A stretch of 64,000 nucleotides of DNA from Aquirufa ecclesiirivi (GTDB lineage Bacteria > Bacteroidota > Bacteroidia > Cytophagales > Spirosomataceae). Positions 1-64,000 of this stretch are shown here, one piece after another. A program made the translations under genes and the position numbers. The stretch spans positions 372,001-436,000 of the forward strand of contig NZ_JAANOP010000001.1 of NCBI RefSeq assembly GCF_011250515.1. The letters are read 5' to 3'. The notes under the pieces were generated by a model that saw only the letters and a list, made by a program, of their open reading frames with translations, was not told the DNA's origin and did no database searches. Position 1 is the stretch's first letter. Each line of letters starts with the position of its first letter.

Positions 1-79
1 TACCATTTTTACTCATTCTACTAATTTGTGGAATCAGCTACAAGTGAAATAATTACATTTGGAACAAAATTTGAAACTC

Positions 80-994
80 ATGGAAAAAGTAGTAGCCCTT
101 AATCAAATTAGTGAGTACAATGCAGCGAATAATCATACCACACTCCACCCTTTAGTGAGTGTTATTGATTTTTCTAAGGCAAGTGTACGCGATTGGGGCC
201 AATCCGTAAATCGTGTCAAATTTCAATACGGTTTATATTGTATTTATTTGAAAGATGTCAAATGTGGTGATATTGTGTACGGTCGACATACCTATGATTA
301 CCAAGCCGGAACCTTAGTTTTTTTTGCTCCAGGTCAAGTTTCTGAATTTGAGCCCCCCTCAGAACCTTACCAGCCTAAAGGTTATGGACTGGTTTTTCAC
401 CCTGATTTAATTCATGGAACGGCTCTTGCCAAAGCATTACCGATGTATCATTTTTTTAGTTATCAATCCAACGAAGCATTGCACATTTCGGATGCGGAAA
501 GACAAGTTGTATTGGATTGTCTGTCCAAGATTGAATTTGAATTAAATCAAACCATAGATAAGCATAGCAAAAAATTGATTACTGCCAATATTGAATTGTT
601 TTTGAATTATTGCGAGCGCTTTTATGACCGCCAATTTATTTCCAGAGAACATGTCAATCTAGGTGTTTTAGCCAAGTTTGAAGAGTTGTTAAATACGTAT
701 TTCTTGTCGGAAAAGCCTCAAAATTTGGGTTTACCTTCTGTGGCATATTTTGCGGATGAATTACACCTTTCTCCAAACTATTTTGGGGATTTAATTAAAA
801 AAGAAACAGGAAAATCAGTTAAGGATTTGATTCAAAACAAGCTCATTGATATCGCCAAAGAGCGTATTTTTGATGGCGAAAAATCCATTAATGAAATAGC
901 CCATGATTTAGGGTTCAAATATCCTCAACATTTTACTCGGGTATTTAAGCAACATGTAGGAAACACCCCTTTGCAATACCGCCATCTGAACTAA
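80..994 (+). CDS. AraC-family transcriptional regulator (first of two paralogues)
   Basis: Cytoplasmic DNA-binding regulator. The last 100 residues or so form the double helix-turn-helix of the AraC/XylS family, ending in the typical PQHFTRVFKQHVGNTPLQYR segment; the first 200 residues would be the ligand-sensing part, whose ligand is unknown. ATG at 80 is chosen; an in-frame TTG at 59 would add seven residues and makes the N-terminus closer in length to the paralogue at 6363-7289. The two share long stretches, such as the IDFSK and LSPNYFGDLIKKET segments. The next gene, an aldo/keto reductase, starts 9 bp downstream, so the two are probably co-transcribed and the reductase is a likely regulatory target (inference). 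Confidence 0.9.
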   Translation: MEKVVALNQISEYNAANNHTTLHPLVSVIDFSKASVRDWGQSVNRVKFQYGLYCIYLKDVKCGDIVYGRHTYDYQAGTLVFFAPGQVSEFEPPSEPYQPKGYGLVFHPDLIHGTALAKALPMYHFFSYQSNEALHISDAERQVVLDCLSKIEFELNQTIDKHSKKLITANIELFLNYCERFYDRQFISREHVNLGVLAKFEELLNTYFLSEKPQNLGLPSVAYFADELHLSPNYFGDLIKKETGKSVKDLIQNKLIDIAKERIFDGEKSINEIAHDLGFKYPQHFTRVFKQHVGNTPLQYRHLN

Positions 995-1003
995 GTATTT
1001 TAT

Positions 1004-1855
1004 ATGGAGTATGTTGAATTAAATAATGGAGTGAAAATGCCCATCTTGGGTTTTGGAGTATTCCAAATCGCCGATGCATTCGCTTGTGAAAAATGTGTCA
1101 GCGAAGCCTTGGATTTGGGTTATCGTTCCATTGATACTGCCGCATCTTATGGAAACGAAGCAGCGGTGGGTTTGGCCATTAAATCTTCTGGTGTAGCCCG
1201 ACAAGACCTTTTTATCACCACCAAACTTTGGATTCAAGGAAATGGATATGAAGGTACTTTAGCAGCCTTTGAAAAATCCATGCAAAAACTGCAGCTTGAT
1301 TACCTCGATTTATACTTAATTCATCAGCCTTATGGCGATGTATTTGGAGAATGGCGTGCCATGGAAAAGTTGTACCATGAGGGGCGAATCCGTGCGATTG
1401 GAGTCAGTAATTTTCAGCCCGATCGGATTGCAGATTTACTGAATCATACGGCGGTTGTTCCGGCTATCAATCAAGTTGAAACGCATCCATTTCAGCAGCA
1501 AATTGCGAATCAACAATTTCTGCAAGAGCATCAAATTCAAATGCAATCTTGGGGACCATTTGCCGAAGGAAAAAATGGGATGTTTGAAAATCCGCTACTA
1601 GCGGCCATGGCTCAAGCTCATGGGAAATCCATCGCCCAGATTATTTTGCGTTGGCTGATTCAACGGGGAATAGTCGTTATTCCAAAAACCGTTAATCGAA
1701 ATCGCATGGAAGAGAATTTTCAAATTTTTGATTTCAGTTTGACAGAAGGAGAAATGGAAATGATTCAGACATTGGATACCAAAACGAGCTGCTTTTTTGA
1801 TCACCGAGACCCAGCCATGGTTAAGTGGTTGGGAACAAGGAATATAGAACATTAA
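1004..1855 (+). CDS. aldo/keto reductase
   Basis: NAD(P)H-dependent reductase of aldehydes or ketones, cytoplasmic, TIM-barrel fold. The family's catalytic tetrad is visible as Asp44 and Tyr49 ([11 protein letters not shown]), Lys74 (ITTKLW) and His107 (LYLIHQP), and the cofactor-binding [13 protein letters not shown] segment lies near the C-terminus. The 283-residue length is normal for prokaryotic AKR5-type enzymes such as 2,5-diketo-D-gluconate reductase. It follows the AraC-type gene by 9 bp, and the molybdenum dehydrogenase pair lies just downstream on the same strand. The substrate cannot be read from the sequence. Confidence 0.93.
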
Positions 1856-1927
1856 ATTGTTTCAGTGGTGTATTTTTTACACCGCCTAATTGAATACATT
1901 TGTACACCTTTTTATAAATATCAAACC

Positions 1928-2389
1928 ATGATAAAGAAATTCACCTTACGGATTAACAAGAAATCCCACACGGTAGAGGCAGATGAAAACATGCCGCTAT
2001 TGTGGGTACTTCGAGATGTATTAGACTTAAAGGGAACCAAGTATGGATGTGGGGTAGGTTCCTGTGGAGCGTGTACGGTACATTTAAATGGTATCGCAGT
2101 ACGTTCATGTCAATTGCCTATTTCAGCATTGGCCAATCAGAATATCACGACCATTGAAGGACTTGCTGAAAAGGGAGATCATCCAGTTCAAAAGGCATGG
2201 TTGGATGTTGACGTAGTGCAGTGTGGTTATTGCCAATCTGGTCAAATCATGAGTGCGGCTGCTTTATTAAAAAGCAATCCTAATCCTAGCGAGGAAGATA
2301 TCGACAATTTTATGTCAGGGAATATTTGCCGCTGTGGAACTTATACGCGTATTAAAAAAGCCATTCAACAAGCAGCAGCCAAGAAATAA
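1928..2389 (+). CDS. (2Fe-2S) subunit of a molybdenum-containing dehydrogenase (IorA-like)
   Basis: Small electron-transfer subunit of a xanthine-oxidase-family enzyme of the isoquinoline 1-oxidoreductase or aldehyde dehydrogenase type. Eight cluster ligands are visible: Cys41, 46, 49 and 61 for the plant-type 2Fe-2S centre, and Cys99, 102, 134 and 136 for the second one. ATG at 1928 is preferred to an upstream in-frame start because MIKKFTLRINKK is where family members begin; this gives 153 residues. The large subunit starts 1 bp after the stop, so the two are surely co-expressed. The protein has no signal peptide and may be carried out with the Tat-targeted large subunit. Confidence 0.93.
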   Translation: MIKKFTLRINKKSHTVEADENMPLLWVLRDVLDLKGTKYGCGVGSCGACTVHLNGIAVRSCQLPISALANQNITTIEGLAEKGDHPVQKAWLDVDVVQCGYCQSGQIMSAAALLKSNPNPSEEDIDNFMSGNICRCGTYTRIKKAIQQAAAKK

Positions 2390-2390
2390 T

Positions 2391-4625
2391 ATGAAAAAGA
2401 CAGATAACACATATAGCAGACGCTCGTTCTTGAAAGTTTCTTCGCTTTCGGGTGGTGGATTTATGTTAGGAATCTCTTGGTTGGCTAGTGCAAAACCAGA
2501 AGAAAATTTGGCAGCATTGAATGTTGAACCCATTTGGCAAGAGTTGACTAGTTATATTAAAATCACTCCAGAAAATGTGATTAAGATTTTTTCACCTAAC
2601 CCAGAGTTTGGACAAAATGTAATGACTTCCATGCCCATGTTGATTGCGGAGGAATTGGATGTTGATTTTAAAAGCATTGTCGTAGAACAAGCCAGTTATA
2701 ATCCGGCACTTTTCAACCGTCAATTTACGGGAGGTAGTCAGTCGATCCGCTCGGCTTGGAAGCTTTTACGTACGGCAGGGGCATCGGCCCGACAAATGAT
2801 TTTGACGGCAGCTAGTCAAGCTTGGAATGTGCCTGTTTCTGAATTGACAACATCCAAAGGCCAAGTAAAACATGCGGCAAGTGGTAAATCAGGAACTTAT
2901 GGATCTTTCGCTACTGCGGCATCCAAATTACCGGTACCTAAGGACATCGTTTTAAAAGCGAATAAAGGATTTAGACTTTTGGGTACTCCACAGAAAAATG
3001 TGGAAGGACCTAAAATTGTTCATGGACAACCTTTGTTTGGTATGGATTATAAAGAGGCGGGAATGCTCATCGCCATGACTGAACGTCCACCTGCTTTTGG
3101 TATGCGTTTGAAATCCTTTGATGCTACAGCAGCCAAAAAAATGCCAGGTATTGTGGATGTATTTACCATTCAGGTTTATGAGCCCACTCAAAAATTGGCC
3201 ATGTTTGATACACGTTCCTTCAATGAGGTCATAGCGGTGGTGGGTAAAACCACTTGGGATGTGATGAATGCCCGCAAAAAGCTGAATGTGGTTTGGGAAA
3301 ATGCACCAGATACCAAGGAGATTATAAATAACCGAGAGACTGTTGTTCCTGGAGGCTTGGAAAGTACGTCTAAACACTATGCAGATATGTTGGCCATGGA
3401 CAAAAAACCAGGCCGCGTGGAGCGCAAGGATGGTGAACCAGAGAAGGCTTTTGAGGTAGCAAAGCATGTGATTGAACGTACCTATACTGCACCTTTTTTG
3501 GCTCATAATATCATGGAGCCGACGAACACTTTTGCACATTTTCAAGGAAATAAAGTGAGGTTTGTGGCACCAATCCAGGGGCCAGATTTTATTGCCAATA
3601 CCATTGCAACGCGTTTGGGGATACCTAAAGAAAACGTGGAGATACAGTTGGCTCGAATGGGTGGAGGATTTGGTCGTAGGGCATATGGACATTACATGGT
3701 AGAGGCTGCTTTGATTTCCAAACAAGCCAATGCTCCAATTAAATTGGTTTACAGTCGAGAAGACGATGTGAGCGGAGGTATTTATCGCCCTACGTACCAA
3801 TTGACCTATCGCGCGGCCTTTGATGAAAATAAGCGTTTAACAGCGATGCACATTAAGGGTGGAGGTATTCCTGAATCGCCTTTACACGCGAATCGTTTTC
3901 CGGCGGGGGCATTAGATAATTATATGGCTGAAAGCTGGTCGATTCCTTCCAACATTACCATTGGTGCATTTCGTGCACCTCGCTCGAACTTCAATGCAGC
4001 GGCTGAGCAGTCGTTTTTAGATGAGGTTTCCGAGTATATGGGCAAGGATCCAATCGCATTCCGTTTGGAATTATTGCAAAGAGCCAAAGACAATCCTGTA
4101 GGGAAAAACAATGATTATGATGCGGCTCGCTACATGGGTGTGTTGGAGTTAGTACGCGATAAATCAGGATGGGGAAAGCCAGAGAATGCTAATAAAAAGC
4201 GTGGAGTGTCGGCTTATTTCTGCCACAATTCCTATGCAGCTCAGGTGATTGACCTTCGAGTGAAAGATGGGCAAGTCATTGTAGACCAAGTAACTTCTGC
4301 CGTAGATTGTGGAGTAGTGGTGAACCCAGAAGGAGCCAAAAATATGGCTGAAGGTGCGGCTATTGATGGTATTGGAAATGCCTTGTTTGGCAACTTAAGT
4401 TTAACTGATGGCCGGACAGATCAAAAGAATTTTGATACGTATCGCATGATTCGTCACAATGAGGCACCAAAGAAAATCGATGTGCATTTTGTGGCCAGCG
4501 AAACGGATCCAACAGGCCTAGGAGAGCCGCCTTTCCCACCTATTTTTGGAGCCATGGCAAATGCAATTTACAAGGCAACAGGTAAGCGATTGTACAAGCA
4601 GCCTTTTGGGGATCAGTTATCGTAA
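2391..4625 (+). CDS. molybdopterin-binding large subunit of aldehyde/isoquinoline-type dehydrogenase (IorB-like), Tat-exported
   Basis: Catalytic subunit binding the molybdenum cofactor; it hydroxylates an aldehyde or N-heterocycle. The start at 2391 gives a Tat leader with SRRSFLKVSS followed by a glycine-rich hydrophobic stretch, so the folded enzyme is probably periplasmic. Family motifs seen are GGGFGRRAYGHYMVEAA, GAFRAPRSNFNAAAEQ and GLGEPPFPP; in this family the Glu of the last motif is the active-site base. Its 744 residues fit the one-chain IorB type. No cytochrome c subunit or cofactor chaperone gene follows; a terminator-like hairpin closes the unit at 4646-4678. The substrate is unknown. 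Confidence 0.92.
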   Translation: MKKTDNTYSRRSFLKVSSLSGGGFMLGISWLASAKPEENLAALNVEPIWQELTSYIKITPENVIKIFSPNPEFGQNVMTSMPMLIAEELDVDFKSIVVEQASYNPALFNRQFTGGSQSIRSAWKLLRTAGASARQMILTAASQAWNVPVSELTTSKGQVKHAASGKSGTYGSFATAASKLPVPKDIVLKANKGFRLLGTPQKNVEGPKIVHGQPLFGMDYKEAGMLIAMTERPPAFGMRLKSFDATAAKKMPGIVDVFTIQVYEPTQKLAMFDTRSFNEVIAVVGKTTWDVMNARKKLNVVWENAPDTKEIINNRETVVPGGLESTSKHYADMLAMDKKPGRVERKDGEPEKAFEVAKHVIERTYTAPFLAHNIMEPTNTFAHFQGNKVRFVAPIQGPDFIANTIATRLGIPKENVEIQLARMGGGFGRRAYGHYMVEAALISKQANAPIKLVYSREDDVSGGIYRPTYQLTYRAAFDENKRLTAMHIKGGGIPESPLHANRFPAGALDNYMAESWSIPSNITIGAFRAPRSNFNAAAEQSFLDEVSEYMGKDPIAFRLELLQRAKDNPVGKNNDYDAARYMGVLELVRDKSGWGKPENANKKRGVSAYFCHNSYAAQVIDLRVKDGQVIVDQVTSAVDCGVVVNPEGAKNMAEGAAIDGIGNALFGNLSLTDGRTDQKNFDTYRMIRHNEAPKKIDVHFVASETDPTGLGEPPFPPIFGAMANAIYKATGKRLYKQPFGDQLS

Positions 4626-4645
4626 GTAAAGAATCAGAAAATTTC

Positions 4646-4678
4646 AATCAGCACATCCTTAGTTGTGCTGATTTTTTT
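4646..4678 (+). terminator. intrinsic terminator after the molybdenum dehydrogenase genes
   Basis: A 10-bp perfect stem (AATCAGCACA at 4646-4655 pairing with TGTGCTGATT at 4664-4673) with an 8-nt loop runs into a T-tract. It lies between two convergent genes; the T-tract favours the + strand. Confidence 0.85.
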
Positions 4679-4688
4679 ATGATTATGC

Positions 4689-5450
4689 TTAGTTAATTCG
4701 TCTAAACTGGTGATTAAAATTATAGTTTAATCCGACGCTCCAAAGCAAGTCATCACCCGCTAAAGCAGAACGAAGTTTTTTGCTAAAAATAGTCGTTAAA
4801 GTAAAAGGACTTTTTTTCTTAGAAAGGACCAATGAACCACTCATGTAAGTGCCATCCAAATCATCCATTTTAAGGTAGAAAAACTGAGGAATAATAGTTG
4901 CTTGCCAGTTTTTATGCAAAGAAAGATTGGAGAAAACAGTTTTAAATGCTACAAAAGTCGTGCTTTGAGTCACATCTTTTGTTAGGCCAGTGGAACCTAA
5001 ATAACTAATTCCAAAAGCTATATTTTTGTGAACGGATAGGGTTGGAGTTGCTTCCCAAGCAAAGAATCGTTGTGCTTTTAAATAGCTGGTATTAACACCA
5101 TTAATATTCGCTTCTTCTGAACGAAAAACAAAGGCTGGATGAGCGCCTACGCTCATTTTAAAGTTTTTTTGTTGGATAGCTTTATAGCGCCACCAAAATA
5201 TAAATGCCCAGGGTTTTCCATCCATTCCAAAGCGGAACATCGGATCAAAGCTCAAGCGACCTTTACCAATGGATAAATCAAATAATACAGCTGGTTTACC
5301 TAAAGAAAAAGAGGGTATTAAAGACACGCCATTATTGGTGGCGGTAATTTGACCAGAAAAAAAAGAAGGTACTTTGGTCGTATCCGTTTGAGCGAATAAA
5401 TGGTTAACACCTACTAGGAACACTAGCAAGAGCGTGGTTTTAAATTTCAT
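4689..5450 (-). CDS. exported beta-strand-rich protein, probably outer membrane (paralogue A)
   Basis: I do not recognise a named family. The protein has a clear signal peptide (KTTLLLVFLVGVNHLFAQ) and then alternating hydrophobic and aromatic stretches, such as AFIFWWRYKA and TIIPQFFYLKMDD, that look like an outer-membrane beta-barrel. The gene immediately upstream in the transcript encodes a paralogue of nearly the same length (255 residues) with matching blocks (NNGVSLIPSFSLGKPAVLFDLSI against NNGISIVPSFSLERPATVFNM). The pair are tandem duplicates separated by 53 bp and likely co-transcribed. A role in adhesion, transport or sensing is open. Confidence 0.75.
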   Translation of the reverse strand: MKFKTTLLLVFLVGVNHLFAQTDTTKVPSFFSGQITATNNGVSLIPSFSLGKPAVLFDLSIGKGRLSFDPMFRFGMDGKPWAFIFWWRYKAIQQKNFKMSVGAHPAFVFRSEEANINGVNTSYLKAQRFFAWEATPTLSVHKNIAFGISYLGSTGLTKDVTQSTTFVAFKTVFSNLSLHKNWQATIIPQFFYLKMDDLDGTYMSGSLVLSKKKSPFTLTTIFSKKLRSALAGDDLLWSVGLNYNFNHQFRRIN

Positions 5451-5503
5451 GGGGATGAATTAAAGAGAAATACAAAGGTCTATATTTTTTTACTAAAATG
5501 AAA

Positions 5504-6271
5504 TTAGGGGCTTATTTTACCCCCTTTTAACGGATATACTAGTTTGATGTTCCATAAAAAGGGCTTGGATCCTTCTACTTGGGATTCAAAGGTTTTGTTC
5601 ATGGTAGATTTAAAAATGATGGGAAAATTTTGCCAAGCGAGACTTATTTCCGTGGTTAAATAATAGCCATCATGACCGTCGATATTGAGGTAGTACAATT
5701 GCGGAGTAATGCCCAAGGTTGCTTTTTTACTCAGTTTAATTTGGGATATGTCGGTAAATAAGGTGACAAAGTGAAGGGTATGTAATGTGCCAGCATTGAT
5801 ACCATTTGACCTTAGAAAGTAGATACCCATGTTTAGATGCTTAGATACTTGGTAACGAGGAAATAATTCTAACACAAAATATCGATCTGTTTTTTGAATT
5901 TGTAGAGAATCTTTCGTGCTAGGAATGGGCATACTTACATAATTGAGACCCAAATGTGTTCCCACGTTCATATTGAATTTTGATTGATTAGGGCTTAGCT
6001 TATATCGAAACCAAAATAGGGAATACCAGGGTTTAGCATCCAATGAAAAAGCCATTTCTGGATCAAAACTGAACCTTCCTTTGGAAATAGACATATTAAA
6101 TACTGTAGCAGGCCTTTCCAAAGAAAAGGAAGGGACAATTGAAATACCATTGTTCGTGATCCCAACGGAACCATTAATTTGGGTAGTTTTTTGATGTTGT
6201 AACTCTTGAGAAAAAGTATGTAGGGATGGTGTCAAGAATAAACAGATCAGATATATACCTGCTTTTTTCAT
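5504..6271 (-). CDS. exported beta-strand-rich protein, probably outer membrane (paralogue B)
   Basis: Tandem paralogue of the 4689-5450 product. It has a signal peptide (MKKAGIYLICLFLTPSLHTFSQ), a conserved SFSLERPATVFNMSISKGRFSFDPEM block and barrel-like repeats. It is probably the first gene of a two-gene transcript and is divergent from the second AraC-type regulator, with only 91 bp between the start codons; that regulator may control it (inference from position). No catalytic motif is visible and no function is assigned. Confidence 0.75.
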   Translation of the reverse strand: MKKAGIYLICLFLTPSLHTFSQELQHQKTTQINGSVGITNNGISIVPSFSLERPATVFNMSISKGRFSFDPEMAFSLDAKPWYSLFWFRYKLSPNQSKFNMNVGTHLGLNYVSMPIPSTKDSLQIQKTDRYFVLELFPRYQVSKHLNMGIYFLRSNGINAGTLHTLHFVTLFTDISQIKLSKKATLGITPQLYYLNIDGHDGYYLTTEISLAWQNFPIIFKSTMNKTFESQVEGSKPFLWNIKLVYPLKGGKISP

Positions 6272-6362
6272 TTCTATTAAATTTGCTTTAAATTGTAAAA
6301 TTAGCCCATTTTCTTAGGTAGAGGATTATACATTTTACGGAAATGCTTACCATTTTAACCTT

Positions 6363-7289
6363 ATGGAAGAAAAGATCAAGGATACAGAAATTGCCATCAG
6401 GAATTTGGACTCGGTGGATTCATTTAATAAGTACAATGAGCATTCTACCATAAATCCATGGATAAGCATCATCGATTTTTCGAAATCTAGTCCAAAATGC
6501 CGCGAATGGATGCGCATGGGATTTTATTGCATCATGTTGAAAGATATACATTGTGGTGATTTGAAATACGGCATTAGCCAATATGACTACGATGCAGGCA
6601 CGCTCTTGTTTTTTGCTCCCAATCAGATTTATAAAGTAGACAAAGTAGGAAGCATGACTGTACCCCAAGGTTTATGTCTGGTATTTGATGAAGAATTAAT
6701 TCGAGGAACTTCGTTACAGAAGCAAATTCATGCATATTCCTTTTTTTCTTATGAACATAATGAAGCCTTACATGTAGACGAAGAAGAAAGGAAAAATGTA
6801 GTGGAAATTTTGGCTAAAATTAATCGAGAAATTAATCCTGAATTAGACCATTTAAATAAGAAATTAATTGTAACCAATATCGAGTTATTATTAGATTATT
6901 GTAGTCGATATTATCAAAGGCAATTCACCAGTAGACAGCCCCTGCATCAACTCATTTCTGATAAATTTTCAAATTTGGTGCGTGAATTTTTAATATCCAG
7001 TAAATCAGCTGATTATGGATTACCAACGGTCAATTATTTTGCGGATAAATTGCATTTATCGGCTAATTATTTAGGAGATATTATTAAGAAAGAAACACAA
7101 CAAACGCCAATTGAAATTATGCATCAAATGATGATCAATCAGGCGAAAGAATTATTGCATGATTTTGAGAAAAATATTAGTGAAATTTCTGATCAATTAG
7201 GCTTTACTTATGCGCCACATTTTACCCGATTTTTTAAGAATAAAATGGGAGTTAGTCCTAAAGAATATCGGCGGAATTTGATTCGATGA
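6363..7289 (+). CDS. AraC-family transcriptional regulator (second paralogue)
   Basis: Cytoplasmic regulator of 308 residues with a C-terminal AraC/XylS double helix-turn-helix (LSANYLGDIIKKET in the first part, YAPHFTRFFKNKMGVSPKEYR at the end). It closely resembles the product at 80-994 along its whole length, including the N-terminal sensing part. Both genes are preceded by a short TACCATTTT sequence (1-9 and 6349-6357), which may be chance. It is divergent from the outer-membrane paralogue pair, its most likely target. Confidence 0.9.
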   Translation: MEEKIKDTEIAIRNLDSVDSFNKYNEHSTINPWISIIDFSKSSPKCREWMRMGFYCIMLKDIHCGDLKYGISQYDYDAGTLLFFAPNQIYKVDKVGSMTVPQGLCLVFDEELIRGTSLQKQIHAYSFFSYEHNEALHVDEEERKNVVEILAKINREINPELDHLNKKLIVTNIELLLDYCSRYYQRQFTSRQPLHQLISDKFSNLVREFLISSKSADYGLPTVNYFADKLHLSANYLGDIIKKETQQTPIEIMHQMMINQAKELLHDFEKNISEISDQLGFTYAPHFTRFFKNKMGVSPKEYRRNLIR

Positions 7290-7292
7290 ATT

Positions 7293-7931
7293 TTACCTCG
7301 CATGTTTATGCGAACCATCACAAGTAGGCATTTTTTGGGAAAGTCCACAAATGCAATCACCTAGTCCTTTGCCCATCAGGATGCGATTTTTGTTTTTTTC
7401 TATTCGTGCTATTCGAGTAGCCTCTTGTTTTGCTTCGGCAAAATGCGTCAAATACATTCTTTGTCTACCTGGAGTTAATCTTGCAAATGCTGTTTTTAGA
7501 GCTTCATCCTCTTCCAAGGCTCGTTGAAACTCCTCCGGAACCGCATATTCCTCAATTTTTTTTAAGGGCACTTTAGCCCCTGATTTTTCTACTTCAATCG
7601 CTTCTTGAATATAAGCTTTTATCAAGGTTTCTTTAGAAAGGATATCATCCAAATGGGTGAATCGAATTTGTCGGCTCGACTGCGTATTTTCACCAGGTTT
7701 ACTAAATATTTTGCCAGTATCTGTTAGGAGAACACCCTTAAAAAACATGATAGCAAAGTATTCTTTGAAACCTTGTAGTATAACTAAATTCGATTTTTCA
7801 TGTGAATAGCAGGGAGAGCTCCATTTCAAATCTTCTTCTAAGCCCATCTCCAATAGCAAACTTCTTAATAAGCTCAATTCCGCTTGCCATTTGTCTAGTT
7901 TTACCAGAAATGCATCTACTTTGGGGCTCAT
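7293..7931 (-). CDS. YdeI/OmdA-type protein with a C-terminal CDGSH iron-sulfur motif
   Basis: The N-terminal 120 residues resemble the DUF1801/YdeI fold (DLKWSSPCYSHEKSNLVILQ, then AIMFFKGVLL), and residues 130-185 match the OmdA-type segment (VPEEFQRALEEDEALKTAF, LTPGRQRMY). The tail then reads C-x-C-x2-S-x3-P-x-C-D-G-S-H at residues 193-208, which fits the consensus of CDGSH 2Fe-2S domains exactly (three Cys and one His). The usual proteins of this family end near the KGL segment just before it. A cytoplasmic redox or stress role is likely, but the function is unknown. It converges with the AraC gene, 3 bp away. Confidence 0.85.
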   Translation of the reverse strand: MSPKVDAFLVKLDKWQAELSLLRSLLLEMGLEEDLKWSSPCYSHEKSNLVILQGFKEYFAIMFFKGVLLTDTGKIFSKPGENTQSSRQIRFTHLDDILSKETLIKAYIQEAIEVEKSGAKVPLKKIEEYAVPEEFQRALEEDEALKTAFARLTPGRQRMYLTHFAEAKQEATRIARIEKNKNRILMGKGLGDCICGLSQKMPTCDGSHKHAR

Positions 7932-8075
7932 AGCTCGGTTATTTTTTGATAAATGTAAAATATTTTTTTATTACTCTAAGTAGATTATGTTCTGGTCGAT
8001 AAAATTCAAGAATAGGTCGAGTAAGATACTCTATTCCAACACCTAACATTATTTTCGTGCATTAAACCCTTATAT

Positions 8076-8441
8076 ATGAGATCTATTTACACCTTTTTTT
8101 TTATAATTAGTTGTGTTTCCGCTTTTGCACAGATTAAACAAAAACCCTTGAAACATGTGGTTACAATTACATTTAGTTCCAATGCCACAGAGGCTCAAAT
8201 TCAAGAAGTAGACCGTTCTTTTATGTCATTGAAAAAATTGAAAGTAGTTCAGGCCTATGAATGGGGAGTGGCTGTTAATCAAAAAGACCAATCCATAAAA
8301 CAGCATGTTTATGTCTTTACATTCAATAGTTTGGAGGACATGGACACCTATGCCAAATCAAAAGAACACCAAGCTCATATCCAAGTAGGTGCTGATATTA
8401 CAGCAGGAGTAAGCGCTGTTGATTATTTTGAAGAAAAGTAA
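8076..8441 (+). CDS. exported Dabb-family (stress-responsive A/B barrel) protein
   Basis: A 121-residue protein. Residues 1-19 form a signal peptide ending at AFA-Q, and the rest is a Dabb dimeric alpha/beta barrel (LKHVVTITFSSNATEAQIQEVDRSFMSLK at the start, HVYVFTFNSLEDMDTYAKSKEHQAH later). Dabb proteins are small dimers whose function is often unknown; most are cytoplasmic, so the leader is notable. It stands alone, divergent from the YdeI/CDGSH gene and convergent with the GH3 gene. Confidence 0.85.
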   Translation: MRSIYTFFFIISCVSAFAQIKQKPLKHVVTITFSSNATEAQIQEVDRSFMSLKKLKVVQAYEWGVAVNQKDQSIKQHVYVFTFNSLEDMDTYAKSKEHQAHIQVGADITAGVSAVDYFEEK

Positions 8442-8442
8442 A

Positions 8443-8460
8443 AAGGGCCATTGAGCCCTT
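8443..8460. terminator. short hairpin between convergent genes
   Basis: AAGGGC and GCCCTT form a 6-bp stem around a 6-nt loop, just after the Dabb stop and just before the GH3 stop. The T-tract is poor, so this is a weak, possibly bidirectional terminator. Confidence 0.5.
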
Positions 8461-8467
8461 CTCTATT

Positions 8468-10498
8468 TTATTTATACGATAATCCATGCCCAAATGGGAA
8501 TAATCCGTAATTGGGTCCTTCCATGTAGCCAGGAACATCCGATTTATTTTCCTCTACCGCTTTCATGTTGATCGGAGTAGTAAATGGCATTTTTCCAGTA
8601 GGATTGTATTTGCCTGTCACAATGTCCAATAAGGCTTCTTGCGTAGTACCAAAAGTAGCCAGAATGGATTTTGTTTTCCCTTTGTCAATTTCTTCGATGA
8701 CCCAGGGATTCGTATAATTGATTGCCACAATGGTCGGCTTGCTGTTGATTAATTCATTAACATGATTTACATCGATTCGATTAGCCGATAATCTCAAATC
8801 GATTTTGGTGCCTTGAGAACTGAATAATCCTCCACCATTGGGTATTAACCAAACTAAAATAACATCGGCTTCGTCCTTATTGGATACAAATTCCACATCG
8901 GGATATTGTGGTTTAGCCACTTTGATGATATCAGCATTTCTTCCTGTATTGAAATAGGTTTCAAAGTATACCTTGGTCTTCTTTTTAATGGGTAAAATTT
9001 GTTCCTCATTTCGAAGTAAAACAATGGATTTACGCAAGGCTATATTGGCCAAATCAGTGGAGGCTTTATTTCCAATAATTTGTTTGGCTTCTTCTACATC
9101 TACATATGGGTTTTCAAATAAACCGAGTTCAAATTTTTCTTTCAATAATTTGGTTACCGACTGATTGATTCTTTCTTCAGATACCATCCCTTTCTTTACT
9201 GTTTCTAGTAAAGTGCTGGGATTCGCTGCTCCTGAAAATACATCCACGCCGGCATTTAAAGCTTTTTGGTAGCGTTCTGTTATACTCAAATTTTCTACTC
9301 CCCAAGGCATCATTTCAATAGGCCCAGTATCCGAATTGATGATGCCATGAAAGCCCAATTTCTCTTGAAGTAAATCGTTGATCATCGCTTTATTAAATGA
9401 GAAACCTACTTCCTCAAACTCTTTACCTTTAGGGGCAGAATAGTAGGGCATGATCGCTGAAGTACCTGCTGCAATGGCCGCTTTAAATGGCTTTACATGG
9501 TAATCAAACATGCCTCCAGGATAATGGGCAAATTTTCCCCAATCAAAATGAGAATCTTGTCCATCTACTTGAGGGCCGCCTCCAGGGAAGTGTTTGGTGG
9601 TCATGGCCACGGATTGAGCCCCTAATTTTTTACCTTGAAAACCTACAATGATTTCTTGAATCATGCGCGAGGTTAAATCAGCATCCTCACCAAAGGTGCC
9701 TTCTACACGCTGCCAGCGTGGTTCCGTGGCTAAGTCGGCCATGTACATATAGCCTTTTCTCAGACCTACAGCTCGCCATTCTTTGGAAGCAATCTCTGCA
9801 AATTGACGCGTCAAGGTAAAGTCTCTCATGGCAGCCAAACCTAATTCCCCAGGCCATTTTGAAAATGCGGTTACTCCTACACTTAAACCTACAGATGCAT
9901 CGGTGGTTACATGATTTCTTGGATTAGAAGCCACAATGGCTGGTATTCCTAGTCGTGTATCCTCACACAAGGCTTGGAGATTGTTGGCCCATTTTGCCAT
10001 GATTTCAGGCGCGGCATTAGCTCTTAAAATAAAGTGCCGCAAGTGAAGTTGACGTACCCCTTTGGTGGTTCCAGCCGCTGCCATATTTGGCGCACTTAGG
10101 GGCTTTCGGGTAAACATATTGGTATTTTGAATCAGATCTTCTTCATTGAAACCATCGTTGATGGGTGTAGCTGGTCCTGCGGCTGGTGCTCCTCCAAAGA
10201 CATTGTCGCCACCCATACGTGTGGTGCTAATCAACATAAAACCCACCTTTTCTTCTAAGGTCATTTGCGAAACTAAATCCTTTATTCTCTCCGAAATAGG
10301 TAATCGCCAATCCTCGTAGACATCTAGCTTTTTGTTTTTATTCAGGTCTTTGAAAGACAGATTTTGAATGCGTAGGATTTCTACGTTTCGGCTACCTAAA
10401 TTAGGTTGAGCTGTTTTCTGCTGAGCAAGGATATTGGTAAAAGACAAAACAGTTAATAGACTTGCTATTACTTGTTTTTTGGGGAATTTGTTTGACAT
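8468..10498 (-). CDS. glycoside hydrolase family 3 beta-glucosidase-like enzyme, exported
   Basis: Retaining exo-glycosidase acting on beta-linked sugars, probably periplasmic. A signal peptide ends near ILAQQ; the N-terminal TIM barrel contains GKKLGAQSVAMTTKHFPGGG (the KHF motif) and the nucleophile region GFHGIINSDTG, with Asp390 as probable nucleophile. A GH3 C-terminal sandwich follows; there is no fibronectin III tail, giving 676 residues. An Ala/Pro/Gly-rich insert (GGAPAAGPATP) sits near residue 105. It is divergent from an exported esterase across a 195-bp region with a long inverted repeat, suggesting shared control in polysaccharide or glycoside use. Confidence 0.92.
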   Translation of the reverse strand: MSNKFPKKQVIASLLTVLSFTNILAQQKTAQPNLGSRNVEILRIQNLSFKDLNKNKKLDVYEDWRLPISERIKDLVSQMTLEEKVGFMLISTTRMGGDNVFGGAPAAGPATPINDGFNEEDLIQNTNMFTRKPLSAPNMAAAGTTKGVRQLHLRHFILRANAAPEIMAKWANNLQALCEDTRLGIPAIVASNPRNHVTTDASVGLSVGVTAFSKWPGELGLAAMRDFTLTRQFAEIASKEWRAVGLRKGYMYMADLATEPRWQRVEGTFGEDADLTSRMIQEIIVGFQGKKLGAQSVAMTTKHFPGGGPQVDGQDSHFDWGKFAHYPGGMFDYHVKPFKAAIAAGTSAIMPYYSAPKGKEFEEVGFSFNKAMINDLLQEKLGFHGIINSDTGPIEMMPWGVENLSITERYQKALNAGVDVFSGAANPSTLLETVKKGMVSEERINQSVTKLLKEKFELGLFENPYVDVEEAKQIIGNKASTDLANIALRKSIVLLRNEEQILPIKKKTKVYFETYFNTGRNADIIKVAKPQYPDVEFVSNKDEADVILVWLIPNGGGLFSSQGTKIDLRLSANRIDVNHVNELINSKPTIVAINYTNPWVIEEIDKGKTKSILATFGTTQEALLDIVTGKYNPTGKMPFTTPINMKAVEENKSDVPGYMEGPNYGLFPFGHGLSYK

Positions 10499-10627
10499 AT
10501 GAATGGGCTATATGGTCTAAAAGCATGAATTAACTGGTTTCTAATGAGTTATTTTGTAAATTCTTTAGATAATCGTTTCGCCATTCATCAAATTAAGATA
10601 AGTCGGGAGAAATAATTCCATGAGGAT

Positions 10628-10660
10628 TCTTATATTGTAGCAAATAGATACAATATAAGA
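10628..10660. promoter_or_regulatory. 12-bp inverted repeat between the divergent GH3 and esterase genes
   Basis: TCTTATATTGTA at 10628-10639 is repeated exactly in inverted form at 10649-10660, with a 9-nt spacer. It lies about 34-66 bp upstream of the esterase start and has no T-tract, so an operator for an unidentified regulator is more likely than a terminator. Confidence 0.6.
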
Positions 10661-10693
10661 TTATTGTAAAGAAAAATATCGGAAAAATACCAA

Positions 10694-11842
10694 ATGAAAC
10701 ATCATGTTACCATGAAGAAATGGATACTAAGTTTAGGTTTGCTCATATGCGGCCTACCTATTTTGGCTCAACCTTCGAGGCCAGCGCCAACGCCCAATGA
10801 CACGCTTAAGTCGGTAGAAGCTTTAGCCTCTGGACAAGTTATTTTTAGGATTTATGCACCTAAGGCAAGTCAAGTGATTGTTTCAGGTGATTTTTCGAAA
10901 GAGTTTGGACCTAAAAATTTGAGTAAAAATGAGCTAGGTGTTTGGTCTTACACTACATCGGAAGCCATTTCGCCTGATTTTTATACCTACGATTTTACGG
11001 TAGATGGAGTGAAAACGTTGGATCCTAAGAATACTTTTTTGAAAGAAGGAGAAAATGGCTATTCCAATATGATGGAAATCAAAGGCAAGGAATCGGCTTA
11101 TGCTGCTATTCAAGCGGTACCACATGGGAAGCTAGAGAAAGTCTGGTTTCAGTCTAAGGTAACGGGTAAGCCTACACGTTTCCATGTCTATACTCCGCCA
11201 GGTTATGAGAAGATGAAAGCAAAACTACCTGTTTTGTATTTACAGCATGGAGGAGGCGATAATGATGCATCTTGGTCAACGGCTGGTCGGGCAAATTTTA
11301 TTATGGATAACCTGCTGGCTGCAGGTAAATGCCAAGCCATGGTGGTGGTCATGCCCATGGGACATCCCAGTTCAGGTTTTTATATGAATCCAGGGATTGA
11401 GGAAGATCCTTATTACAAACAAATGTTTGAGGAAATCATGCCTTTGGTGAATGAAAAATATACTGTTCTGACTGACCGAAATCATACAGCTTATGCGGGT
11501 CTTTCCATGGGTGGATTGCAAGCGCTAAATATGGCGCTTTTTGCTCCTGAGAAATTTGGTTATGTATTGCCTTTAAGTACAGGATATTTCCCAGCTCAAC
11601 TGAAAATGTTGGAAGAGAAATACGTTCAACAATTGAAAAACCCAGAAATTAATCGCTTAAAACTATTTTGGATTGCCATGGGAGGCGAAAGGGATATTGC
11701 CTACAAAAACGGTTTGGGCGTGAATGCCGTGTTTGATAAATATGGCATCAAATACCAAACAAATACCTACGACGCGGGTCATACCTTTATCACTTGGCGT
11801 CATAATTTAGTTGAATTTGCTCCATTACTTTTTAAAAATTAA
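10694..11842 (+). CDS. exported esterase with N-terminal E-set domain (esterase D/feruloyl esterase type)
   Basis: Serine alpha/beta hydrolase. A signal peptide ends at ILAQ; residues 35-130 look like the CBM48/E-set module found in front of such esterases (IFRIYAPKASQVIVSGDFS); the rest is the catalytic domain with the nucleophile elbow GLSMGG, the LPVLYLQHGGG oxyanion region and a C-terminal DAGHTFITW with the catalytic His. Proteins with this layout are often attached to xylan degradation, and feruloyl esters are plausible substrates (inference). A second in-frame ATG at 10712 would give a tidier signal peptide. The amidohydrolase gene follows within 5 bp. Confidence 0.88.
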   Translation: MKHHVTMKKWILSLGLLICGLPILAQPSRPAPTPNDTLKSVEALASGQVIFRIYAPKASQVIVSGDFSKEFGPKNLSKNELGVWSYTTSEAISPDFYTYDFTVDGVKTLDPKNTFLKEGENGYSNMMEIKGKESAYAAIQAVPHGKLEKVWFQSKVTGKPTRFHVYTPPGYEKMKAKLPVLYLQHGGGDNDASWSTAGRANFIMDNLLAAGKCQAMVVVMPMGHPSSGFYMNPGIEEDPYYKQMFEEIMPLVNEKYTVLTDRNHTAYAGLSMGGLQALNMALFAPEKFGYVLPLSTGYFPAQLKMLEEKYVQQLKNPEINRLKLFWIAMGGERDIAYKNGLGVNAVFDKYGIKYQTNTYDAGHTFITWRHNLVEFAPLLFKN

Positions 11843-11846
11843 ACAC

Positions 11847-12839
11847 ATGAAAAAAACTGTATTATTTACGCTAGTTTGTGTTGTATTAATGGCTCAAAAT
11901 AGCCAAGCACAAACAGCTTCTGCCAAGCATTTACCCATCATCGATGTGCACGTGCATGCCATGAAAGTCAATGCCAATTTTGCCTCAGATATGTCGCCTT
12001 GGTTTTTAAGCAACATGCCGGGAACAGATCCGAATGAACCGACGCCTAAATTTTTAAGTGCGGATGGAGCCATCATGTTGAAGGCTGCCAAATCTGATCA
12101 AGAATTTCAAGATGAGTTAATGCAAACGATGAAGCGCCTGAACATGACCATAGTGGCTTCGGGAGATCCTCAAGTAATTCGTAATTGGAAAAAAGCAGCA
12201 GCTCCTGATCGGGTTATTCCTTCTATCGGTTTTAATTCAGCAAGCGGTATAAGTGTACAAGCTTTTGAAGATTCCTTGAAAACGGGTTTTTATAAAGTGG
12301 TTGGGGAAGTGGGTTTACAATACCAAGGATTATCGCCTAGCGACCCATCGGTGGATAAGTATTTTGAGGTGGCTGAGCGATTGAATGTTCCCGTTGCCAT
12401 TCACATGGGAACAGGAGGAAATGGGATGGCTAATTTGACTTCTCCCAAATACCGAGCATCCATGGGGAATCCCTTATTGTTGGAAGATTTACTCGCCAGA
12501 CATCCTAAACTGAAAGTTTGGGTGATGCATGCAGGCTATCCGATGATTGATGAAATGATTGCCTTGATGGGCGCCAATTCCCATGTATATGTGGATTTAG
12601 CCGGTATGATTTGGAGCTATCCTTTGGAAGAAATACATCTTTATTTAAGAAGATTGGTACAAGCCGGTTTTGGGAAACGAATCATGTATGGTACAGATTT
12701 AATGGTTTGGCCAAAATTGTTGGAGACATCCTTGGGAGTCATTGAAAATGCCAATTACCTTTCTTTTGAACAGAAAAGAGATATATTTTTCAATAATGCA
12801 GTTCGTTTTTTCCGCTTAGATCCTGCTAAGTACCAATAA
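11847..12839 (+). CDS. exported amidohydrolase-family (amidohydrolase 2) metal-dependent hydrolase
   Basis: TIM-barrel hydrolase of the amidohydrolase superfamily. A signal peptide (VLFTLVCVVLMAQNSQAQ) is followed by the first metal motif IIDVHVH (His35, His37); later conserved parts are PVAIHMGTGG, KVWVMHAGYP and MYGTDLMVW, supplying the remaining His and Asp ligands. Members of this branch act on lactone or carboxylate compounds, some as decarboxylases; the substrate here is unknown. ATG at 11847 is taken because it opens the signal peptide, 4 bp after the esterase stop, so the two genes form one unit closed by a terminator at 12863-12894. Confidence 0.88.
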   Translation: MKKTVLFTLVCVVLMAQNSQAQTASAKHLPIIDVHVHAMKVNANFASDMSPWFLSNMPGTDPNEPTPKFLSADGAIMLKAAKSDQEFQDELMQTMKRLNMTIVASGDPQVIRNWKKAAAPDRVIPSIGFNSASGISVQAFEDSLKTGFYKVVGEVGLQYQGLSPSDPSVDKYFEVAERLNVPVAIHMGTGGNGMANLTSPKYRASMGNPLLLEDLLARHPKLKVWVMHAGYPMIDEMIALMGANSHVYVDLAGMIWSYPLEEIHLYLRRLVQAGFGKRIMYGTDLMVWPKLLETSLGVIENANYLSFEQKRDIFFNNAVRFFRLDPAKYQ

Positions 12840-12862
12840 ACAAAAAGTATTTATAGAGAAAC

Positions 12863-12894
12863 AAAAAAGGGCATCTTAACAGACGCCCTTTTTT
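12863..12894. terminator. bidirectional intrinsic terminator
   Basis: AAAAAAGGGC (12863-12872) pairs with GCCCTTTTT (12885-12893/4), with A- and T-tracts on both sides and a 12-nt loop. It separates two convergent genes. Confidence 0.88.
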
Positions 12895-12906
12895 ATGAAT
12901 CCTTAC

Positions 12907-14154
12907 TTATTTAAACTGAAAAATAAGTGGGAAAATAAAACAAACAATGGCTGCCCAAATGGAGTAAATGGGGAGATATTGGGCAATACTTTTAGTCACT
13001 AGAGTGAAATCAGATTTTCCTTGACTTGTTTTCCGTAAAGAGTTTGCTACGAGCAGCAAGTGAATAAAAATTAACAAATTACTACCTAAAACCGCAATTC
13101 TATTCGGTGTAATTCCCCATTCGATGATGCGGAAACTAATGGCGGAAAGCGCAATGCCATTGACCACGATGGTTAAGGCAGATAAACCTAATAATAGCCC
13201 ATTTTGGTAGCGGGGATTTTCATTTTTTTCAGTCTCTGCTACAGAAAATAAAATGAGTGCCATCACACCCAACAGAAGACCATTGAAGATGAATAAAAAT
13301 TCACGATTCGTATAGGGGTTCTTTCCTGTATACACCATGGCAATTAAATATATCAGCAAGAACACAAATACCACTGGGGTAAAGATTTTGGCGATAATCG
13401 GAGAAACATTTTTGACTAAAGCTGGGTTTTTTTGGATCAAATAATTGCCCAAAATGGGAGTGGCAGAAAGACCACTGACGATGACATATTTTCCATAAAA
13501 CTCTTTGATATCCAAACCAATTATTTCAAATAGCCCCAAGGAAATGGCTGTGAATAATCCTCCTGAAAGCAAAATGATGGCACACATCACTAATAAATCA
13601 CCATGTAATCTCAAAAATTCAATTCTTTTTTGTGTGTTGGAAATAAGCCCTTCTCCCACATACGTATAAGCCCAAATGGACCACAAAACCAGCGGGACAT
13701 GAATACATGCTAATAAGATGGAATCAGATGGAGATGTTCGGGGAAGGAGGTTGATATAAACCACAGAAAAGAGGCAAATACCTAGGGGGAGCATGATTTT
13801 AAAAATGGGGACTTGTTGTTTCCAAATGAAATAGGCGCTCAAAAAAGGGAAAACCACAAAGGATATATTTCTTTGGAAAAAAGTATCTTGATCTACTCCG
13901 AATAAATTAGGAATCTGAGAAATTAGAGCGGCGCAAATACCTAACAGAGCGATCAATACTAATTCGTTTTTGGTGCCTAGCGTGAGAGGTTCTGCCGCAT
14001 AATTTAAGCGCTGATTCCAACATTGTAAACTCGTCTCTTCAGGGTATTCCGGCCACAAGGCATTGAATTCATTTTTAAATAAGGCGGAATTGGATCGGTA
14101 TAATTTTTCCAGTTGTTCTGGATTGTTCAAGTTTTGTAGGATCTCGCTTTTCAT
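12907..14154 (-). CDS. multi-pass membrane protein, unknown function (DUF4153-like at best)
   Basis: A 415-residue protein. The first 60 residues are soluble and charged (LEKLYRSNSALFKNEFNALWPEYPEE, then LQCWNQRLNY); about ten to twelve hydrophobic segments follow up to the C-terminal IWAAIVCFIFPLIFQ. It resembles uncharacterised Bacteroidota membrane proteins loosely like DUF4153, but I cannot confirm the family and see no catalytic motif. It stands alone between convergent neighbours on its left and a 178-bp gap on its right. Confidence 0.75.
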   Translation of the reverse strand: MKSEILQNLNNPEQLEKLYRSNSALFKNEFNALWPEYPEETSLQCWNQRLNYAAEPLTLGTKNELVLIALLGICAALISQIPNLFGVDQDTFFQRNISFVVFPFLSAYFIWKQQVPIFKIMLPLGICLFSVVYINLLPRTSPSDSILLACIHVPLVLWSIWAYTYVGEGLISNTQKRIEFLRLHGDLLVMCAIILLSGGLFTAISLGLFEIIGLDIKEFYGKYVIVSGLSATPILGNYLIQKNPALVKNVSPIIAKIFTPVVFVFLLIYLIAMVYTGKNPYTNREFLFIFNGLLLGVMALILFSVAETEKNENPRYQNGLLLGLSALTIVVNGIALSAISFRIIEWGITPNRIAVLGSNLLIFIHLLLVANSLRKTSQGKSDFTLVTKSIAQYLPIYSIWAAIVCFIFPLIFQFK

Positions 14155-14332
14155 GGTAACAGAGGTAAATGGGGTTCTGAAAGGAAATGTTCAAGATGAT
14201 AGCTTCCAAATGGGCTCAAGGCCCTGGGGTTTTGTTGCTTATGCTTCGCAGGGCAATAACTACGTTACGCCTAACTAGTCATACTATTTTTTGCTCAATG
14301 GCCGATTTATTCAATTAAACGGTAATATGACT

Positions 14333-15445
14333 TTATACAATTCCTTCCCACCAAGCAGAGAAAGTGGGATTTTCTTCTTTCAAATCTACCAGCTCGCCAA
14401 TTTTGGGAGTAATTACGGGGATATTCTGCTTTTTACTATTTTCCCAGAGTAATTGTAAAGGTTCGTCCCAAGGATGAATACTTAATTTAAATTTGGAGTT
14501 GTGCCCAGCAAAGATTCTTTTAGCCTGTAATTCTTGGGCAACAGTAAATATTTCCTCAGGCATCAGGTGTATGTATTTCCATGCTGTATTATATTGACCT
14601 TGTTCTAAGAGGGCCAAATCAAATGGACCATGCTGATCTCCAATGGCCTTAAAATGGCTGTCATAGCCACTATCTCCGCCGAGAAAAAGATTATGTTGGC
14701 TTGTTTTTAAAACAAAAGAGACCCAGAGGGTTTTATTTCTCTGTATACCTCTACCTGAAAAATGACGAGCCGTAGTAGCTGTTAATTTCCAATCATTTTC
14801 CAATTCAATGGATTCATTCCAATCTAATTCGTGAATGATGTCAGGTGAAAAGCCCCAATATTCCAAATGCTCTCCAACACCTAGTCCACAAACGACTTGC
14901 TTGACTTTACTTTGGATTTTTTTAATTGTTTCATAGTCCAAATGGTCATAATGATCATGGCTGATGAATAAATAATCGATATCGGGTAAGCTTTCGGCCG
15001 TATAAGGATCGGTTCCTTTAAATGATGCATTTAACCATGAAAAAGGGGCCGCATAACCGCTTAAAACGGGATCGATTAAGATGGTTTTTCCTTCTATTTG
15101 GAGTAAATAGGAGGAGTGTCCGAACCAAATCATATAGTCGGTATTTGGACTAATTTGTTTCAAATCAGTTTTTACGGTTGGCAGAGCAACACTTGGTTTT
15201 GTTCGGATGTTTTTACTCGTCATTACCCGAAACATAGAACCTATTTTATTATTTTCTTCGGCAAATGTGGGCGTATAGGATAAATTTTGAAATTCGCCGT
15301 CTTTATAATTTGGAGATTTTTTTATGCGTTGCAGCCTTTTCCCTTTAGGATTAGAACCTAATACCGATTTATTGAAAGCAATCCAAGAACCTACTGAGAT
15401 GCTTGTTAATATTCCTAGAAAGCCTAGCATACGTCTTCTTTTCAT
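14333..15445 (-). CDS. membrane-anchored metallo-beta-lactamase-fold hydrolase (NAPE-PLD/UlaG-like)
   Basis: Zinc-dependent hydrolase of the branch that includes N-acyl-phosphatidylethanolamine phospholipase D. The N-terminus (MKRRRMLGFLGILTSISVGSWIAF) is a membrane anchor or uncleaved leader. Metal motifs are ISHDHYDHLD (H-x-H-x-D-H), the strand FGHSSYLLQIEGKTILIDPV before it, TTARHFSGRG and LFLGGDSGYDSHF after it, and FAGHNSKF near the end. Length 370 fits the branch. Substrate unknown; phospholipid or lactone hydrolysis is possible. It is a single gene. Confidence 0.88.
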   Translation of the reverse strand: MKRRRMLGFLGILTSISVGSWIAFNKSVLGSNPKGKRLQRIKKSPNYKDGEFQNLSYTPTFAEENNKIGSMFRVMTSKNIRTKPSVALPTVKTDLKQISPNTDYMIWFGHSSYLLQIEGKTILIDPVLSGYAAPFSWLNASFKGTDPYTAESLPDIDYLFISHDHYDHLDYETIKKIQSKVKQVVCGLGVGEHLEYWGFSPDIIHELDWNESIELENDWKLTATTARHFSGRGIQRNKTLWVSFVLKTSQHNLFLGGDSGYDSHFKAIGDQHGPFDLALLEQGQYNTAWKYIHLMPEEIFTVAQELQAKRIFAGHNSKFKLSIHPWDEPLQLLWENSKKQNIPVITPKIGELVDLKEENPTFSAWWEGIV

Positions 15446-15666
15446 AATATGAAAAGCAATTTACCGTTTTTGAGTCATCTTTGTATATAACCCTGTTAGA
15501 ATCAAAATTTTATGAGTCCTTTTATACGCACGATGTAGTGAGTTTATAAATCCAAGATATAAGGGAGATACGAATCATCGAACAATTTTGGCAATAGGAA
15601 ATTAAGCGCTTATTTTAGGGAAAATGGCCAAGGTTATTAGCTTTCATTTTGTTTAAATAGAAATAC

Positions 15667-15954
15667 ATGAAAAATTCATCGAAATTCGGAACAACTGTCC
15701 ATTGGGTCATTGGCATAGTATTTACGCTCATAGGTTTAGTCAATGTTTTTTCAGGAAATGACCCCGTATTTGGAGGTTTTATTATTCTACTTTCTTTGGT
15801 ATACTATCCACCAATTCAGGCATTCATTCATCGCCTGACTGGTTTTGGTATCAATAATTTGATAAAAACCCTATTGGGCTTGTTTATTTTATGGGCGAGT
15901 TTAGGAGTAGGTGAGCTGATGTCTAAAATGGAACAGCTCTTGCAATCTATCTAA
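15667..15954 (+). CDS. small membrane protein, unknown function
   Basis: A 95-residue protein with three hydrophobic segments (HWVIGIVFTLIGLVNVFSG, FGGFIILLSLVYYPP, LIKTLLGLFILWASLGVG). No known family recognised. It precedes the M23 peptidase gene by 35 bp on the same strand and may be co-transcribed. The ATG start follows an AT-rich 220-bp gap. Confidence 0.7.
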   Translation: MKNSSKFGTTVHWVIGIVFTLIGLVNVFSGNDPVFGGFIILLSLVYYPPIQAFIHRLTGFGINNLIKTLLGLFILWASLGVGELMSKMEQLLQSI

Positions 15955-15989
15955 ATGATTTATCTCTTATCTCAGTTAAAATCAATTAC

Positions 15990-16625
15990 ATGATTCAAGA
16001 TTTATTTATTCCCCCACTTTCTGATTCTACCACTCAGAACTTAGATTTAAGTGTCCAAAACCCAAATTTTAAGTCAGAAATTTATCAAGATATAGCCAAA
16101 TTTAGTCGGTTCATTCAGGATTCGATGGGCTCGAAAAGGTATGGTATTGGGGGTTATTTAGAGCATCGGAAGATGTATGAAACGCATGAGAATTTTGCTA
16201 CGGGCCAACAAGATTATCGAAATATTCATTTAGGAATAGATATTTGGGCGGAGGCTGGCACGGAAGTGTTTGTTCCGATGGATGGCATCATCCATAGTTT
16301 TCAGGTAAATGAAGGGTCGGGAAACTATGGCCCTACGATCATATTAGCTCATGAAATCCGAGGGGAAAGGATTTATAGTTTATACGGACACCTTTCTAGT
16401 CAAGATTTGATGGGGTTATCTCCTGGACTGGAAATGCGCCAAGGTCAATTAATGGCTCATTTCGGTAATTCTTTTGAAAATGGCGGTTGGCCCCCTCATC
16501 TGCATTTTCAATTAATTCGTGATTTACAAGGTTTTGTGGGAGATTACCCAGGCGTTTGCTCACAAAGAGACCTAGCTTTTTATGCTCAAAATTGTCCAGA
16601 CCCAGCAAAATTTGTTTTTTGTTAG
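15990..16625 (+). CDS. M23-family metallopeptidase without signal peptide
   Basis: LytM-type zinc metallopeptidase fold. Metal ligands are seen in HLGIDIWAEAGTEV (H-x3-D) and WPPHLHFQLI (H-x-H), with the YSLYGHLS motif between. Unlike cell-wall hydrolases of this family it has no signal peptide or membrane segment, which I also recall for a conserved Bacteroidota group ending in a PGVC ... NCPDP segment like this one. Its target is therefore uncertain. The stop overlaps the convergent DUF1801 gene by 4 bp. Confidence 0.9.
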   Translation: MIQDLFIPPLSDSTTQNLDLSVQNPNFKSEIYQDIAKFSRFIQDSMGSKRYGIGGYLEHRKMYETHENFATGQQDYRNIHLGIDIWAEAGTEVFVPMDGIIHSFQVNEGSGNYGPTIILAHEIRGERIYSLYGHLSSQDLMGLSPGLEMRQGQLMAHFGNSFENGGWPPHLHFQLIRDLQGFVGDYPGVCSQRDLAFYAQNCPDPAKFVFC

Positions 16626-17026
16626 GAGGCAGGATTGATTTCTAGCTTTTCTAATTTCCCTTTTCGTTTGACGATATTTTTATAGTCCCACTGTATCGTT
16701 TTTGATTTTTGAAGCCAACGATTGAGGTCTTGTATGGGGATATCTTGAACGTTGTTGAAATAGATACCAGCCGCTTTAAACTTACCCACTACTTCCAATT
16801 GATTTTCCTCAAAAGATAAGCCACTCCAAAATAATAGTTGAATTCCCCTTTTTAGGGAACTATAGCCTACAATGGGGTTATCATGGATAAACCAGACTGG
16901 AATAGCATGCCAAATTTTACAGGTTGCTTCTGGAAGATGTTCTGAAATATATTGCGCTAAGAAATCACCTATTTCGGACTCTTGTAAAGGAAGGTTCTGA
17001 TTATATGCTTGAATAGCTGGGTTCAT
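16622..17026 (-). CDS. DUF1801 (YdhG-like) domain protein
   Basis: A 134-residue single-domain cytoplasmic protein matching DUF1801 (EATCKIWHAIPVWFIHDNPIVGYSSLKRGIQLLFWSG). The fold resembles the N-terminal part of the YdeI protein at 7293-7931 but lacks the OmdA and CDGSH parts. Function unknown. It overlaps tail-to-tail with the M23 gene (4 bp), so transcripts of the two may interfere. Confidence 0.85.
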   Translation of the reverse strand: MNPAIQAYNQNLPLQESEIGDFLAQYISEHLPEATCKIWHAIPVWFIHDNPIVGYSSLKRGIQLLFWSGLSFEENQLEVVGKFKAAGIYFNNVQDIPIQDLNRWLQKSKTIQWDYKNIVKRKGKLEKLEINPAS

Positions 17027-17133
17027 GTCGGGTAATTTTTAAACAATGAAGATCATTTTTTCAATTCATTTCTAGTTCAAATGTATTCAATTACCTGTAA
17101 TTTTAAATACCTATCAAGAATCAACAAAAAATC

Positions 17134-18558
17134 ATGAAATATATCCTAGCTCTAGCTTTTTTTAATTTGTTACCATGGGGACTCTGGTCACAAGAGGAAA
17201 AGGCGGCTCACTATTTTCAAAAAATTAGAAATAATGAAGCAGAACTGACGGCTTTTATGGCTCAAATGCCAAAGGGGGGCGATTTGCATCATCATTTTAG
17301 TGGCTCCATTTATGCGGAACATTTAATAGAAAAAGCGATACAATTGGATTATTATTTGAACATGGAAACGATGGCCATGGCCAAAAATCCAACAAACAAA
17401 GGGATTTGGAAACGCTTGTCGAGCTTAGCCTCTGAGGGCCGTTTGGATGGAATGAAAAATGATATAATTCGTCGATGGTCAGTGAAGGATTATGATCCTG
17501 CATTTTATCCATCCGATCAATTGTTTTTTGAGTCTTTTGATAAATATTTGCCCGTTCTTAATGAGGAGTATGCTCCTGGTATGTTGGAGCTTAAAAACCG
17601 CGCATTAGCTGAAAATGTCAGCTACATTGAAACCATGTTTTCTCCTGTTTATTCACATGTTTCTATTCAGGATTTATCTTCTTTTGATTCCGATTTACGC
17701 AGTTTAGTCAATCAGTCAAACCAGGAGGCTGTAATGAATTCCTTAGAGAAATTATATGCAAAATTGATGCAAAAAGAGGCAATGAACGAAGCAGTTATTT
17801 GGAATAATAGTTTCATCCAGCATTTGCATGATAGTCTAAAAATAGACGATGAACGTTTTACCATGCGGTATCAAAAATATGTGTTGAGATTTAAGAATCC
17901 AGTAGATTTATTTAAGGACATTGTCATCAGCTTTATGTCCGCTAATACCAATAACTTAATCGTTGGAGTAAATATGGTGGCACCAGAACATGGAGAAACG
18001 TCCATGAAAGATTACCGATTGCACATGTTGATGTTTCAGTTTTGCCATCAGAAATTCCCTAAGGTGAAGTATTCTTTGCATGCAGGAGAATTGGCTTTGG
18101 GGCAAGTCGTTCCAGAAAATTTAACTTGGCATATAGGTGATGCTGTTTATACGGCTAAAGCGCATCGGATAGGACATGGTGTGGATATGCCTTATGAGAA
18201 GAATAGCTATGAACTATTACGCTATATGAGCCACCAAAAAATTCCGGTAGAAATAAATCTGGTTTCCAATCGCTTCATATTAAAAATAAAAGAAGATAAA
18301 CATCCTATCAAGCTCTATCGGGATTTTCAAGTTCCACTGTTATTAAGTACCGATGATGCGGGCGTTTTGCGGAGTTGTTTAACCGAGCAATATGTCTTGT
18401 TGGCAAAGTCCTATCCATTTTTCAGTTATTCCGATATCAAGCAAATGGTATTGAATAGTATCGATTATAGCTTTATCAAAGAGCCTTTACTCAAACAGAA
18501 ATTGCGACAAGATATCAAGAAAAGATTTAAGCAATTTGAAGAAAAAATTCCTCGGTAG
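17134..18558 (+). CDS. exported adenosine deaminase (ADA/ADGF type)
   Basis: Zinc hydrolase deaminating adenosine (or a related purine nucleoside) outside the cytoplasm. A signal peptide (MKYILALAFFNLLPWGLWSQ) precedes the ADA barrel. Key motifs are GGDLHHHFSGS (metal His52 and His54), SLHAGELALG (catalytic Glu), AHRIGHGVDM (His) and LLSTDDAGVLRS (Asp pair). The length of 474 and the leader fit the ADGF-like branch better than the 330-residue cytosolic Add. It sits alone before the potassium module. Secretion suggests nucleoside scavenging (inference). Confidence 0.9.
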   Translation: MKYILALAFFNLLPWGLWSQEEKAAHYFQKIRNNEAELTAFMAQMPKGGDLHHHFSGSIYAEHLIEKAIQLDYYLNMETMAMAKNPTNKGIWKRLSSLASEGRLDGMKNDIIRRWSVKDYDPAFYPSDQLFFESFDKYLPVLNEEYAPGMLELKNRALAENVSYIETMFSPVYSHVSIQDLSSFDSDLRSLVNQSNQEAVMNSLEKLYAKLMQKEAMNEAVIWNNSFIQHLHDSLKIDDERFTMRYQKYVLRFKNPVDLFKDIVISFMSANTNNLIVGVNMVAPEHGETSMKDYRLHMLMFQFCHQKFPKVKYSLHAGELALGQVVPENLTWHIGDAVYTAKAHRIGHGVDMPYEKNSYELLRYMSHQKIPVEINLVSNRFILKIKEDKHPIKLYRDFQVPLLLSTDDAGVLRSCLTEQYVLLAKSYPFFSYSDIKQMVLNSIDYSFIKEPLLKQKLRQDIKKRFKQFEEKIPR

Positions 18559-18626
18559 TTTTATTAAAATTTGGACAATATTTGAACTCAATGAAGGGCA
18601 TTTTTGAGCTATTTGGTGCGTAAATT

Positions 18627-18643
18627 TTTATATCATCTTTATG
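18627..18643 (+). promoter_or_regulatory. candidate KdpE-type direct repeat upstream of kdpD
   Basis: TTTATA (18627-18632) and TTTATG (18638-18643) are spaced 11 bp apart, the spacing used by OmpR-family dimers. The same pattern occurs before the KUP gene at 20403-20419. It lies 24-40 bp upstream of the kinase start, and a TAGCTTTG -7-like element follows at 18654-18661. Confidence 0.5.
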
Positions 18644-18666
18644 TGTAAATATCTAGCTTTGTTGCT

Positions 18667-19728
18667 ATGAAGTTTAGCCATAGCAACCAGATTTTTATTG
18701 CCGTAGGAGTGGTTTTTTTTACGGCGATTTTGTGTTTTTTTTCAACCCATTTCATGGGTTATCGAGCAATAGCCTTAGTGCTATTGATGGTCACCTCATT
18801 AATTGCCATGTTTTTTGATGTAGTTCCTGTATTAGTGGCAGCTACTTTAAGTGCATTAATTTGGAATTTTTGGTTTATTCCCCCTCGCTTTACTTTTCAT
18901 ATTACGTACTCAGAAGACCTATTGTTGTTTTTACTGTATTTTTTTATCGCTTTGGTCAATGGATTATTAACCGTTAAAATCCGTCAAGCTGAAGCAAAAG
19001 CGCGCGATAAGGAGGAAAAGGAATTAACAATAGGATTATATAATACATTATTGAATTCGCTTTCTCATGAATTAAGAACACCCATCGCTACAATATTGGG
19101 AACGGTGGATACCTTAAAAGACGAAGATAAAATACTTTCCTTAGAGCAAAAGGCGGAGTTATTTCATGGCATTGAAACAGCTAGTCTACGGTTAAACCAA
19201 CAGGTAGAAAACTTATTAAATATGAGTCGCCTTGAATCTGGGAATTTAAAACTATCCTTGGATTGGGTAGATATGACAGAATGGGGTCATCAATTAATCA
19301 ATAAGTTTTCTTTAGATGCCCAACATAGAAAAATAGCATTAGAAGTGGTAAACGACTTGCCTCTTTTTCTTTTGGATGTAGGGATTATGGATCAAATCGC
19401 AGGAAATTTGTTGAGAAATGCCTTACAGTATACGGCGAATCCTGTGCCAATTTTTCTACGAATAGGCTTGGAGAATGAGCAGCTTGAAATTAAAATTTCA
19501 GATGAGGGACCAGGATTTCCTAAAGACTTAATTCCCTTGGTATTTGATAAATTTTATCGGCTCCCACATACTATTCCGGGTGGGACAGGTCTAGGCTTAT
19601 CCATTGTGAAAGGCTATGTTGAGGCCAGTGGAGGAACAATCAAGTTAAGAAATTTAGATCCTGGATGTGAATTTATCATTCGAATTCCAGCTAAGACCTC
19701 TTATGTAAATTATTTGAAAAATGAATAA
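18667..19728 (+). CDS. kdpD: KdpD-like sensor histidine kinase, short form (DUF4118 + HisKA + HATPase)
   Basis: Inner-membrane sensor kinase. Residues 10-105 form four transmembrane helices of the DUF4118/KdpD type (WNFWFIPPRFTFHIT motif). His134 in LLNSLSHELRTPIATI is the phosphorylation site, and the ATPase part shows GNLLRNALQY, ISDEGPGFP and GGTGLGLSIVKGY. At 353 residues it lacks the large cytoplasmic KdpD/USP N-terminal region of the E. coli protein (about 890 residues), as in other Bacteroidota. It overlaps the response regulator by 8 bp, so translation is coupled. No kdpFABC genes are in the window; the likely output is the KUP transporter next door. Confidence 0.9.
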   Translation: MKFSHSNQIFIAVGVVFFTAILCFFSTHFMGYRAIALVLLMVTSLIAMFFDVVPVLVAATLSALIWNFWFIPPRFTFHITYSEDLLLFLLYFFIALVNGLLTVKIRQAEAKARDKEEKELTIGLYNTLLNSLSHELRTPIATILGTVDTLKDEDKILSLEQKAELFHGIETASLRLNQQVENLLNMSRLESGNLKLSLDWVDMTEWGHQLINKFSLDAQHRKIALEVVNDLPLFLLDVGIMDQIAGNLLRNALQYTANPVPIFLRIGLENEQLEIKISDEGPGFPKDLIPLVFDKFYRLPHTIPGGTGLGLSIVKGYVEASGGTIKLRNLDPGCEFIIRIPAKTSYVNYLKNE

Positions 19729-20401
19729 GCATGTTGTGTTATTAATTGATGATGAAATGGCTATTCAAAAGCTTCTTAAAATCGTACTGGAAAGCCATGA
19801 TTATCAAGTTATTCAAGCATTTTCTGGAAAAGAGGGCCTGGCCTTGGCAGCTAGTTATTTACCCGATGTGATTGTATTGGATTTGGGTTTACCTGACATG
19901 CATGGCCAAGAAGTGTTGGTTCAACTGAAGGATTGGTATACGAAATCCATTATTATGTTATCGGTTCAAAATTCGGAATTGGATATCGTGAAAGCCTTGG
20001 ATGCAGGGGCAATGGATTATTTATCTAAACCATTTCGAACGGGAGAATTATTAGCTAGAATTCGATCAGCCATTCGTAGAAATACCACGGATATTTTGAA
20101 AACAAATTGGACATTTCAAGACTTGCAATTGGATTTAAATGCGCGTGTGCTTTTGAAAAAAGACCAAATTGTCAAGCTAACCCAAACGGAGTTTAATTTA
20201 TTCGTTTTCTTCGCAAAAAATGAAGGGAGAGTTTTAACGCACCAACAAATTCTAAAGGAAATCTGGGGTGTAGGCGCTCAATTGGAGACTCAATATTTAC
20301 GGGTTTATGTGGGGGCTTTAAGAAAGAAAATTGAAGATAATCCCAACCGCCCCATTCATATTGTGACTGAAAATGGAATTGGATATCGTTTCCAAGCTTA
20401 A
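19721..20401 (+). CDS. kdpE: KdpE-like response regulator, OmpR family
   Basis: Cytoplasmic transcription factor: receiver domain (residues 4-118) with phospho-acceptor Asp54 (VIVLDLGLPD), the acidic pair DDE at 10-12 and the Lys of YLSKPFRTGEL; then a winged-helix OmpR-type DNA-binding domain (LTQTEFNLFVFFAKNEGRVLTHQQIL, ending GIGYRFQA). It is translationally coupled to the kinase. Direct repeats TTTATA-N5-TTTAT(A/G) upstream of both kdpD and KUP are candidate binding sites. Confidence 0.92.
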   Translation: MNKHVVLLIDDEMAIQKLLKIVLESHDYQVIQAFSGKEGLALAASYLPDVIVLDLGLPDMHGQEVLVQLKDWYTKSIIMLSVQNSELDIVKALDAGAMDYLSKPFRTGELLARIRSAIRRNTTDILKTNWTFQDLQLDLNARVLLKKDQIVKLTQTEFNLFVFFAKNEGRVLTHQQILKEIWGVGAQLETQYLRVYVGALRKKIEDNPNRPIHIVTENGIGYRFQA

Positions 20402-20402
20402 T

Positions 20403-20419
20403 TTTATATTTTCTTTATA
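20403..20419 (+). promoter_or_regulatory. candidate KdpE-type direct repeat upstream of the KUP gene
   Basis: TTTATA (20403-20408) and TTTATA (20414-20419) are separated by 5 bp (11-bp phasing). From memory, the E. coli kdp promoter KdpE site has a similar layout. The site begins just after the kdpE stop and 70-86 bp before the KUP start. Confidence 0.55.
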
Positions 20420-20488
20420 CAAACGCATGTGATTTTTATGCTGGCTTGATGAGGCAATTGCAACCTTTGCGCCAGATAAAAATTAGAC

Positions 20489-22435
20489 ATGGAAAAGAAC
20501 TATCATTTAGTATCAAAGAAAGTGACTGCTACCTCCTTATTGGTGGCGCTGGGCATTATTTATGGGGATATTGGAACCAGTCCCTTATATGTTTTTAAAG
20601 CCATCATTGGAGAGAGGCCTATCGAGGAAACCTTGGTATATGGTGGAATATCCTGTGTTTTTTGGACGCTCGTTTTTCAAACGAGTGTCAAATATATTTG
20701 GCTGACTTTGCAAGCAGATAATCAAGGAGAAGGAGGGATTTTTTCTTTGTATGCCTTAGTTAGACAACATGGCAAAAACTTAGTTATTCCTACCATTTTA
20801 GGGGCAACAACTTTGTTGGCGGATGGTATTATTACACCACCCATTTCAGTAGCATCTGCAGTAGAAGGGCTGGTCATGGTACCAGGATTTGAATCGATTC
20901 CTACCGTGCCTATTGTCATCGTTATCCTATCTGTTTTGTTCTTTGTTCAACGATTCGGCACGCAGAAAGTGGGTGGAACTTTTGGACCCATTATGGTTAT
21001 TTGGTTTAGTATGTTATTTATCCTGGGCATTAGTCAAGTGCTTCAGCATCCTACGGTTTTACATGCGCTAAATCCTTTTTATGCGTATCAATTATTAACT
21101 CAATATCCTCAAGGTTTCTGGTTATTGGGGGCTGTATTTTTAGCAACTACTGGGGCAGAAGCTTTGTATTCAGACCTTGGTCATTGTGGGGTTAAAAATA
21201 TCCGAATCACCTGGGCTTTTGTCAAGACGTGTTTAATCACCAACTATTTAGGTCAAGCAGCTTGGATTTTGCATCAAGGACAACAAGTATTGAATGGTCG
21301 GAATCCATTTTATGAATTGATGCCCTCGTGGTTTTTATTAGTAGGAGTAGGCATTGCTACTATGGCCACGATCATCGCTTCCCAAGCCCTCATTAGTGGG
21401 AGTTTTACCATGATTAATGAAGCAGTCAATTTAAATTTTTGGCCAAGAGTAACCGTTCGCCAACCTACGGAATTAAAAGGCCAAATATTTATTCCTAGTG
21501 TCAATTCTATTTTATGGGTAGGTTGTATTTTGATGATATTATATTTTCAATCATCTAGTCATATGGAAGCAGCTTATGGCTTTTCTATTACCGTAGCCAT
21601 GATGATGACGACCTATTTGTTGAGTTATTTTTTACTGTATAAACTGCATTGGAAAAGGGTTTATGTCTATGCAATAATGGCCTTATTTACGATGATTGAA
21701 CTTTCCTTTTTTATCGCGAATGTGGCTAAAATTAAAGAGCGATGGATGTTTTTGTTTTTTGAATTATTTATTTTCTTAACCATGTATATTTGGTACTATG
21801 CTAGAAAAATAAACAATCGATTTACAAAATTCATTGACTTGGGTAAGTACGTGCAACAAATTAAAGATTTAAGTGAAGATGAGCTTATTCCAAAATTTTC
21901 TACGCATTTAATTTATATGACGAAGGCCAATAATCGTCAAGATATAGAAGATAAAATTATCAAATCCATCTTTTCAAAAAGACCTAAGCGGGCAGATGTC
22001 TATTGGTTTTTGCATATTGACCGTACCGAAGAGCCTTATACGCTTTCCTATTCTGTTCATGAATTAGTCGACGATAAAGTAATAAAAATCAATTTGAACA
22101 TTGGCTTCCGTATTCAACCCAAAACTGAATTTTATTTCAAGAAAATTGTCCAAGATTTAGTAAAAAATAAGGAGTTAAATTTACATATTCGTCCAGATGG
22201 TTCAACGAAGTACAATGCAGAGCCAGATTTTAAATTTGTGATTATCGAGAAATTTTTATCTGTGGAAAACGAATTTACGTTGAAAGAAGGATTATTATTA
22301 AATTCTTATTTTAAATTAAAAAGAATGGGACAAAGAGACGAACAGGCATTTGGATTAGATAAATCTGATGTTGAAATTGAATATGTTCCCTTGGTTTATC
22401 AATCCATGGAGCAAATGGAATTAAAACGAATCTAG
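20489..22435 (+). CDS. kup: KUP-family potassium transporter
   Basis: Inner-membrane potassium uptake protein, proton-coupled in the family. The N-terminus has the KUP signature GIIYGDIGTSPLYVFKA and later EGGIFSLYALVR and LLADGIITPPISV; about twelve membrane segments run to residue 440, and a hydrophilic C-terminal domain follows to residue 648, the usual length. The gene lies 87 bp after kdpE and its stop overlaps the porin GTG start by 1 bp, so the transporter and porin are coupled. Expression is probably controlled by the adjacent two-component system. Confidence 0.94.
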   Translation: MEKNYHLVSKKVTATSLLVALGIIYGDIGTSPLYVFKAIIGERPIEETLVYGGISCVFWTLVFQTSVKYIWLTLQADNQGEGGIFSLYALVRQHGKNLVIPTILGATTLLADGIITPPISVASAVEGLVMVPGFESIPTVPIVIVILSVLFFVQRFGTQKVGGTFGPIMVIWFSMLFILGISQVLQHPTVLHALNPFYAYQLLTQYPQGFWLLGAVFLATTGAEALYSDLGHCGVKNIRITWAFVKTCLITNYLGQAAWILHQGQQVLNGRNPFYELMPSWFLLVGVGIATMATIIASQALISGSFTMINEAVNLNFWPRVTVRQPTELKGQIFIPSVNSILWVGCILMILYFQSSSHMEAAYGFSITVAMMMTTYLLSYFLLYKLHWKRVYVYAIMALFTMIELSFFIANVAKIKERWMFLFFELFIFLTMYIWYYARKINNRFTKFIDLGKYVQQIKDLSEDELIPKFSTHLIYMTKANNRQDIEDKIIKSIFSKRPKRADVYWFLHIDRTEEPYTLSYSVHELVDDKVIKINLNIGFRIQPKTEFYFKKIVQDLVKNKELNLHIRPDGSTKYNAEPDFKFVIIEKFLSVENEFTLKEGLLLNSYFKLKRMGQRDEQAFGLDKSDVEIEYVPLVYQSMEQMELKRI

Positions 22436-23421
22436 TGAAAAAACTAGTCCTATTTCTTAGTATTTCATTCGGGATTTTTGGCCAAGAAGATAGCCTTAGC
22501 CAAAAATCCCTTCAATTATCAGCCTATGCAGAGGGATATTATTTGCTCGATCCCGCAGATAAATTAGCTCATGAAAGAGATCCCTTTTTTTACAATCATG
22601 GTCGAGCAAATCAGCTGGATTTGAACCTCGGAATCTTGGGCCTTTCATGGACAAAGGGGCCTTTAAGTGCACAAATTTCTGGAATGATAGGAACCTATGC
22701 CCGAAGAAATTTAGCGAATGAACCCAGTTTTTGGAAAAATGTATTTGAGTTAAATGTCTCCTATAGGCTTCATCCTGAATGGACCATCATGGCTGGGGTT
22801 TTTCCTTCACATATTGGATTTGAATCGGCTAAAAATTCCCAGAATTGGACACTTTCTCGTAGTTTAGTCGCCGAATATTCACCTTATTATGAATCAGGTC
22901 TGAGTCTTTATTTCAGACCAAATACGGCATGGACGTTTGGTTTATTTGGACTAAGAGGTTGGCAACATATTCAAGAATGTAGACCAGCCTTGGGTACACA
23001 AATACAATTTATTTCTTCCAAATCTTGGACTTGGAATTCTAGTGGATTTATAGGAAATGAGGGGAATGGACTTCGGTTATTTCACGATTTTTACCTGGTT
23101 ATTCCTTTGTCGGAAAAGATCAAGACCGTGCTCATCTCAGACCTAGGTTACCAAAATGAATTTTGGCATGGGGAGGCTTTGATGGTGCAAGCTCAGCTTG
23201 GGGAGCATTGGAAATTGACAAGTCGATGGGAGCAATTTTCAGATCCAAAGGCGATCTCAACAGCTCAAGGAACTTATATGCAATCAGCTTCATTGGGTGC
23301 AGATTATAAACTATTTCCAAAGATGTTACTTCGGTCAGAATGGAAAATATATCATTCGTCGACCGGAGTATCCAACTTACATTCTCCAGAATATATATTT
23401 GGGGTGGTTTTAGGGAAATAA
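22435..23421 (+). CDS. outer-membrane porin-like beta-barrel linked to potassium uptake
   Basis: A 328-residue exported protein with GTG start, sharing one base with the KUP stop (TAGTG). Its signal peptide is KKLVLFLSISFGIFG-Q. It resembles the putative porins found in Bacteroidota kdp operons (LSAYAEGYYLLDPADK, AGVFPSHIGFESAKNSQNWTLSRSLVAEYSPYYESG), which end in an aromatic/hydrophobic strand. A likely role is to let potassium or osmolytes across the outer membrane for the adjacent KUP protein (inference). The hairpin at 23455-23489 closes the unit. Confidence 0.85.
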   Translation: MKKLVLFLSISFGIFGQEDSLSQKSLQLSAYAEGYYLLDPADKLAHERDPFFYNHGRANQLDLNLGILGLSWTKGPLSAQISGMIGTYARRNLANEPSFWKNVFELNVSYRLHPEWTIMAGVFPSHIGFESAKNSQNWTLSRSLVAEYSPYYESGLSLYFRPNTAWTFGLFGLRGWQHIQECRPALGTQIQFISSKSWTWNSSGFIGNEGNGLRLFHDFYLVIPLSEKIKTVLISDLGYQNEFWHGEALMVQAQLGEHWKLTSRWEQFSDPKAISTAQGTYMQSASLGADYKLFPKMLLRSEWKIYHSSTGVSNLHSPEYIFGVVLGK

Positions 23422-23454
23422 AATTTAAAAATTGCTTTGACTTGAGTAATTAAA

Positions 23455-23489
23455 TCTTGGATTCAAGTATTGCTTTACTGAATCCAAGA
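23455..23489. terminator. terminator hairpin between convergent genes
   Basis: TCTTGGATTCA (23455-23465) and TGAATCCAAGA (23479-23489) form an 11-bp perfect stem with a 13-nt loop. It is followed by a modest T-rich run on the + side. Confidence 0.8.
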
Positions 23490-23495
23490 CTTATT

Positions 23496-24146
23496 TTAAT
23501 AGGCAGCTGTAAACCTAACTTGATGGTGTTTAGCTTGTTCCACTTCATCCACTATGACTACTGCTAAATCTTCTACTGATAAGATGCTGCGTTGATTGGA
23601 ATCAAATACTGGATTCTCTAAACCTAATCGATATTGGCCTGTTCTGCCAGATGTAATTCCAGGATGCATCTCAATAGCTGGGCTAATAAAGGCCCAATCT
23701 AATTCTTTTTCATTTTTTAGATAGGTTAAATAATCCCTGGCTGCAGTGGCCCCAGCATAATATTCTTGAGGAAATTCAGGCGTATCAACTAATTGTAAGC
23801 CTGGAGCAATGTATAAACTTCCTGCACCACCGATGGTGATAAAACGTTTCACTCCTGATGCTTTCACCGCTTCTTGAATTTTCTTAGAACCTTCCAAGAA
23901 GTCGTGATACAAGTTAGGATTCGTCCAACCAGCATTGAAACTATTAATGACAGCATCAACTCCATATAAAGCTTGCGCTAGTTCGTCTACTTGCGAAATA
24001 TCAACCTGTTTCCAAGTAATGAGCGGATGCTCCAGGGAGAGTTGGGGGTTTCTAGCAATGGCAAGCACTTCGTGTTGTCGATTTACTAATTCTTGTAGTA
24101 GGGCTTTACCTACAAATCCGGTTGATCCGATAAGAGCGATTTTCAT
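23496..24146 (-). CDS. NAD(P)H-binding (NmrA/YwnB-like) oxidoreductase
   Basis: Atypical short-chain dehydrogenase with a Rossmann fold: the start MKIALIGSTGFVGKALLQEL holds the G-x2-G-x2-G nucleotide-binding loop; VDAVINSFNAG and RFITIGGAGSLY follow. ATG at 24146 is chosen because the extra N-terminal residues of the longer frame are hydrophobic and read into the upstream operator. At 216 residues it matches the YwnB type. The Rrf2 regulator lies directly upstream, like the ywnA-ywnB pair of Bacillus subtilis. A 19-bp site shared with the Rrf2 promoter lies 16-34 bp before the start, so it is probably a direct target. Confidence 0.9.
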   Translation of the reverse strand: MKIALIGSTGFVGKALLQELVNRQHEVLAIARNPQLSLEHPLITWKQVDISQVDELAQALYGVDAVINSFNAGWTNPNLYHDFLEGSKKIQEAVKASGVKRFITIGGAGSLYIAPGLQLVDTPEFPQEYYAGATAARDYLTYLKNEKELDWAFISPAIEMHPGITSGRTGQYRLGLENPVFDSNQRSILSVEDLAVVIVDEVEQAKHHQVRFTAAY

Positions 24147-24161
24147 GATAATAAAATTTAA

Positions 24162-24180
24162 TGTAATAAAAAAAGTTACA
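24162..24180. promoter_or_regulatory. candidate Rrf2 operator in front of the NAD(P)H-binding gene
   Basis: TGTAATAAAAAAAGTTACA: TGTAA and TTACA arms around 9 bp. It matches 17 of 19 bases with the site at 24609-24627 in front of the Rrf2 gene. Confidence 0.7.
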
Positions 24181-24198
24181 GTAATGAATAAAAAAAAC

Positions 24199-24606
24199 TT
24201 AGAAATCATTAGAGAACTGCTCCAAAGTGATGTTCATCAATTGGCCAGTAATTTGATTATTTAGGGTAGTATATAGCATGTCTAATTTGTTATTCATTTT
24301 TTCCCCAACCGGGCAATTTGGGTTAGGGTGATTTTTGGAATATCCAAATGAAACCTTTTCCAAGGTAATTTTTAATACTTGATCTAAGGTAATTTGAGAA
24401 GCCGATTTTGCTAACATAGTCCCTCCATTTTTCCCTTCTTTACTAATCACTAGCTGGTTGTTTTTCAGATTAACAATTTCTTTTCTAACCAGAACAGGGT
24501 GTAAGTTTAAACTGCCAGCTATAAAATCAGACGACAAATATTCGTTCGGAAATTTGGTCAACAACGTTAAAATATGCAACGAAATAGCAAACTTGCCTGA
24601 AATCAT
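24199..24606 (-). CDS. Rrf2-family transcriptional regulator (YwnA-like)
   Basis: A 135-residue winged-helix repressor: MISGKFAISLHILTLLT then LSSDFIAGSLNLHPVLVRKEIVNLKNNQLVISKEGKNGGTMLAK is the typical Rrf2 DNA-binding half. Only one Cys (PNPNCPVG) is present, so it lacks the three-Cys cluster of IscR/NsrR and probably does not hold an Fe-S centre; thiol sensing by that Cys is possible. It lies upstream of the NAD(P)H-binding gene with 52 bp between. The same 19-bp dyad precedes both genes, suggesting autoregulation plus control of the neighbour. Confidence 0.9.
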   Translation of the reverse strand: MISGKFAISLHILTLLTKFPNEYLSSDFIAGSLNLHPVLVRKEIVNLKNNQLVISKEGKNGGTMLAKSASQITLDQVLKITLEKVSFGYSKNHPNPNCPVGEKMNNKLDMLYTTLNNQITGQLMNITLEQFSNDF

Positions 24607-24608
24607 AC

Positions 24609-24627
24609 TGTAATAAATAAGGTTACA
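24609..24627. promoter_or_regulatory. candidate Rrf2 operator in front of the Rrf2 gene
   Basis: TGTAATAAATAAGGTTACA: TGTAA/TTACA arms with 9-bp spacing, immediately upstream of the Rrf2 start codon; matches the 24162-24180 site at 17 of 19 positions. It also lies about 100 bp upstream of the divergent NTF2-like gene. Confidence 0.7.
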
Positions 24628-24727
24628 ATATTAGAAATTTTAATTAATCCCACCAATTTTTAAGCATTTTATTTTTAATTCAGGTAAAATTGATAATCTT
24701 GAAAGGGCTATAATTTGACTTTCCAAG

Positions 24728-25087
24728 ATGACACAACCAACAGAAATTCTCCAAAGGTGGGTTGACCTCTTTAACCAATACGATGCGGATAAACTAGCCG
24801 CTTTGTATTCGGAAGATTGCATCAATCATCAAACTCCCAATGGAATTGTACAAGGAAGAGAAGCCATTCGTGAGATGTTTCAGAGGGAATTTGAGCAATT
24901 TGACATGGTTTGTTTAGTAGAGAATATATTTCAAGATGGAAATGTAGGCATCTTAGAATGGAAGGATCCTAAAGGTTTACGAGGCTGTGGATTTTTTTGG
25001 ATAGAAAACGGTCAAATCGTTTATCAAAGAGGCTATTGGGACAAGTTGTCCTTTATGAATCAACAAGCTGACAACGAGTGTAAATAA
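24728..25087 (+). CDS. NTF2/SnoaL-like protein
   Basis: A 119-residue cone-shaped alpha+beta fold protein: LQRWVDLFNQYDADKLAALYSEDCINHQTPNGIVQGREAIREMF is typical of the SnoaL-like group, followed by beta strands with GNVGILEWKDPKGL. Members are enzymes on small hydrophobic compounds or binding proteins; no firm reaction can be given. It opens a same-strand run with a methyltransferase, a monooxygenase and a membrane acyltransferase-like gene, with gaps of 23 and 12 bp. Confidence 0.85.
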   Translation: MTQPTEILQRWVDLFNQYDADKLAALYSEDCINHQTPNGIVQGREAIREMFQREFEQFDMVCLVENIFQDGNVGILEWKDPKGLRGCGFFWIENGQIVYQRGYWDKLSFMNQQADNECK

Positions 25088-25110
25088 ATGTTAAACTGCA
25101 ATTAAAATCT

Positions 25111-25701
25111 ATGGATGAAACTAAACAGATTAATTTACCACCGAAATATCTAGGTATTCAAGAAAAAACCCACTTATCGGGTTTTAGTATGGCATCAGAT
25201 GTATTGACGGGTTCTCTGCTACGGACATTGGCTGCTTCTAAACCAGCATCTAGATTTCTTGAATTGGGAACAGGAACAGGTTTGTCTACTTCCTGGATTT
25301 TGGATGGAATGGATCAGAAATCGACTTTGACTTCCATAGACAATGATGAAGCTTTTTTATCTATTGCTAGAGAATATTTAGGTTCTGACTCAAGATTAGA
25401 ATTGGTTAATTCAGATGGCGCAGATTGGGTACTGAGTCATCTAACCAATGAATATGATTTTATTTTTGCGGATACTTGGCATGGCAAATACTTATTGTTA
25501 AATGAGGTGTTGAACATGTTGGATCCTGGTGGAATATATATTATTGATGACATGATCGAGCAGCCTAATTGGCCGGAAGGTCACGGTGAAAAAGCAGAAA
25601 ATTTGATCAATGAATTGGAAACAAGGAAAGACTTAACGATGACCAAACTTGCTTGGTCCACAGGTTTGATTATTGGAGTAAAGAGTTTAAATAATCAATA
25701 A
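25111..25701 (+). CDS. class I SAM-dependent O-methyltransferase
   Basis: A 196-residue cytoplasmic enzyme. The SAM-binding motif I is RFLELGTGTGLSTSWIL, followed by LTSIDNDEAFL (motif II acidic residue) and DFIFADTWHGKY; GGIYIIDDMIEQPNW near the end matches the O-methyltransferase 3 (CCoAMT-like) type. Substrate unknown. It lies between the NTF2-like and monooxygenase-like genes. Confidence 0.9.
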   Translation: MDETKQINLPPKYLGIQEKTHLSGFSMASDVLTGSLLRTLAASKPASRFLELGTGTGLSTSWILDGMDQKSTLTSIDNDEAFLSIAREYLGSDSRLELVNSDGADWVLSHLTNEYDFIFADTWHGKYLLLNEVLNMLDPGGIYIIDDMIEQPNWPEGHGEKAENLINELETRKDLTMTKLAWSTGLIIGVKSLNNQ

Positions 25702-25713
25702 TATAATTTTGAG

Positions 25714-26010
25714 ATGATTGTAGAAGTGGCAGTATTAAAGGTTAAAAATGGACAAGAAGCCTTATTTGAATCAGACTTCAAGACGGCGAGCCAATACATT
25801 CGTTCTATTTCAGGATACCATGCTCATTCCTTACTGAAATGTATGGAACAAGAAAATAAATATATATTATGGGTGCATTGGGAGAAATTGGAAGATCATA
25901 CGATTGGCTTTCGACAATCTCCTCAATATGTACATTGGAAAGAATTATTGCATCATTATTATGAGCCATTTCCCGTAGTGGAGCACTATCAAGAAGTAAG
26001 TTTGACATGA
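25714..26010 (+). CDS. antibiotic biosynthesis monooxygenase (ABM)-domain protein
   Basis: A 98-residue dimeric alpha/beta barrel: MIVEVAVLKVKNGQEALFESDFKTASQYIRSISGYHAH and YILWVHWEKLEDHTIGFRQSPQYVHWKELL match the ABM family. Such proteins act as cofactor-free oxygenases or as binding proteins. The stop overlaps the next start by ATGA, so the two are translationally coupled. Confidence 0.88.
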   Translation: MIVEVAVLKVKNGQEALFESDFKTASQYIRSISGYHAHSLLKCMEQENKYILWVHWEKLEDHTIGFRQSPQYVHWKELLHHYYEPFPVVEHYQEVSLT

Positions 26011-27137
26011 TAAAAAGAATTGAAAGCATCGATTTTTTAAGGGGCATTGTCGTGATTCTCATGCTGCTGGATCATGTGAGGGATTTGTTTCATATTCACT
26101 CCATTGATCAATCTCCAACCGATTTATCCGTGACCACTCCTTCTATATTTTATACCCGTATCATCACGCATCTTTGCGCACCAATTTTCGTTTTTCTAGC
26201 GGGAAGTTCAGCCTTTTTAGTAGGTCAAAGATCAGTAAATAAAAAGCAGTTTAGTCAGCACATGATCCGTCGAGGAGCTTGGTTAATCTTATTAGATCTA
26301 ACCGTAGTAAATTTTGGCCTATTTTTTGATATCCGTTTTGGGCTGGTGCTGGTGGATGTGCTAAGCGCTATTGGTTTTTCTATGGTGATTATCGGACTTA
26401 TTTCTCGGTATACTTCAAAGCAAATTTTCATATTGGCTATAAGTATCATTTTAATACAACAGTTCTTGTACGTGGCCCAACCTACGTTTTTAAAACCGCT
26501 TTCATTTTTAATTAGTCCCAATGCCTTTCCTTTGCCTAACGGAACCTTATTGGTAGTAGGTTATCCTCCTATTTCCTGGCTAGGAATAAGTTTACTTGGG
26601 TATTCCATGGGTCATTATTTTTTGGATAAAACGCATGCCGAATTTGCTAAATTGGGTCTTAGCTTATGTCTCCTTTTTTTACTTGTTCGTTTTGTTAATC
26701 TGGGGGGTGATTCACCTTGGCAAATAGACGGACAATGGACAAAACAAGTAATGTCGTTTTTAAATGTGGCTAAATATCCACCGAGTATTAGTTTCACGAT
26801 GTTGACTTTAGGGATCATGTTTTTATTGTTGAGTGGAAGTCAATTTGTTGGAAAAAAAGGAATAGAAATACTCAGTACTTTTGGACGAGTACCGCTATTC
26901 TTCTTTGTTAGTCATTGGTTTGTACTTCACCTGATTTTGTTTGTATTCATTTTCAATCAAGGCTTTTCTCGGCATGATTTAGAATTTGGATTTCAATTAA
27001 GTAGGCCCAAATCATTCATCGGTTTGAGCCTTAGCCAAGTCTACATGCTGTGGCTTGCTGTTGCCTTACTTTATTTTCCGCTCTGTAGATTTTATTATCA
27101 ATGGCAGCAGAAAAGAAAAATGAATCAATTAAGCTGA
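26007..27137 (+). CDS. DUF1624/heparan-alpha-glucosaminide acyltransferase-like membrane protein
   Basis: A 376-residue inner-membrane protein with about ten helices. The N-terminus IESIDFLRGIVVILMLLDHVRDLFH carries the DxLRG and LDHxRD motifs of DUF1624 acyltransferases, with APIFVFLAGSSAFLVGQR following. The conserved His of the family is in LDHVRD. It would transfer an acyl group to an unknown acceptor across the membrane. Its start overlaps the ABM stop by 4 bp and its end lies 5 bp before the next start. Confidence 0.88.
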   Translation: MIKRIESIDFLRGIVVILMLLDHVRDLFHIHSIDQSPTDLSVTTPSIFYTRIITHLCAPIFVFLAGSSAFLVGQRSVNKKQFSQHMIRRGAWLILLDLTVVNFGLFFDIRFGLVLVDVLSAIGFSMVIIGLISRYTSKQIFILAISIILIQQFLYVAQPTFLKPLSFLISPNAFPLPNGTLLVVGYPPISWLGISLLGYSMGHYFLDKTHAEFAKLGLSLCLLFLLVRFVNLGGDSPWQIDGQWTKQVMSFLNVAKYPPSISFTMLTLGIMFLLLSGSQFVGKKGIEILSTFGRVPLFFFVSHWFVLHLILFVFIFNQGFSRHDLEFGFQLSRPKSFIGLSLSQVYMLWLAVALLYFPLCRFYYQWQQKRKMNQLS

Positions 27138-27142
27138 AAATA

Positions 27143-27355
27143 ATGGAAGAAGAATTTCGCCTATATCATCGAGATGGTTCTTTGTGGGCAAAGGGCCAGC
27201 AAATCAATGGTGTTTCCACAGGGTATTGGGAATGGTTTCGTAAAGATGGCACGAAATTACGCTCAGGATATTTTACAGAAGGGGAGCAATCCGGAGAATG
27301 GATTACCTATGATAAAACAGGAAAAGTGTATAAGATTAGCCAAATGAAAAAATAG
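27143..27355 (+). CDS. small MORN/YwqK-like repeat protein
   Basis: A 70-residue protein with two WxKDGxKxxxGxYxxGxxxGxW-like blocks (EWFRKDGTKLRSGYFTEGEQSGEW), as in YwqK/MORN_2 proteins. ATG at 27143 is chosen; a frame start at 27101 would overlap the previous gene by 37 bp. No signal peptide. It is the last gene of this same-strand run. Function unknown. Confidence 0.75.
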   Translation: MEEEFRLYHRDGSLWAKGQQINGVSTGYWEWFRKDGTKLRSGYFTEGEQSGEWITYDKTGKVYKISQMKK

Positions 27356-27370
27356 GTCTTCGCCAATCAT

Positions 27371-27458
27371 CAATAAAAATTTATTGAAAAATATTCTAAA
27401 TTTATTGTTTATCAATAAATAATTGTTAAAATTTGCATAACAATTAAATATAACAATT
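27371..27458. promoter_or_regulatory. cluster of inverted repeats upstream of the DUF2975/HTH operon
   Basis: Three dyads follow each other: CAATAAA-N2-TTTATTG (27371-27386), ATTTATTG-N5-CAATAAAT (27400-27420) and AATTGTTA-N9-TAACAATT (27421-27445), with another TAACAATT at 27451-27458. This dense array directly before a small HTH-containing operon is a good candidate for its operator. Confidence 0.55.
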
Positions 27459-27459
27459 G

Positions 27460-27972
27460 ATGAAAACGAAAACAGCGAGTATTTTAGCCATCATGAATGT
27501 GCTTTCATGGATTGCTTACATTGGCATTTCGATTAAATGCGGAGCCATCATTTTCACTTATATCTTAAGTTTATATAATCAGCAGGTTGCCAAAGATTTG
27601 TATCAGGGATTAAACTTGTATGATTTGATGAATGAGAGTTTTGTGCACTATTCCTTATTTGTAGGAATTACGGCGGGTCTTTTAGCCTTAAAGGCCTACA
27701 TAGCCCATTTGGTTATTAAAACCTTATCCAAGATTAACCTTACAAGTCCATTTCAAATGGAAGTTGCTAATCTAATGGAAAAAATCAGTTTGATGATTGT
27801 TTATCTTTGGCTAATATCCTTAGGAGCTACGATTTACCAAGAGAGCATGGATTTACCTAAAATGGATTGGAATGGAGGCGAGGCACTTTTTCTTTCTGGC
27901 CTTATCTTCTTATTTGCTCAGATCTTCAAAAAAGGGGTGGAAATTCAAGCGGAAAACGATTTAACTGTATAA
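27460..27972 (+). CDS. DUF2975 membrane protein
   Basis: A 170-residue protein with four membrane helices (ILAIMNVLSWIAYIGISIKCGAIIF, YSLFVGITAGLLALKAYIA, ISLMIVYLWLISLGATIY, EALFLSGLIFLFAQIFKKGVE), matching DUF2975 (YoaS type). The ending RIFKKGVEIQAENDLTV-like tail is typical. ATG at 27460 is used; TTG at 27457 adds one residue only. The HTH gene starts 2 bp after the stop, a pairing well known for DUF2975. Confidence 0.88.
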   Translation: MKTKTASILAIMNVLSWIAYIGISIKCGAIIFTYILSLYNQQVAKDLYQGLNLYDLMNESFVHYSLFVGITAGLLALKAYIAHLVIKTLSKINLTSPFQMEVANLMEKISLMIVYLWLISLGATIYQESMDLPKMDWNGGEALFLSGLIFLFAQIFKKGVEIQAENDLTV

Positions 27973-27974
27973 CT

Positions 27975-28181
27975 ATGCCTATTGTCGTAAATCTAGATGT
28001 CATGATGGCAAAAAGAAAAATGTCTCTCAACGAATTGTCGGAGAAAGTAGATTTAACCTTATCCAATTTATCTATTTTAAAAACCGGAAAGGCAAAAGCC
28101 ATTCGCTTTAGTACCTTGGAAGCGATATGTGAAGCTTTGGAATGTCAGCCTGCGGATATTTTAGAATATCAAGCTTCGTAG
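27975..28181 (+). CDS. small XRE-type HTH regulator (YozG-like)
   Basis: A 68-residue DNA-binding protein: MPIVVNLDVMMAKRKMSLNELSEKVDLTLSNLSILKTGKAKAIRFSTLEAICEALECQPADIL is a full Cro/C1-type HTH of the YozG branch, which always travels with DUF2975 proteins. It starts 2 bp after the DUF2975 gene and probably binds the dyads at 27371-27458 (inference). Confidence 0.9.
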   Translation: MPIVVNLDVMMAKRKMSLNELSEKVDLTLSNLSILKTGKAKAIRFSTLEAICEALECQPADILEYQAS

Positions 28182-28199
28182 TCGTATTTGATTCTGGTC

Positions 28200-28227
28200 A
28201 AGGCAAGGAATTTCCTTGCCTTTTTTT
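28200..28227. terminator. intrinsic terminator
   Basis: AAGGCAAG (28200-28207) pairs with CTTGCCTT (28215-28222), followed by a run of T. It sits between the HTH gene and the convergent TolC-like gene, whose stop codon lies in the T-tract. Confidence 0.82.
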
Positions 28228-29611
28228 ATATCAATAAACCTGCACTGGCTTGTAAAGCATAGACCGTTTTGAATAAATAGGCTTTCAAGTCCAGCAATTT
28301 TTCGGCAGCTTCTAAGGCTTTTATTTCCCGACTATTGATCAAGAACAAAGATGATTCACCTTGAGCAAACTTAGATTCTTCAGCTTTGGTTAAGGAAACA
28401 TAAGAGATCACCGCCTTTTCCTGTGTTTGAATCTGTTTTTTGAGGTTCTGAAATTGATTGAAATAGCTATTGATTTTAATTTGAATCTGTTGTTTTTTCT
28501 GAGAAAGAAGGATTGTTTCCTCTTCAATTTTAAGTTTAGCATTTTGGTATTCTCCTCTTCCAGAAGAAAGTCGCAAAGGCAACTCAAACTTAATCCCAAA
28601 GCGATAATTATTGGCCAATAATGCACCCGAATAGCCACTAGATTTCTCTTTCATTAAGTGATTGTATTCAAGATCAATTTTGGGCAGTAAGCTTTGAAAT
28701 TTTAACTTTTTTTCCACCGTTAGTCCAGCAATTTTAAATTGATAAGCTTGTAGTTCGGGATGGAATGCATCGACTTTCTCTAGGATCGAATTCAGGCTTA
28801 AATCAAAGTTGGAAAATAAGCTATAGTCGGCCCATACTTCTGCGGGAATAACTTCTTTGGGCAGGTTGGACGGTACATTGTTTTCTTGCCACAAAAATGC
28901 GGATAATTGCAATGTCGCATTTTCATAATCCAAGGTTTTTGCCAAATTTTGGTTTTCCATGTACATGAATTGTGTACTAGCTTCCAAGGTATCTACGGCT
29001 GGTCTGTCACCTAACTCAACACTTCTTTTTACAAAATCCACACGCCGTTTAGCAGCCTCTAAATTTTGCCCCGTGATTTTCAGCACCTGAAAGCATTTTA
29101 ACCAATGCCAATAAGCTTCCATAGCATCTAAAAACAATTGATTTAATACCACCCTTTGTTCTGCAAAAGCCATTTGATTCATCAATTTGGCTTGTTGCAA
29201 TGCGGCTCTTCGTTTGTCCATCAACAAGTTTTTAGCCAAAGGAACTTGTATGCCGATATAGCTGGTTTGACCTGTCGTTTGACTAGGATCGAGTCGGTTT
29301 CCTTGTAAGTTTTCAATTCCGGAATTGACTTCTATTCCATACCAAGTTGGGATGCTTAATTCGGGAGCATTGTATTGGTAATAGTTGGTACCATCTAAGG
29401 TTTTACTGGTGATATAATGCCGTAAAATGGGGTCAAATGCTCCTCTTGCTTGCAGGATTTGAGCATCGGATTTTTTAATTCCAATCTGAGCTTGACGAGC
29501 CATAGGATGGAATGTTTCCACAATTTTCAGATATGCCTCGGGATGCAAGCTTTTATTTTGCGCCCAAGTCACATTCGATAGTAATAAAAGCCAGAGGATT
29601 TTATTTTTCAT
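28226..29611 (-). CDS. TolC-family outer-membrane efflux protein
   Basis: Outer-membrane channel component of an exporter, 461 residues. ATG at 29611 opens a signal peptide (KNKILWLLLLSNVTWAQ). Long coiled-coil helical stretches with repeated structure are seen (YWHWLKCFQVLKITGQNLEAAKRRVDFVKRSVELGDRPAVDTLEASTQ is the classical TolC helix pattern and its second half ends AEESKFAQGESSLFLINSRE). It overlaps the HlyD gene by 11 bp, and the operon order ABC-HlyD-TolC is that of type I secretion or small-molecule export. Confidence 0.9.
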   Translation of the reverse strand: MKNKILWLLLLSNVTWAQNKSLHPEAYLKIVETFHPMARQAQIGIKKSDAQILQARGAFDPILRHYITSKTLDGTNYYQYNAPELSIPTWYGIEVNSGIENLQGNRLDPSQTTGQTSYIGIQVPLAKNLLMDKRRAALQQAKLMNQMAFAEQRVVLNQLFLDAMEAYWHWLKCFQVLKITGQNLEAAKRRVDFVKRSVELGDRPAVDTLEASTQFMYMENQNLAKTLDYENATLQLSAFLWQENNVPSNLPKEVIPAEVWADYSLFSNFDLSLNSILEKVDAFHPELQAYQFKIAGLTVEKKLKFQSLLPKIDLEYNHLMKEKSSGYSGALLANNYRFGIKFELPLRLSSGRGEYQNAKLKIEEETILLSQKKQQIQIKINSYFNQFQNLKKQIQTQEKAVISYVSLTKAEESKFAQGESSLFLINSREIKALEAAEKLLDLKAYLFKTVYALQASAGLLI

Positions 29612-30914
29612 ATGACTTATTTTTTTCATTTTTAACTTGGTAAAAATCCGGAGGAAATCCGTTGATATTTCTCCATAATTCATACCAAAGTGGGACGTCT
29701 TTGAGTAAGATGATTCCTTTCACACCCGCACCAATTTTGATTTGTTTTGGCCATTTCTTAAATCGAGCATCCTCTTGAACAATAACCCGAAATAGGCCAT
29801 TGGCGTTGATGGCATTTTCCACAACCAGTATCTTTCCTGCAAATGTTCCAAAACTTTGTTCTGGCCATCCTCCAGAGAAAATGATAGCAGGGAACCCGTC
29901 AAAAATGAATCGAATGGATTGACCAGGCGAGATAAGAGGCAAATCCATAGGTCTAACAAATACTTCCACGGCATAATTTTCATTTTGAGGGACGATGCTC
30001 AATAGCTCTTCTCCGTCTTTGATGATTTCACCAATACCTGTTTTTTTCGATTGCACTACTTGTCCGCTTTGAGGAGCTAAAATATAATACATGCCATTAC
30101 GAATCGAATAGTTGGTGACTTGATTGGCGAGTTTGGCCACTTCCCCTTTATTGGCTTCGATTTGCCCCATACTTTGCAAACGCTCACTGTCAGCTTTATT
30201 GATTTTCTCATCGTATTCTTGATCCACACTTTTTAATTCGATTTGAGTGTTATTTAAATCTTGAATGGTCTGATTTACTTTATTTTCAGACATGATTCTC
30301 TTGGCCACAGCATTCTGAGCTGTTTGATTTCTTTGTTGAAATTGGGTTTGTGAAATCAAGCCTTCCTTGTACATCTGTTGATATCTTTCCAATTGATCTT
30401 TTGCCAAGTTTTGCTCGTTGGTACTTGCTGCCAATTCGGCTTTCTCCGACGTGATTTTTTGTTGGAGTTGAATCAATTTGTTGGCTAATTGACTTTTCTT
30501 AAGGCTTTTAGACTGTTTTAAATTAGCGATTTGAGCCTCCGTAGCTTGTACCTTCTGGGTGTAATATTCCAGTGAATTTTTTTTGGCGTTTAATTGATCT
30601 TGGGTACGGCCAATTAAGTTAGGGTCTAAGTAATCTTCTTTAATCTCACTTATTTTTACCAAGGTGTCACCCTGTTGTACCAAGTCGCCTTCTTTCACCC
30701 ACCAATTGGTTATTTTTCCAGCAATGGGGCTATAAATTTTTTGAGGTTTTTGTTCTTGATATAAACTGGTAATGTTTCCTTTGGTTTGAATATTCTGAGT
30801 CCAAGGAAGAAAGATTATACCCACGGTAAGAAGCAAAAGGCCCATCATCCAAATGCGGATTTGTGAACTTTTCCCTTGTTGATAAATTAATTTAAATGAC
30901 TTGAAATTCTCCAT
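29601..30914 (-). CDS. HlyD-family periplasmic adaptor
   Basis: Membrane fusion protein joining the ABC transporter to the TolC channel; about 437 residues. One N-terminal membrane anchor (IRIWMMGLLLLTVGIIFLPW) is followed by a biotinyl/lipoyl-like segment (KIYSPIAGKITNWWVKEGDLVQQGDTLVKI), a long coiled-coil hairpin (residues 110-270) and a beta-barrel domain (YYILAPQSGQVVQSKKTGIGEIIKDGEELLSIVP). ATG at 30914 is chosen because it starts just after the ABC stop; 30944 is an alternative that would overlap it. Confidence 0.9.
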   Translation of the reverse strand: MENFKSFKLIYQQGKSSQIRIWMMGLLLLTVGIIFLPWTQNIQTKGNITSLYQEQKPQKIYSPIAGKITNWWVKEGDLVQQGDTLVKISEIKEDYLDPNLIGRTQDQLNAKKNSLEYYTQKVQATEAQIANLKQSKSLKKSQLANKLIQLQQKITSEKAELAASTNEQNLAKDQLERYQQMYKEGLISQTQFQQRNQTAQNAVAKRIMSENKVNQTIQDLNNTQIELKSVDQEYDEKINKADSERLQSMGQIEANKGEVAKLANQVTNYSIRNGMYYILAPQSGQVVQSKKTGIGEIIKDGEELLSIVPQNENYAVEVFVRPMDLPLISPGQSIRFIFDGFPAIIFSGGWPEQSFGTFAGKILVVENAINANGLFRVIVQEDARFKKWPKQIKIGAGVKGIILLKDVPLWYELWRNINGFPPDFYQVKNEKNKSYEK

Positions 30915-30915
30915 G

Positions 30916-32544
30916 TTACAGGTTGATTTGTTGGTTGGAAGCACTTACATATTCCGGGTCATTCGAAACAATGATGGTAGTGGCTTGATTATCTGGGTTT
31001 ACTAAATAGGATTTCAAGCGTTGGGCACTAGGTTGGTCTAATCCATTCCATGGCTCTTCCAAAAGCAGTAATTTTTTTTCACCACTAATGGCACGTAGTA
31101 ATAATATTTTTTTGATAATAGTTTGGGGTGTTTTTTTACCAATAGGCTCTATGATATGGTCAAAACCCTTAGGAAAATGAGATATGAAATTCTCAAATCC
31201 TAATTTTTTGGCAGTCTCCATGATAATTTCAGGACTTATATCTGCTTGTCCTAAACTGATGTTTTCCCAAACGGTTCCTCCAAAAATTTCTTGGCCATGC
31301 AACAGTATTCCTGTATGCTTTCTCAGGCTAGCTAAACTATAATTTTGGACTGGAATGTGGTTAATCAATATAGATCCTTGGAAGCTTTGATAGTTGCCAG
31401 TTAGTAGACGTAACAACATGGATTTACCAGCTCCTTCTGTACCTAGTACGGAAACTTTTTGTCCTGGTGTAATATGTAAAGAAAGATTTTCTAAAATATT
31501 TTTTCCTGGTTCAAATTGGAAAGTCAGTTGTTTTAATTCTATTTCTAATCCTTGTTTAGAAGTAAGTTCTAGTTGGCCTGATGATTCCATCGGACTTTCT
31601 GTGACACTCGCTATTTTCTCTAATCCTGTGATGACGTCATAGGCGCTATCTAAACTAGTGATAAGTTTTTCTACTGCACCAATCACCATCAATATGACAA
31701 TTTCAGCTGCGATGAATTCACCCAAGTTTAATTGTTGGTTAATCAGCAAATAGGAGCCCAAGGAAAGAGTAATGAGGGTCAAGACCACTTTAAAGGTGAC
31801 CAATGTTCTATATTGAAATAATAAAACATGGAAGTGTTTTGTTCTGGCTAATAAATATTGGCTCACGTTCGCATCTGTTTTTTTGAAGTTTAACGCGAAT
31901 CCTTGACTGAATTTAAACGATTTTAATGTTCGTCCAATCTCACTAAAGAAGCTAGCTACGTTATACTTATGATTGGATTCCTCAATACTTGTTTGAATCC
32001 CCACTTGGCTTGTGACATACAGAATGAATACCAGCATAATTAATAGCACAAGACTAAATACAATGAAGAAGGGGTGGTATAATGACAATAAAATAGTACC
32101 AAAAAGAATCTGTACACTGGCCATGGGAATATCTAACAACAACTTGGCAAAACCCTTTTGGATATTGACAATATCAAAGAAGCGGGATACTTTTTCAGGA
32201 ATGAAATATTGGTCATTTTTCATTAAATCCATTTTAGGAATCTTATCCGCAAAGTCATAAGAATACTGAGTGAATATGCGCTGCTGAATGGCCTCAATAA
32301 TTTTCATTTGGTTGATTTGAAGTAGGCCAACCAATAACACACCTAATACTATGAAAAAGATCAAAACGTAAATAGAAGTGACCATCGTGGCACCCATCAC
32401 TAAACCAATGATGGATTGGACGCCGAGCGGCAAGCTCAAGTTGACTAAACCACTGACAATAGAAAATAAATAAATGGAAGTAACCTCTTTTTTGTGGTCA
32501 ACAACCAACTTGCTTATTCGATCAATCGGGTTCTTTTTTATCAT
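30916..32544 (-). CDS. ABC exporter, permease-ATPase fusion, with an atypical nucleotide-binding domain
   Basis: Type I secretion-like exporter (HlyB/MsbA fold): six-helix membrane domain (residues 25-310) and C-terminal ATPase domain (residues 330-542). It has no N-terminal peptidase. Walker A is intact (GTEGAGKSMLLRLLTGN), but the LSGGQ signature is replaced by TPQTI, the Walker B acidic Asp is Glu (LLLLEEPWNGLD) and the H-loop His is Asn (IIVSNDP). ATP hydrolysis may be impaired or the motifs may be a family variant. ATG at 32544 is chosen. It heads the ABC-HlyD-TolC operon and is divergent from TetR. The substrate is unknown. Confidence 0.88.
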   Translation of the reverse strand: MIKKNPIDRISKLVVDHKKEVTSIYLFSIVSGLVNLSLPLGVQSIIGLVMGATMVTSIYVLIFFIVLGVLLVGLLQINQMKIIEAIQQRIFTQYSYDFADKIPKMDLMKNDQYFIPEKVSRFFDIVNIQKGFAKLLLDIPMASVQILFGTILLSLYHPFFIVFSLVLLIMLVFILYVTSQVGIQTSIEESNHKYNVASFFSEIGRTLKSFKFSQGFALNFKKTDANVSQYLLARTKHFHVLLFQYRTLVTFKVVLTLITLSLGSYLLINQQLNLGEFIAAEIVILMVIGAVEKLITSLDSAYDVITGLEKIASVTESPMESSGQLELTSKQGLEIELKQLTFQFEPGKNILENLSLHITPGQKVSVLGTEGAGKSMLLRLLTGNYQSFQGSILINHIPVQNYSLASLRKHTGILLHGQEIFGGTVWENISLGQADISPEIIMETAKKLGFENFISHFPKGFDHIIEPIGKKTPQTIIKKILLLRAISGEKKLLLLEEPWNGLDQPSAQRLKSYLVNPDNQATTIIVSNDPEYVSASNQQINL

Positions 32545-32562
32545 AGTTGTATATTTCTGCAA

Positions 32563-32570
32563 CAAATTTA
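32563..32570 (-). promoter_or_regulatory. probable -7 element of the ABC operon
   Basis: On the minus strand this reads TAAATTTG, matching TAnnTTTG, 19-26 bp upstream of the ABC start. The TetR palindrome begins 17 bp further upstream, over the -33 region. Confidence 0.5.
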
Positions 32571-32586
32571 AAAATACTTTTTTAAA

Positions 32587-32603
32587 TAATAGTAATACTA
32601 TTA
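32587..32603. promoter_or_regulatory. candidate TetR operator
   Basis: TAATAGTA-A-TACTATTA is a perfect 17-bp palindrome with 8-bp arms, in the 128-bp divergent region between the exporter operon and its TetR-type gene. It overlaps the -33 region of the exporter promoter. Confidence 0.7.
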
Positions 32604-32622
32604 CAAATAAAATGAAAAATTG

Positions 32623-32654
32623 TTTTGAGATAGTTTTTCTATCATGTATGTTTG
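32623..32654 (+). promoter_or_regulatory. probable promoter of the TetR gene
   Basis: TTTTG at 32622-32626 and TATGTTTG at 32647-32654 match the Bacteroidota -33/-7 pattern with 20 bp between. ATG follows at 32673, giving a short leader. A TTG start at 32652 would fall in the promoter, which favours ATG 32673. Confidence 0.6.
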
Positions 32655-32672
32655 TGTTCTATTTCTAGGATT

Positions 32673-33353
32673 ATGGACTATTCTTTAAGTTTCAAGGTAA
32701 ATGACAAAATCTATTTGCGAGATCCTGACAGTACTGAGTTGGGCAAGCAAATCGTGAAACATTCCATTGATTTAATTTTTCAATTGGGATTTGAGCACTT
32801 TACCTTTAAAAAACTTGCATTGGAAATCAATACGACCGAGGCCACGGTTTACCGTTATTTTGAGAACAAACACCGACTTCTTTTGTATATTTTAAATTGG
32901 TATTGGTCTTATATGGAATACCTGGTGGTATTTCAGTTAGAGCCCGTGCTAAATCCTAAATCAAAATTAGAAAAATTGGTTGAACTCTTAACCAGAGAAC
33001 TTCCTGAGAGTGCTGGGCAGACAGATTATAATAAGAACTATTTACACCAAATCGTTATTGCAGAGAGTAGTAAAGTTTACTTAGTCAAAGAAGTAAAAGA
33101 AATAAATCAGCATGAAGTTTTTAAACCTTATAAAGATTTGTGTGAGCGCATTTCTCGATTAATTCAAGCCTACGATGCGCAGTATTTATATCCTCATTCT
33201 TTGAGTAGTACGCTTATTGAAACGTCTCATTCCCAATTATTTTTCAGTATGTATTTGCCTAAATTGACAGATTGTGGCCCTGACAATAAGCAAGTTTTTG
33301 TAGAAAAATACATTAAAGATCTACTTTTTACCTTACTTAAGGGAAAACACTAA
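32673..33353 (+). CDS. TetR/AcrR-family regulator of the adjacent exporter
   Basis: A 226-residue repressor: N-terminal HTH (HSIDLIFQLGFEHFTFKKLALEINTTEATVYRYFENKHRLLLYIL) followed by a helical ligand-binding domain that is diverse in this family. It is divergent from the ABC-HlyD-TolC operon, with a 17-bp palindrome between. It likely represses the exporter until a ligand binds. The following MFS gene is convergent, 10 bp from the stop. Function by position is inference. Confidence 0.9.
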   Translation: MDYSLSFKVNDKIYLRDPDSTELGKQIVKHSIDLIFQLGFEHFTFKKLALEINTTEATVYRYFENKHRLLLYILNWYWSYMEYLVVFQLEPVLNPKSKLEKLVELLTRELPESAGQTDYNKNYLHQIVIAESSKVYLVKEVKEINQHEVFKPYKDLCERISRLIQAYDAQYLYPHSLSSTLIETSHSQLFFSMYLPKLTDCGPDNKQVFVEKYIKDLLFTLLKGKH

Positions 33354-33363
33354 TTTCGCTAAT

Positions 33364-34581
33364 TTACACGTCTGTATTTATCCTAGCCTCTGAAATAAAG
33401 TATTTTTTACCAACGACAAAGAGGATAATATTGGCCGTCAATGCACAAAAAACCATGATAATAGCCATGGTAAAGGGAGTTCCATCAAATAACAATCCTA
33501 ATATGGTTGCGCAGATTGAGCCCCAGGCCATTTGCATAGCACCCATCATAGCAGAAGCGGCACCTGCCCCTTCATGGAAGGGCTGTAAAGCCAAGCTTAT
33601 GATGTTAGGAAAGACTAATCCTTGACATGCCAATATTAAAAATAGTAAGAGGATATTGATTTGAATATTGATCAATCCAAATTTAGAAAGTAGCGCCAAA
33701 ACAATTCCTAGTACTAACTGCACGGGTAAAACGAAGGATAAAACTTGTTGACTACTGAATCTTTTTAAAACCCAATGATTAAACTGGCTTGCTCCAATAA
33801 TTCCTGAAGCTACCATAGCAAATATCCATCCAAATTGCTTTTCATCGGCATGGTAAAAATTCAAAAATGTAAGTGGAGCCCCAGAAACAAACGTAAAGAT
33901 ACATCCCGACCCGATAGCCCCAGAAATAGCAAAAGTCAAAAATTGCTTTTCCGGTATTAAGGCCAAATAAGATGTAAGTATGCTGCCCATTTTAAACTTA
34001 CCCTTCGGGTGTTTGTTGATTTTTTCTGGCAACCAACTTCTAATTAAGAAAATAATCACCAAGGTGATGATTCCTAATAGTACGAAAATGACATTCCAAT
34101 TGGTGATGGTTAAGAGTAAACTCCCTAATGATGGAGCTAAAATGGGCGAAACCCCCAAAATAAGCATCATCAAAGAAAGTATTTTAGGTCTTTCGGACTC
34201 TTTAAACGTTTCACGTATGACGGCATTCGGTGCTACCATACCGATACTACCACCTATGGCCTGAAAGAAACGCCAAACAATCAGTTGCTCTACTGTGGTA
34301 GAAAAAGCAGATCCAAAAGAGCTAATCACATAAACACTTAATCCAACGTATAGGACATTTTTTCTTCCAAAGTGATCTAATAATGGGCCATTCACTAATT
34401 GACCTAAGCAAATACCAAAGAAGAAACTTGACAAGGTATACCCCATTTGTTCTTGAGAGCAATGCAAAGCCTCAGCCATGTTTTTGAAAGCAGGCAAATA
34501 CATATCAATCGACAAGGGACCTATCGCTGATAATATTCCGAGAATTAGAATGATTTTAGTTCGGTTGGATTGTTTGGACAT
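33364..34581 (-). CDS. Bcr/CflA-type MFS drug or metabolite exporter
   Basis: A 405-residue membrane protein with twelve helices. Motifs LGILSAIGPLSIDMYLPAFKNMAEALH and FGRKNVLYVGLSVYVISS (MFS loop 2-3) with GGSIGMVAPNAVIRE match the Bcr/CflA branch (bicyclomycin, sulphonamide, cysteine export). ATG at 34581 (MSKQSNRTK) is chosen over a TTG six codons upstream. Divergent from the EamA transporter gene (188-bp gap). Confidence 0.9.
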   Translation of the reverse strand: MSKQSNRTKIILILGILSAIGPLSIDMYLPAFKNMAEALHCSQEQMGYTLSSFFFGICLGQLVNGPLLDHFGRKNVLYVGLSVYVISSFGSAFSTTVEQLIVWRFFQAIGGSIGMVAPNAVIRETFKESERPKILSLMMLILGVSPILAPSLGSLLLTITNWNVIFVLLGIITLVIIFLIRSWLPEKINKHPKGKFKMGSILTSYLALIPEKQFLTFAISGAIGSGCIFTFVSGAPLTFLNFYHADEKQFGWIFAMVASGIIGASQFNHWVLKRFSSQQVLSFVLPVQLVLGIVLALLSKFGLINIQINILLLFLILACQGLVFPNIISLALQPFHEGAGAASAMMGAMQMAWGSICATILGLLFDGTPFTMAIIMVFCALTANIILFVVGKKYFISEARINTDV

Positions 34582-34769
34582 GTGGAATAGGTATTTCAAT
34601 TTTAGGAACGGGTTGCAAAATTAATCCCAAAATATGGTTTTCAATAGTTTATTTTAAAAGAAGATTCATTTCCTTTGCTTAATACGCCTTAACTTGGAAT
34701 ACTTTCTATCTTAACGAGTACAGATTTTTTAAAGGGAGACCTCCCCATCATAGAACAGAAATTGAATTC

Positions 34770-35645
34770 ATGAAAAATATCGCTTTTGGCCTATTATTTG
34801 CCATGCTATGGTCGTCAGCAGCCGTAGCCACCAAATTGGGAATTCTGTCGGTACATCCATTGATCTTAGCCAATGTGCGTTTGATTTTTGCTGGAATTTT
34901 CATTTTGCTGATATCCTATATTTTCCAATCCCATCGTCGAATTCAAATCACCAGAAAAGAATTGGCTCAATTAGCCTTTTTTGGGCTTTTAAATTCAACC
35001 ATCTATTTAGGTTCATTTGTTTTAGCCCTTACGTTTCTAAGTCCAGGTATAGGAAGTTTAGCAACCGCGACCAATCCCTTATTTATTACCTTATTATCGG
35101 CCCTTTTGTTACAAAGAAAACCCCAAGGAAATGAAATCGGTAGTTTATTGCTGGGCTTAAGTGGGATACTTATAGCATCCTATTCGCAGCTTAAGTTAGA
35201 TCCCAACGTGTGGAAGGGCTTATTGATTTTAATAGGAGGGATAATTACGGTTTCTGCAGCCACGGTATATTATGTTCGGACAGAATGGCAATTAAATTCA
35301 TTTGTGATTAATGGCTGGCAAGTCCTGATAGGGGGGCTTTTCTTGCTACCATTTACCGCTTCTTATTCCGATGTTTCAATCGCCAGTTTTGATCTTCGCT
35401 TCTTCTTTTCTGTAGCTTGGTTAATTTTTCCCGTTTCTATGGGAGCATTGTGGTTATGGTTTTATTTAATTGATCAAGATCCTGTATCTGCCTCTTTATG
35501 GATGTTTCTTTGTCCTGTTTTTGGGTACATTTATGCCTATTTATTTAGTGGGGAATCCATTGACATTTTTACACTTATCGGAACCCTCATTGTTATCGTC
35601 GGATTGTATGTAGGCAAAAAACAGCCCCGTGTTTCATCAAACTAG
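34770..35645 (+). CDS. EamA/DMT-family transporter
   Basis: A 291-residue inner-membrane protein with ten helices and two internal EamA repeats (FGLLFAMLWSSAAVATKLGI, and LLLGLSGILIASYSQL separating the halves). Members export amino acids or other metabolites; substrate unknown. It is followed on the same strand by a TMEM175-like gene after 38 bp. Confidence 0.88.
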   Translation: MKNIAFGLLFAMLWSSAAVATKLGILSVHPLILANVRLIFAGIFILLISYIFQSHRRIQITRKELAQLAFFGLLNSTIYLGSFVLALTFLSPGIGSLATATNPLFITLLSALLLQRKPQGNEIGSLLLGLSGILIASYSQLKLDPNVWKGLLILIGGIITVSAATVYYVRTEWQLNSFVINGWQVLIGGLFLLPFTASYSDVSIASFDLRFFFSVAWLIFPVSMGALWLWFYLIDQDPVSASLWMFLCPVFGYIYAYLFSGESIDIFTLIGTLIVIVGLYVGKKQPRVSSN

Positions 35646-35683
35646 TTCGATTTTTTTATACCTTATCAAAAAATAGCATTCCT

Positions 35684-36268
35684 GTGACTACCAATCGATT
35701 AGAAGCATTTAGTGATGGCGTGTTGGCTATCATCATTACCATCATGGTCTTGGAGTTAAAAGTGCCGCATGGGTCTGATTTTGAGACCCTAACGCCATTA
35801 TTACCCAAATTTTTATCGTATCTATTTAGCTTTATTTATGTAGGCATTTACTGGAATAATCACCATCACTTGTTTCAAGCTATAGAAAAAGTAAACGGCA
35901 AAGTTTTATTAGCCAATTTAGGTTTACTTTTTTGGCTATCTCTATTACCTTTTGTTACGGGCTGGATGGGAGAAAATCAATTTGCCGCAAATACAGTAGC
36001 CTTATATGGCTTTGTCCTTTTAATGTGCGCATTATCCTTTTTGTTTTTAGAAAAGTCGGCCATTAAACACGAAGGAGAGGAGTCTAACATTGGACAGGCT
36101 TTAGCCAATCGGTGGAAAGAACGAATCTCTACTACGGGCTATTTTTCAGGAATCATTCTAGCCTTTTTTTATCCCATTATTAGCCTCTTGATCTTTTATT
36201 CCATTGTCTTATTATGGATTTTGCCTGACCAGAGAATTGAAAAAAGATTGAATCAAAAACATCCCTAA
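35684..36268 (+). CDS. TMEM175/DUF1211-family potassium channel-like protein
   Basis: A 194-residue membrane protein with one DUF1211 unit: TNRLEAFSDGVLAIIITIMVLELKVP holds the R-x3-F-S-D-G-V motif that lines the pore in bacterial TMEM175 channels. Six hydrophobic segments are seen, as in the bacterial single-repeat form, which assembles as a tetramer. The start is GTG; no better upstream start exists. Function as a potassium-permeable channel is by family. Confidence 0.85.
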   Translation: MTTNRLEAFSDGVLAIIITIMVLELKVPHGSDFETLTPLLPKFLSYLFSFIYVGIYWNNHHHLFQAIEKVNGKVLLANLGLLFWLSLLPFVTGWMGENQFAANTVALYGFVLLMCALSFLFLEKSAIKHEGEESNIGQALANRWKERISTTGYFSGIILAFFYPIISLLIFYSIVLLWILPDQRIEKRLNQKHP

Positions 36269-36380
36269 AACGAAAGGAAAATATGAAATTCATGTTTTCG
36301 TAAGAGGACTTCAGGGCTTGGTCTCAATTTAGGTATGCTTTTGATTTCCTATTTTACATTTGAAATTAAACTTCTTAAAA

Positions 36381-37307
36381 ATGATAAATCGTCGACAGTT
36401 TGTACAAGGCTCTGCTAGCACCTTGTTGTTTTCTATGTTATTGGGTTCAAAACAATCGCTATTAGCCCAAGGGTCTTTTTATCAAGGACCAGCCTTTACT
36501 TGGAAAGAATTACGTGGGGGCATTTCACTGTTTAGTGAAAGAGGAGGCACCATAGCTGTGTTGAAGACCAAAGATGGTTATGTGGTGGTGGATACACAGT
36601 TTCCAGACCAATCTCAGCATATGATCGATGAATTGAAAAAACAGTCTGATCAGAAAATTCAACTCTTAATGAATACGCATCACCATGGGGATCATACGAG
36701 TGGCAATATAGCATTTAAAGGGGTAGTCAATCGCGTGGTGGCCCACGAGAACTCATTGAAAAACCAGATAGCTGCTGCTACCAAAGCAAAAACAGAGGAA
36801 AAGCAATATTATCCAACAGAAACGTTTAAAGATACTTGGACGGCAAAAATTGGAAAAGAAAGAATCAAAGCCCATTATTTTGGTCCTGCCCATACCGATG
36901 GAGATGTTGCCATTCATTTTGAAAATGCCAATGTGGTTCATTTGGGGGATTTATTTGGGAATAAGCGTTATCCTATCATTGATCGAAGTGCGGGAGCAAG
37001 TGTAGCAAATTGGATTCATGTGAATGATAAGATTCAAAAGCAGTTCGACAAGGACACGATTTTCACTTATGGACATGCCTTTAATCCAACAGAGATTACC
37101 TGTAAAAAAGAAGACTTATTAGTCTTGACAGACTATTTGGAGAAATTAGTCATACATGTTTCGGCTGAAATAAAAAGCGGTAAAAGCAAAGAAGAAGTAA
37201 TGAAGCTAACTGCTGTGAATGGAGTTCAAGGAATGAACGGTGATTTCCTTAAGAATAATTTTCAAATGACCTACGAAGAATTAACAGAAAAGAATACTAA
37301 ACAATAA
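36381..37307 (+). CDS. Tat-exported metallo-beta-lactamase-fold hydrolase
   Basis: Zinc hydrolase with a twin-arginine leader (MINRRQFVQGSASTLLFSMLLG), 308 residues. Metal motifs NTHHHGDHTSGN (H-x-H-x-D-H), GPAHTDGDVAIHF (third His) and NVVHLGDLFG (Asp) are complete, and TYGHAF gives the last His. A TACATTTG -7-like element at 36355-36362 lies just upstream, so ATG at 36381 rather than TTG at 36360 is the start. Substrate unknown. DUF2911 follows after 13 bp. Confidence 0.9.
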   Translation: MINRRQFVQGSASTLLFSMLLGSKQSLLAQGSFYQGPAFTWKELRGGISLFSERGGTIAVLKTKDGYVVVDTQFPDQSQHMIDELKKQSDQKIQLLMNTHHHGDHTSGNIAFKGVVNRVVAHENSLKNQIAAATKAKTEEKQYYPTETFKDTWTAKIGKERIKAHYFGPAHTDGDVAIHFENANVVHLGDLFGNKRYPIIDRSAGASVANWIHVNDKIQKQFDKDTIFTYGHAFNPTEITCKKEDLLVLTDYLEKLVIHVSAEIKSGKSKEEVMKLTAVNGVQGMNGDFLKNNFQMTYEELTEKNTKQ

Positions 37308-37320
37308 ACAAACTCATTTT

Positions 37321-37857
37321 ATGAAAATCAACACATTTTTTAAGCCAATATTGGCAGTATTAGTGCTTTTAATGGTTTCAATCAGCTCATTTGGGCAAGA
37401 TGCTCCACGTCCTCCACAAAGCCCCAAAGTTACTGTTACTGGTACATTTGGTAAGGCCAATGTATCTGTAGTTTATAGTAGCCCATCCGTAAAAGGGAGA
37501 AAAATTTGGGGAGAATTAGTGCCTTATGGAAAAGTATGGAGAGCAGGAGCTAACTCTGCAACCATCATTGAAACAGATGCGGATGTGAATATTGCTGGAA
37601 ACACCTTGGCTAAAGGGAAATACAGTATCTATATGTTACCATCAGAAGGAGACTGGCAAGTAATTTTCAATACCGAAGTAGGCCAATGGGGCATTAAACG
37701 TGGTGGAGAAACAACCCGTAATCCAGAAAAGGATGCTTTTACCATCACGGTGAAAACAGCTAAGTCTGATTTCAAGGAAGCCTTGGAATACAAAGTTGTT
37801 CCAACTGGAATTACTTTCGGATGGGAAAATGTAAGCTTATTAATACCGATTAAATAA
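37321..37857 (+). CDS. DUF2911-domain exported protein
   Basis: A 178-residue protein with a signal peptide (ILAVLVLLMVSISSFGQ) and a DUF2911 domain (ANVSVVYSSPSVKGRKIWGELVPYGKVWRAGANSATIIETDADV), typical of Bacteroidota. No catalytic motif is recognised. It probably shares a transcript with the upstream MBL gene, and a terminator follows at 37879. Confidence 0.9.
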   Translation: MKINTFFKPILAVLVLLMVSISSFGQDAPRPPQSPKVTVTGTFGKANVSVVYSSPSVKGRKIWGELVPYGKVWRAGANSATIIETDADVNIAGNTLAKGKYSIYMLPSEGDWQVIFNTEVGQWGIKRGGETTRNPEKDAFTITVKTAKSDFKEALEYKVVPTGITFGWENVSLLIPIK

Positions 37858-37878
37858 ATAACTACTCTTGTTCTACGT

Positions 37879-37905
37879 AAAAGCGGTCAGCAATGACCGC
37901 TTTTT
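37879..37905 (+). terminator. intrinsic terminator after DUF2911
   Basis: AAAAGCGGTCA (37879-37889) pairs with TGACCGCTTTT (37894-37904) around a GCAA loop, followed by T-rich sequence. Confidence 0.88.
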
Positions 37906-37973
37906 GTTTGTTGAATTTCTAAATTAGTTGAGATTTTATCCTAATTTGTGTTACATCAACAGCTCCAAACATC

Positions 37974-38834
37974 ATGAATCAGGTACTTCGCATTTGCTTA
38001 TTATTTTTTCTATTAATTCCTGCCCAGATTTTGGCCATTGATAAACCCGCTTACCGATTATTCAACGCAAAAGGTAAGGAAGTTTCCTACGAAAAAATGA
38101 TTAAGCAATTATGTCAACAAGATGTAGTTTTGATTGGAGAATTACACAATAATCCCATTAGCCATTGGCTAGAATTAGAGATTATTCAATCGTGTTTTTC
38201 ACAGCGGAAACTAGTTTTGGGCGCCGAGATGTTTGAACAAGATAATCAAGGGGCTTTGTCGGCATTTATAAGTGAAAAAATTTCAGCTAAAGGACTAGAT
38301 TCTTCGGCACGACTTTGGAAAAATTATAAAACGGATTATGCGCCTTTGGTGAATTTTGCCAAGGAGAATCAAGTGCAATTCATTGCAACCAATGTTCCAA
38401 GAAAATACGCTAGCATGGTTTCTAAAGGAGGATTTGAGGCATTGAATCCATTATCAGCGGAAGAAAAATCTTGGATGGCTCCGCTGCCAATTGCCTATGA
38501 TGCCAATTTGCCCGGCTATCAAAAAATGATCACGATGATGCCCGGACATGCTACACCTAATATGCCCAAAGCTCAAGCACTGAAGGATGCCACGATGGCT
38601 CATTTTATCTTGAAAAATTGGGTGGAAAATCAGCTATTTATTCATGTCAATGGATCCTATCATTCGGAAAACTATGAGGGGATTTCTTGGTACTTAAAAT
38701 TGGCTAAACCCACTATTAAAATTGCCACCATAGCCACAGTTAGCCAGAAAGAAATTAAGCTATTGACACAAGAAAACAAGAAGATTGCAGATTACATCAT
38801 TTGTGTGGAAGAAGATATGACTACCACCTATTAA
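37974..38834 (+). CDS. ChaN-type haem/iron-uptake-associated exported protein
   Basis: A 286-residue exported protein (signal peptide ending ILAI) of the ChaN/EreA-like fold: VVLIGELHNNPISHWLELEIIQ gives the GE-H-N motif, LVLGAEMFEQDNQGAL and FIATNVPRKYASMVSKGGFEAL match the family, as does HVNGSYHSENYEGISWYL. ChaN binds haem and is linked with iron supply in other bacteria. No iron regulator site was found nearby. It stands alone, divergent from nothing and convergent with PhzF. Confidence 0.85.
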   Translation: MNQVLRICLLFFLLIPAQILAIDKPAYRLFNAKGKEVSYEKMIKQLCQQDVVLIGELHNNPISHWLELEIIQSCFSQRKLVLGAEMFEQDNQGALSAFISEKISAKGLDSSARLWKNYKTDYAPLVNFAKENQVQFIATNVPRKYASMVSKGGFEALNPLSAEEKSWMAPLPIAYDANLPGYQKMITMMPGHATPNMPKAQALKDATMAHFILKNWVENQLFIHVNGSYHSENYEGISWYLKLAKPTIKIATIATVSQKEIKLLTQENKKIADYIICVEEDMTTTY

Positions 38835-38844
38835 AGTAGTTCTT

Positions 38845-39630
38845 TTACACGTAAATTTCACCCACCATATACAAAACGCATTCCCCACTAATATTCACGC
38901 GATCACCCAATAATTCACAAGCTAAATTTCCTCCTCGAGCGGAAAGTTGTTTGGCTGTCAATTGGCTTTTATTCAATTTATTTGACCAATATGGAATCAA
39001 TGTAGTATGGGCAGAACCTGTTACCGGATCTTCATCTATACCAGATTGAGGACCAAAAAATCGAGATACAAAATCAACCTCGTCCCCTGGAGCTGTGATG
39101 ATGATTCCTCTAGCTTTTAGTTTGGCAATTTCAAAAAAATCAGGTTTCATGTCCACTACTTGGCGCTCATTTTCATAGACAAAGAGATAATCAGTTTTAC
39201 CTTTTAACACTTCTTTGGCCGGGATAGATAGGCCTTTGAACATTCCCCAATCAAAATCAATGTCATGAATTTGATCTACTGGAAAATTTAAAGTCAACAT
39301 ATTGCCTTCTTTAGCCACCCGCAAATGCCCGCTACGGTGCGAATAAAATAGAATTTCAGGAGCCACTTCTCCCAATTGATGATACAAAACAAATGCTGCA
39401 GCTAAAGTGGCATGCCCACATAAATCCACCTCTACCGTAGGGGTGAACCACCGAATATCATATTGGTCCCCATTTTTTATAAAAAAAGCTGTCTCGGCTA
39501 AATTATTTTCTGCTGCAATTTTTTGCATTTTATCATCCTCTAACCATGCTTCTAGGGGACAGATGGCCGCAGGGTTTCCTGAAAACAATTGATTGGTAAA
39601 AGCATCTATTTGGAATAAGGTCAATTTCAT
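38845..39630 (-). CDS. PhzF-family isomerase/epimerase
   Basis: A 261-residue two-lobed enzyme of the PhzF family: QIDAFTNQLFSGNPAAICPLEAWL at the start, NNLAETAFFIKNGD with the catalytic Glu, TPTVEVDLCGHATLAAAFVL (cross-lobe motif) and DEDPVTGSAHTTLIPYW near the end, matching the YddE type. The reaction here is unknown; related members isomerise aromatic or amino acid compounds. The gene is isolated. Confidence 0.9.
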   Translation of the reverse strand: MKLTLFQIDAFTNQLFSGNPAAICPLEAWLEDDKMQKIAAENNLAETAFFIKNGDQYDIRWFTPTVEVDLCGHATLAAAFVLYHQLGEVAPEILFYSHRSGHLRVAKEGNMLTLNFPVDQIHDIDFDWGMFKGLSIPAKEVLKGKTDYLFVYENERQVVDMKPDFFEIAKLKARGIIITAPGDEVDFVSRFFGPQSGIDEDPVTGSAHTTLIPYWSNKLNKSQLTAKQLSARGGNLACELLGDRVNISGECVLYMVGEIYV

Positions 39631-39705
39631 GGAGATTTTATTTATTCCTCAAAATTATACATCTATGAGGGATTTAAATACCCATTCATCCCAATTTAAC
39701 AGAAA

Positions 39706-39731
39706 CAAAAAAGCCCCGAATATTCGGGGCT
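39706..39731 (-). terminator. intrinsic terminator of the carboxylesterase gene
   Basis: AGCCCCGAATATTCGGGGCT (39712-39731) is a perfect 10-bp palindrome; on the minus strand it runs into a T-tract (complement of the A run at 39706-39711). Confidence 0.85.
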
Positions 39732-39753
39732 CTCCTGTTGGATTATAAACGAA

Positions 39754-41364
39754 TTAATTCGCTTTAACTAGGTCGAATAATTCCTTATCCATTTGTGGTT
39801 TAACGACACAAGAATTATCGAAGTGCATGGTTGAGGTATTTGATGTATTATAGGTAGGCCACGTAGGTAGTCCTTTGTGATTTGGATTTCCTAAACGGGC
39901 AAAATTGATCCAAGCCTGACTCATTTTGTCGGCCAAAACATAAGCCTCTTTAGTACCCCCCGTCATTTCTTCACAGCGAGCAATGTTATTGAAACAGAAT
40001 GGAAGTTCAACGCAGTGAATGGCCTTGTATTTTCCGTCAAAGACAGGCGACTGCCAAGTGAATAAATACATATACACAGGAGCACCACCTGCAACCGAAG
40101 ATTTAATATTCGCTTGGTCAACGGCACCGGGTCTGAATCGTGTGTCTACATCCATTAAATCCGTTGGCTTGGTATCCGCAGGATATGCTTTTTTAACAGC
40201 AGCTTTATAAGCCTCGGCCTTAGCCCCAAAAGTCTTTTGTATATAGGCTTCCACATCAGCCATGGATGCATCGTGACTTATCCCAGAAAATAGTGTTGGC
40301 ATGAATTCGTTTTTCACGGTTCCGATCATCAACGGCACATTTTTAGATAATTCCATAGCATCCGCCGACATCGGTTGGAATGGCAATAAATTGGCATCAA
40401 TGCTTGGTCCCCAACTTAAACCAAAACCACCCACCGGTTTTCCTGCGGCTCTTAATTTTGCCGCCACAACTTGTAATGCTTTTTGACCAGCAGCTGCTAG
40501 GCTAGGGAAAGGTACTTTTTGTAAACTATCGACCTTAGATTCATCTAAATGCAAGGCATTTAATACTTCCTTGGTAATGGACTGAGTTACGGATTTATCC
40601 GGCATATTCGTGGCAAAGGCGCCACTTTGATTAATCGCCTTGTGGAATAATCCTTTGGCTGATGGCATAGCCATCAAGGTATTCACTTTGGCTCCTCCTC
40701 CTGATTGACCAAAAATGGTTACATTACTTGGATCTCCTCCGAATTGACTGATATTTGCTTTCACCCAGTCTAGGGCTACTTTCATATCCAAAATGGAGTT
40801 ATTAGCGGATGTTTTGTATTTCTCTCCATAGGCCGACAAATCCAAATAGCCCAATATGTTCAATCGGTGATTGATGGATACAACCACGACATCTCCTTTT
40901 TTAGCTAAATTCTCGCCATCATATGAAGGCAATTCTTGAGAAGAACCGGAGGTAAAACCACCTCCGTGAATCCAAAATAAAACGGGTCTTTTCTTCCCAT
41001 CATTGATCCCAGGCGTCCAAACATTCACACGCATGCAGTCCTCATTTGGGTAACCCCATGAGTGATTGTACACAAATTCAGATTCGTCGGCCACTTGAGT
41101 GGTTGGAGTTAATAAATGTGCTACTGGACCATAGCTAGTAGAACTACGTACTCCGTTCCATGGCTTGGGCTTGTGTGCAGTCTCAAATCTACCTGCCTCC
41201 GCATAAGGAATACCTTTGTAGGTATAGATACCCCCATGTACATATCCGCGCACTTTACCGGCATCTGTTGATACCACGGCTACATTCTGCCCAGTGGTGA
41301 CTTGAGCTTGTAGTGAAACTCCTCCCAGAAGGAATAGCCCTAATGCTAAACTAGTTTTTTTCAT
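39754..41364 (-). CDS. exported type-B carboxylesterase
   Basis: Serine hydrolase, 536 residues, signal peptide (ALGLFLLGGVSLQAQ). Features: EDCMRVNVWTPG and VLFWIHGGGFTSGSS (oxyanion hole), NVTIFGQSGGGAKV (nucleophile Ser of GxSxG), and FDGKYKAIHCVELPFCF with the His. ATG at 41364 begins the leader. It is divergent from a NrtR-like regulator with two dyads in the 194-bp region between them, suggesting that the regulator controls it. Substrate unknown. Confidence 0.92.
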   Translation of the reverse strand: MKKTSLALGLFLLGGVSLQAQVTTGQNVAVVSTDAGKVRGYVHGGIYTYKGIPYAEAGRFETAHKPKPWNGVRSSTSYGPVAHLLTPTTQVADESEFVYNHSWGYPNEDCMRVNVWTPGINDGKKRPVLFWIHGGGFTSGSSQELPSYDGENLAKKGDVVVVSINHRLNILGYLDLSAYGEKYKTSANNSILDMKVALDWVKANISQFGGDPSNVTIFGQSGGGAKVNTLMAMPSAKGLFHKAINQSGAFATNMPDKSVTQSITKEVLNALHLDESKVDSLQKVPFPSLAAAGQKALQVVAAKLRAAGKPVGGFGLSWGPSIDANLLPFQPMSADAMELSKNVPLMIGTVKNEFMPTLFSGISHDASMADVEAYIQKTFGAKAEAYKAAVKKAYPADTKPTDLMDVDTRFRPGAVDQANIKSSVAGGAPVYMYLFTWQSPVFDGKYKAIHCVELPFCFNNIARCEEMTGGTKEAYVLADKMSQAWINFARLGNPNHKGLPTWPTYNTSNTSTMHFDNSCVVKPQMDKELFDLVKAN

Positions 41365-41434
41365 TTTTATAGATTTAAATGATAGAGAATTTCGTTTTTT
41401 TTCCAATGCTACAAGGTTGACGCCTTTGTATCAT

Positions 41435-41490
41435 TTTGATAATTTAATCAAATGTAATAAAATAATTTGATTTTCTATTTTTTAGAAAAT
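41435..41490. promoter_or_regulatory. two dyads in the carboxylesterase/NrtR-like divergent region
   Basis: TTTGAT (41435-41440) and ATCAAA (41447-41452) are inverted with a 6-bp gap; ATTTTCTA (41470-41477) and TAGAAAAT (41483-41490) form an 8-bp dyad with 5-bp spacer. A short TTCTAGAA palindrome lies at 41512-41519. Candidate binding sites for the 41559 regulator. Confidence 0.55.
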
Positions 41491-41558
41491 GACTTTAATA
41501 AAAACACTTTCTTCTAGAAATTTGTCTATAAATTAGGGTACTATTAAATCGACCTTCA

Positions 41559-42278
41559 TTGAAATTTAGCAAACATATTGCCCAGCTGACTCTGGATTGT
41601 GTCATTTTTGGCTTTCATCATAAAAAACTCAAGCTTATTTTAAGCAAATTAAAATTAGCAAAGAAAATTTATGCCTTACCTGGAGGCTTTATCTTACAAG
41701 AAGAAGACATCGAAGATGCTGCCAAAAGAATCTTATTTGAAAGGACAGGTATACAAGATCTGTATTTAGAAGAATTTGGAACTTTCGGTCGAGCTAATCG
41801 AATCTCCGATGAAGACTTTCAATTGTTCTCAGGCATCGCTGGAGATCTTTATCCCGACGTGGAACCCCCTATCAATGAGAACAATCAAAAAATGCGCATT
41901 GTTAGTATAGGATACTATGCCTTGGTTGACTTTGAAAAAGTCATCCCTCAAAAAATTGATTTGGATGAAAGTTGTGATTGGTATGATATCAAAGAGCTTC
42001 CCAACATGATTTTTGACCATCAAGAAATGGTTCACAAAGGCCTTCAGGTACTCCGAGAAAATTTAGATAAAAAGCTACTTTTCAATAATCTTTTACCAGA
42101 AACATTTACCATGAAAAATGTTCAGGAATTATATGAAACAGTTTACGATAAACCTTTTCCAGCGAATAATTTCCAAAAGAAAATGCTGGATTTGCAGATA
42201 TTGGAGCGATTAGACAAAAAATACACGGGAGCTAAAAGCAAAGCGCCTTATTTGTATCGACTAAAACCAAGGACTTAA
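41559..42278 (+). CDS. NUDIX-domain transcriptional regulator (NrtR-like)
   Basis: A 239-residue protein: N-terminal Nudix domain and C-terminal winged helix (NVQELYETVYDKPFPANNFQKKMLDLQILERLDKKYTGAKSKAPYLYRL). The Nudix box reads G-G-F-I-L-Q-E ... with KR in place of the catalytic RE, so it is probably a sensor without hydrolase activity, as in NrtR-type regulators of sugar or NAD metabolism. The start is a TTG; no ATG is available before the Nudix strands and a stop lies upstream. Probable target is the divergent carboxylesterase. Confidence 0.88.
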   Translation: MKFSKHIAQLTLDCVIFGFHHKKLKLILSKLKLAKKIYALPGGFILQEEDIEDAAKRILFERTGIQDLYLEEFGTFGRANRISDEDFQLFSGIAGDLYPDVEPPINENNQKMRIVSIGYYALVDFEKVIPQKIDLDESCDWYDIKELPNMIFDHQEMVHKGLQVLRENLDKKLLFNNLLPETFTMKNVQELYETVYDKPFPANNFQKKMLDLQILERLDKKYTGAKSKAPYLYRLKPRT

Positions 42279-42302
42279 AACCACTAGTATCTTTGATCAA
42301 CG

Positions 42303-42340
42303 GTTCCTTGGAACAAGAAATTTAATTTTATATTTGTTCC
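42303..42340 (+). promoter_or_regulatory. promoter with three GGAAC/GTTCC half-sites before the PPOX gene
   Basis: GTTCC (42303-42307), GGAAC (42310-42314) and GTTCC (42336-42340) surround a TATATTTG -7-like element at 42329-42336; a TTG lies 18 bp upstream of it (42308-42310). GGAACAA and TTGTTCC form a 7-bp dyad around the core promoter, so a repressor site is plausible. Confidence 0.55.
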
Positions 42341-42356
42341 AATCAAATAGCAAATC

Positions 42357-42917
42357 ATGGGCAAATTTTATGACACCATTTCAGAAGCTCATCGAGAGTT
42401 CATTGAAAGACAACATCTTTTTTTTGTGGGAACAGCGCCGCTTCAAGGGGACGGTCGTGTGAATGTTTCTCCCAAGGGATTAGAAGCTTTTCGGGTCATA
42501 GACGAGCATACTGTTGCTTACATGGATATCATAAGTTCAGGAAATGAAACGTCTGCTCATACCTTAGAAAATGGCAGAATAACCTTCATGTTTTGCTCTT
42601 TTGACAAAACGCCAAACATCTTACGTTTATACGGAAAAGGCTTTGTTGTTTTGCCCAATTCTCCACTTTGGGAGGAATATGCTCCACATTTTACCATATA
42701 TCCGAGTACTCGGCAAATTATAGTCGGCAAAATAGATTTAGTTCAAACCTCTTGTGGGTATGGTGTGCCTATGTACGAATATCAAGGAGAACGCGATATT
42801 CACTTTACTTGGGCCAATCAAATGGGTTCTGAGAAATTGGAACAGTATATGGTGGAGAAAAATATGACGAGTTTGGATGGCTTACCGACAGATTTAAGTA
42901 TTCAAAAAAATTCATGA
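42357..42917 (+). CDS. pyridoxamine 5'-phosphate oxidase-family FMN protein
   Basis: A 186-residue split-barrel flavin protein (EFIERQHLFFVGTAPLQGDGRVNVSPKGLEAFRVIDEHTVAYMD, then GNETSAHTLENGRITFMFCSF). It belongs to the PPOX-like group of uncertain substrate rather than to true PdxH. The stop overlaps the next start by 4 bp (ATGA), so both are probably made together. Confidence 0.9.
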   Translation: MGKFYDTISEAHREFIERQHLFFVGTAPLQGDGRVNVSPKGLEAFRVIDEHTVAYMDIISSGNETSAHTLENGRITFMFCSFDKTPNILRLYGKGFVVLPNSPLWEEYAPHFTIYPSTRQIIVGKIDLVQTSCGYGVPMYEYQGERDIHFTWANQMGSEKLEQYMVEKNMTSLDGLPTDLSIQKNS

Positions 42918-43375
42918 TAATGAATCCGCTATGGAAGAAACTGGCATGGAAAGAGCAAAAGGAAATTCTCATCCTTCATGCACCAGCTAGTTTTCAGGAA
43001 ACAATAAGCCATTTACCTGATGGCACTCTCCTTGTAACATCCATCGAACAGGAATATCAAATTAATTATGCTTTGGTATTTGTTACTCAAAAAATACAAA
43101 TCCAAGAATTTGCGGAAGCTTGTCGAGATAAAATAGTAGGAGATGCCATTCTTTGGATGTGCTATCCCAAAGGAAGTTCTAAGAAATACACCTGTGATTT
43201 TAATCGAGATCAAGGCTGGGAACCCATGGGAGAAATAGGCTTTGAACCCGTAAGCCAAATCGCCATCGACGAAGACTGGAGTGCCTTGCGTTTTAGAAAT
43301 GTACATTTCATCAAAAGCTTGAAAAGGAATCCCGAGCATATCATGTCGAAAGAAGGAAAGGCAAGGATGCAGTAA
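42914..43375 (+). CDS. hypothetical protein coupled to the PPOX-family gene
   Basis: A 153-residue soluble protein that I do not recognise as a named family. It is conserved-looking in its C-terminal half (AILWMCYPKGSSKKYTCDFNRDQGWEPMGEIGFEPVSQIAIDEDWSALRFRNVHFIK), which reads like a small DNA- or nucleotide-type alpha/beta domain. No signal peptide or membrane segment. It starts within the stop of the PPOX gene (ATGA). Confidence 0.75.
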   Translation: MIMNPLWKKLAWKEQKEILILHAPASFQETISHLPDGTLLVTSIEQEYQINYALVFVTQKIQIQEFAEACRDKIVGDAILWMCYPKGSSKKYTCDFNRDQGWEPMGEIGFEPVSQIAIDEDWSALRFRNVHFIKSLKRNPEHIMSKEGKARMQ

Positions 43376-43430
43376 TAATTTCAAATTCCTTTCTTTACAT
43401 GGAAAAGCCTCCTTGGGCTTAATTTGACCT

Positions 43431-45116
43431 ATGAAAATTCTTTATGTGCCTCTAGCTTCTATTCGTTTGGCAGCTAGTTTACTTATCTTTTTCGTTATTC
43501 CTTTTTCTGGGCATTCCCAAAATGTAAATCGGGGAGCCCAAGTCTTTGAACTACATTGTGCGAATTGCCATAACTTTAAAGATGATGGAATTGGTCCGCA
43601 ATTAGGAGGACTAAAGGGAATTGTGGATAAACAATACCTGTTGGATTTCATCAATAATCCCAAAGCGTTAATTGATGCCAATGTGGCCAGAGCGCAAGAC
43701 AAGTACAAAAAATACAAATCCTACATGCCAAGTTTCAGTCACTTGGATCCCAAAGATCTGCAAGATGTGATTGCCTTTATTTTAGAGAAACCTAGTCCTA
43801 AGAGTCACGGGAAAAAAGAAAAAATAGGGTTAGAAAATCCCATTAAAGCTGGAATTCAATATTCAGGGGAAACCATTTACCTCAAGAAAATCCTGAAATT
43901 CCCCTTTACTTATACTCCTCAAATAAATGCCCGTATCAATAAAATGACATTTCACCCATTGAGTAAGGAGCGAATCATTTCCGATTTACAGGGTAAAATT
44001 TATTTATTAGATGATAAAGACCGGTTGACTGAGTTTTTAGACATCAGCCAACATTTTCCTAATTTCACGAATAAACCAGGTTTTGCTACGGGGCTTGGGA
44101 GCTTTGCTTTTCATCCTCTTTTTGCTCAAAATAAGCTTTTTTATACCACACACACAGAGCCTGAGATCAAAGGCCCATCTGACTTTACCTATGGCGACAG
44201 CCTTCGAGTAAAATTGCAATGGATAATTACAGAATGGACCTTAGAGGACCCCATTGCTAAGGTGTTAAAAGGGAGGGCAAGAGAAGTCATGCGGGTTAAT
44301 GTCATTGATCAAGTACATGGCATGCAAGAAATAAGCTTCAATCCTTATGCCAAACCAAGAGATCCAGATTTTGGTCTACTATACATCGGATTGGGCGATG
44401 GAGGGGCTTTGGAACAAAGAAGAGGTTTTATTCCCAATAATCCTGAGCATGCTTGGGGGAAAGTTCTTCGAATCGACCCTTTAGGTAGAAATAGCCAGAA
44501 TGGGAAATACGGCATTCCTGTATCCAATCCATTTGTGGGAAAGAAAGGACTGGATGAAGTATTTGCACAAGGCTTCCGCAATCCGAATCGAATATCTTGG
44601 TTGAAAGATGGGAGAATCATCGTTTCGAATATAGGTCAAAGACACATTGAATCCTTATACCTCTTGAAGGCAGGGAAAAATTATGGCTGGCCATTGAGAG
44701 AAGGAACATTTGCCATTGATTCTACCCTAAGTACCAACAACGTATTTCCACTTCCTAAAAATGATGTTCGATTTGGTTATACTTATCCTATTGCCCAATT
44801 CGACCACGATGAGGGAAATGCGATTATGGGAGGTTTTGAATATACAGGGAAAGCCATCCCTAGTTTACGTGGAAAATACATATTTGGGGAAATTGTTCGT
44901 GGCCGAGTTTTCTACATTCCTATTTCAGAAATCAAAGAGGGAACCCAAACGCGCATTCGTGAATTGAAATTACAAATGGATGGTTTGCCCGTCACATTGA
45001 AAGACTTGGTCAAGGCAAATAAAGTAGACCTACGATTTGGTCAAGACGCACAAGGGGAAATCTATATCATCACCAAAGCTGACGGCAATTTATACCAAAT
45101 TGTCCCTTCCAAGTGA
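43431..45116 (+). CDS. exported cytochrome c-glucose/sorbosone dehydrogenase fusion
   Basis: A 561-residue periplasmic protein. A signal peptide ends near GHSQ; residues 34-125 are a class I cytochrome c with CANCH (Cys43, Cys46, His47) and the Met ligand in KSYMPSFSHLD; the rest is a PQQ-dependent sugar dehydrogenase beta-propeller (VHGMQEISFNPYAKPRDPDFGLLYIGLGDGGALEQRRG, FAQGFRNPNRISWLKDG). The haem domain at the N-terminus would accept electrons from PQQ. A single gene; no PQQ biosynthesis genes in the window. Confidence 0.9.
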   Translation: MKILYVPLASIRLAASLLIFFVIPFSGHSQNVNRGAQVFELHCANCHNFKDDGIGPQLGGLKGIVDKQYLLDFINNPKALIDANVARAQDKYKKYKSYMPSFSHLDPKDLQDVIAFILEKPSPKSHGKKEKIGLENPIKAGIQYSGETIYLKKILKFPFTYTPQINARINKMTFHPLSKERIISDLQGKIYLLDDKDRLTEFLDISQHFPNFTNKPGFATGLGSFAFHPLFAQNKLFYTTHTEPEIKGPSDFTYGDSLRVKLQWIITEWTLEDPIAKVLKGRAREVMRVNVIDQVHGMQEISFNPYAKPRDPDFGLLYIGLGDGGALEQRRGFIPNNPEHAWGKVLRIDPLGRNSQNGKYGIPVSNPFVGKKGLDEVFAQGFRNPNRISWLKDGRIIVSNIGQRHIESLYLLKAGKNYGWPLREGTFAIDSTLSTNNVFPLPKNDVRFGYTYPIAQFDHDEGNAIMGGFEYTGKAIPSLRGKYIFGEIVRGRVFYIPISEIKEGTQTRIRELKLQMDGLPVTLKDLVKANKVDLRFGQDAQGEIYIITKADGNLYQIVPSK

Positions 45117-45173
45117 TCAACATCACGTAGATTTAAATAAGGAATTCTTTTCTTTGAGAAAAAATAATTGGAT

Positions 45174-45482
45174 ATGACACCATCGATTTCCATTGACCAA
45201 TTGATTGAGAAATTACAACAACAAGAAGCGATCTTGCTCTTGGATATTCGAAGCAAAGAGGAATTTGAAGCAAGGCATATTCCTAATGCCATTCATGTAC
45301 CTGGAGAAGGAATCCCCCAAGGTTTACCTTTACATGCCAATCAAGCTCTTTTGGTGACAATCTGTGGAAAGGGCGGAGGAAGGTCAGAGCAGGCTGCTCA
45401 ACAATTAATCTCCTTGGGTTTTCAAGCTACGTTTTTAGCAGGAGGAACAAATGAATGGTTTGAAAAAAGCCTTTTGGCATAA
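45174..45482 (+). CDS. rhodanese-like sulfurtransferase domain protein
   Basis: A 102-residue single-domain protein: ISIDQLIEKLQQQEAILLLDIRSKEEFEARHIPNAIHVPGEGI is typical rhodanese. The active loop reads CGKGGGR, a C-x5-R loop, one residue longer than the C-x4-R loop of standard rhodaneses and as long as Cdc25-type loops. ATG at 45174 is used. It follows the dehydrogenase by 57 bp on the same strand. Confidence 0.88.
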   Translation: MTPSISIDQLIEKLQQQEAILLLDIRSKEEFEARHIPNAIHVPGEGIPQGLPLHANQALLVTICGKGGGRSEQAAQQLISLGFQATFLAGGTNEWFEKSLLA

Positions 45483-45620
45483 ATGCATTCATCTTCTTTT
45501 TGAACGCTAAACTTCTTTCAAAGATTTCCTGAAATAAGCAGTTCTTATATGGACTAATTTTAAGAGAAATAGTTTAATATTGGAAAATATTGATTGTCTC
45601 AAAACTTAAATAAAATTGTC

Positions 45621-46034
45621 ATGATAAGAAAAGCAAATGCCGTTTGGCAAGGAACGGGGAAAGAAGGTAAAGGTGTACTTACTACTCAAAGTGGCGTATT
45701 AAATCATACCCAATATTCTTTTAACACTCGATTTGAAGATGGGATAGGGACCAATCCCGAAGAATTGGTAGCCGCTGCCCATGCGGGCTGTTTTGCCATG
45801 AAGCTAAGTTTTAATCTAACGGGTGCAGGATTTCCTCCTAAAGTATTGGATGTGCAAGGCGAAATTAAAATGGAAGAGGGGACGATCATTGAATCTCGAT
45901 TGATATTAAAGGCTACCGTACCAGGGATTGACCAAGATACTTTTTTAGCACAAGTAAAAGATGCAGAGGCTAATTGTCCTATTTCTCGACTATTAAAAAC
46001 AACGATTGTGGTGGACTCAACTTTGACAGTTTAA
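45621..46034 (+). CDS. osmC: OsmC-family organic hydroperoxide/peroxiredoxin-like protein
   Basis: A 137-residue cytoplasmic protein of the OsmC branch: MIRKANAVWQGTGKEGKGVLTTQSGVL at the start, NPEELVAAAHAGCFAMKLSF (first catalytic Cys) and VKDAEANCPISRLLKTTI (second Cys). It reduces organic hydroperoxides in the family. ATG at 45621 is chosen; the upstream TTG would add nine residues that are unlike the family. A strong terminator follows. Confidence 0.93.
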   Translation: MIRKANAVWQGTGKEGKGVLTTQSGVLNHTQYSFNTRFEDGIGTNPEELVAAAHAGCFAMKLSFNLTGAGFPPKVLDVQGEIKMEEGTIIESRLILKATVPGIDQDTFLAQVKDAEANCPISRLLKTTIVVDSTLTV

Positions 46035-46055
46035 TCCAACATACTTCAGGTAATT

Positions 46056-46087
46056 AAAAGGCTTACCATGGTAAGCCTTTTTTTTTA
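46056..46087 (+). terminator. intrinsic terminator after osmC
   Basis: AAGGCTTACCATGGTAAGCCTT (46058-46079) is a perfect palindrome; A- and T-tracts flank it (T run to 46086). Confidence 0.88.
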
Positions 46088-46180
46088 TTATATCCTTCTT
46101 AGTAAAAAGAGAGATCATATCAGTAAGAAAACAAATATTATTACTTTTAGAAATAGTATCACAAAACCGGAATTTATCCC

Positions 46181-47338
46181 ATGAGAGAAAACGCTTCCAA
46201 CCGTAGGAAATTTTTACAAGATGCCAGCCTATTATCTAGTCTAGCCTTTATGCCAGCCATCCATTCTCCCATCAAAGATGGTACGTCCTTGTTTGTTCCT
46301 AAAGTTCAAGAAAAGATTATTGCACCACGTTTAAAATTTGGTGTTATCGGAATCAATCATGGTCATATTTATACCATGGCCAATTCCATCATTCGGGGTG
46401 GAGGAGAATTTGTTTCTTATTATGCGAAAGAACCAGATCTCATTAAGGATTTTGCTAAAAAATACCCTACGGCTAAATTGGTAAAAAGTGAAGCGGAGAT
46501 TTTAGGAGATCCTTCCATTCAATTGGTCCTAAGCTCCATTACGCCCGTAGAAAGAGCACCTTTAGGTATTCGGGTGATGAAGTCGGGTAAGGATTATATG
46601 GTGGACAAACCAGGTATAACTAGCTTAGACCAATTGGCAGAAGTACGTAAGGTTCAAAAAGAAACTAAAAGAATATATTCCATTTCTTATTCGGAGCGCT
46701 TTGAAAATAAGGCAACCGAAAAGGCTAGTCAATTAGCTCAAACTGGAATTATCGGTAAGGTGGTTCAAACCATGGGTACTGGCCCTCACAGGATGAGTAT
46801 TCCTTCGAGGCCGTCCTGGTTTTTTGATAAGAAATACTACGGTGGTATCATCACAGACATTGGTTCACATCAAGTGGATCAGTTTTTGCATTTTACTAAA
46901 TCTACGGAAGGACAAGTGGTAGCTTCTCAGGTAGCTAATCACAAATACCCTCAATACCCCAATTTTGAAGATTTTGGCGATTTGATGTTGCGAGGAAACG
47001 GAGGGTCAGGTTATATACGGGTGGATTGGTTTACCCCAGATGGACTAAATACTTGGGGTGACGGAAGACTCACCATTTTAGGAACTGAGGGGTATATGGA
47101 AGTTCGAAAAAATACGGATATCGCTTCACCGCACGGTACAGGTAGTCATTTGTATTTAGTGACGCAAAAAGAAACCTTGTACATCGACTGCAAGAATGTG
47201 GAGCTTCCACATGGAGAGTTACTCGTGAATGACGTGTTAAATCGAACAGAAACGGCGATGACTCAAGACCATTGTTTCTTAGCCACTGAATTAGCTCTAA
47301 TCGCTCAAAAACAAGCTACTAAAATCTCAGCGAAATAA
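46181..47338 (+). CDS. Gfo/Idh/MocA-family oxidoreductase with Tat-like leader
   Basis: A 385-residue NAD(P)-dependent dehydrogenase. The leader SNRRKFLQDASLLSSLAFMPAI looks twin-arginine; the Rossmann part begins RLKFGVIGINHGH; YMVDKPGITSLDQLAEVRKV holds the usual KP motif, with SERFENKATEKASQL and TGPHRMSIPSRPSWFFDKKYYGGIITDIGSHQVDQFL following. Substrate is probably a sugar or inositol derivative. The next gene starts within its stop (TAATG, 1-bp overlap), so the two dehydrogenases are co-translated. Confidence 0.9.
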   Translation: MRENASNRRKFLQDASLLSSLAFMPAIHSPIKDGTSLFVPKVQEKIIAPRLKFGVIGINHGHIYTMANSIIRGGGEFVSYYAKEPDLIKDFAKKYPTAKLVKSEAEILGDPSIQLVLSSITPVERAPLGIRVMKSGKDYMVDKPGITSLDQLAEVRKVQKETKRIYSISYSERFENKATEKASQLAQTGIIGKVVQTMGTGPHRMSIPSRPSWFFDKKYYGGIITDIGSHQVDQFLHFTKSTEGQVVASQVANHKYPQYPNFEDFGDLMLRGNGGSGYIRVDWFTPDGLNTWGDGRLTILGTEGYMEVRKNTDIASPHGTGSHLYLVTQKETLYIDCKNVELPHGELLVNDVLNRTETAMTQDHCFLATELALIAQKQATKISAK

Positions 47339-48714
47339 TGAAAAGGAGAAAATTTATCAATAACATCGCATTGGGTGCCGTGGGCACATTAGGCTTTCCT
47401 ACCATCGTTCCTGCCCATGTTTTGGGAGGGAAAGACGCACCAAGCAATAAAATTAACATTGGCCAAATCGGTTGCGGACGCATCGCTCGTACACATGATT
47501 TACCGAGTACTTGGAGATATGAAAAGGCTCGAATTATGGCCGTCTGTGATTTGGATAGAAATCGTACCGAAGACACAAAAAAACTTGTTGAGGAGTATTA
47601 TACCAAGAAAACGGGTCAAAGCAATTACATCGACGTAAAGATGTATGATGATTACCGTGAAATGTTATTGAATAAGGATATTGATGCGGTCATGATCAGT
47701 ACGCCGGACTTTTGGCATGCGCAACCCGCCATGGAAGCAGCCTTAGCTGGGAAGGATATTTACTTACAAAAACCCACTTCTTTAACCATCAAAGAAGGGC
47801 GTCAATTAGCGGAGGTGATCAAAAAAACAGGTAGAATTTTACAAGTTGGAACCCAGCAGCGTTCCAGTAGTCAATTCAGAAGAGCCGCTGAATTAGTTAG
47901 AAATGGTCGGATTGGTAAGTTACATACGGTTAAAGTGGGACTTCCAGGAGATCCAGGTGGCCCTGTGGTACAAGCCATGCCAGTACCTAAAGGCTTCAAT
48001 TATGATATGTGGCTAGGTTCAACTCCCTACATTCCTTATACAGAATTAAGCGTGCACCCTCAAGTAGGATACGATAGACCAGGTTGGTTACGTATGGAAC
48101 AGTTTGGCGCGGGCATGATCACTGGTTGGGGTCAGCATCACTATGATTCTGCCGCTTGGGGTATGGATACAGAATTAACAGGACCTATTTCAGTGGAGGC
48201 TGTAGCCGAATTCCCTAAATCGGGGGTTTGGAACGTTCATGGCGACTTTATGGCAAAGGCAGAATATGCCAATGGCATAACCATGTATACCAGCGGAGGC
48301 TTCCCGAATGGTATTCGATATGAAGGAACAGAGGGTTGGATATTTGTTTCCAGAGGAGACTATTCGGCAACCCCGAGTGATCCTACTTCTAAAGTAAGAG
48401 CTAAGGCCATTGATGCCTCTAATCCAGCGATTTTGGAATCGGTGATTGGAGAGAAAGAGATTCATTTATACCATTCAAACGAACAACATGGCAACTGGCT
48501 AGATTGCATAGAAAGCAGAAAAGAGCCTATTTCCCCTATTGAGATTGGTCATAGAGCCTGTACGGTTTGTTTAATTACACATGTGGCCATGAAAATACCA
48601 CGTAAGCTGAATTGGGATGCTAAAAAAGAGCAATTTATCAATGATGCTGAAGCGAATCGTTATTTAAGTCGTACTCAACGAGCACCCTATGGTACTGACC
48701 GTATAAAATTTTAG
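47338..48714 (+). CDS. second Gfo/Idh/MocA-family oxidoreductase with Tat leader
   Basis: A 458-residue enzyme of the same superfamily as its upstream neighbour but a different branch. Leader MKRRKFINNIALGAVGTLGFPTIVPAHVLGG; Rossmann motif KINIGQIGCGRIARTHDLPS; KDIYLQKPTSLTIKEGRQLAEVI (the E/QKP motif); GGPVVQAMPVPKGFNYDMWLGSTP as in the secreted oxidoreductases common in Bacteroidota and Planctomycetes. Likely periplasmic; substrate unknown. A hairpin terminator follows at 48746. Confidence 0.9.
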   Translation: MKRRKFINNIALGAVGTLGFPTIVPAHVLGGKDAPSNKINIGQIGCGRIARTHDLPSTWRYEKARIMAVCDLDRNRTEDTKKLVEEYYTKKTGQSNYIDVKMYDDYREMLLNKDIDAVMISTPDFWHAQPAMEAALAGKDIYLQKPTSLTIKEGRQLAEVIKKTGRILQVGTQQRSSSQFRRAAELVRNGRIGKLHTVKVGLPGDPGGPVVQAMPVPKGFNYDMWLGSTPYIPYTELSVHPQVGYDRPGWLRMEQFGAGMITGWGQHHYDSAAWGMDTELTGPISVEAVAEFPKSGVWNVHGDFMAKAEYANGITMYTSGGFPNGIRYEGTEGWIFVSRGDYSATPSDPTSKVRAKAIDASNPAILESVIGEKEIHLYHSNEQHGNWLDCIESRKEPISPIEIGHRACTVCLITHVAMKIPRKLNWDAKKEQFINDAEANRYLSRTQRAPYGTDRIKF

Positions 48715-48745
48715 TTAAATAGGATTTGAGGTCCCTAGAATGAAT

Positions 48746-48776
48746 AAAAACGCCCCTGAATTTAGGGGCGTTTTTT
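48746..48776 (+). terminator. intrinsic terminator after the Gfo/Idh/MocA pair
   Basis: AAAAACGCCCCT (48746-48757) pairs with AGGGGCGTTTTT (48764-48775), loop GAATTT, with a T-tract. Confidence 0.9.
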
Positions 48777-48812
48777 ATTTCACCTAATTATGTTCGTAGC
48801 GTTTTGAATTTT

Positions 48813-48867
48813 TAACTAAAAAAATAGTTACAAATATTTTGTAACTAAAAAATTAGTTATACATTTG
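48813..48867 (+). promoter_or_regulatory. BlaI-type operator overlapping the promoter of the regulator-peptidase pair
   Basis: TAGTTACAAA-TAT-TTTGTAACTA (48825-48847) is a 10-bp dyad with TACA/TGTA cores. TAACTA/TAGTTA half-sites recur at 48813-48818, 48825-48830, 48842-48847 and 48854-48859. TTTG at 48838-48841 and TACATTTG at 48860-48867 make a -33/-7 promoter with 18-bp spacing, 20 bp before the gene. Confidence 0.7.
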
Positions 48868-48887
48868 GTCCAACAAAACGGACAGCT

Positions 48888-49259
48888 ATGAAAAAATTAA
48901 CCCAAGCAGAAGAGCAAATTATGCAAGTAATTTGGACATTACCTGAGGGAGGATTTCTCAAAGATATTATTGAGAATCTACCCGAGCCCAAACCCCATTC
49001 CAATACAATTGCTACGCTATTAAAAATATTGGTCGAAAAGGAATTTGTAGGGATTAGCAATCCGAATCGTAACAACCTCTATTTTGCCAAAGTCACGAAG
49101 CAGGAATATTCTGGTCAACGCATGGCAGGTTTGGCGGATTCATTTTTCGAAGGATCTTATACCAACGTGGTATCCTTTCTGGTCGATAAAAAACAGATGT
49201 CTATTGAAGATTTGGAATTATTACTGAGCCAATTAAAATCTAAAAGCGATGATGAGTAA
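48888..49259 (+). CDS. BlaI/MecI/CopY-family repressor
   Basis: A 123-residue winged-helix repressor: MKKLTQAEEQIMQVIWTLPEGGFLKDIIENLPEPKPHSNTIATLLKILVEKEFVGISNPNRNNLYFAKVTK is the DNA-binding domain, with a short C-terminal dimerisation part carrying the region cleaved in relatives. It is followed in-frame shift by the M56 peptidase, overlapping 11 bp. It probably represses its own operon via the dyads at 48813-48859; in the family the peptidase relieves repression. No beta-lactamase gene is present in the window. Confidence 0.92.
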   Translation: MKKLTQAEEQIMQVIWTLPEGGFLKDIIENLPEPKPHSNTIATLLKILVEKEFVGISNPNRNNLYFAKVTKQEYSGQRMAGLADSFFEGSYTNVVSFLVDKKQMSIEDLELLLSQLKSKSDDE

Positions 49260-50820
49260 TGTCCTATTAATCTATCTGTTGAAAAGTAGCCTAATATCCG
49301 GCATATTTTATGGCTACTATATGTTGGTACTTCGGAATACTCGATTCCATACCTACAATCGATTCTATTTATTGGCTAGTATGTTCATGAGCTTGGTCAT
49401 TCCGTCACTCCAATTTTCTTTTTTTTCCGTAGAAGATAAGGAATTTGCCGGAGCAGGACAGGCCATTTACTTAATAGCTGCCTCAGCTAGCGCCACTCCT
49501 GAGCGCTTCTCCTGGTTGAATTTACCTTGGCTAGAGTATGGAATCTGGACTTTTTATTTGATTTCGATAGGCTTATTAAGCTACTTCTTTTATCAAGTTG
49601 TTAAGATTTATCAAATGAAAAGAAGAAATCCAAGCATTGCTATGGATGGATTTCAATTCATTGAGACCGAAGAAGACGATGCTCCGTTTTCATTTCTTCA
49701 ATTCCTATTTTGGAAAAAATCCATTTCCATGTCTGAACCCAATGGACAAGCCATTTTTAAGCATGAATTGACGCACATTCAACAAAAACATACCATTGAT
49801 CGGGTTATCTGCCAAATTATCACATCGATTTGTTGGATCAATCCATTTTATTGGCTCATAGATAAGGAATTACAAAACATCCATGAATTTATTGCTGACC
49901 AAGAAGCTGTTGGAAGTAATAACGTGAATGCTTTTGCTCAAATGATATTACAATCGCACTATGGAAATCACTTTTTAAACCCCGGACACTCCTTTTATTA
50001 TTCATCCATTAAACGAAGAATTATCATGTTAACAACATCCAAAAACACGCCATACGCCTACCTGAGAAAGGTATTAGCACTACCATTGGCGGTATTAGCT
50101 ATCGTTATTTTCTCCATCCAAGTGACGGCTCAGGAGAAAAAAGAAGAATTGACCAATAGTAAAATTGGGATTAGCTTCAACAAAAATGCTCCTAGCAAAC
50201 CGACGAAAGGGAAAAAAATGAGCAATAAGGATTTGCCCCCTCCTCCACCGCCACCCTTGTCGATAAGAGCAACTCCTGCCGCTCCTGGCGTGCCACCCGT
50301 TCCTCCCGTCAATCCATTGTATGTCGTTGATGGAAAGATTGATCGATCCTTGGCCGTTAATAAAATGAATCCCAATGATATTCAATCCATCAATGTCTTA
50401 AAGGGAGCTATGGCCAATGAAAAATATGGAAAAGATGGGATTAATGGTGTGGTGGAAATCTCAACCAAGAAAAATGCAAACACCAATATTTCTAACAATC
50501 AAAATCTCCATACGATCGTGGAGGAGCCTGCCACATTTCCAGGCGGCCCCAATGCGTTTCTTTCCTTTATATCCGCTCATGTTAACTATCCTGAAGAAGC
50601 TAAAAAAGCGAATATTTCCGGAAAAGCCTATGTTCAATTTACAGTAGCTACGGATGGAACGCTTTCAGATATCAGTGTATTAAGATCTCCTGGCTATGGT
50701 TTAGCTGAAGAGGCCCTTCGACTGATCAAAGCTTCAGGTAAATGGATTCCAGCCAAGAATCATGATAGCAATATCACGTCTAAATACGTCCAACCCATTG
50801 CTTTTATCATCGGGAAGTAA
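49249..50820 (+). CDS. M56 BlaR1-like membrane metallopeptidase with plug and TonB C-terminal domains
   Basis: A 523-residue sensor-protease. Four membrane helices in the first 130 residues; the zinc motif HELTH is at residues 172-176, followed by HEFIADQEAV with the third ligand region; a further helix near residue 275; a proline-rich linker (PPPPPPPLSIRAT); a TonB-dependent-receptor plug-like piece (PLYVVDGKIDRS, GINGVVEISTKK); and a C-terminal TonB domain (VNYPEEAKKANISGKAYVQFTVATDGTLSDISVL). It is the expected partner of the upstream repressor. The signal sensed is unknown. Confidence 0.92.
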   Translation: MMSNVLLIYLLKSSLISGIFYGYYMLVLRNTRFHTYNRFYLLASMFMSLVIPSLQFSFFSVEDKEFAGAGQAIYLIAASASATPERFSWLNLPWLEYGIWTFYLISIGLLSYFFYQVVKIYQMKRRNPSIAMDGFQFIETEEDDAPFSFLQFLFWKKSISMSEPNGQAIFKHELTHIQQKHTIDRVICQIITSICWINPFYWLIDKELQNIHEFIADQEAVGSNNVNAFAQMILQSHYGNHFLNPGHSFYYSSIKRRIIMLTTSKNTPYAYLRKVLALPLAVLAIVIFSIQVTAQEKKEELTNSKIGISFNKNAPSKPTKGKKMSNKDLPPPPPPPLSIRATPAAPGVPPVPPVNPLYVVDGKIDRSLAVNKMNPNDIQSINVLKGAMANEKYGKDGINGVVEISTKKNANTNISNNQNLHTIVEEPATFPGGPNAFLSFISAHVNYPEEAKKANISGKAYVQFTVATDGTLSDISVLRSPGYGLAEEALRLIKASGKWIPAKNHDSNITSKYVQPIAFIIGK

Positions 50821-51462
50821 AAGCAAACTGATTTCCAGCATTCGTAATAGCCGGTGATTTTCATCAGGCTATTACCGTTTAAGGGAATTTTGCATCATTT
50901 TTCTGATTCGACTTTCATGTGGCGAATCAAAATCACATAGGAAAAATACCATAAATCATCATATTAATTTGAAACCTATATTTTGCATTTTCTAAATTTA
51001 AATTCAATAAATGCCCATTTTTAAAACGAGTTTGTAATCAAAAATCAATTTTATTTCATTTTTATCTTAATTTCAAACGTAGTAATTCTATTACGGATAT
51101 TTTAAATATTTCTATAAATCGGCTATTTATTACACTTTTTATGTAAAAATTGGGATATTTTTGTGTTTTTTGAGCTATTTTTTAAAAAAAAATCCAAAAA
51201 CGAAGGAAGAGTTCAATAATCCTGCTACATTTCAACATAATTCATCAATAAATACAATTTATACGCCCATTACTAATCATCTTGGGCGTATATCTATTCT
51301 CACATGGAAGATGCCTAAAGTCATCTCCTTGAGAGAATTTGACAAACAAATTTGCCAAAAGCTTAGCTTTAGGTTTTGGATTGTTTACTCCTGTATGTAC
51401 GATGAAAACTCAGAAATGAGTTAATGTTTCAGAATTTCAGCGCATTTATATACCTATCAATC
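50821..51462. other. 642-bp non-coding region with two hairpins
   Basis: No convincing gene. A hairpin at 50844-50875 (GTAATAGCC/GGCTATTAC with an inner TGAT/ATCA stem) may end the previous transcript, though it lacks a T-tract. A TATTTTTG -7-like element is at 51156-51163. A 9-bp stem, TATACGCCC/GGGCGTATA, is at 51260-51292, within the possible leader of the aminotransferase gene. The rest is AT-rich and unexplained. Confidence 0.6.
50844..50875 (+). terminator. hairpin after the M56 gene
   Basis: GTAATAGCC (50844-50852) and GGCTATTAC (50867-50875) pair, with TGAT/ATCA inside. No T-run follows, so terminator activity is uncertain. Confidence 0.4.
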
Positions 51463-52650
51463 ATGATGAAAACATCCTTTAGCAGAAGAAATGTCTTAAA
51501 GTCTGGACTAGCCGCCATGGGCGGAATAGCACTTGCCCCTCACTTGAGTTTGGGAGCTTTTTCCCATAGCTCTTTTCCTTTAGACTCGGAAAATCGATTG
51601 TATTACAGTCCATTAATGCGCGAGTACATGTTGGATGAGCGACCAAATGTTCCTGCTATGATAGCTCGTTTAAATGCCAACGAAAACCCTTACGGTCCCC
51701 CAGAAAGTGCCCGAAAAGCGGTGGCCGAGTCGGTTTCTGGCGGCAATCGCTATTCTTGGAAAGAATTAGCCACTTTGGTGGATATGTTGGCAAAAAAAGA
51801 AGGATTAACGAAAGAACATATCATGATGGGACCAGGCTCTTCCGATTTATTGGAAAAAGTAGCCATCGTTTTATTTGCTAAAGGAGGAAATATTGTATCC
51901 GCTGATCCTACCTACATGTCGCTCATCCGAGTTGCCGAGGCCGTTGGTGCTACCTGGAAAGCCATTCCTTGTAAGTCGGATTGGACCCATGACTTAAAAG
52001 CCATGGAAGCCGCCATTGATTCTAATACTAAAATGGTATACATCTGTAATCCCAATAATCCTGTGGGTTCCATTATGGCGGCGAACGAACTGATGGACTT
52101 TTGCTCAAGGGTTTCGGCGAAAGTTCCTGTTTTCATCGATGAAGCTTACTTAGAACTTGCGGAGGGCGATACGGCCAGTATGGTTTCCTTATTGGCACAA
52201 AAGAAAAATGTCATCATAGCCAGAACCTTTTCCAAAATCATGGGAATGGCAGGCTTGCGTGTAGGCTATGCCGTTGCACAACCAGAGTTCCTTAGCAAAA
52301 TAGAAAAAATCACTCGAGGTGGTATGGGAATTTGCCATACCTCTGTCTTAGGAGCTATCGCTAGTTTACAAGATAAGGAGTTCCAAGCCATGACGAAGCG
52401 CCTCAATACGCAATGTAAAAACTATTTATATCAAGAGCTTAGTGCATTAGGTTATAGCTACATTCCATCCTATACCAATTTTGTGATATTCCCGATTAAA
52501 ATGGATGGCAAGACTTTTTTGAGTAAAATGGCCAGCAAAGGGGTCATGGTTCGATCATTTGATATCTTAAATAAACCGTATTGTCGCGTCAGCATAGGAA
52601 CGATGGCCGAGATGGAGTACTTCGTAACATCATTGAAAGAGTTAGCTTAA
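51463..52650 (+). CDS. Tat-exported PLP-dependent aminotransferase (HisC-like)
   Basis: A 395-residue class I/II aminotransferase with a leader MMKTSFSRRNVLKSGLAAMGGIALAPHL (twin arginine, then hydrophobic). The fold motifs are ARLNANENPYGPPESARKAV, MGPGSSDLLEKVA, VYICNPNNPVGS, FIDEAYLEL and RTFSKIMGMAGLRVGY with the PLP Lys. It resembles histidinol-phosphate aminotransferase, a cytoplasmic enzyme, but the leader implies a periplasmic place and a different substrate. A permease gene of the AEC family follows by 10 bp, suggesting a shared pathway. Confidence 0.9.
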   Translation: MMKTSFSRRNVLKSGLAAMGGIALAPHLSLGAFSHSSFPLDSENRLYYSPLMREYMLDERPNVPAMIARLNANENPYGPPESARKAVAESVSGGNRYSWKELATLVDMLAKKEGLTKEHIMMGPGSSDLLEKVAIVLFAKGGNIVSADPTYMSLIRVAEAVGATWKAIPCKSDWTHDLKAMEAAIDSNTKMVYICNPNNPVGSIMAANELMDFCSRVSAKVPVFIDEAYLELAEGDTASMVSLLAQKKNVIIARTFSKIMGMAGLRVGYAVAQPEFLSKIEKITRGGMGICHTSVLGAIASLQDKEFQAMTKRLNTQCKNYLYQELSALGYSYIPSYTNFVIFPIKMDGKTFLSKMASKGVMVRSFDILNKPYCRVSIGTMAEMEYFVTSLKELA

Positions 52651-52660
52651 AATTTGTGTT

Positions 52661-53776
52661 ATGATTGATGCTATTGAAAAGACCTTGACGCTTATACTCC
52701 TAATTGGTTTAGGCGTAGCTTTGCGTAAGAAAATTAAAAACAAATCAGAAATTCAGGGCTTAAAAGAAGTCATCCTTTCGGTGGCACTTCCTGCTACGGT
52801 GTTCATTGCTTTGATGGGGATTAAGATGAGCTTAAGCTTGTTGATTTATCCCATCATTTTAGTTTGTTTTAACTTTTTTATCTTTTTAACGGCTCCTTTT
52901 TTCTTGCCTTTTTTTGGTTTGGAGAAGAATTCTCCGGCAAGTCGAACCTTAACGATGTTATTGCCATCATTGGCACCTGGACTATCCAGCTTTCCTTTTA
53001 TTTCGGAATTTTTGGGTGGAGAATCCTTGGCTATGGCAGCTATGGCAGATGTAGGCAATAAGTTTTTTGCGCTCAACTTTCTGTACTACATCTCTTTGAA
53101 AATGCACATGGCCATTCAACAGGAGGGGAACATCGGGAATAAAAAAGGCATGAAAGATTTTTTGTTGAGTCTGATCAAAGAACCCATCAATGTGATCATG
53201 TTATTGGCCATCGTGTTTCTTTCCATGGGTTTTCACATGAGTACGTTACCATTGGTTATTCAAGAGATTTTTTCTAGAGCCAGTACTTTAATGGGGCCTT
53301 TGGTATTGATTTATATTGGTATGGCTGTTGAATTGAAAGAGGGAAAAGAGATTAAAATGATACTCTCCATCTTATTTTTCCGAGCGGGGATAACGATTCT
53401 TTTTAGCTTATTAATTATCTTTTTATTTGGAATCCATGACCCTAACATGGTTTTACTAGCTGTGGTGGTTCCTTTGAGTGCTTGTAGTTTTTGGCCATTT
53501 GCTCACATTTCGGTCATTCATCATAAGGAAGAATTAAAAGAAATACCGGATTATCGGAAAACTTTTGATGCCAATGTAGCCTTATTGACCTTAGCTATTT
53601 CACTTCCATTATCCACCATTTTGGTGATTGGGGTTTTAGCTTCAGGCCAAATTTTTGCAGAAACGAGCAACCTAATTCTACTTTCCATAACGCTGTTAGG
53701 AGTAGGGATGTTACCACATTTAAAAGTTTTCAAAAAGGTTAAATCATCCCTTAGGAATTTGAAACAAGCTCATTAG
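52661..53776 (+). CDS. AEC-family permease
   Basis: A 371-residue inner-membrane transporter with about ten helices: IGLGVALRKKIKNKSEIQGLKEVILSVALPATVFIAL and MLLPSLAPGLSSFPFISEFLGGESLAMAAMADVGNKFFALNFLYYISLK match the auxin-efflux-carrier family. It is co-directional with the exported aminotransferase (10-bp gap). Substrate unknown; carboxylates or amino acid derivatives are usual. Confidence 0.85.
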   Translation: MIDAIEKTLTLILLIGLGVALRKKIKNKSEIQGLKEVILSVALPATVFIALMGIKMSLSLLIYPIILVCFNFFIFLTAPFFLPFFGLEKNSPASRTLTMLLPSLAPGLSSFPFISEFLGGESLAMAAMADVGNKFFALNFLYYISLKMHMAIQQEGNIGNKKGMKDFLLSLIKEPINVIMLLAIVFLSMGFHMSTLPLVIQEIFSRASTLMGPLVLIYIGMAVELKEGKEIKMILSILFFRAGITILFSLLIIFLFGIHDPNMVLLAVVVPLSACSFWPFAHISVIHHKEELKEIPDYRKTFDANVALLTLAISLPLSTILVIGVLASGQIFAETSNLILLSITLLGVGMLPHLKVFKKVKSSLRNLKQAH

Positions 53777-53785
53777 AGGTAAGGC

Positions 53786-54814
53786 CTAGGGCATTTTAGT
53801 TTGACTAAATCCAAGCACTTTATTCCAAACGCCTTCATCCACTGGGATGCCCCATTGCATATTTTCTGCTCTTGTTTTAAGAGATCTTTCTCCAGGATAA
53901 TTCACTTCTCCTCCTGTTGTAACTGGAGTAGAGTTTCTTAATTGAGTGATGGTGTGTTCTAGAGCTTGATCTAAGAATGCTTGATCATTGATTTTTAAGG
54001 GGTCAATCGCGATAAATACTTGAGAGCATCCTCCACAAGCGCCTTGCCCAACCAAATCAATATCGGCAGTGGTTCTACCTTTGGAAAGTATCGCAGAAAA
54101 TAAATCCAACATAATGGCCAATCCAGATCCTTTCCAATATCCTGTTGGTAAAATTCTACGGGTAGCTTCAATCGGAGCAGGCTCATCCGTCAGTTTTCCT
54201 TCTTGATCAAATCCACCAGGAAATGGGAGTTTTTCATTTTTTAAGCGAGTCGTTTCTAATTTTCCATAGGAATATTGCGACATGGCCATATCAAAAACCA
54301 CATGACCGCCCTGTCGCGGAATGGCCATAATGAAAGGATTATTCCCGATCCCTCCGGATGTGGCACCCCAGGCGGGCATGCAAGATTCTGTATTGGTCCA
54401 GCAGATGGCCATAAAACCTTTATCGGCAGCTTGCCAGCCATAAGAGCCTCCTCGCATCCAATGCGTGGTATTATTTAGAGCTACAAGGCCCAATCCATAT
54501 TGCTTAGCGATGTCCATCGCCCTATCCATCGCGAAGATGGAGTTGGTAATGCCTATGCCCATATTTCCATTGTATATTTCTATAGAGCCAAGATTCAAAT
54601 CTAATGTAGGTTCTGCATGCACATCCACCCAGCCTTTGGATACAAAATCTAAAAATCGTTCTACTCGGTTTAAACCATGGGAATATACCCCATCCCGACT
54701 AGTTTCTGCATGTGTTTTAGCACAAATTATGGCTTTTTCTTCCGGTAATCCTGCCAATAAAAATGCTTGTTTTATGGTCTCGACCATGACGTCGAAGGCA
54801 ATTCTTTTCATCAT
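53786..54814 (-). CDS. Ldh-family (malate/L-lactate/diketogulonate) dehydrogenase
   Basis: A 342-residue NAD(P)-dependent oxidoreductase of the YiaK/DlgD type: ETIKQAFLLAGLPEEKAIICAKTHAETSRDGVYSHGLNRVERFLDFV at the start, GLGLVALNNTTHWMRGGSYGWQAADKGFMAICWTNTESCMPAWGATSGGIGNNPFIMAIPR (the substrate region), LPTGYWKGSGLAIMLDLFSAILS near the end. ATG at 54814 is chosen; longer frames run into the repeat array. It converges with the AEC gene and is divergent from the GH78 gene, with the REP-like array between, hinting at rhamnose or uronate metabolism (inference). Confidence 0.9.
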   Translation of the reverse strand: MMKRIAFDVMVETIKQAFLLAGLPEEKAIICAKTHAETSRDGVYSHGLNRVERFLDFVSKGWVDVHAEPTLDLNLGSIEIYNGNMGIGITNSIFAMDRAMDIAKQYGLGLVALNNTTHWMRGGSYGWQAADKGFMAICWTNTESCMPAWGATSGGIGNNPFIMAIPRQGGHVVFDMAMSQYSYGKLETTRLKNEKLPFPGGFDQEGKLTDEPAPIEATRRILPTGYWKGSGLAIMLDLFSAILSKGRTTADIDLVGQGACGGCSQVFIAIDPLKINDQAFLDQALEHTITQLRNSTPVTTGGEVNYPGERSLKTRAENMQWGIPVDEGVWNKVLGFSQTKMP

Positions 54815-54990
54815 AAATAGTTTGAAGGTTAAAGATAGAGAAAGATGTGCTAATAGTGAAGGTGGCTTCGAGAACCTCAGCCAGCATGGGGAGAGTGTCT
54901 CAGCCATCTTCGAGAGAGAACTTCAACTACCAAGGAGCGAGAGCCTCAGCCACCATCGAGAGAGCGTCTCAACCACCATCGAGAACCTCA

Positions 54991-55146
54991 GCTAGCATCT
55001 AGGGCCTCAGCCACCGAGGATATAGATCTTCAGCCAGCAAGATTTGGGATTGAATATAGAATGAATTAGGTGGCTTCGAGAGCCTCAGCCACCGAGGAGA
55101 TAGATCTTCAGCCAGTATGTTTTGGAATGGAATATAGTAGTAATTA
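54991..55146. repeat. two tandem 78-bp units in the left half of the array
   Basis: 54991-55068 and 55069-55146 match at about 64 of 78 bases without gaps (counted by eye); a third unit starts at 55147. Each holds one REP-like palindrome and a shared AGATCTTCAGCCAG spacer. Confidence 0.8.
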
Positions 55147-55278
55147 GGTGGCTTCGAGAGCCTCAGCCACCCTTGAGAACCTCAGCCACCTTCGGGAGCA
55201 TCATTCTCTATCAAAGAAAACTTCGTATCTACTAGTATAATGTTGGCCTTGGCTCTTGAAGCCACGTACAATTATTTA

Positions 55279-55550
55279 GGTGGCTGAGGTTCTCGAAGCC
55301 ACCGTATAATAAGGCCCACGAAGCCAACATATTTGGTGAGTGAATATACTATTGAAAAGGTGGCTGAGGCTCTCGAAGCCATGCACTATTATTTAGTTAG
55401 CTGTGATTTCTGAAGGTGGCTGAGGTTCTCGAAGCCACCGTATAATAAGGCTCTCGAAGCCAGCATAATTGGAGAGTGAATATATTATTGAAAAGGTGGC
55501 TGAGGTTCTCGAAGCCACACACTATTATTTATTTAGCTGTGGTTTCCGAA
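55279..55550. repeat. two tandem 136-bp units in the right half of the array
   Basis: 55279-55414 and 55415-55550 match at about 124 of 136 bases without gaps (counted by eye). Each holds two full REP-like palindromes, a partial one and a shared spacer with GTATAATAAGG and AGCTGTG. A third, truncated copy begins at 55554. Confidence 0.85.
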
Positions 55551-55635
55551 GGTGGTGGCTGAGGTTCTCGATGGTGGCTGAGGCTCTCGAAGCCGCCGTA
55601 TAATAAGGTTCTCGAAGCCTCCGTTAATGCCACAC

Positions 55636-55657
55636 TATCCTTACATGCCTAAGGATA
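55636..55657. promoter_or_regulatory. 8-bp dyad at the edge of the array, upstream of GH78
   Basis: TATCCTTA-CATGCC-TAAGGATA is a perfect dyad about 90 bp before the GH78 start; it has no T-tract after it and could be a regulator site. Confidence 0.4.
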
Positions 55658-55744
55658 ATTTTATCGCTTAAAAGAAGACTTTCATCTAAAATAGTTTTAC
55701 AACTCAATGAAAGACATCATATTTAGTGAAAATATCCCTAATTG

Positions 55745-58700
55745 ATGAAAAAACATGTATTATACGTATTATTAAGCTTAATAAGTTTAGTAAATCTGCA
55801 GGCTCAAAATTCCTTGCAACTATTGAAAGTGGAATACCAATCCCAACCCATCGGATTGGATGAACAGCATCCCCGATTTTCTTGGCAAATGCAATCCCAA
55901 GCTAAATCCAGAGGAAATCAACAACAAGCCTATCGCATTGTTGTTCGTGATGCCAAAAACCAAGTGGCCTGGGATAGTAAAAAAGTAAACTCTCCCCTGT
56001 CTTTAGGTATCAATTATGAAGGCTCGGCCTTACAAGCGTCTCAAAAATACCAATGGACTGTTCAGGTTTGGGATCAACAAAATAAAGTAAGTTCGGCTTC
56101 TTCCTGGTTTGAAACAGGATTATTAAATCCTAGTGTGCAAGCATGGAGTGGCGCTGAGTGGATAGGCGAAAATGACTTGCCGCTCTATTCCCATTATTTA
56201 TCCATGTACAAAATCCAATTTGGTATACAGTTGGATGAGGCCTCTAAATCCACGAAAGCATCCTTTGTTTTTGGAGCAAATGACCCTCGATTGCAAAACA
56301 GAAACTTGAATATCATGGATGTGGCCAATGGCCCCAATGCCTCCTACATACAATTGGAATTGGATATTAACCGAGTGGCGGAGTCAGATTCGGGACTGGC
56401 CCAACTAAACGTGTATCGCGTGGGTTACGACAAAAAAGATAGTCCAACTAAGGTTTTTGCTAGTTTTAAAATAGCTAAATCCCTTATTTCTCCAGCAAAC
56501 AAATACCAGAAACACACCATTTTTGCTCAATGTAATTTTGGCGTTTTTGATTTTTACCTAGATCAAGTTGACCCAGCTCACAAAATTAACGCTGCACCTG
56601 CTGGAGCCGCTGCCGCACCTAGAGGAGGCCAATCAGGACTTAACTTGAATCCAGTAGGTAGAGGAAACAACTTTATCAGTTTCCCGATGCTTTCAGAAAT
56701 TGGATTTCAGGTACCAGCCAATCAAAAAGCCTTATTTTCAGGGGTTTTGATTAAAAACTTCCGATTCCCAAGTAATACCTTATTTGATGCAGCTGAAAAT
56801 CCTAGCCTATTTACTCAAAATGGCATTCAGTGGGATGGTAAGCAATTCCAAATTTCGGCTTCTTCAGAAAATGTATTGGTTTGTGCCAATCCAAGCCGAT
56901 TTGCCGCTCCTATGTTACGCACGCAATTTACCAGTGTACCCAATAAAGCCATCAAACAAGCGCGTATTTATTCAACTGCTCGTGGTATTTATGAATTATA
57001 CTTAAATGGTGAGCGAGTAGGAAAAGACTTTTTTAATCCAGGTTTGACGCAATACAATAAAACACATTTGTACCAAACTTATGATGTGACTAAACTCATT
57101 AAATCAGGCGAAAATGCCTGGGGAGCTTGGTTAAGCGAAGGTTGGTGGAGCGGTAATATCACGTTTAGTGGTGATAGCTGGAACTTCTTTGGTGATCGCC
57201 AGTCCTTACTAGCTAAACTCGTGATTCAATACACGGATGGTACGGAACAAATTATTACCACGAATCCAGAAAAATGGACTTATAGCAATGATGGCCCAAT
57301 CCGTTACGGTAGTTTCTTCCAAGGGGAAGTGTATGATGCTCGTAAAGAAGCTGCCATATCTGGCTGGTCTACGGCATCTTTCCAAGCGAAAGGTTGGAAG
57401 CCCGCTTCAAAAATCCCTTTAGAAGGAACGGCCTATGTAGGAGATGTGCCCAATGCTTTGAATTATAAAGATATGAAGCTGGTTGGTCAATTGGATGATG
57501 CCGTTCAAGTGAGAAAAGTGATGCAAGCGAAGTCCATGCATGAGCCAAGAAAAGGCGTTTATGTGTATGATATGGGACAAAATATGGTAGGCTTTCCTAA
57601 AATATTCATTCCCAATGGAAAAGCGGGTCAAACCATTACCTTACGTTTTGCCGAAGTGCTTTACCCTGATTTAGCAGAATATGCTTCGCAAAAAGGGATG
57701 ATCATGTTGGAAAACATCCGTGCGGCATTGGCGCAAGATGTCTATATCTTAAAGGGCGGAGATGAATACATTCAACCACGTTTTACTTTCCATGGCTACC
57801 GTTATTTGGAAATTACGGGATTAGATCAAGCGCCTGCTTTAAGTCAAGTGGCAGGTTTGGTGCTTTCCTCCATTCAGGACATAGGTTCCTACTATGAAAG
57901 CTCTGATCCTTTGGTGAATAAATTGTGGAATAATATCACGTGGTCCATGCGAGGAAACTTCCTTTCCATTCCAACGGATACTCCCGCTAGAAACGAAAGA
58001 ATGGGCTGGAGTGGGGATATCAATGTATTCTCTAAGACGGCAACGTACATGGCTCCCGTGAATAATTTCATGCGCCGTCATTTATTGGCGATGCGGGATG
58101 TGCAACGTGCCGACGGTCGTTTTACTGATGTAGCCCCGATGGGGGGAGGATTTGGGGGAACCTTATGGGGAAGTGCGGGTATCATCATTCCTTGGGAAAC
58201 GTATCAACAATACGGAGATAAGAATATGTTGGTAGAGCATTATGATGCCATGAAACGCTATGTGGCATTTTTGGAAACGAAAGTGGATCCAGCCAATGGC
58301 ATTGTCAATGAAGGTCCATTGGGGGATTGGTTGAGCCCAGAAAATAACAAAAATGACAATACCCTTTTCTGGATGACTTACCAGGCATATAACCTAAAAA
58401 TCATGTCGCAAGTGGCAGGTATTTTAGGAAATAAGTCGGACGAAAGTGCCTACCTTGCCCAATACGAAAGCAAGAAGAAAACAATCAATAGTGTTTACAT
58501 CGACCCAAATACACACAGAACCGTGAAATCAGGAGTAAGAGCAGCGCGTATGGGCCCTCCGGGAGCGGCACCTGCAGCACCTGCCACGCCTCCAGTTTCC
58601 GACAAGGGACAATTGATGGATACGCAGGCATCTTATGCCATTCCTTTGGCATTGGGTGTGATTGATGATAACAATAAACCCTTTGTCTTGAAGCATTTGG

Positions 58701-59362
58701 TGGAAACGGTGCAAAGATCCAACAAAGACGATGAAGGAGTGGCACGCCCTCCTTATTCTTTAATGACCGGATTTATTGGAACGGCCTCCATTGCCGATGC
58801 GCTTTCCAATAACCAGCAGCATGAAGTGGCCTATGCTTTATTAACGCAGAAAACCTATCCTTCTTGGTTGTATTCGGTAGCTAATGGAGCTACGACCATT
58901 TGGGAAAGATTAAACTCTTATACCATTGAAAATGGTTTTGGAGGGAATAATAGCATGAACTCTTTCAATCACTATTCTTTTGGGGCCATTGCGGCATGGA
59001 TGTACCAAACATCTTTGGGAATTCAACGCGATGTAACTTCCCCAGGATTTAAGCACTTCCACTTGCAACCGACACCGGATGTATCGGGTAAAATCAATTT
59101 TGCCAAAGGTTATGTAGAAACCATGTATGGCAAAGTAAGTAGTGAATGGAAAAAAGAAGGGAATGTAATGAGCTATCAATTTACAGTTCCTGCCAATACT
59201 ACGGCACATTTGAAACTTCCGGCTAGTTCGGCCAAGGTGACAGAAGGTGGTCAAGATATAACAAAATCAAAAGGAATTTCAGGTATTAAGCAAGCAGGAA
59301 ATTTCTTGGAAATGGAATTAAACTCAGGATCCTATGAGTTCAAAGTCAGTCCGCTTAACTAG
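55745..59362 (+). CDS. exported alpha-L-rhamnosidase-like enzyme, GH78
   Basis: A 1205-residue protein with signal peptide (KHVLYVLLSLISLVNLQAQ). It has the typical order: N-terminal beta-sandwich domains, a rhamnosidase N domain with ARIYSTARGIYELYLNGERVGKDFFNPGLTQYNKTHLYQTYDVT, and a six-hairpin catalytic barrel with TDTPARNERMGWSGDINVF and LVEHYDAMKRYVAFLETK, TIWERLNSY. It removes terminal alpha-L-rhamnose in the family. Ala/Pro/Gly-rich inserts lie near residues 282 and 936. Some catalytic residues are not verified here. It is preceded by the REP-like array and followed by a terminator. Confidence 0.9.
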   Translation: MKKHVLYVLLSLISLVNLQAQNSLQLLKVEYQSQPIGLDEQHPRFSWQMQSQAKSRGNQQQAYRIVVRDAKNQVAWDSKKVNSPLSLGINYEGSALQASQKYQWTVQVWDQQNKVSSASSWFETGLLNPSVQAWSGAEWIGENDLPLYSHYLSMYKIQFGIQLDEASKSTKASFVFGANDPRLQNRNLNIMDVANGPNASYIQLELDINRVAESDSGLAQLNVYRVGYDKKDSPTKVFASFKIAKSLISPANKYQKHTIFAQCNFGVFDFYLDQVDPAHKINAAPAGAAAAPRGGQSGLNLNPVGRGNNFISFPMLSEIGFQVPANQKALFSGVLIKNFRFPSNTLFDAAENPSLFTQNGIQWDGKQFQISASSENVLVCANPSRFAAPMLRTQFTSVPNKAIKQARIYSTARGIYELYLNGERVGKDFFNPGLTQYNKTHLYQTYDVTKLIKSGENAWGAWLSEGWWSGNITFSGDSWNFFGDRQSLLAKLVIQYTDGTEQIITTNPEKWTYSNDGPIRYGSFFQGEVYDARKEAAISGWSTASFQAKGWKPASKIPLEGTAYVGDVPNALNYKDMKLVGQLDDAVQVRKVMQAKSMHEPRKGVYVYDMGQNMVGFPKIFIPNGKAGQTITLRFAEVLYPDLAEYASQKGMIMLENIRAALAQDVYILKGGDEYIQPRFTFHGYRYLEITGLDQAPALSQVAGLVLSSIQDIGSYYESSDPLVNKLWNNITWSMRGNFLSIPTDTPARNERMGWSGDINVFSKTATYMAPVNNFMRRHLLAMRDVQRADGRFTDVAPMGGGFGGTLWGSAGIIIPWETYQQYGDKNMLVEHYDAMKRYVAFLETKVDPANGIVNEGPLGDWLSPENNKNDNTLFWMTYQAYNLKIMSQVAGILGNKSDESAYLAQYESKKKTINSVYIDPNTHRTVKSGVRAARMGPPGAAPAAPATPPVSDKGQLMDTQASYAIPLALGVIDDNNKPFVLKHLVETVQRSNKDDEGVARPPYSLMTGFIGTASIADALSNNQQHEVAYALLTQKTYPSWLYSVANGATTIWERLNSYTIENGFGGNNSMNSFNHYSFGAIAAWMYQTSLGIQRDVTSPGFKHFHLQPTPDVSGKINFAKGYVETMYGKVSSEWKKEGNVMSYQFTVPANTTAHLKLPASSAKVTEGGQDITKSKGISGIKQAGNFLEMELNSGSYEFKVSPLN

Positions 59363-59384
59363 AATACCCCGCTATTAATCAACT

Positions 59385-59414
59385 AAGGGCGATTCGTAAG
59401 GATCGCCTTTTTTT
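59385..59414 (+). terminator. intrinsic terminator after GH78
   Basis: GGCGAT (59388-59393) pairs with ATCGCC (59402-59407), flanked by A and T runs (T to 59414), with a small bulge. Confidence 0.8.
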
Positions 59415-59449
59415 GGTGGAAAAGGATGAGAGGAAAGGATAAAATCAAA

Positions 59450-59902
59450 ATGAGTGATAAATTCACGGCAGATATACATCAAGATATGACACAAATTCAA
59501 GTTTCCGCTAACATTCAAGCTTCCATCCAGCAGGTTTGGGATTGTTGGACCCAAGCCGAACATGTGAAGCATTGGAACTTCGCTAGCGATGATTGGCATT
59601 GTCCAGAGGCGCACAATACCTTAGAAATAGGGAAAGAGTTTCATTATATAATGGCTGCTAAAGATGGTTCATTCAGCTTTGATTTTTGGGGCACGTTTAG
59701 CCAAATAGAACCCTTGAAAAACCTAGAAATTACCCTAGGAGATGGGCGCCGACTAAGCGTTCAATTTATTCCAGAGGGCGAGAGCGTTTGGGTCAAAGAA
59801 TCTTTTGATCCGGAAGATCAAAATCCCGAAGAGATGCAGCAGATGGGTTGGCAAATGATTTTGGATAATTTCAAAAAGTACGTGGAGCAGCTACCAGCAT
59901 AA
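59450..59902 (+). CDS. SRPBCC/AHSA1-family protein
   Basis: A 150-residue START-like fold protein: IQASIQQVWDCWTQAEHVKHWNFASDDWHCPEAHNTLEIGKEFHYIMAAKDGSFSFDFWGTFSQIEP and a C-terminal GWQMILDNFKKYVEQL fit AHSA1. ATG at 59450 is used; ATG at 59426 lies very close behind the GH78 terminator, and ATG at 59486 is a third option. Usually a ligand-binding or co-chaperone-like protein. Convergent with the DinB gene. Confidence 0.85.
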   Translation: MSDKFTADIHQDMTQIQVSANIQASIQQVWDCWTQAEHVKHWNFASDDWHCPEAHNTLEIGKEFHYIMAAKDGSFSFDFWGTFSQIEPLKNLEITLGDGRRLSVQFIPEGESVWVKESFDPEDQNPEEMQQMGWQMILDNFKKYVEQLPA

Positions 59903-59908
59903 AACAAG

Positions 59909-59934
59909 AAAGGCAACCGATGAGGTTGCCTTTT
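59909..59934. terminator. hairpin between convergent SRPBCC and DinB genes
   Basis: AAGGCAACC (59910-59918) and GGTTGCCTT (59924-59932) form a 9-bp stem with a T-tract on the + side. Confidence 0.85.
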
Positions 59935-59954
59935 CTGTTTGTCTATCGATTTGA

Positions 59955-60485
59955 CTAGAACAATTTCTCTTGTGGAGGTTTAGCTCCTGCCAAACGGATA
60001 TACACAGTCGTTTGACCACGGTGATGCGCTTGATGCTCTAGGCATTTAGCCAAAGCAGCGTCTTTGGTCATGTCGAATCTACCGAACATTTTCACCGATT
60101 CAGCTAGTTGAGCCGCCGTCATTTTTTTGATGGAACTGATCACAAAATCATAACCATCCATGACCAATTTAGTCACATTGGCTTTCGATTTATCGGTCGC
60201 TTTTTCTGAAGCGCCCATGCCAATAGGACTTTTTTCACCTGATGCTGCCGAAGCAAAACTATAATTGGCATCGGTTAAGTGCAGCATTTGTTCGGCGAAA
60301 GAACGCATTTCAGGAGTTGGTTTTAGGGCATAACCTGATTCAGGCATAGCGTCTAAGTACTCTTTGGTATAAGCCTTAGATCTTTCCCAATCTTTGACCA
60401 TAGCATCAACAGACGATTGAGCCACAGCCATTTGGCATAGGCCTAATACAAATAAGAGTGACAAGAATAAACGAGAACGTTTCAT
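59955..60485 (-). CDS. exported DinB-family protein
   Basis: A 176-residue four-helix protein with signal peptide (MKRSRLFLSLLFVLGLCQMAVAQ). DinB features: DAMPESGYALKPTPEMRSFAEQMLHLTDANY, and LAKCLEHQAHHRGQTTVYIRLAG with the metal-binding HxxHHRGQ-type motif. The first His of the metal triad is expected in MLHLTDAN. Bacteroidota carry several such exported DinB proteins; function is unknown. Confidence 0.88.
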   Translation of the reverse strand: MKRSRLFLSLLFVLGLCQMAVAQSSVDAMVKDWERSKAYTKEYLDAMPESGYALKPTPEMRSFAEQMLHLTDANYSFASAASGEKSPIGMGASEKATDKSKANVTKLVMDGYDFVISSIKKMTAAQLAESVKMFGRFDMTKDAALAKCLEHQAHHRGQTTVYIRLAGAKPPQEKLF

Positions 60486-60904
60486 GATTTTTTTAGGTTG
60501 GTTGAACCGTCAATATTCCAATAAAGAAGTCAAATTTCAAAGGAATTGGGGGAATATTGTGTGGGTGGGGGAGAAGAAGGGTTATTTTTTACTAGCTTTT
60601 TTTAGACTCTTTCTTTTATTTGTCAAAGATTAAAAAAAAATGCCCCGCTAGCAGATCTTACGGTATGCTGAACGGGTACTGTTGTGGCAAAAGTAGGCCT
60701 ATTTTTGAATATTTTAAACTTTTCTAAAATAATTTTGAGTTGGTTCAAGTGATTACAAAAAAAGAATATGTAGCTTCAAATTCATGGGCATTATATTCTA
60801 AAATGGGGTATCTAAAACGAAAAGCTGTTTTATAAAAATGTTCATAATTTTGCCTTGAAAGTTTGATGATTTTAAGTATCTTTGTTAGGCAAGAATCAAA
60901 AAGA
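60486..60904. other. 419-bp non-coding boundary before the restriction-modification genes
   Basis: No gene fits. The sequence is AT-rich with one GC-richer patch near 60640-60700. The promoter of the methyltransferase lies at its right end (60855-60884). No inverted repeats or att-like duplication were noticed by eye. Confidence 0.6.
60855..60884 (+). promoter_or_regulatory. probable promoter of the methyltransferase gene
   Basis: TTG at 60855-60857 and TATCTTTG at 60877-60884 with 19 bp between match the Bacteroidota -33/-7 pattern closely. It lies where an upstream in-frame ATG (60866) would be, so the GTG at 60905 is the better start. Confidence 0.7.
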
Positions 60905-62620
60905 GTGAAAACGAAAGAATTGATAAAAAGCACAGGTGCTACTTTTACTCCAAAGGGCTTGGCAGACTATTTAACTAGTCGAATCTTGTCTTATGTAGAT
61001 AGAGAAGATGTATCGGTCCTAGATCCTGCTTGTGGTGATGGCGAACTCTTATTGTCAATGGGTGAACACTTGGCTGCTCGTAATATTGATTTTATATTAA
61101 ATGGGTATGATTTAAATAATGAATATTTGAGTATTGCCAAAGAAAGATCATACCAATTTGGCGAACTAAAAATCAAATTGGTAAATGGAGATTTTTTAGA
61201 AGTCGTTGACATAAATCATAATCAATTAGCCCTTAATTTTTTTGGAGCAAAAGCAAATGGAATAAACGAGTCCGTTGACATTGTAATTGCTAATCCCCCT
61301 TATGTAAGAACTCAAATTCTTGGAACAGAGCAAGCGCAACTACTTGCTCAAAAATTCGATTTAAAAGGTCGTGTTGATTTGTATTACCCTTTTTTAATTG
61401 CAATGACAGCAAGTCTAAAAAAGGGGGGGATTATAGGTGTAATCACATCTAACAGGTATTTGTCAACTAAAAGTGGTGAATCTGTGAGAAAGTTCTTAAA
61501 TGAGAATTTCGAAATACTTGAAATTGTTGATTTGGGCGATACTAAACTTTTTGATGCTGCTGTTCTTCCCGCAATTTTTATTGGTAGAAAAAGAGGAAAT
61601 GCTAAGACAATTTCCGATGCAGCCAAATTCATTAAGATTTATGAGGAATTGAATGGTTATAACGGAGATCTTAAACCTGCCGCTAATATTTATGAAGTTT
61701 TGGATACATCTGATTCTGGTTACTTCAATGTCAATGGAAAAAGATTTAAAAAGACAGATGGAGTTCTAATTTGTCGAACCACAAAAGGGTATTCGTGGGA
61801 GTTGCTTTCCGATTCCGAATCACTTTGGGTAAATAAAATTGACAATAATGCTTCTTGTTTAGTTGGTGATTTATTCAAAGTTAGGGTTGGCATAAAAACT
61901 ACGGCTGATAAAGTTTTTATTAATGATGAATGGGATAAGTTAGGAACAGAAAAGCCTGAAGTCTCTTTACTTAAAGATTTAATTTCACAAGAGAATATTG
62001 GCAGATGGGGAACAACCGCAAAAGCAACTCTTCAAATTCTATATCCTCATTACAATAAAGACGGAAACAAAACTACTATTGATATTGAGCAGTTTCCCAA
62101 AGCAAAAAAATACTTTGAGAAATTTGAAGCACGATTAAAAGAGAGAAAATATTTGATTGATGCTGGCAGAAAATGGTTTGAATTGTGGGTTCCTCATAAT
62201 CCTGATTTTTGGAATTTGCCGAAGTTGGTATTTCCTGATATAAGTTTGTCGCCAAGATTCTATTTTGATGAAGGAGGAAAACTTGTCAATGGAAATTGCT
62301 ATTGGATTGTAGCTGAGATGAAGGAAAGTGTCGAGAAACTTTTATTGATACAAGGTGTTTCAAATTCAAAATTAATGACAAAGTATCACGACCTTGTGTT
62401 CAATAATAAACTTTATTCTGGTAGACGAAGATACTTCACTCAATATGTAGAGAGGTATCCTTTACCTGATTGCAATTCTCCAATTTCCCAGGCAATTATT
62501 GAAATCGTTAAAAAACTTAACACTGAAAATAATGCAAGAAAAATTACTTTGCTCGAAGAACAATTGGAAATTAAGGTTGCTGAGGCTTTTGGGGTATCGC
62601 CAATTTTTAAGCTGGATTAA
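60905..62620 (+). CDS. type II adenine-specific DNA methyltransferase (TaqI/Eco57I-like)
   Basis: A 571-residue N6-adenine methyltransferase: SAM motif VSVLDPACGDGELLLSMGEHL, catalytic motif IVIANPPYVRTQIL (NPPY), and LYYPFLIAMTASLKKGGIIGVITSNRYLSTKSGESVRKFL; the C-terminal half (from residue 300) would recognise the target sequence, as in M.TaqI. GTG at 60905 is chosen since the promoter covers the ATG at 60866. It protects host DNA from the convergent nuclease, whose 3' end overlaps by 14 bp. The specificity cannot be read. Confidence 0.92.
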   Translation: MKTKELIKSTGATFTPKGLADYLTSRILSYVDREDVSVLDPACGDGELLLSMGEHLAARNIDFILNGYDLNNEYLSIAKERSYQFGELKIKLVNGDFLEVVDINHNQLALNFFGAKANGINESVDIVIANPPYVRTQILGTEQAQLLAQKFDLKGRVDLYYPFLIAMTASLKKGGIIGVITSNRYLSTKSGESVRKFLNENFEILEIVDLGDTKLFDAAVLPAIFIGRKRGNAKTISDAAKFIKIYEELNGYNGDLKPAANIYEVLDTSDSGYFNVNGKRFKKTDGVLICRTTKGYSWELLSDSESLWVNKIDNNASCLVGDLFKVRVGIKTTADKVFINDEWDKLGTEKPEVSLLKDLISQENIGRWGTTAKATLQILYPHYNKDGNKTTIDIEQFPKAKKYFEKFEARLKERKYLIDAGRKWFELWVPHNPDFWNLPKLVFPDISLSPRFYFDEGGKLVNGNCYWIVAEMKESVEKLLLIQGVSNSKLMTKYHDLVFNNKLYSGRRRYFTQYVERYPLPDCNSPISQAIIEIVKKLNTENNARKITLLEEQLEIKVAEAFGVSPIFKLD

Positions 62621-63725
62621 AGACCGCTTTGCCATAATGCTTTTCAAAAAAGCTCATTGGAATGTTTCTTTGGCATTTATAGCTCTCTGAACTTACAAAA
62701 GAAAATATATCTCCAAGTCTTTCTCCTGGTGTTAGGATTATTCCTTCAATGATTTCGGTCTTAGGATTTGTTAGAGCAATTAAATATCTAACATCAAAAG
62801 TTGTTAAGTTCTTTTCTTCTATTACAAATTCTTCTCTTTCGGGAGAAAATCTACCTAAATCAACTGTTGGAGAATCTTGCACTTTAACCTCTAATAATTG
62901 ATTTCTTATGTCAGGGTAAGCACCATATAGCAATTCGTTTTCTTTTATATTGTAACCCAATAATTCCAACACCATTCTTTCAAGTGCTTGTCCTCTGTTT
63001 TTAGTTGCTGCAGCGTCAAGTTTTCTCCCTATTAATTTTTTTGCAACCAATTCTTTTAAAAGTGCGATTGAATACAATTCTTTAATATGTGGATCTTCAA
63101 CCATTCCCAACTTTGGGGGGGTATAGTGATGAGTTATGTTGTAAGATAGTTTTTTGCTGTCTGGATATGAAAGCACTTTGTCGGCGCTTTCAAAAATACT
63201 TTTTCTTGCCTTTGAAGAAATCAGTAGTTGATGTTTTATAGTTGGTTTTCCAAACTTGCCAAAGTTTTTTTCAATGTATTCCGTTGTAAGAATTACGACT
63301 GAAGCAATGGTACTTTTTGTTAAATCAATTCTCAAAAAAACAAATCTAACATCAGTACATTTCAAACTTTCACCCGAATCAAATTTTATTAAAAGAGTAT
63401 TACTTGCTGGTAATCTATTCCAAACTTGCAAATTATAAGAATCTCCCGAAGTTACAATGTAGGTATCAATAAATTCTCTTGTTATTTTGGGAACTCCTTT
63501 TCCCTTGGGAGGAACAATTTCGAAACTATCTTTTTCTGCTGCTTCTGGTAATATTAACTTTTCAAGTGTCGAAGCAATTAATTTTCTAATATTTGAGCCA
63601 TCTGTTCTTGTCTTACCAGTAATCTTAAATTCATTTCCGATAAGTACGGAAAACTTTTGTATCAACTCTTCTGGTTTAGTAAGTAATATAACAGATTTAG
63701 GGGGCAATTTTAATGCTTGGTTCAT
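62607..63725 (-). CDS. type II restriction endonuclease (PD-(D/E)xK)
   Basis: A 372-residue nuclease partner of the convergent methyltransferase. Candidate catalytic residues are Asp272 (AYPDIRN), Glu279 and Lys281 (LLEVKVQ), the PD-x6-E-x-K pattern; the N-terminal 200 residues are less recognisable. It starts 2 bp after the controller gene on the minus strand, so C and R are one operon. Recognition site unknown. The tail-to-tail overlap with the methyltransferase (62607-62620) is notable. Confidence 0.85.
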   Translation of the reverse strand: MNQALKLPPKSVILLTKPEELIQKFSVLIGNEFKITGKTRTDGSNIRKLIASTLEKLILPEAAEKDSFEIVPPKGKGVPKITREFIDTYIVTSGDSYNLQVWNRLPASNTLLIKFDSGESLKCTDVRFVFLRIDLTKSTIASVVILTTEYIEKNFGKFGKPTIKHQLLISSKARKSIFESADKVLSYPDSKKLSYNITHHYTPPKLGMVEDPHIKELYSIALLKELVAKKLIGRKLDAAATKNRGQALERMVLELLGYNIKENELLYGAYPDIRNQLLEVKVQDSPTVDLGRFSPEREEFVIEEKNLTTFDVRYLIALTNPKTEIIEGIILTPGERLGDIFSFVSSESYKCQRNIPMSFFEKHYGKAVFNPA

Positions 63726-63727
63726 TT

Positions 63728-63961
63728 CTAGAATTTAAGAAGGTCAGATGAGTCGGTTTTTAAAGCCTTTGCTATTTTTTTCAGATTTATGACAGAGATA
63801 TTTCTTTCCCCTCTTTCAACAGAGCCGATGTATGTTCTGTCAAGGTCGCAAGAAAATGATAGTTTTTCTTGAGACAAGCCAATACCAGTTCGTAATTGGC
63901 GGATTTTGTCGCCAATTTTTAGCAAATATGATTTTTCTTCATTTGAATAAGATGCAGCCAT
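63728..63961 (-). CDS. restriction-modification controller (C) protein, XRE HTH
   Basis: A 77-residue HTH protein: IGDKIRQLRTGIGLSQEKLSFSCDLDRTYIGSVERGERNISVINLKKIAKALKTDSSDLL has the LDRTYIGSVERGERN helix pattern of C proteins. It sits directly upstream of the nuclease gene (2-bp gap), the usual place for a delay controller that activates C-R transcription late after entry into a new host. The upstream control box would lie at 63962-64000 and beyond, outside the visible part. Confidence 0.92.
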   Translation of the reverse strand: MAASYSNEEKSYLLKIGDKIRQLRTGIGLSQEKLSFSCDLDRTYIGSVERGERNISVINLKKIAKALKTDSSDLLKF

Positions 63962-64000
63962 TTTATTGAAAAATTAGAGCGTAAAACAGCGGAATAGATG

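Follow-up and report, generated by a model that had tools for sequence, protein, structure and literature searches.

A REP-like palindrome array of two opposed halves between divergent genes of Aquirufa, probably derived from a REPIN

Between two genes of Aquirufa ecclesiirivi that are transcribed away from each other lies a dense array of one short palindrome, whose copies read one way in its left half and the other way in its right half. What kind of element is this, how did its two opposed halves arise, and does it serve the genes beside it? The window examined here is a 64-kb stretch of the genome (64,000 nucleotides), and the features at the locus are as follows.

53786..54814, minus strand: left neighbour, 3-dehydro-L-gulonate 2-dehydrogenase (NF009750, 391.5 bits, cut-off 316)
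54861..55622, no strand assigned: REP/REPIN-like array of 17 copies or fragments (pattern matches and tandem-repeat finding)
54861..55204, plus strand: left half of the array, 8 core matches with the core on the plus strand, a 78-bp tandem unit inside
54861..54885, plus strand: 25-mer, 1 mismatch
55069..55093, plus strand: 25-mer, exact
55147..55171, plus strand: 25-mer, exact
55243..55622, minus strand: right half of the array, 9 core matches (11 when 4 mismatches are allowed) with the core on the minus strand, a 136-bp tandem unit inside
55279..55303, minus strand: 25-mer, exact
55359..55383, minus strand: 25-mer, 2 mismatches
55415..55439, minus strand: 25-mer, exact
55495..55519, minus strand: 25-mer, 1 mismatch
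55573..55597, minus strand: 25-mer, 1 mismatch
55634..55673, plus strand: conserved stretch between the array and the rhamnosidase-like gene (CTATCCTTA......TAAGGATAATTTTATCGCTTAAA), recognised by eye
55742..59362, plus strand: right neighbour, alpha-L-rhamnosidase-like (NF041573, 667.7 bits, below the cut-off of 1720)

Transcription of both neighbours is directed away from the array, and the start codon of the dehydrogenase lies about 46 bp from it. The conserved stretch at 55634..55673 was also found, by eye, in L091, L092, L093 and L154, and is probably the control region of the rhamnosidase-like gene itself. By the sequence of this gene, the closest relatives (92-96% identical) are Aquirufa beregesia, A. 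aurantiipilula, A. nivalisilvae and a MAG labelled Cytophagaceae bacterium.

With up to three mismatches allowed, the 15-base core CTTCGAGARCCTCAG matched 17 times between 54840 and 55640 and once in the remainder of the window. Eight matches on the plus strand (54866-55190) were followed by nine on the minus strand (55284-55603), and the strands never interleaved. The claim of the earlier note, that some 17 whole or partial copies of one palindrome fill this stretch and reverse orientation midway, was thus confirmed. Relaxing the limit to four mismatches added two minus-strand copies (55247 and 55309), against seven matches elsewhere in the window. Near-full 25-mers numbered eight in the window, each with 0-2 mismatches under a limit of three, where 100 shuffles gave an expectation of 0. 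Much of the array is made up of two tandem periods, a 78-bp unit in 2.2 copies (55004-55171) and a 136-bp unit in 2.1 copies (55278-55571); shorter, overlapping tandem rows are also present.

The palindrome is not confined to this locus. Searching the window's genome with the 25-mer gave 86 places at up to three mismatches, and the reversed pattern, used as a control, gave none. The copies elsewhere that the earlier note had asked about therefore exist, and the family, here called family A, has the makeup of a REP in that a short imperfect palindrome occurs in 86 copies between genes. Arrays are found at several places in this genome; their periods range from 39 to 55 bp, and their arms include types such as GGTGGC/GCCACC, GTTGGC/GCCAAC and GGTGCC/GGCACC. 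The concentration of copies in the window had been thought unusual, but five other arrays of the same genome are richer (10, 10, 11, 15 and 17 copies against 8, by one uniform count). Orientation switches and tandem expansion, likewise considered exceptional, proved common in the family. Only one of 56 clusters lay wholly within a predicted open reading frame, a frame of 130 codons, in a count that disregards partial overlaps. Array statistics here and below refer to 43 loci fetched around listed matches, a set that leaves aside places such as G000 C35:93715-96697, G000 C26:155280 and G016 C1:17091-17370; counted copies had at least four of six arm positions paired (G-T allowed) and at most one core mismatch. 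At L043 (3450-5800) and L195, other dispersed repeats (GGTTAATCCCAACGAAAGATGGGAACG...) are interleaved with single copies of family A.

Among relatives, the exact 17-mer GCTTCGAGARCCTCAGC was present in five of 99 genomes (the window's own included), all of the genus Aquirufa. A looser pattern with two mismatches separated the same genus into five core-rich genomes, with 29-115 matches, and 33 others with 0-9 (reversed pattern 0-5; 38 genomes in all). In a sample of 390 genomes from the order, 15 contained an exact match to the 15-base core: the five core-rich Aquirufa hold 11-69 copies, G246, G305 and G335 hold 7, 8 and 17, and seven genomes hold a single copy. This core is set in very different arms in G305 and G335 (GTCTAY ... 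TGACT). Two further Aquirufa genomes, G013 and G031, gave 9 and 7 loose core matches (two mismatches; control 0 and 1), which are possibly decayed copies of the family.

The behaviour of core and arms was examined over 200 copies carrying the core TTCG[AG]G[AT][AGT]CCTCA, 154 of them unique, from the 43 array loci in five species. The unit is a REP-like hairpin in which a nearly fixed core, TTCGAGARCCTCA, sits within arms that vary with compensation. Over six arm positions, Watson-Crick pairs made up 784 of 924, as counted over copies that are related to one another, whereas 2000 shuffles of the right arm gave a mean of 668 and a maximum of 694. When the right arm was slid by one or two bases, the number of pairs fell to 113-287. 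The hairpin has thus been maintained through compensatory change, as in REPs, with kinship among the copies left in this count. The conserved feature is the hairpin rather than the exact sequence of its arms. When folded, the 25-mer gives a hairpin with a two-base bulge, equally on both strands. Strand preference was examined in 133 unique copies with at least four of six Watson-Crick positions (21 of the 154 were dropped), and G-T pairs numbered 16 against 11 A-C pairs. In one respect the unit departs from classical REPs: inspection by eye of the bases 5′ of the hairpin found no constant GTAG or GTGG tetranucleotide at its foot, the bases there being variable, and GTGG occurs inside one arm type only.

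Orientation within the arrays is not random. The end copies of 35 multi-copy arrays from the fetched loci were arranged +/- in 18 cases, -/- in 11, +/+ in 6 and -/+ in none. Many of these arrays are orthologous, and 18 to 0 does not represent 18 independent events; since a +/- array reads +/- from either strand, it is nevertheless a true polarity. Spacing showed the same asymmetry, with 76-77 bp separating 11 of 41 adjacent +/- pairs and none of 23 -/+ pairs. A spacing of 76 bp gives a unit of 101 bp, an inverted pair of 25 + 51 + 25 bp. Such units number five, of which G016 has four and the window's genome one; they are 80-97% alike over their whole length and 65-98% in the spacer, the better strand being compared. 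They represent three non-orthologous sites in two species, because two of the four G016 units are adjacent with shared flanks and the unit of the window's genome is orthologous to one of G016. Three 101-bp units of G021 agree with these in length and layout but have other arms or spacers (66-73% identical to the five, spacers 53-65%). Each of two 101-bp units that were folded formed one long hairpin (z -8.4 and -9.4). One species has such a pair at the locus that corresponds to the window's array (L189).

Inverted REPs at a preferred distance, apparently dispersed as a unit, are what distinguishes a REPIN, and judged by its sequence the 101-bp pair has this anatomy. A clean empty site for the dispersed 101-bp copies was not found in another species, the places being rich in repeats. 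The window's genome has, on contig C35, an array in which one plus copy is followed at 76 bp by the first minus copy and then by a run at 48-50 bp, nine minus copies in all; this array is a REPIN with one half multiplied. In the window, the closest full copies across the orientation switch are 132 bp apart, not 76.

To place the array in its history, the same gene boundary was compared across species. An array was present there in all five core-rich species, with 4 to 10 counted copies. The distance between start codons, by arithmetic from matches, was 927 bp in the window; for the other four species it was 589, 942, 668 and 603 bp, one of these values including unreadable bases. A more distant MAG (L095), whose dehydrogenase is 67% identical, has the same two genes about 128 bp apart with no array, and is the one outgroup in which the array-free state was seen. 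The four species and this MAG supply the five loci with the gene pair among the best 80 of 327. In the orientation of the window, the leftmost copy is plus and the rightmost minus in each of the five species (L051, L173, L181, L189 and L194). Flanks of 26 bases on each side of 169 units from six loci were then compared. Their identity was 0.70 within one array and one orientation, 0.515 between opposite orientations of an array, 0.515 for the same locus in different species, 0.505 for different loci in the same genome and 0.503 after shuffling. Because this likeness is confined to a single array and orientation, the arrays grow by local tandem duplication. The content of the array has been renewed within the divergence time of the five species.

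Taken together, these data make it likely that the array is a REPIN-derived cluster that settled between the divergent genes, multiplied its halves in tandem with the hairpin kept, probably owed its past mobility to a Y1 transposase and is now tolerated. The starting element would have been about 100 bp long and made up of an inverted pair of REP-like hairpins (25 + 51 + 25 bp). It would have entered the boundary in the lineage of the five Aquirufa species, as the gene pair without an array in L095 suggests. Left and right halves would then have multiplied separately through local tandem duplication, leaving left copies one way and right copies the other. Local growth is seen in the flank identities; we infer a start from the two halves of one REPIN, and by the pattern on C35 the window array would be such an element with both halves multiplied. 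From established knowledge of REPs, the earlier mobility probably depended on a Y1 (HUH) transposase acting on hairpins in single-stranded DNA. The present array would most likely have no dedicated function at the locus and be tolerated between two promoters.

A RAYT gene was another sign of REP origin proposed in the earlier note, and two nearly identical ones lie about 2 kb apart in the window's genome (L038, 5893-6420 and 8059-8586). One scores 121.5 bits on NF047646 (cut-off 80), and the HUH motif is NHNH in one and NHIH in the other. Neither finding named beforehand as fatal to a REP origin, a genome with no other copies and no RAYT gene or a related strain with the region coding, turned up. 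Three of the five core-rich species have an intact RAYT. The other two retain remnants at the same locus, 90% identical over 249 bp and 83% over 250 bp and with a common end point, and the repeats persist in both:

L187, 1943-2191: RAYT remnant
L174, 3952-4191: RAYT remnant

A family A copy lies within about 250 bp of the RAYT gene or remnant in all five species. However, the palindromes closest to the RAYT belong to a different family, family B (TTCGACATG ... CATGTCGAA). Thus, the suggestion that the array is what RAYT activity left behind stands as to copy number and presence of the enzyme, and is weakened by the direct flanks of the RAYT. The five most similar RAYT loci in the order sample (66-71% identical) showed family B clearly at L262 and L263, variants of it at L261 and L264 and half-sites at L265; the family A core was not found at four of them and occurred once, with two mismatches, at L265. 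Family B is present in six of 38 genus genomes; among these six, G005 lacks both the RAYT and family A. In G305, a RAYT 48% identical (L244) is flanked by five palindromes GTCTACCGYAGGGTGACT. Their arms resemble the core-bearing repeats of that genome, but the loop is short, as if core and loop were exchangeable. Three further related RAYT loci in that genome showed no palindromes of this type, and a loose pattern for them matched twice in the window. RAYT relatives occur in 248 of 390 genomes of the order and are so common that their co-presence with the repeats is weak evidence.

A second candidate enzyme was considered. PF01797 matched in 12 of 38 genus genomes, and the strong matches (E <= 6e-20), to an IS200-like gene, fell in exactly the five core-rich ones; the window's genome has one copy (71.2 bits on NF033573, cut-off 55). 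This co-occurrence was rejected as proof of a cognate enzyme, as the gene occupies one fixed place in the five Aquirufa beside its own palindrome, GCCATGGATTTAAATCCATGGC, and the five may be one clade. On contig C32 (L031, 1480-2450), the gene stands between acetyltransferase-like and bioB-like genes (named by eye), and a tandem array of GCCATGGATTTAAATCCATGGC, with a period of about 94 bp, comes after it in the window's genome. Elsewhere this palindrome has other arms (CCTTGG, CCCTGG).

An extended version of the REPIN reading would make family A an orphan. Its core would be the target of a factor different from the resident RAYT, for instance an unknown Y1 protein or an enzyme of the host that processes hairpins; its arms would be exchangeable wholesale, and it would have fixed hot-spot boundaries that always carry an array and renew their units in each species. 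We regard this extension as doubtful.

Continued presence of the array could instead reflect a maintained boundary, in which the array insulates or coordinates the two divergent promoters, perhaps as a gyrase or nucleoid-protein platform or a supercoil sink, and selection keeps it despite turnover of its units. Its presence in all five species, though the units are no longer alike between them, is consistent with this, as is the plus-to-minus arrangement common to all five. Against it, the same polarity is shared by arrays elsewhere, and the relative L095 manages with no array. Nor do the 56 clusters show a clear preference of context: 19 lay between convergent genes, 18 between divergent and 15 between same-strand genes, with 4 at a locus edge, counts that come from simple ORF calling and stand without the genome's own mix of boundaries as a baseline. 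The window cluster, which is divergent, was itself miscalled as same-strand because the open frame of the dehydrogenase extends into the array. A boundary role is possible, and on this evidence we think selection for one an unlikely explanation of the array.

Repeated independent insertion of the mobile unit into a single hot spot, in place of tandem duplication, would account for the occupation of the same place in five species with different content. However, adjacent copies have spacers in common, recurring with a regular period, only inside a given array (the period is 39-55 bp in many arrays and 78 or 136 bp in that of the window). This is the pattern that tandem duplication gives, and repeated insertion is accordingly improbable.

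It is very improbable that the repeats act as terminators or as RNA hairpins in the mRNAs of neighbouring genes: a lone core hairpin between convergent genes in a different genus (G246, L230, 1979-2016), with AAAA before and TTTT after, does look like a two-way terminator, and 54600-55900 holds four terminator-like matches, two of them within the array, against 1.0 in shuffles, but both neighbours are transcribed away, leaving the array at their 5′ sides, its full copies have no T-runs by eye, the RNA folds of its halves are weak to moderate, and G-T and A-C pairs (16 to 11) single out neither strand. A terminator role was set aside, the excess of matches (4 vs 1.0) giving it weak support. Promoter-like matches in the same interval numbered 6 against 2.8 in shuffles. 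The left half, folded as the plus strand, was no better than shuffles (z -0.93), and the right half was moderately better (z -2.42 on the plus strand, -2.25 on the minus strand); these values lend little to the earlier idea of stacked RNA hairpins. No Rfam family matched in the 64-kb window at gathering score.

The preferred reading, a REPIN-derived cluster grown by tandem duplication, has close parallels. The REPs of Pseudomonas fluorescens SBW25 (Bertels and Rainey 2011, PMC3116915) are likewise multi-copy and extragenic with compensatory hairpin changes, and form inverted pairs at a preferred spacing (REPINs) and ordered tandem clusters; the largest REPIN cluster there exceeds 700 bp, and two REP arrays have 12 members. 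Each of the three SBW25 REP groups has a cluster beside one of three RAYTs, whereas the Aquirufa RAYT is adjoined by another family, and in Aquirufa the core is long and the arms change freely. In Quentin et al. (2018, PMC6006769), TnpA_REP subclass 2.6 of Bacteroidetes is described as having 'atypical secondary structures', which like the Aquirufa palindromes have no GTAG foot, and is tabulated with 179 aa, NH[LIV]H, WQ and YIH[QN]NP. The Aquirufa RAYT, from a Bacteroidetes host, has 175 aa, NHIH and WQ, while its third motif is YIHLNP; its placement in subclass 2.6 was made by eye from these motifs. The GTAG and CGTC families of Di Nocera et al. (2013, PMC3733652) are similar as palindromes of 20-40 bp with sub-families of alternative complementary stems, grouped elements and inverted-unit dimers that include heterodimers with different stems. 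Unlike these, the Aquirufa palindromes have no constant GTAG or CGTC terminus.

Five core strings of 14-19 bases appeared in no paper found by a literature search whose scope excluded most subscription papers and all preprints, and among the matches listed no Aquirufa paper concerned repeats by its title. The family is a new REP-like family of a kind already known from REPINs, tandem REP clusters, stem sub-families and Bacteroidetes RAYTs with atypical palindromes. To that kind it adds a family in which the rules of change visibly differ between core and arms. In two of the five host species the RAYT gene has been lost while the repeats persist. With one boundary in five species carrying 4 to 10 copies, and a relative free of the array, the locus offers a natural series for how REP arrays arise.
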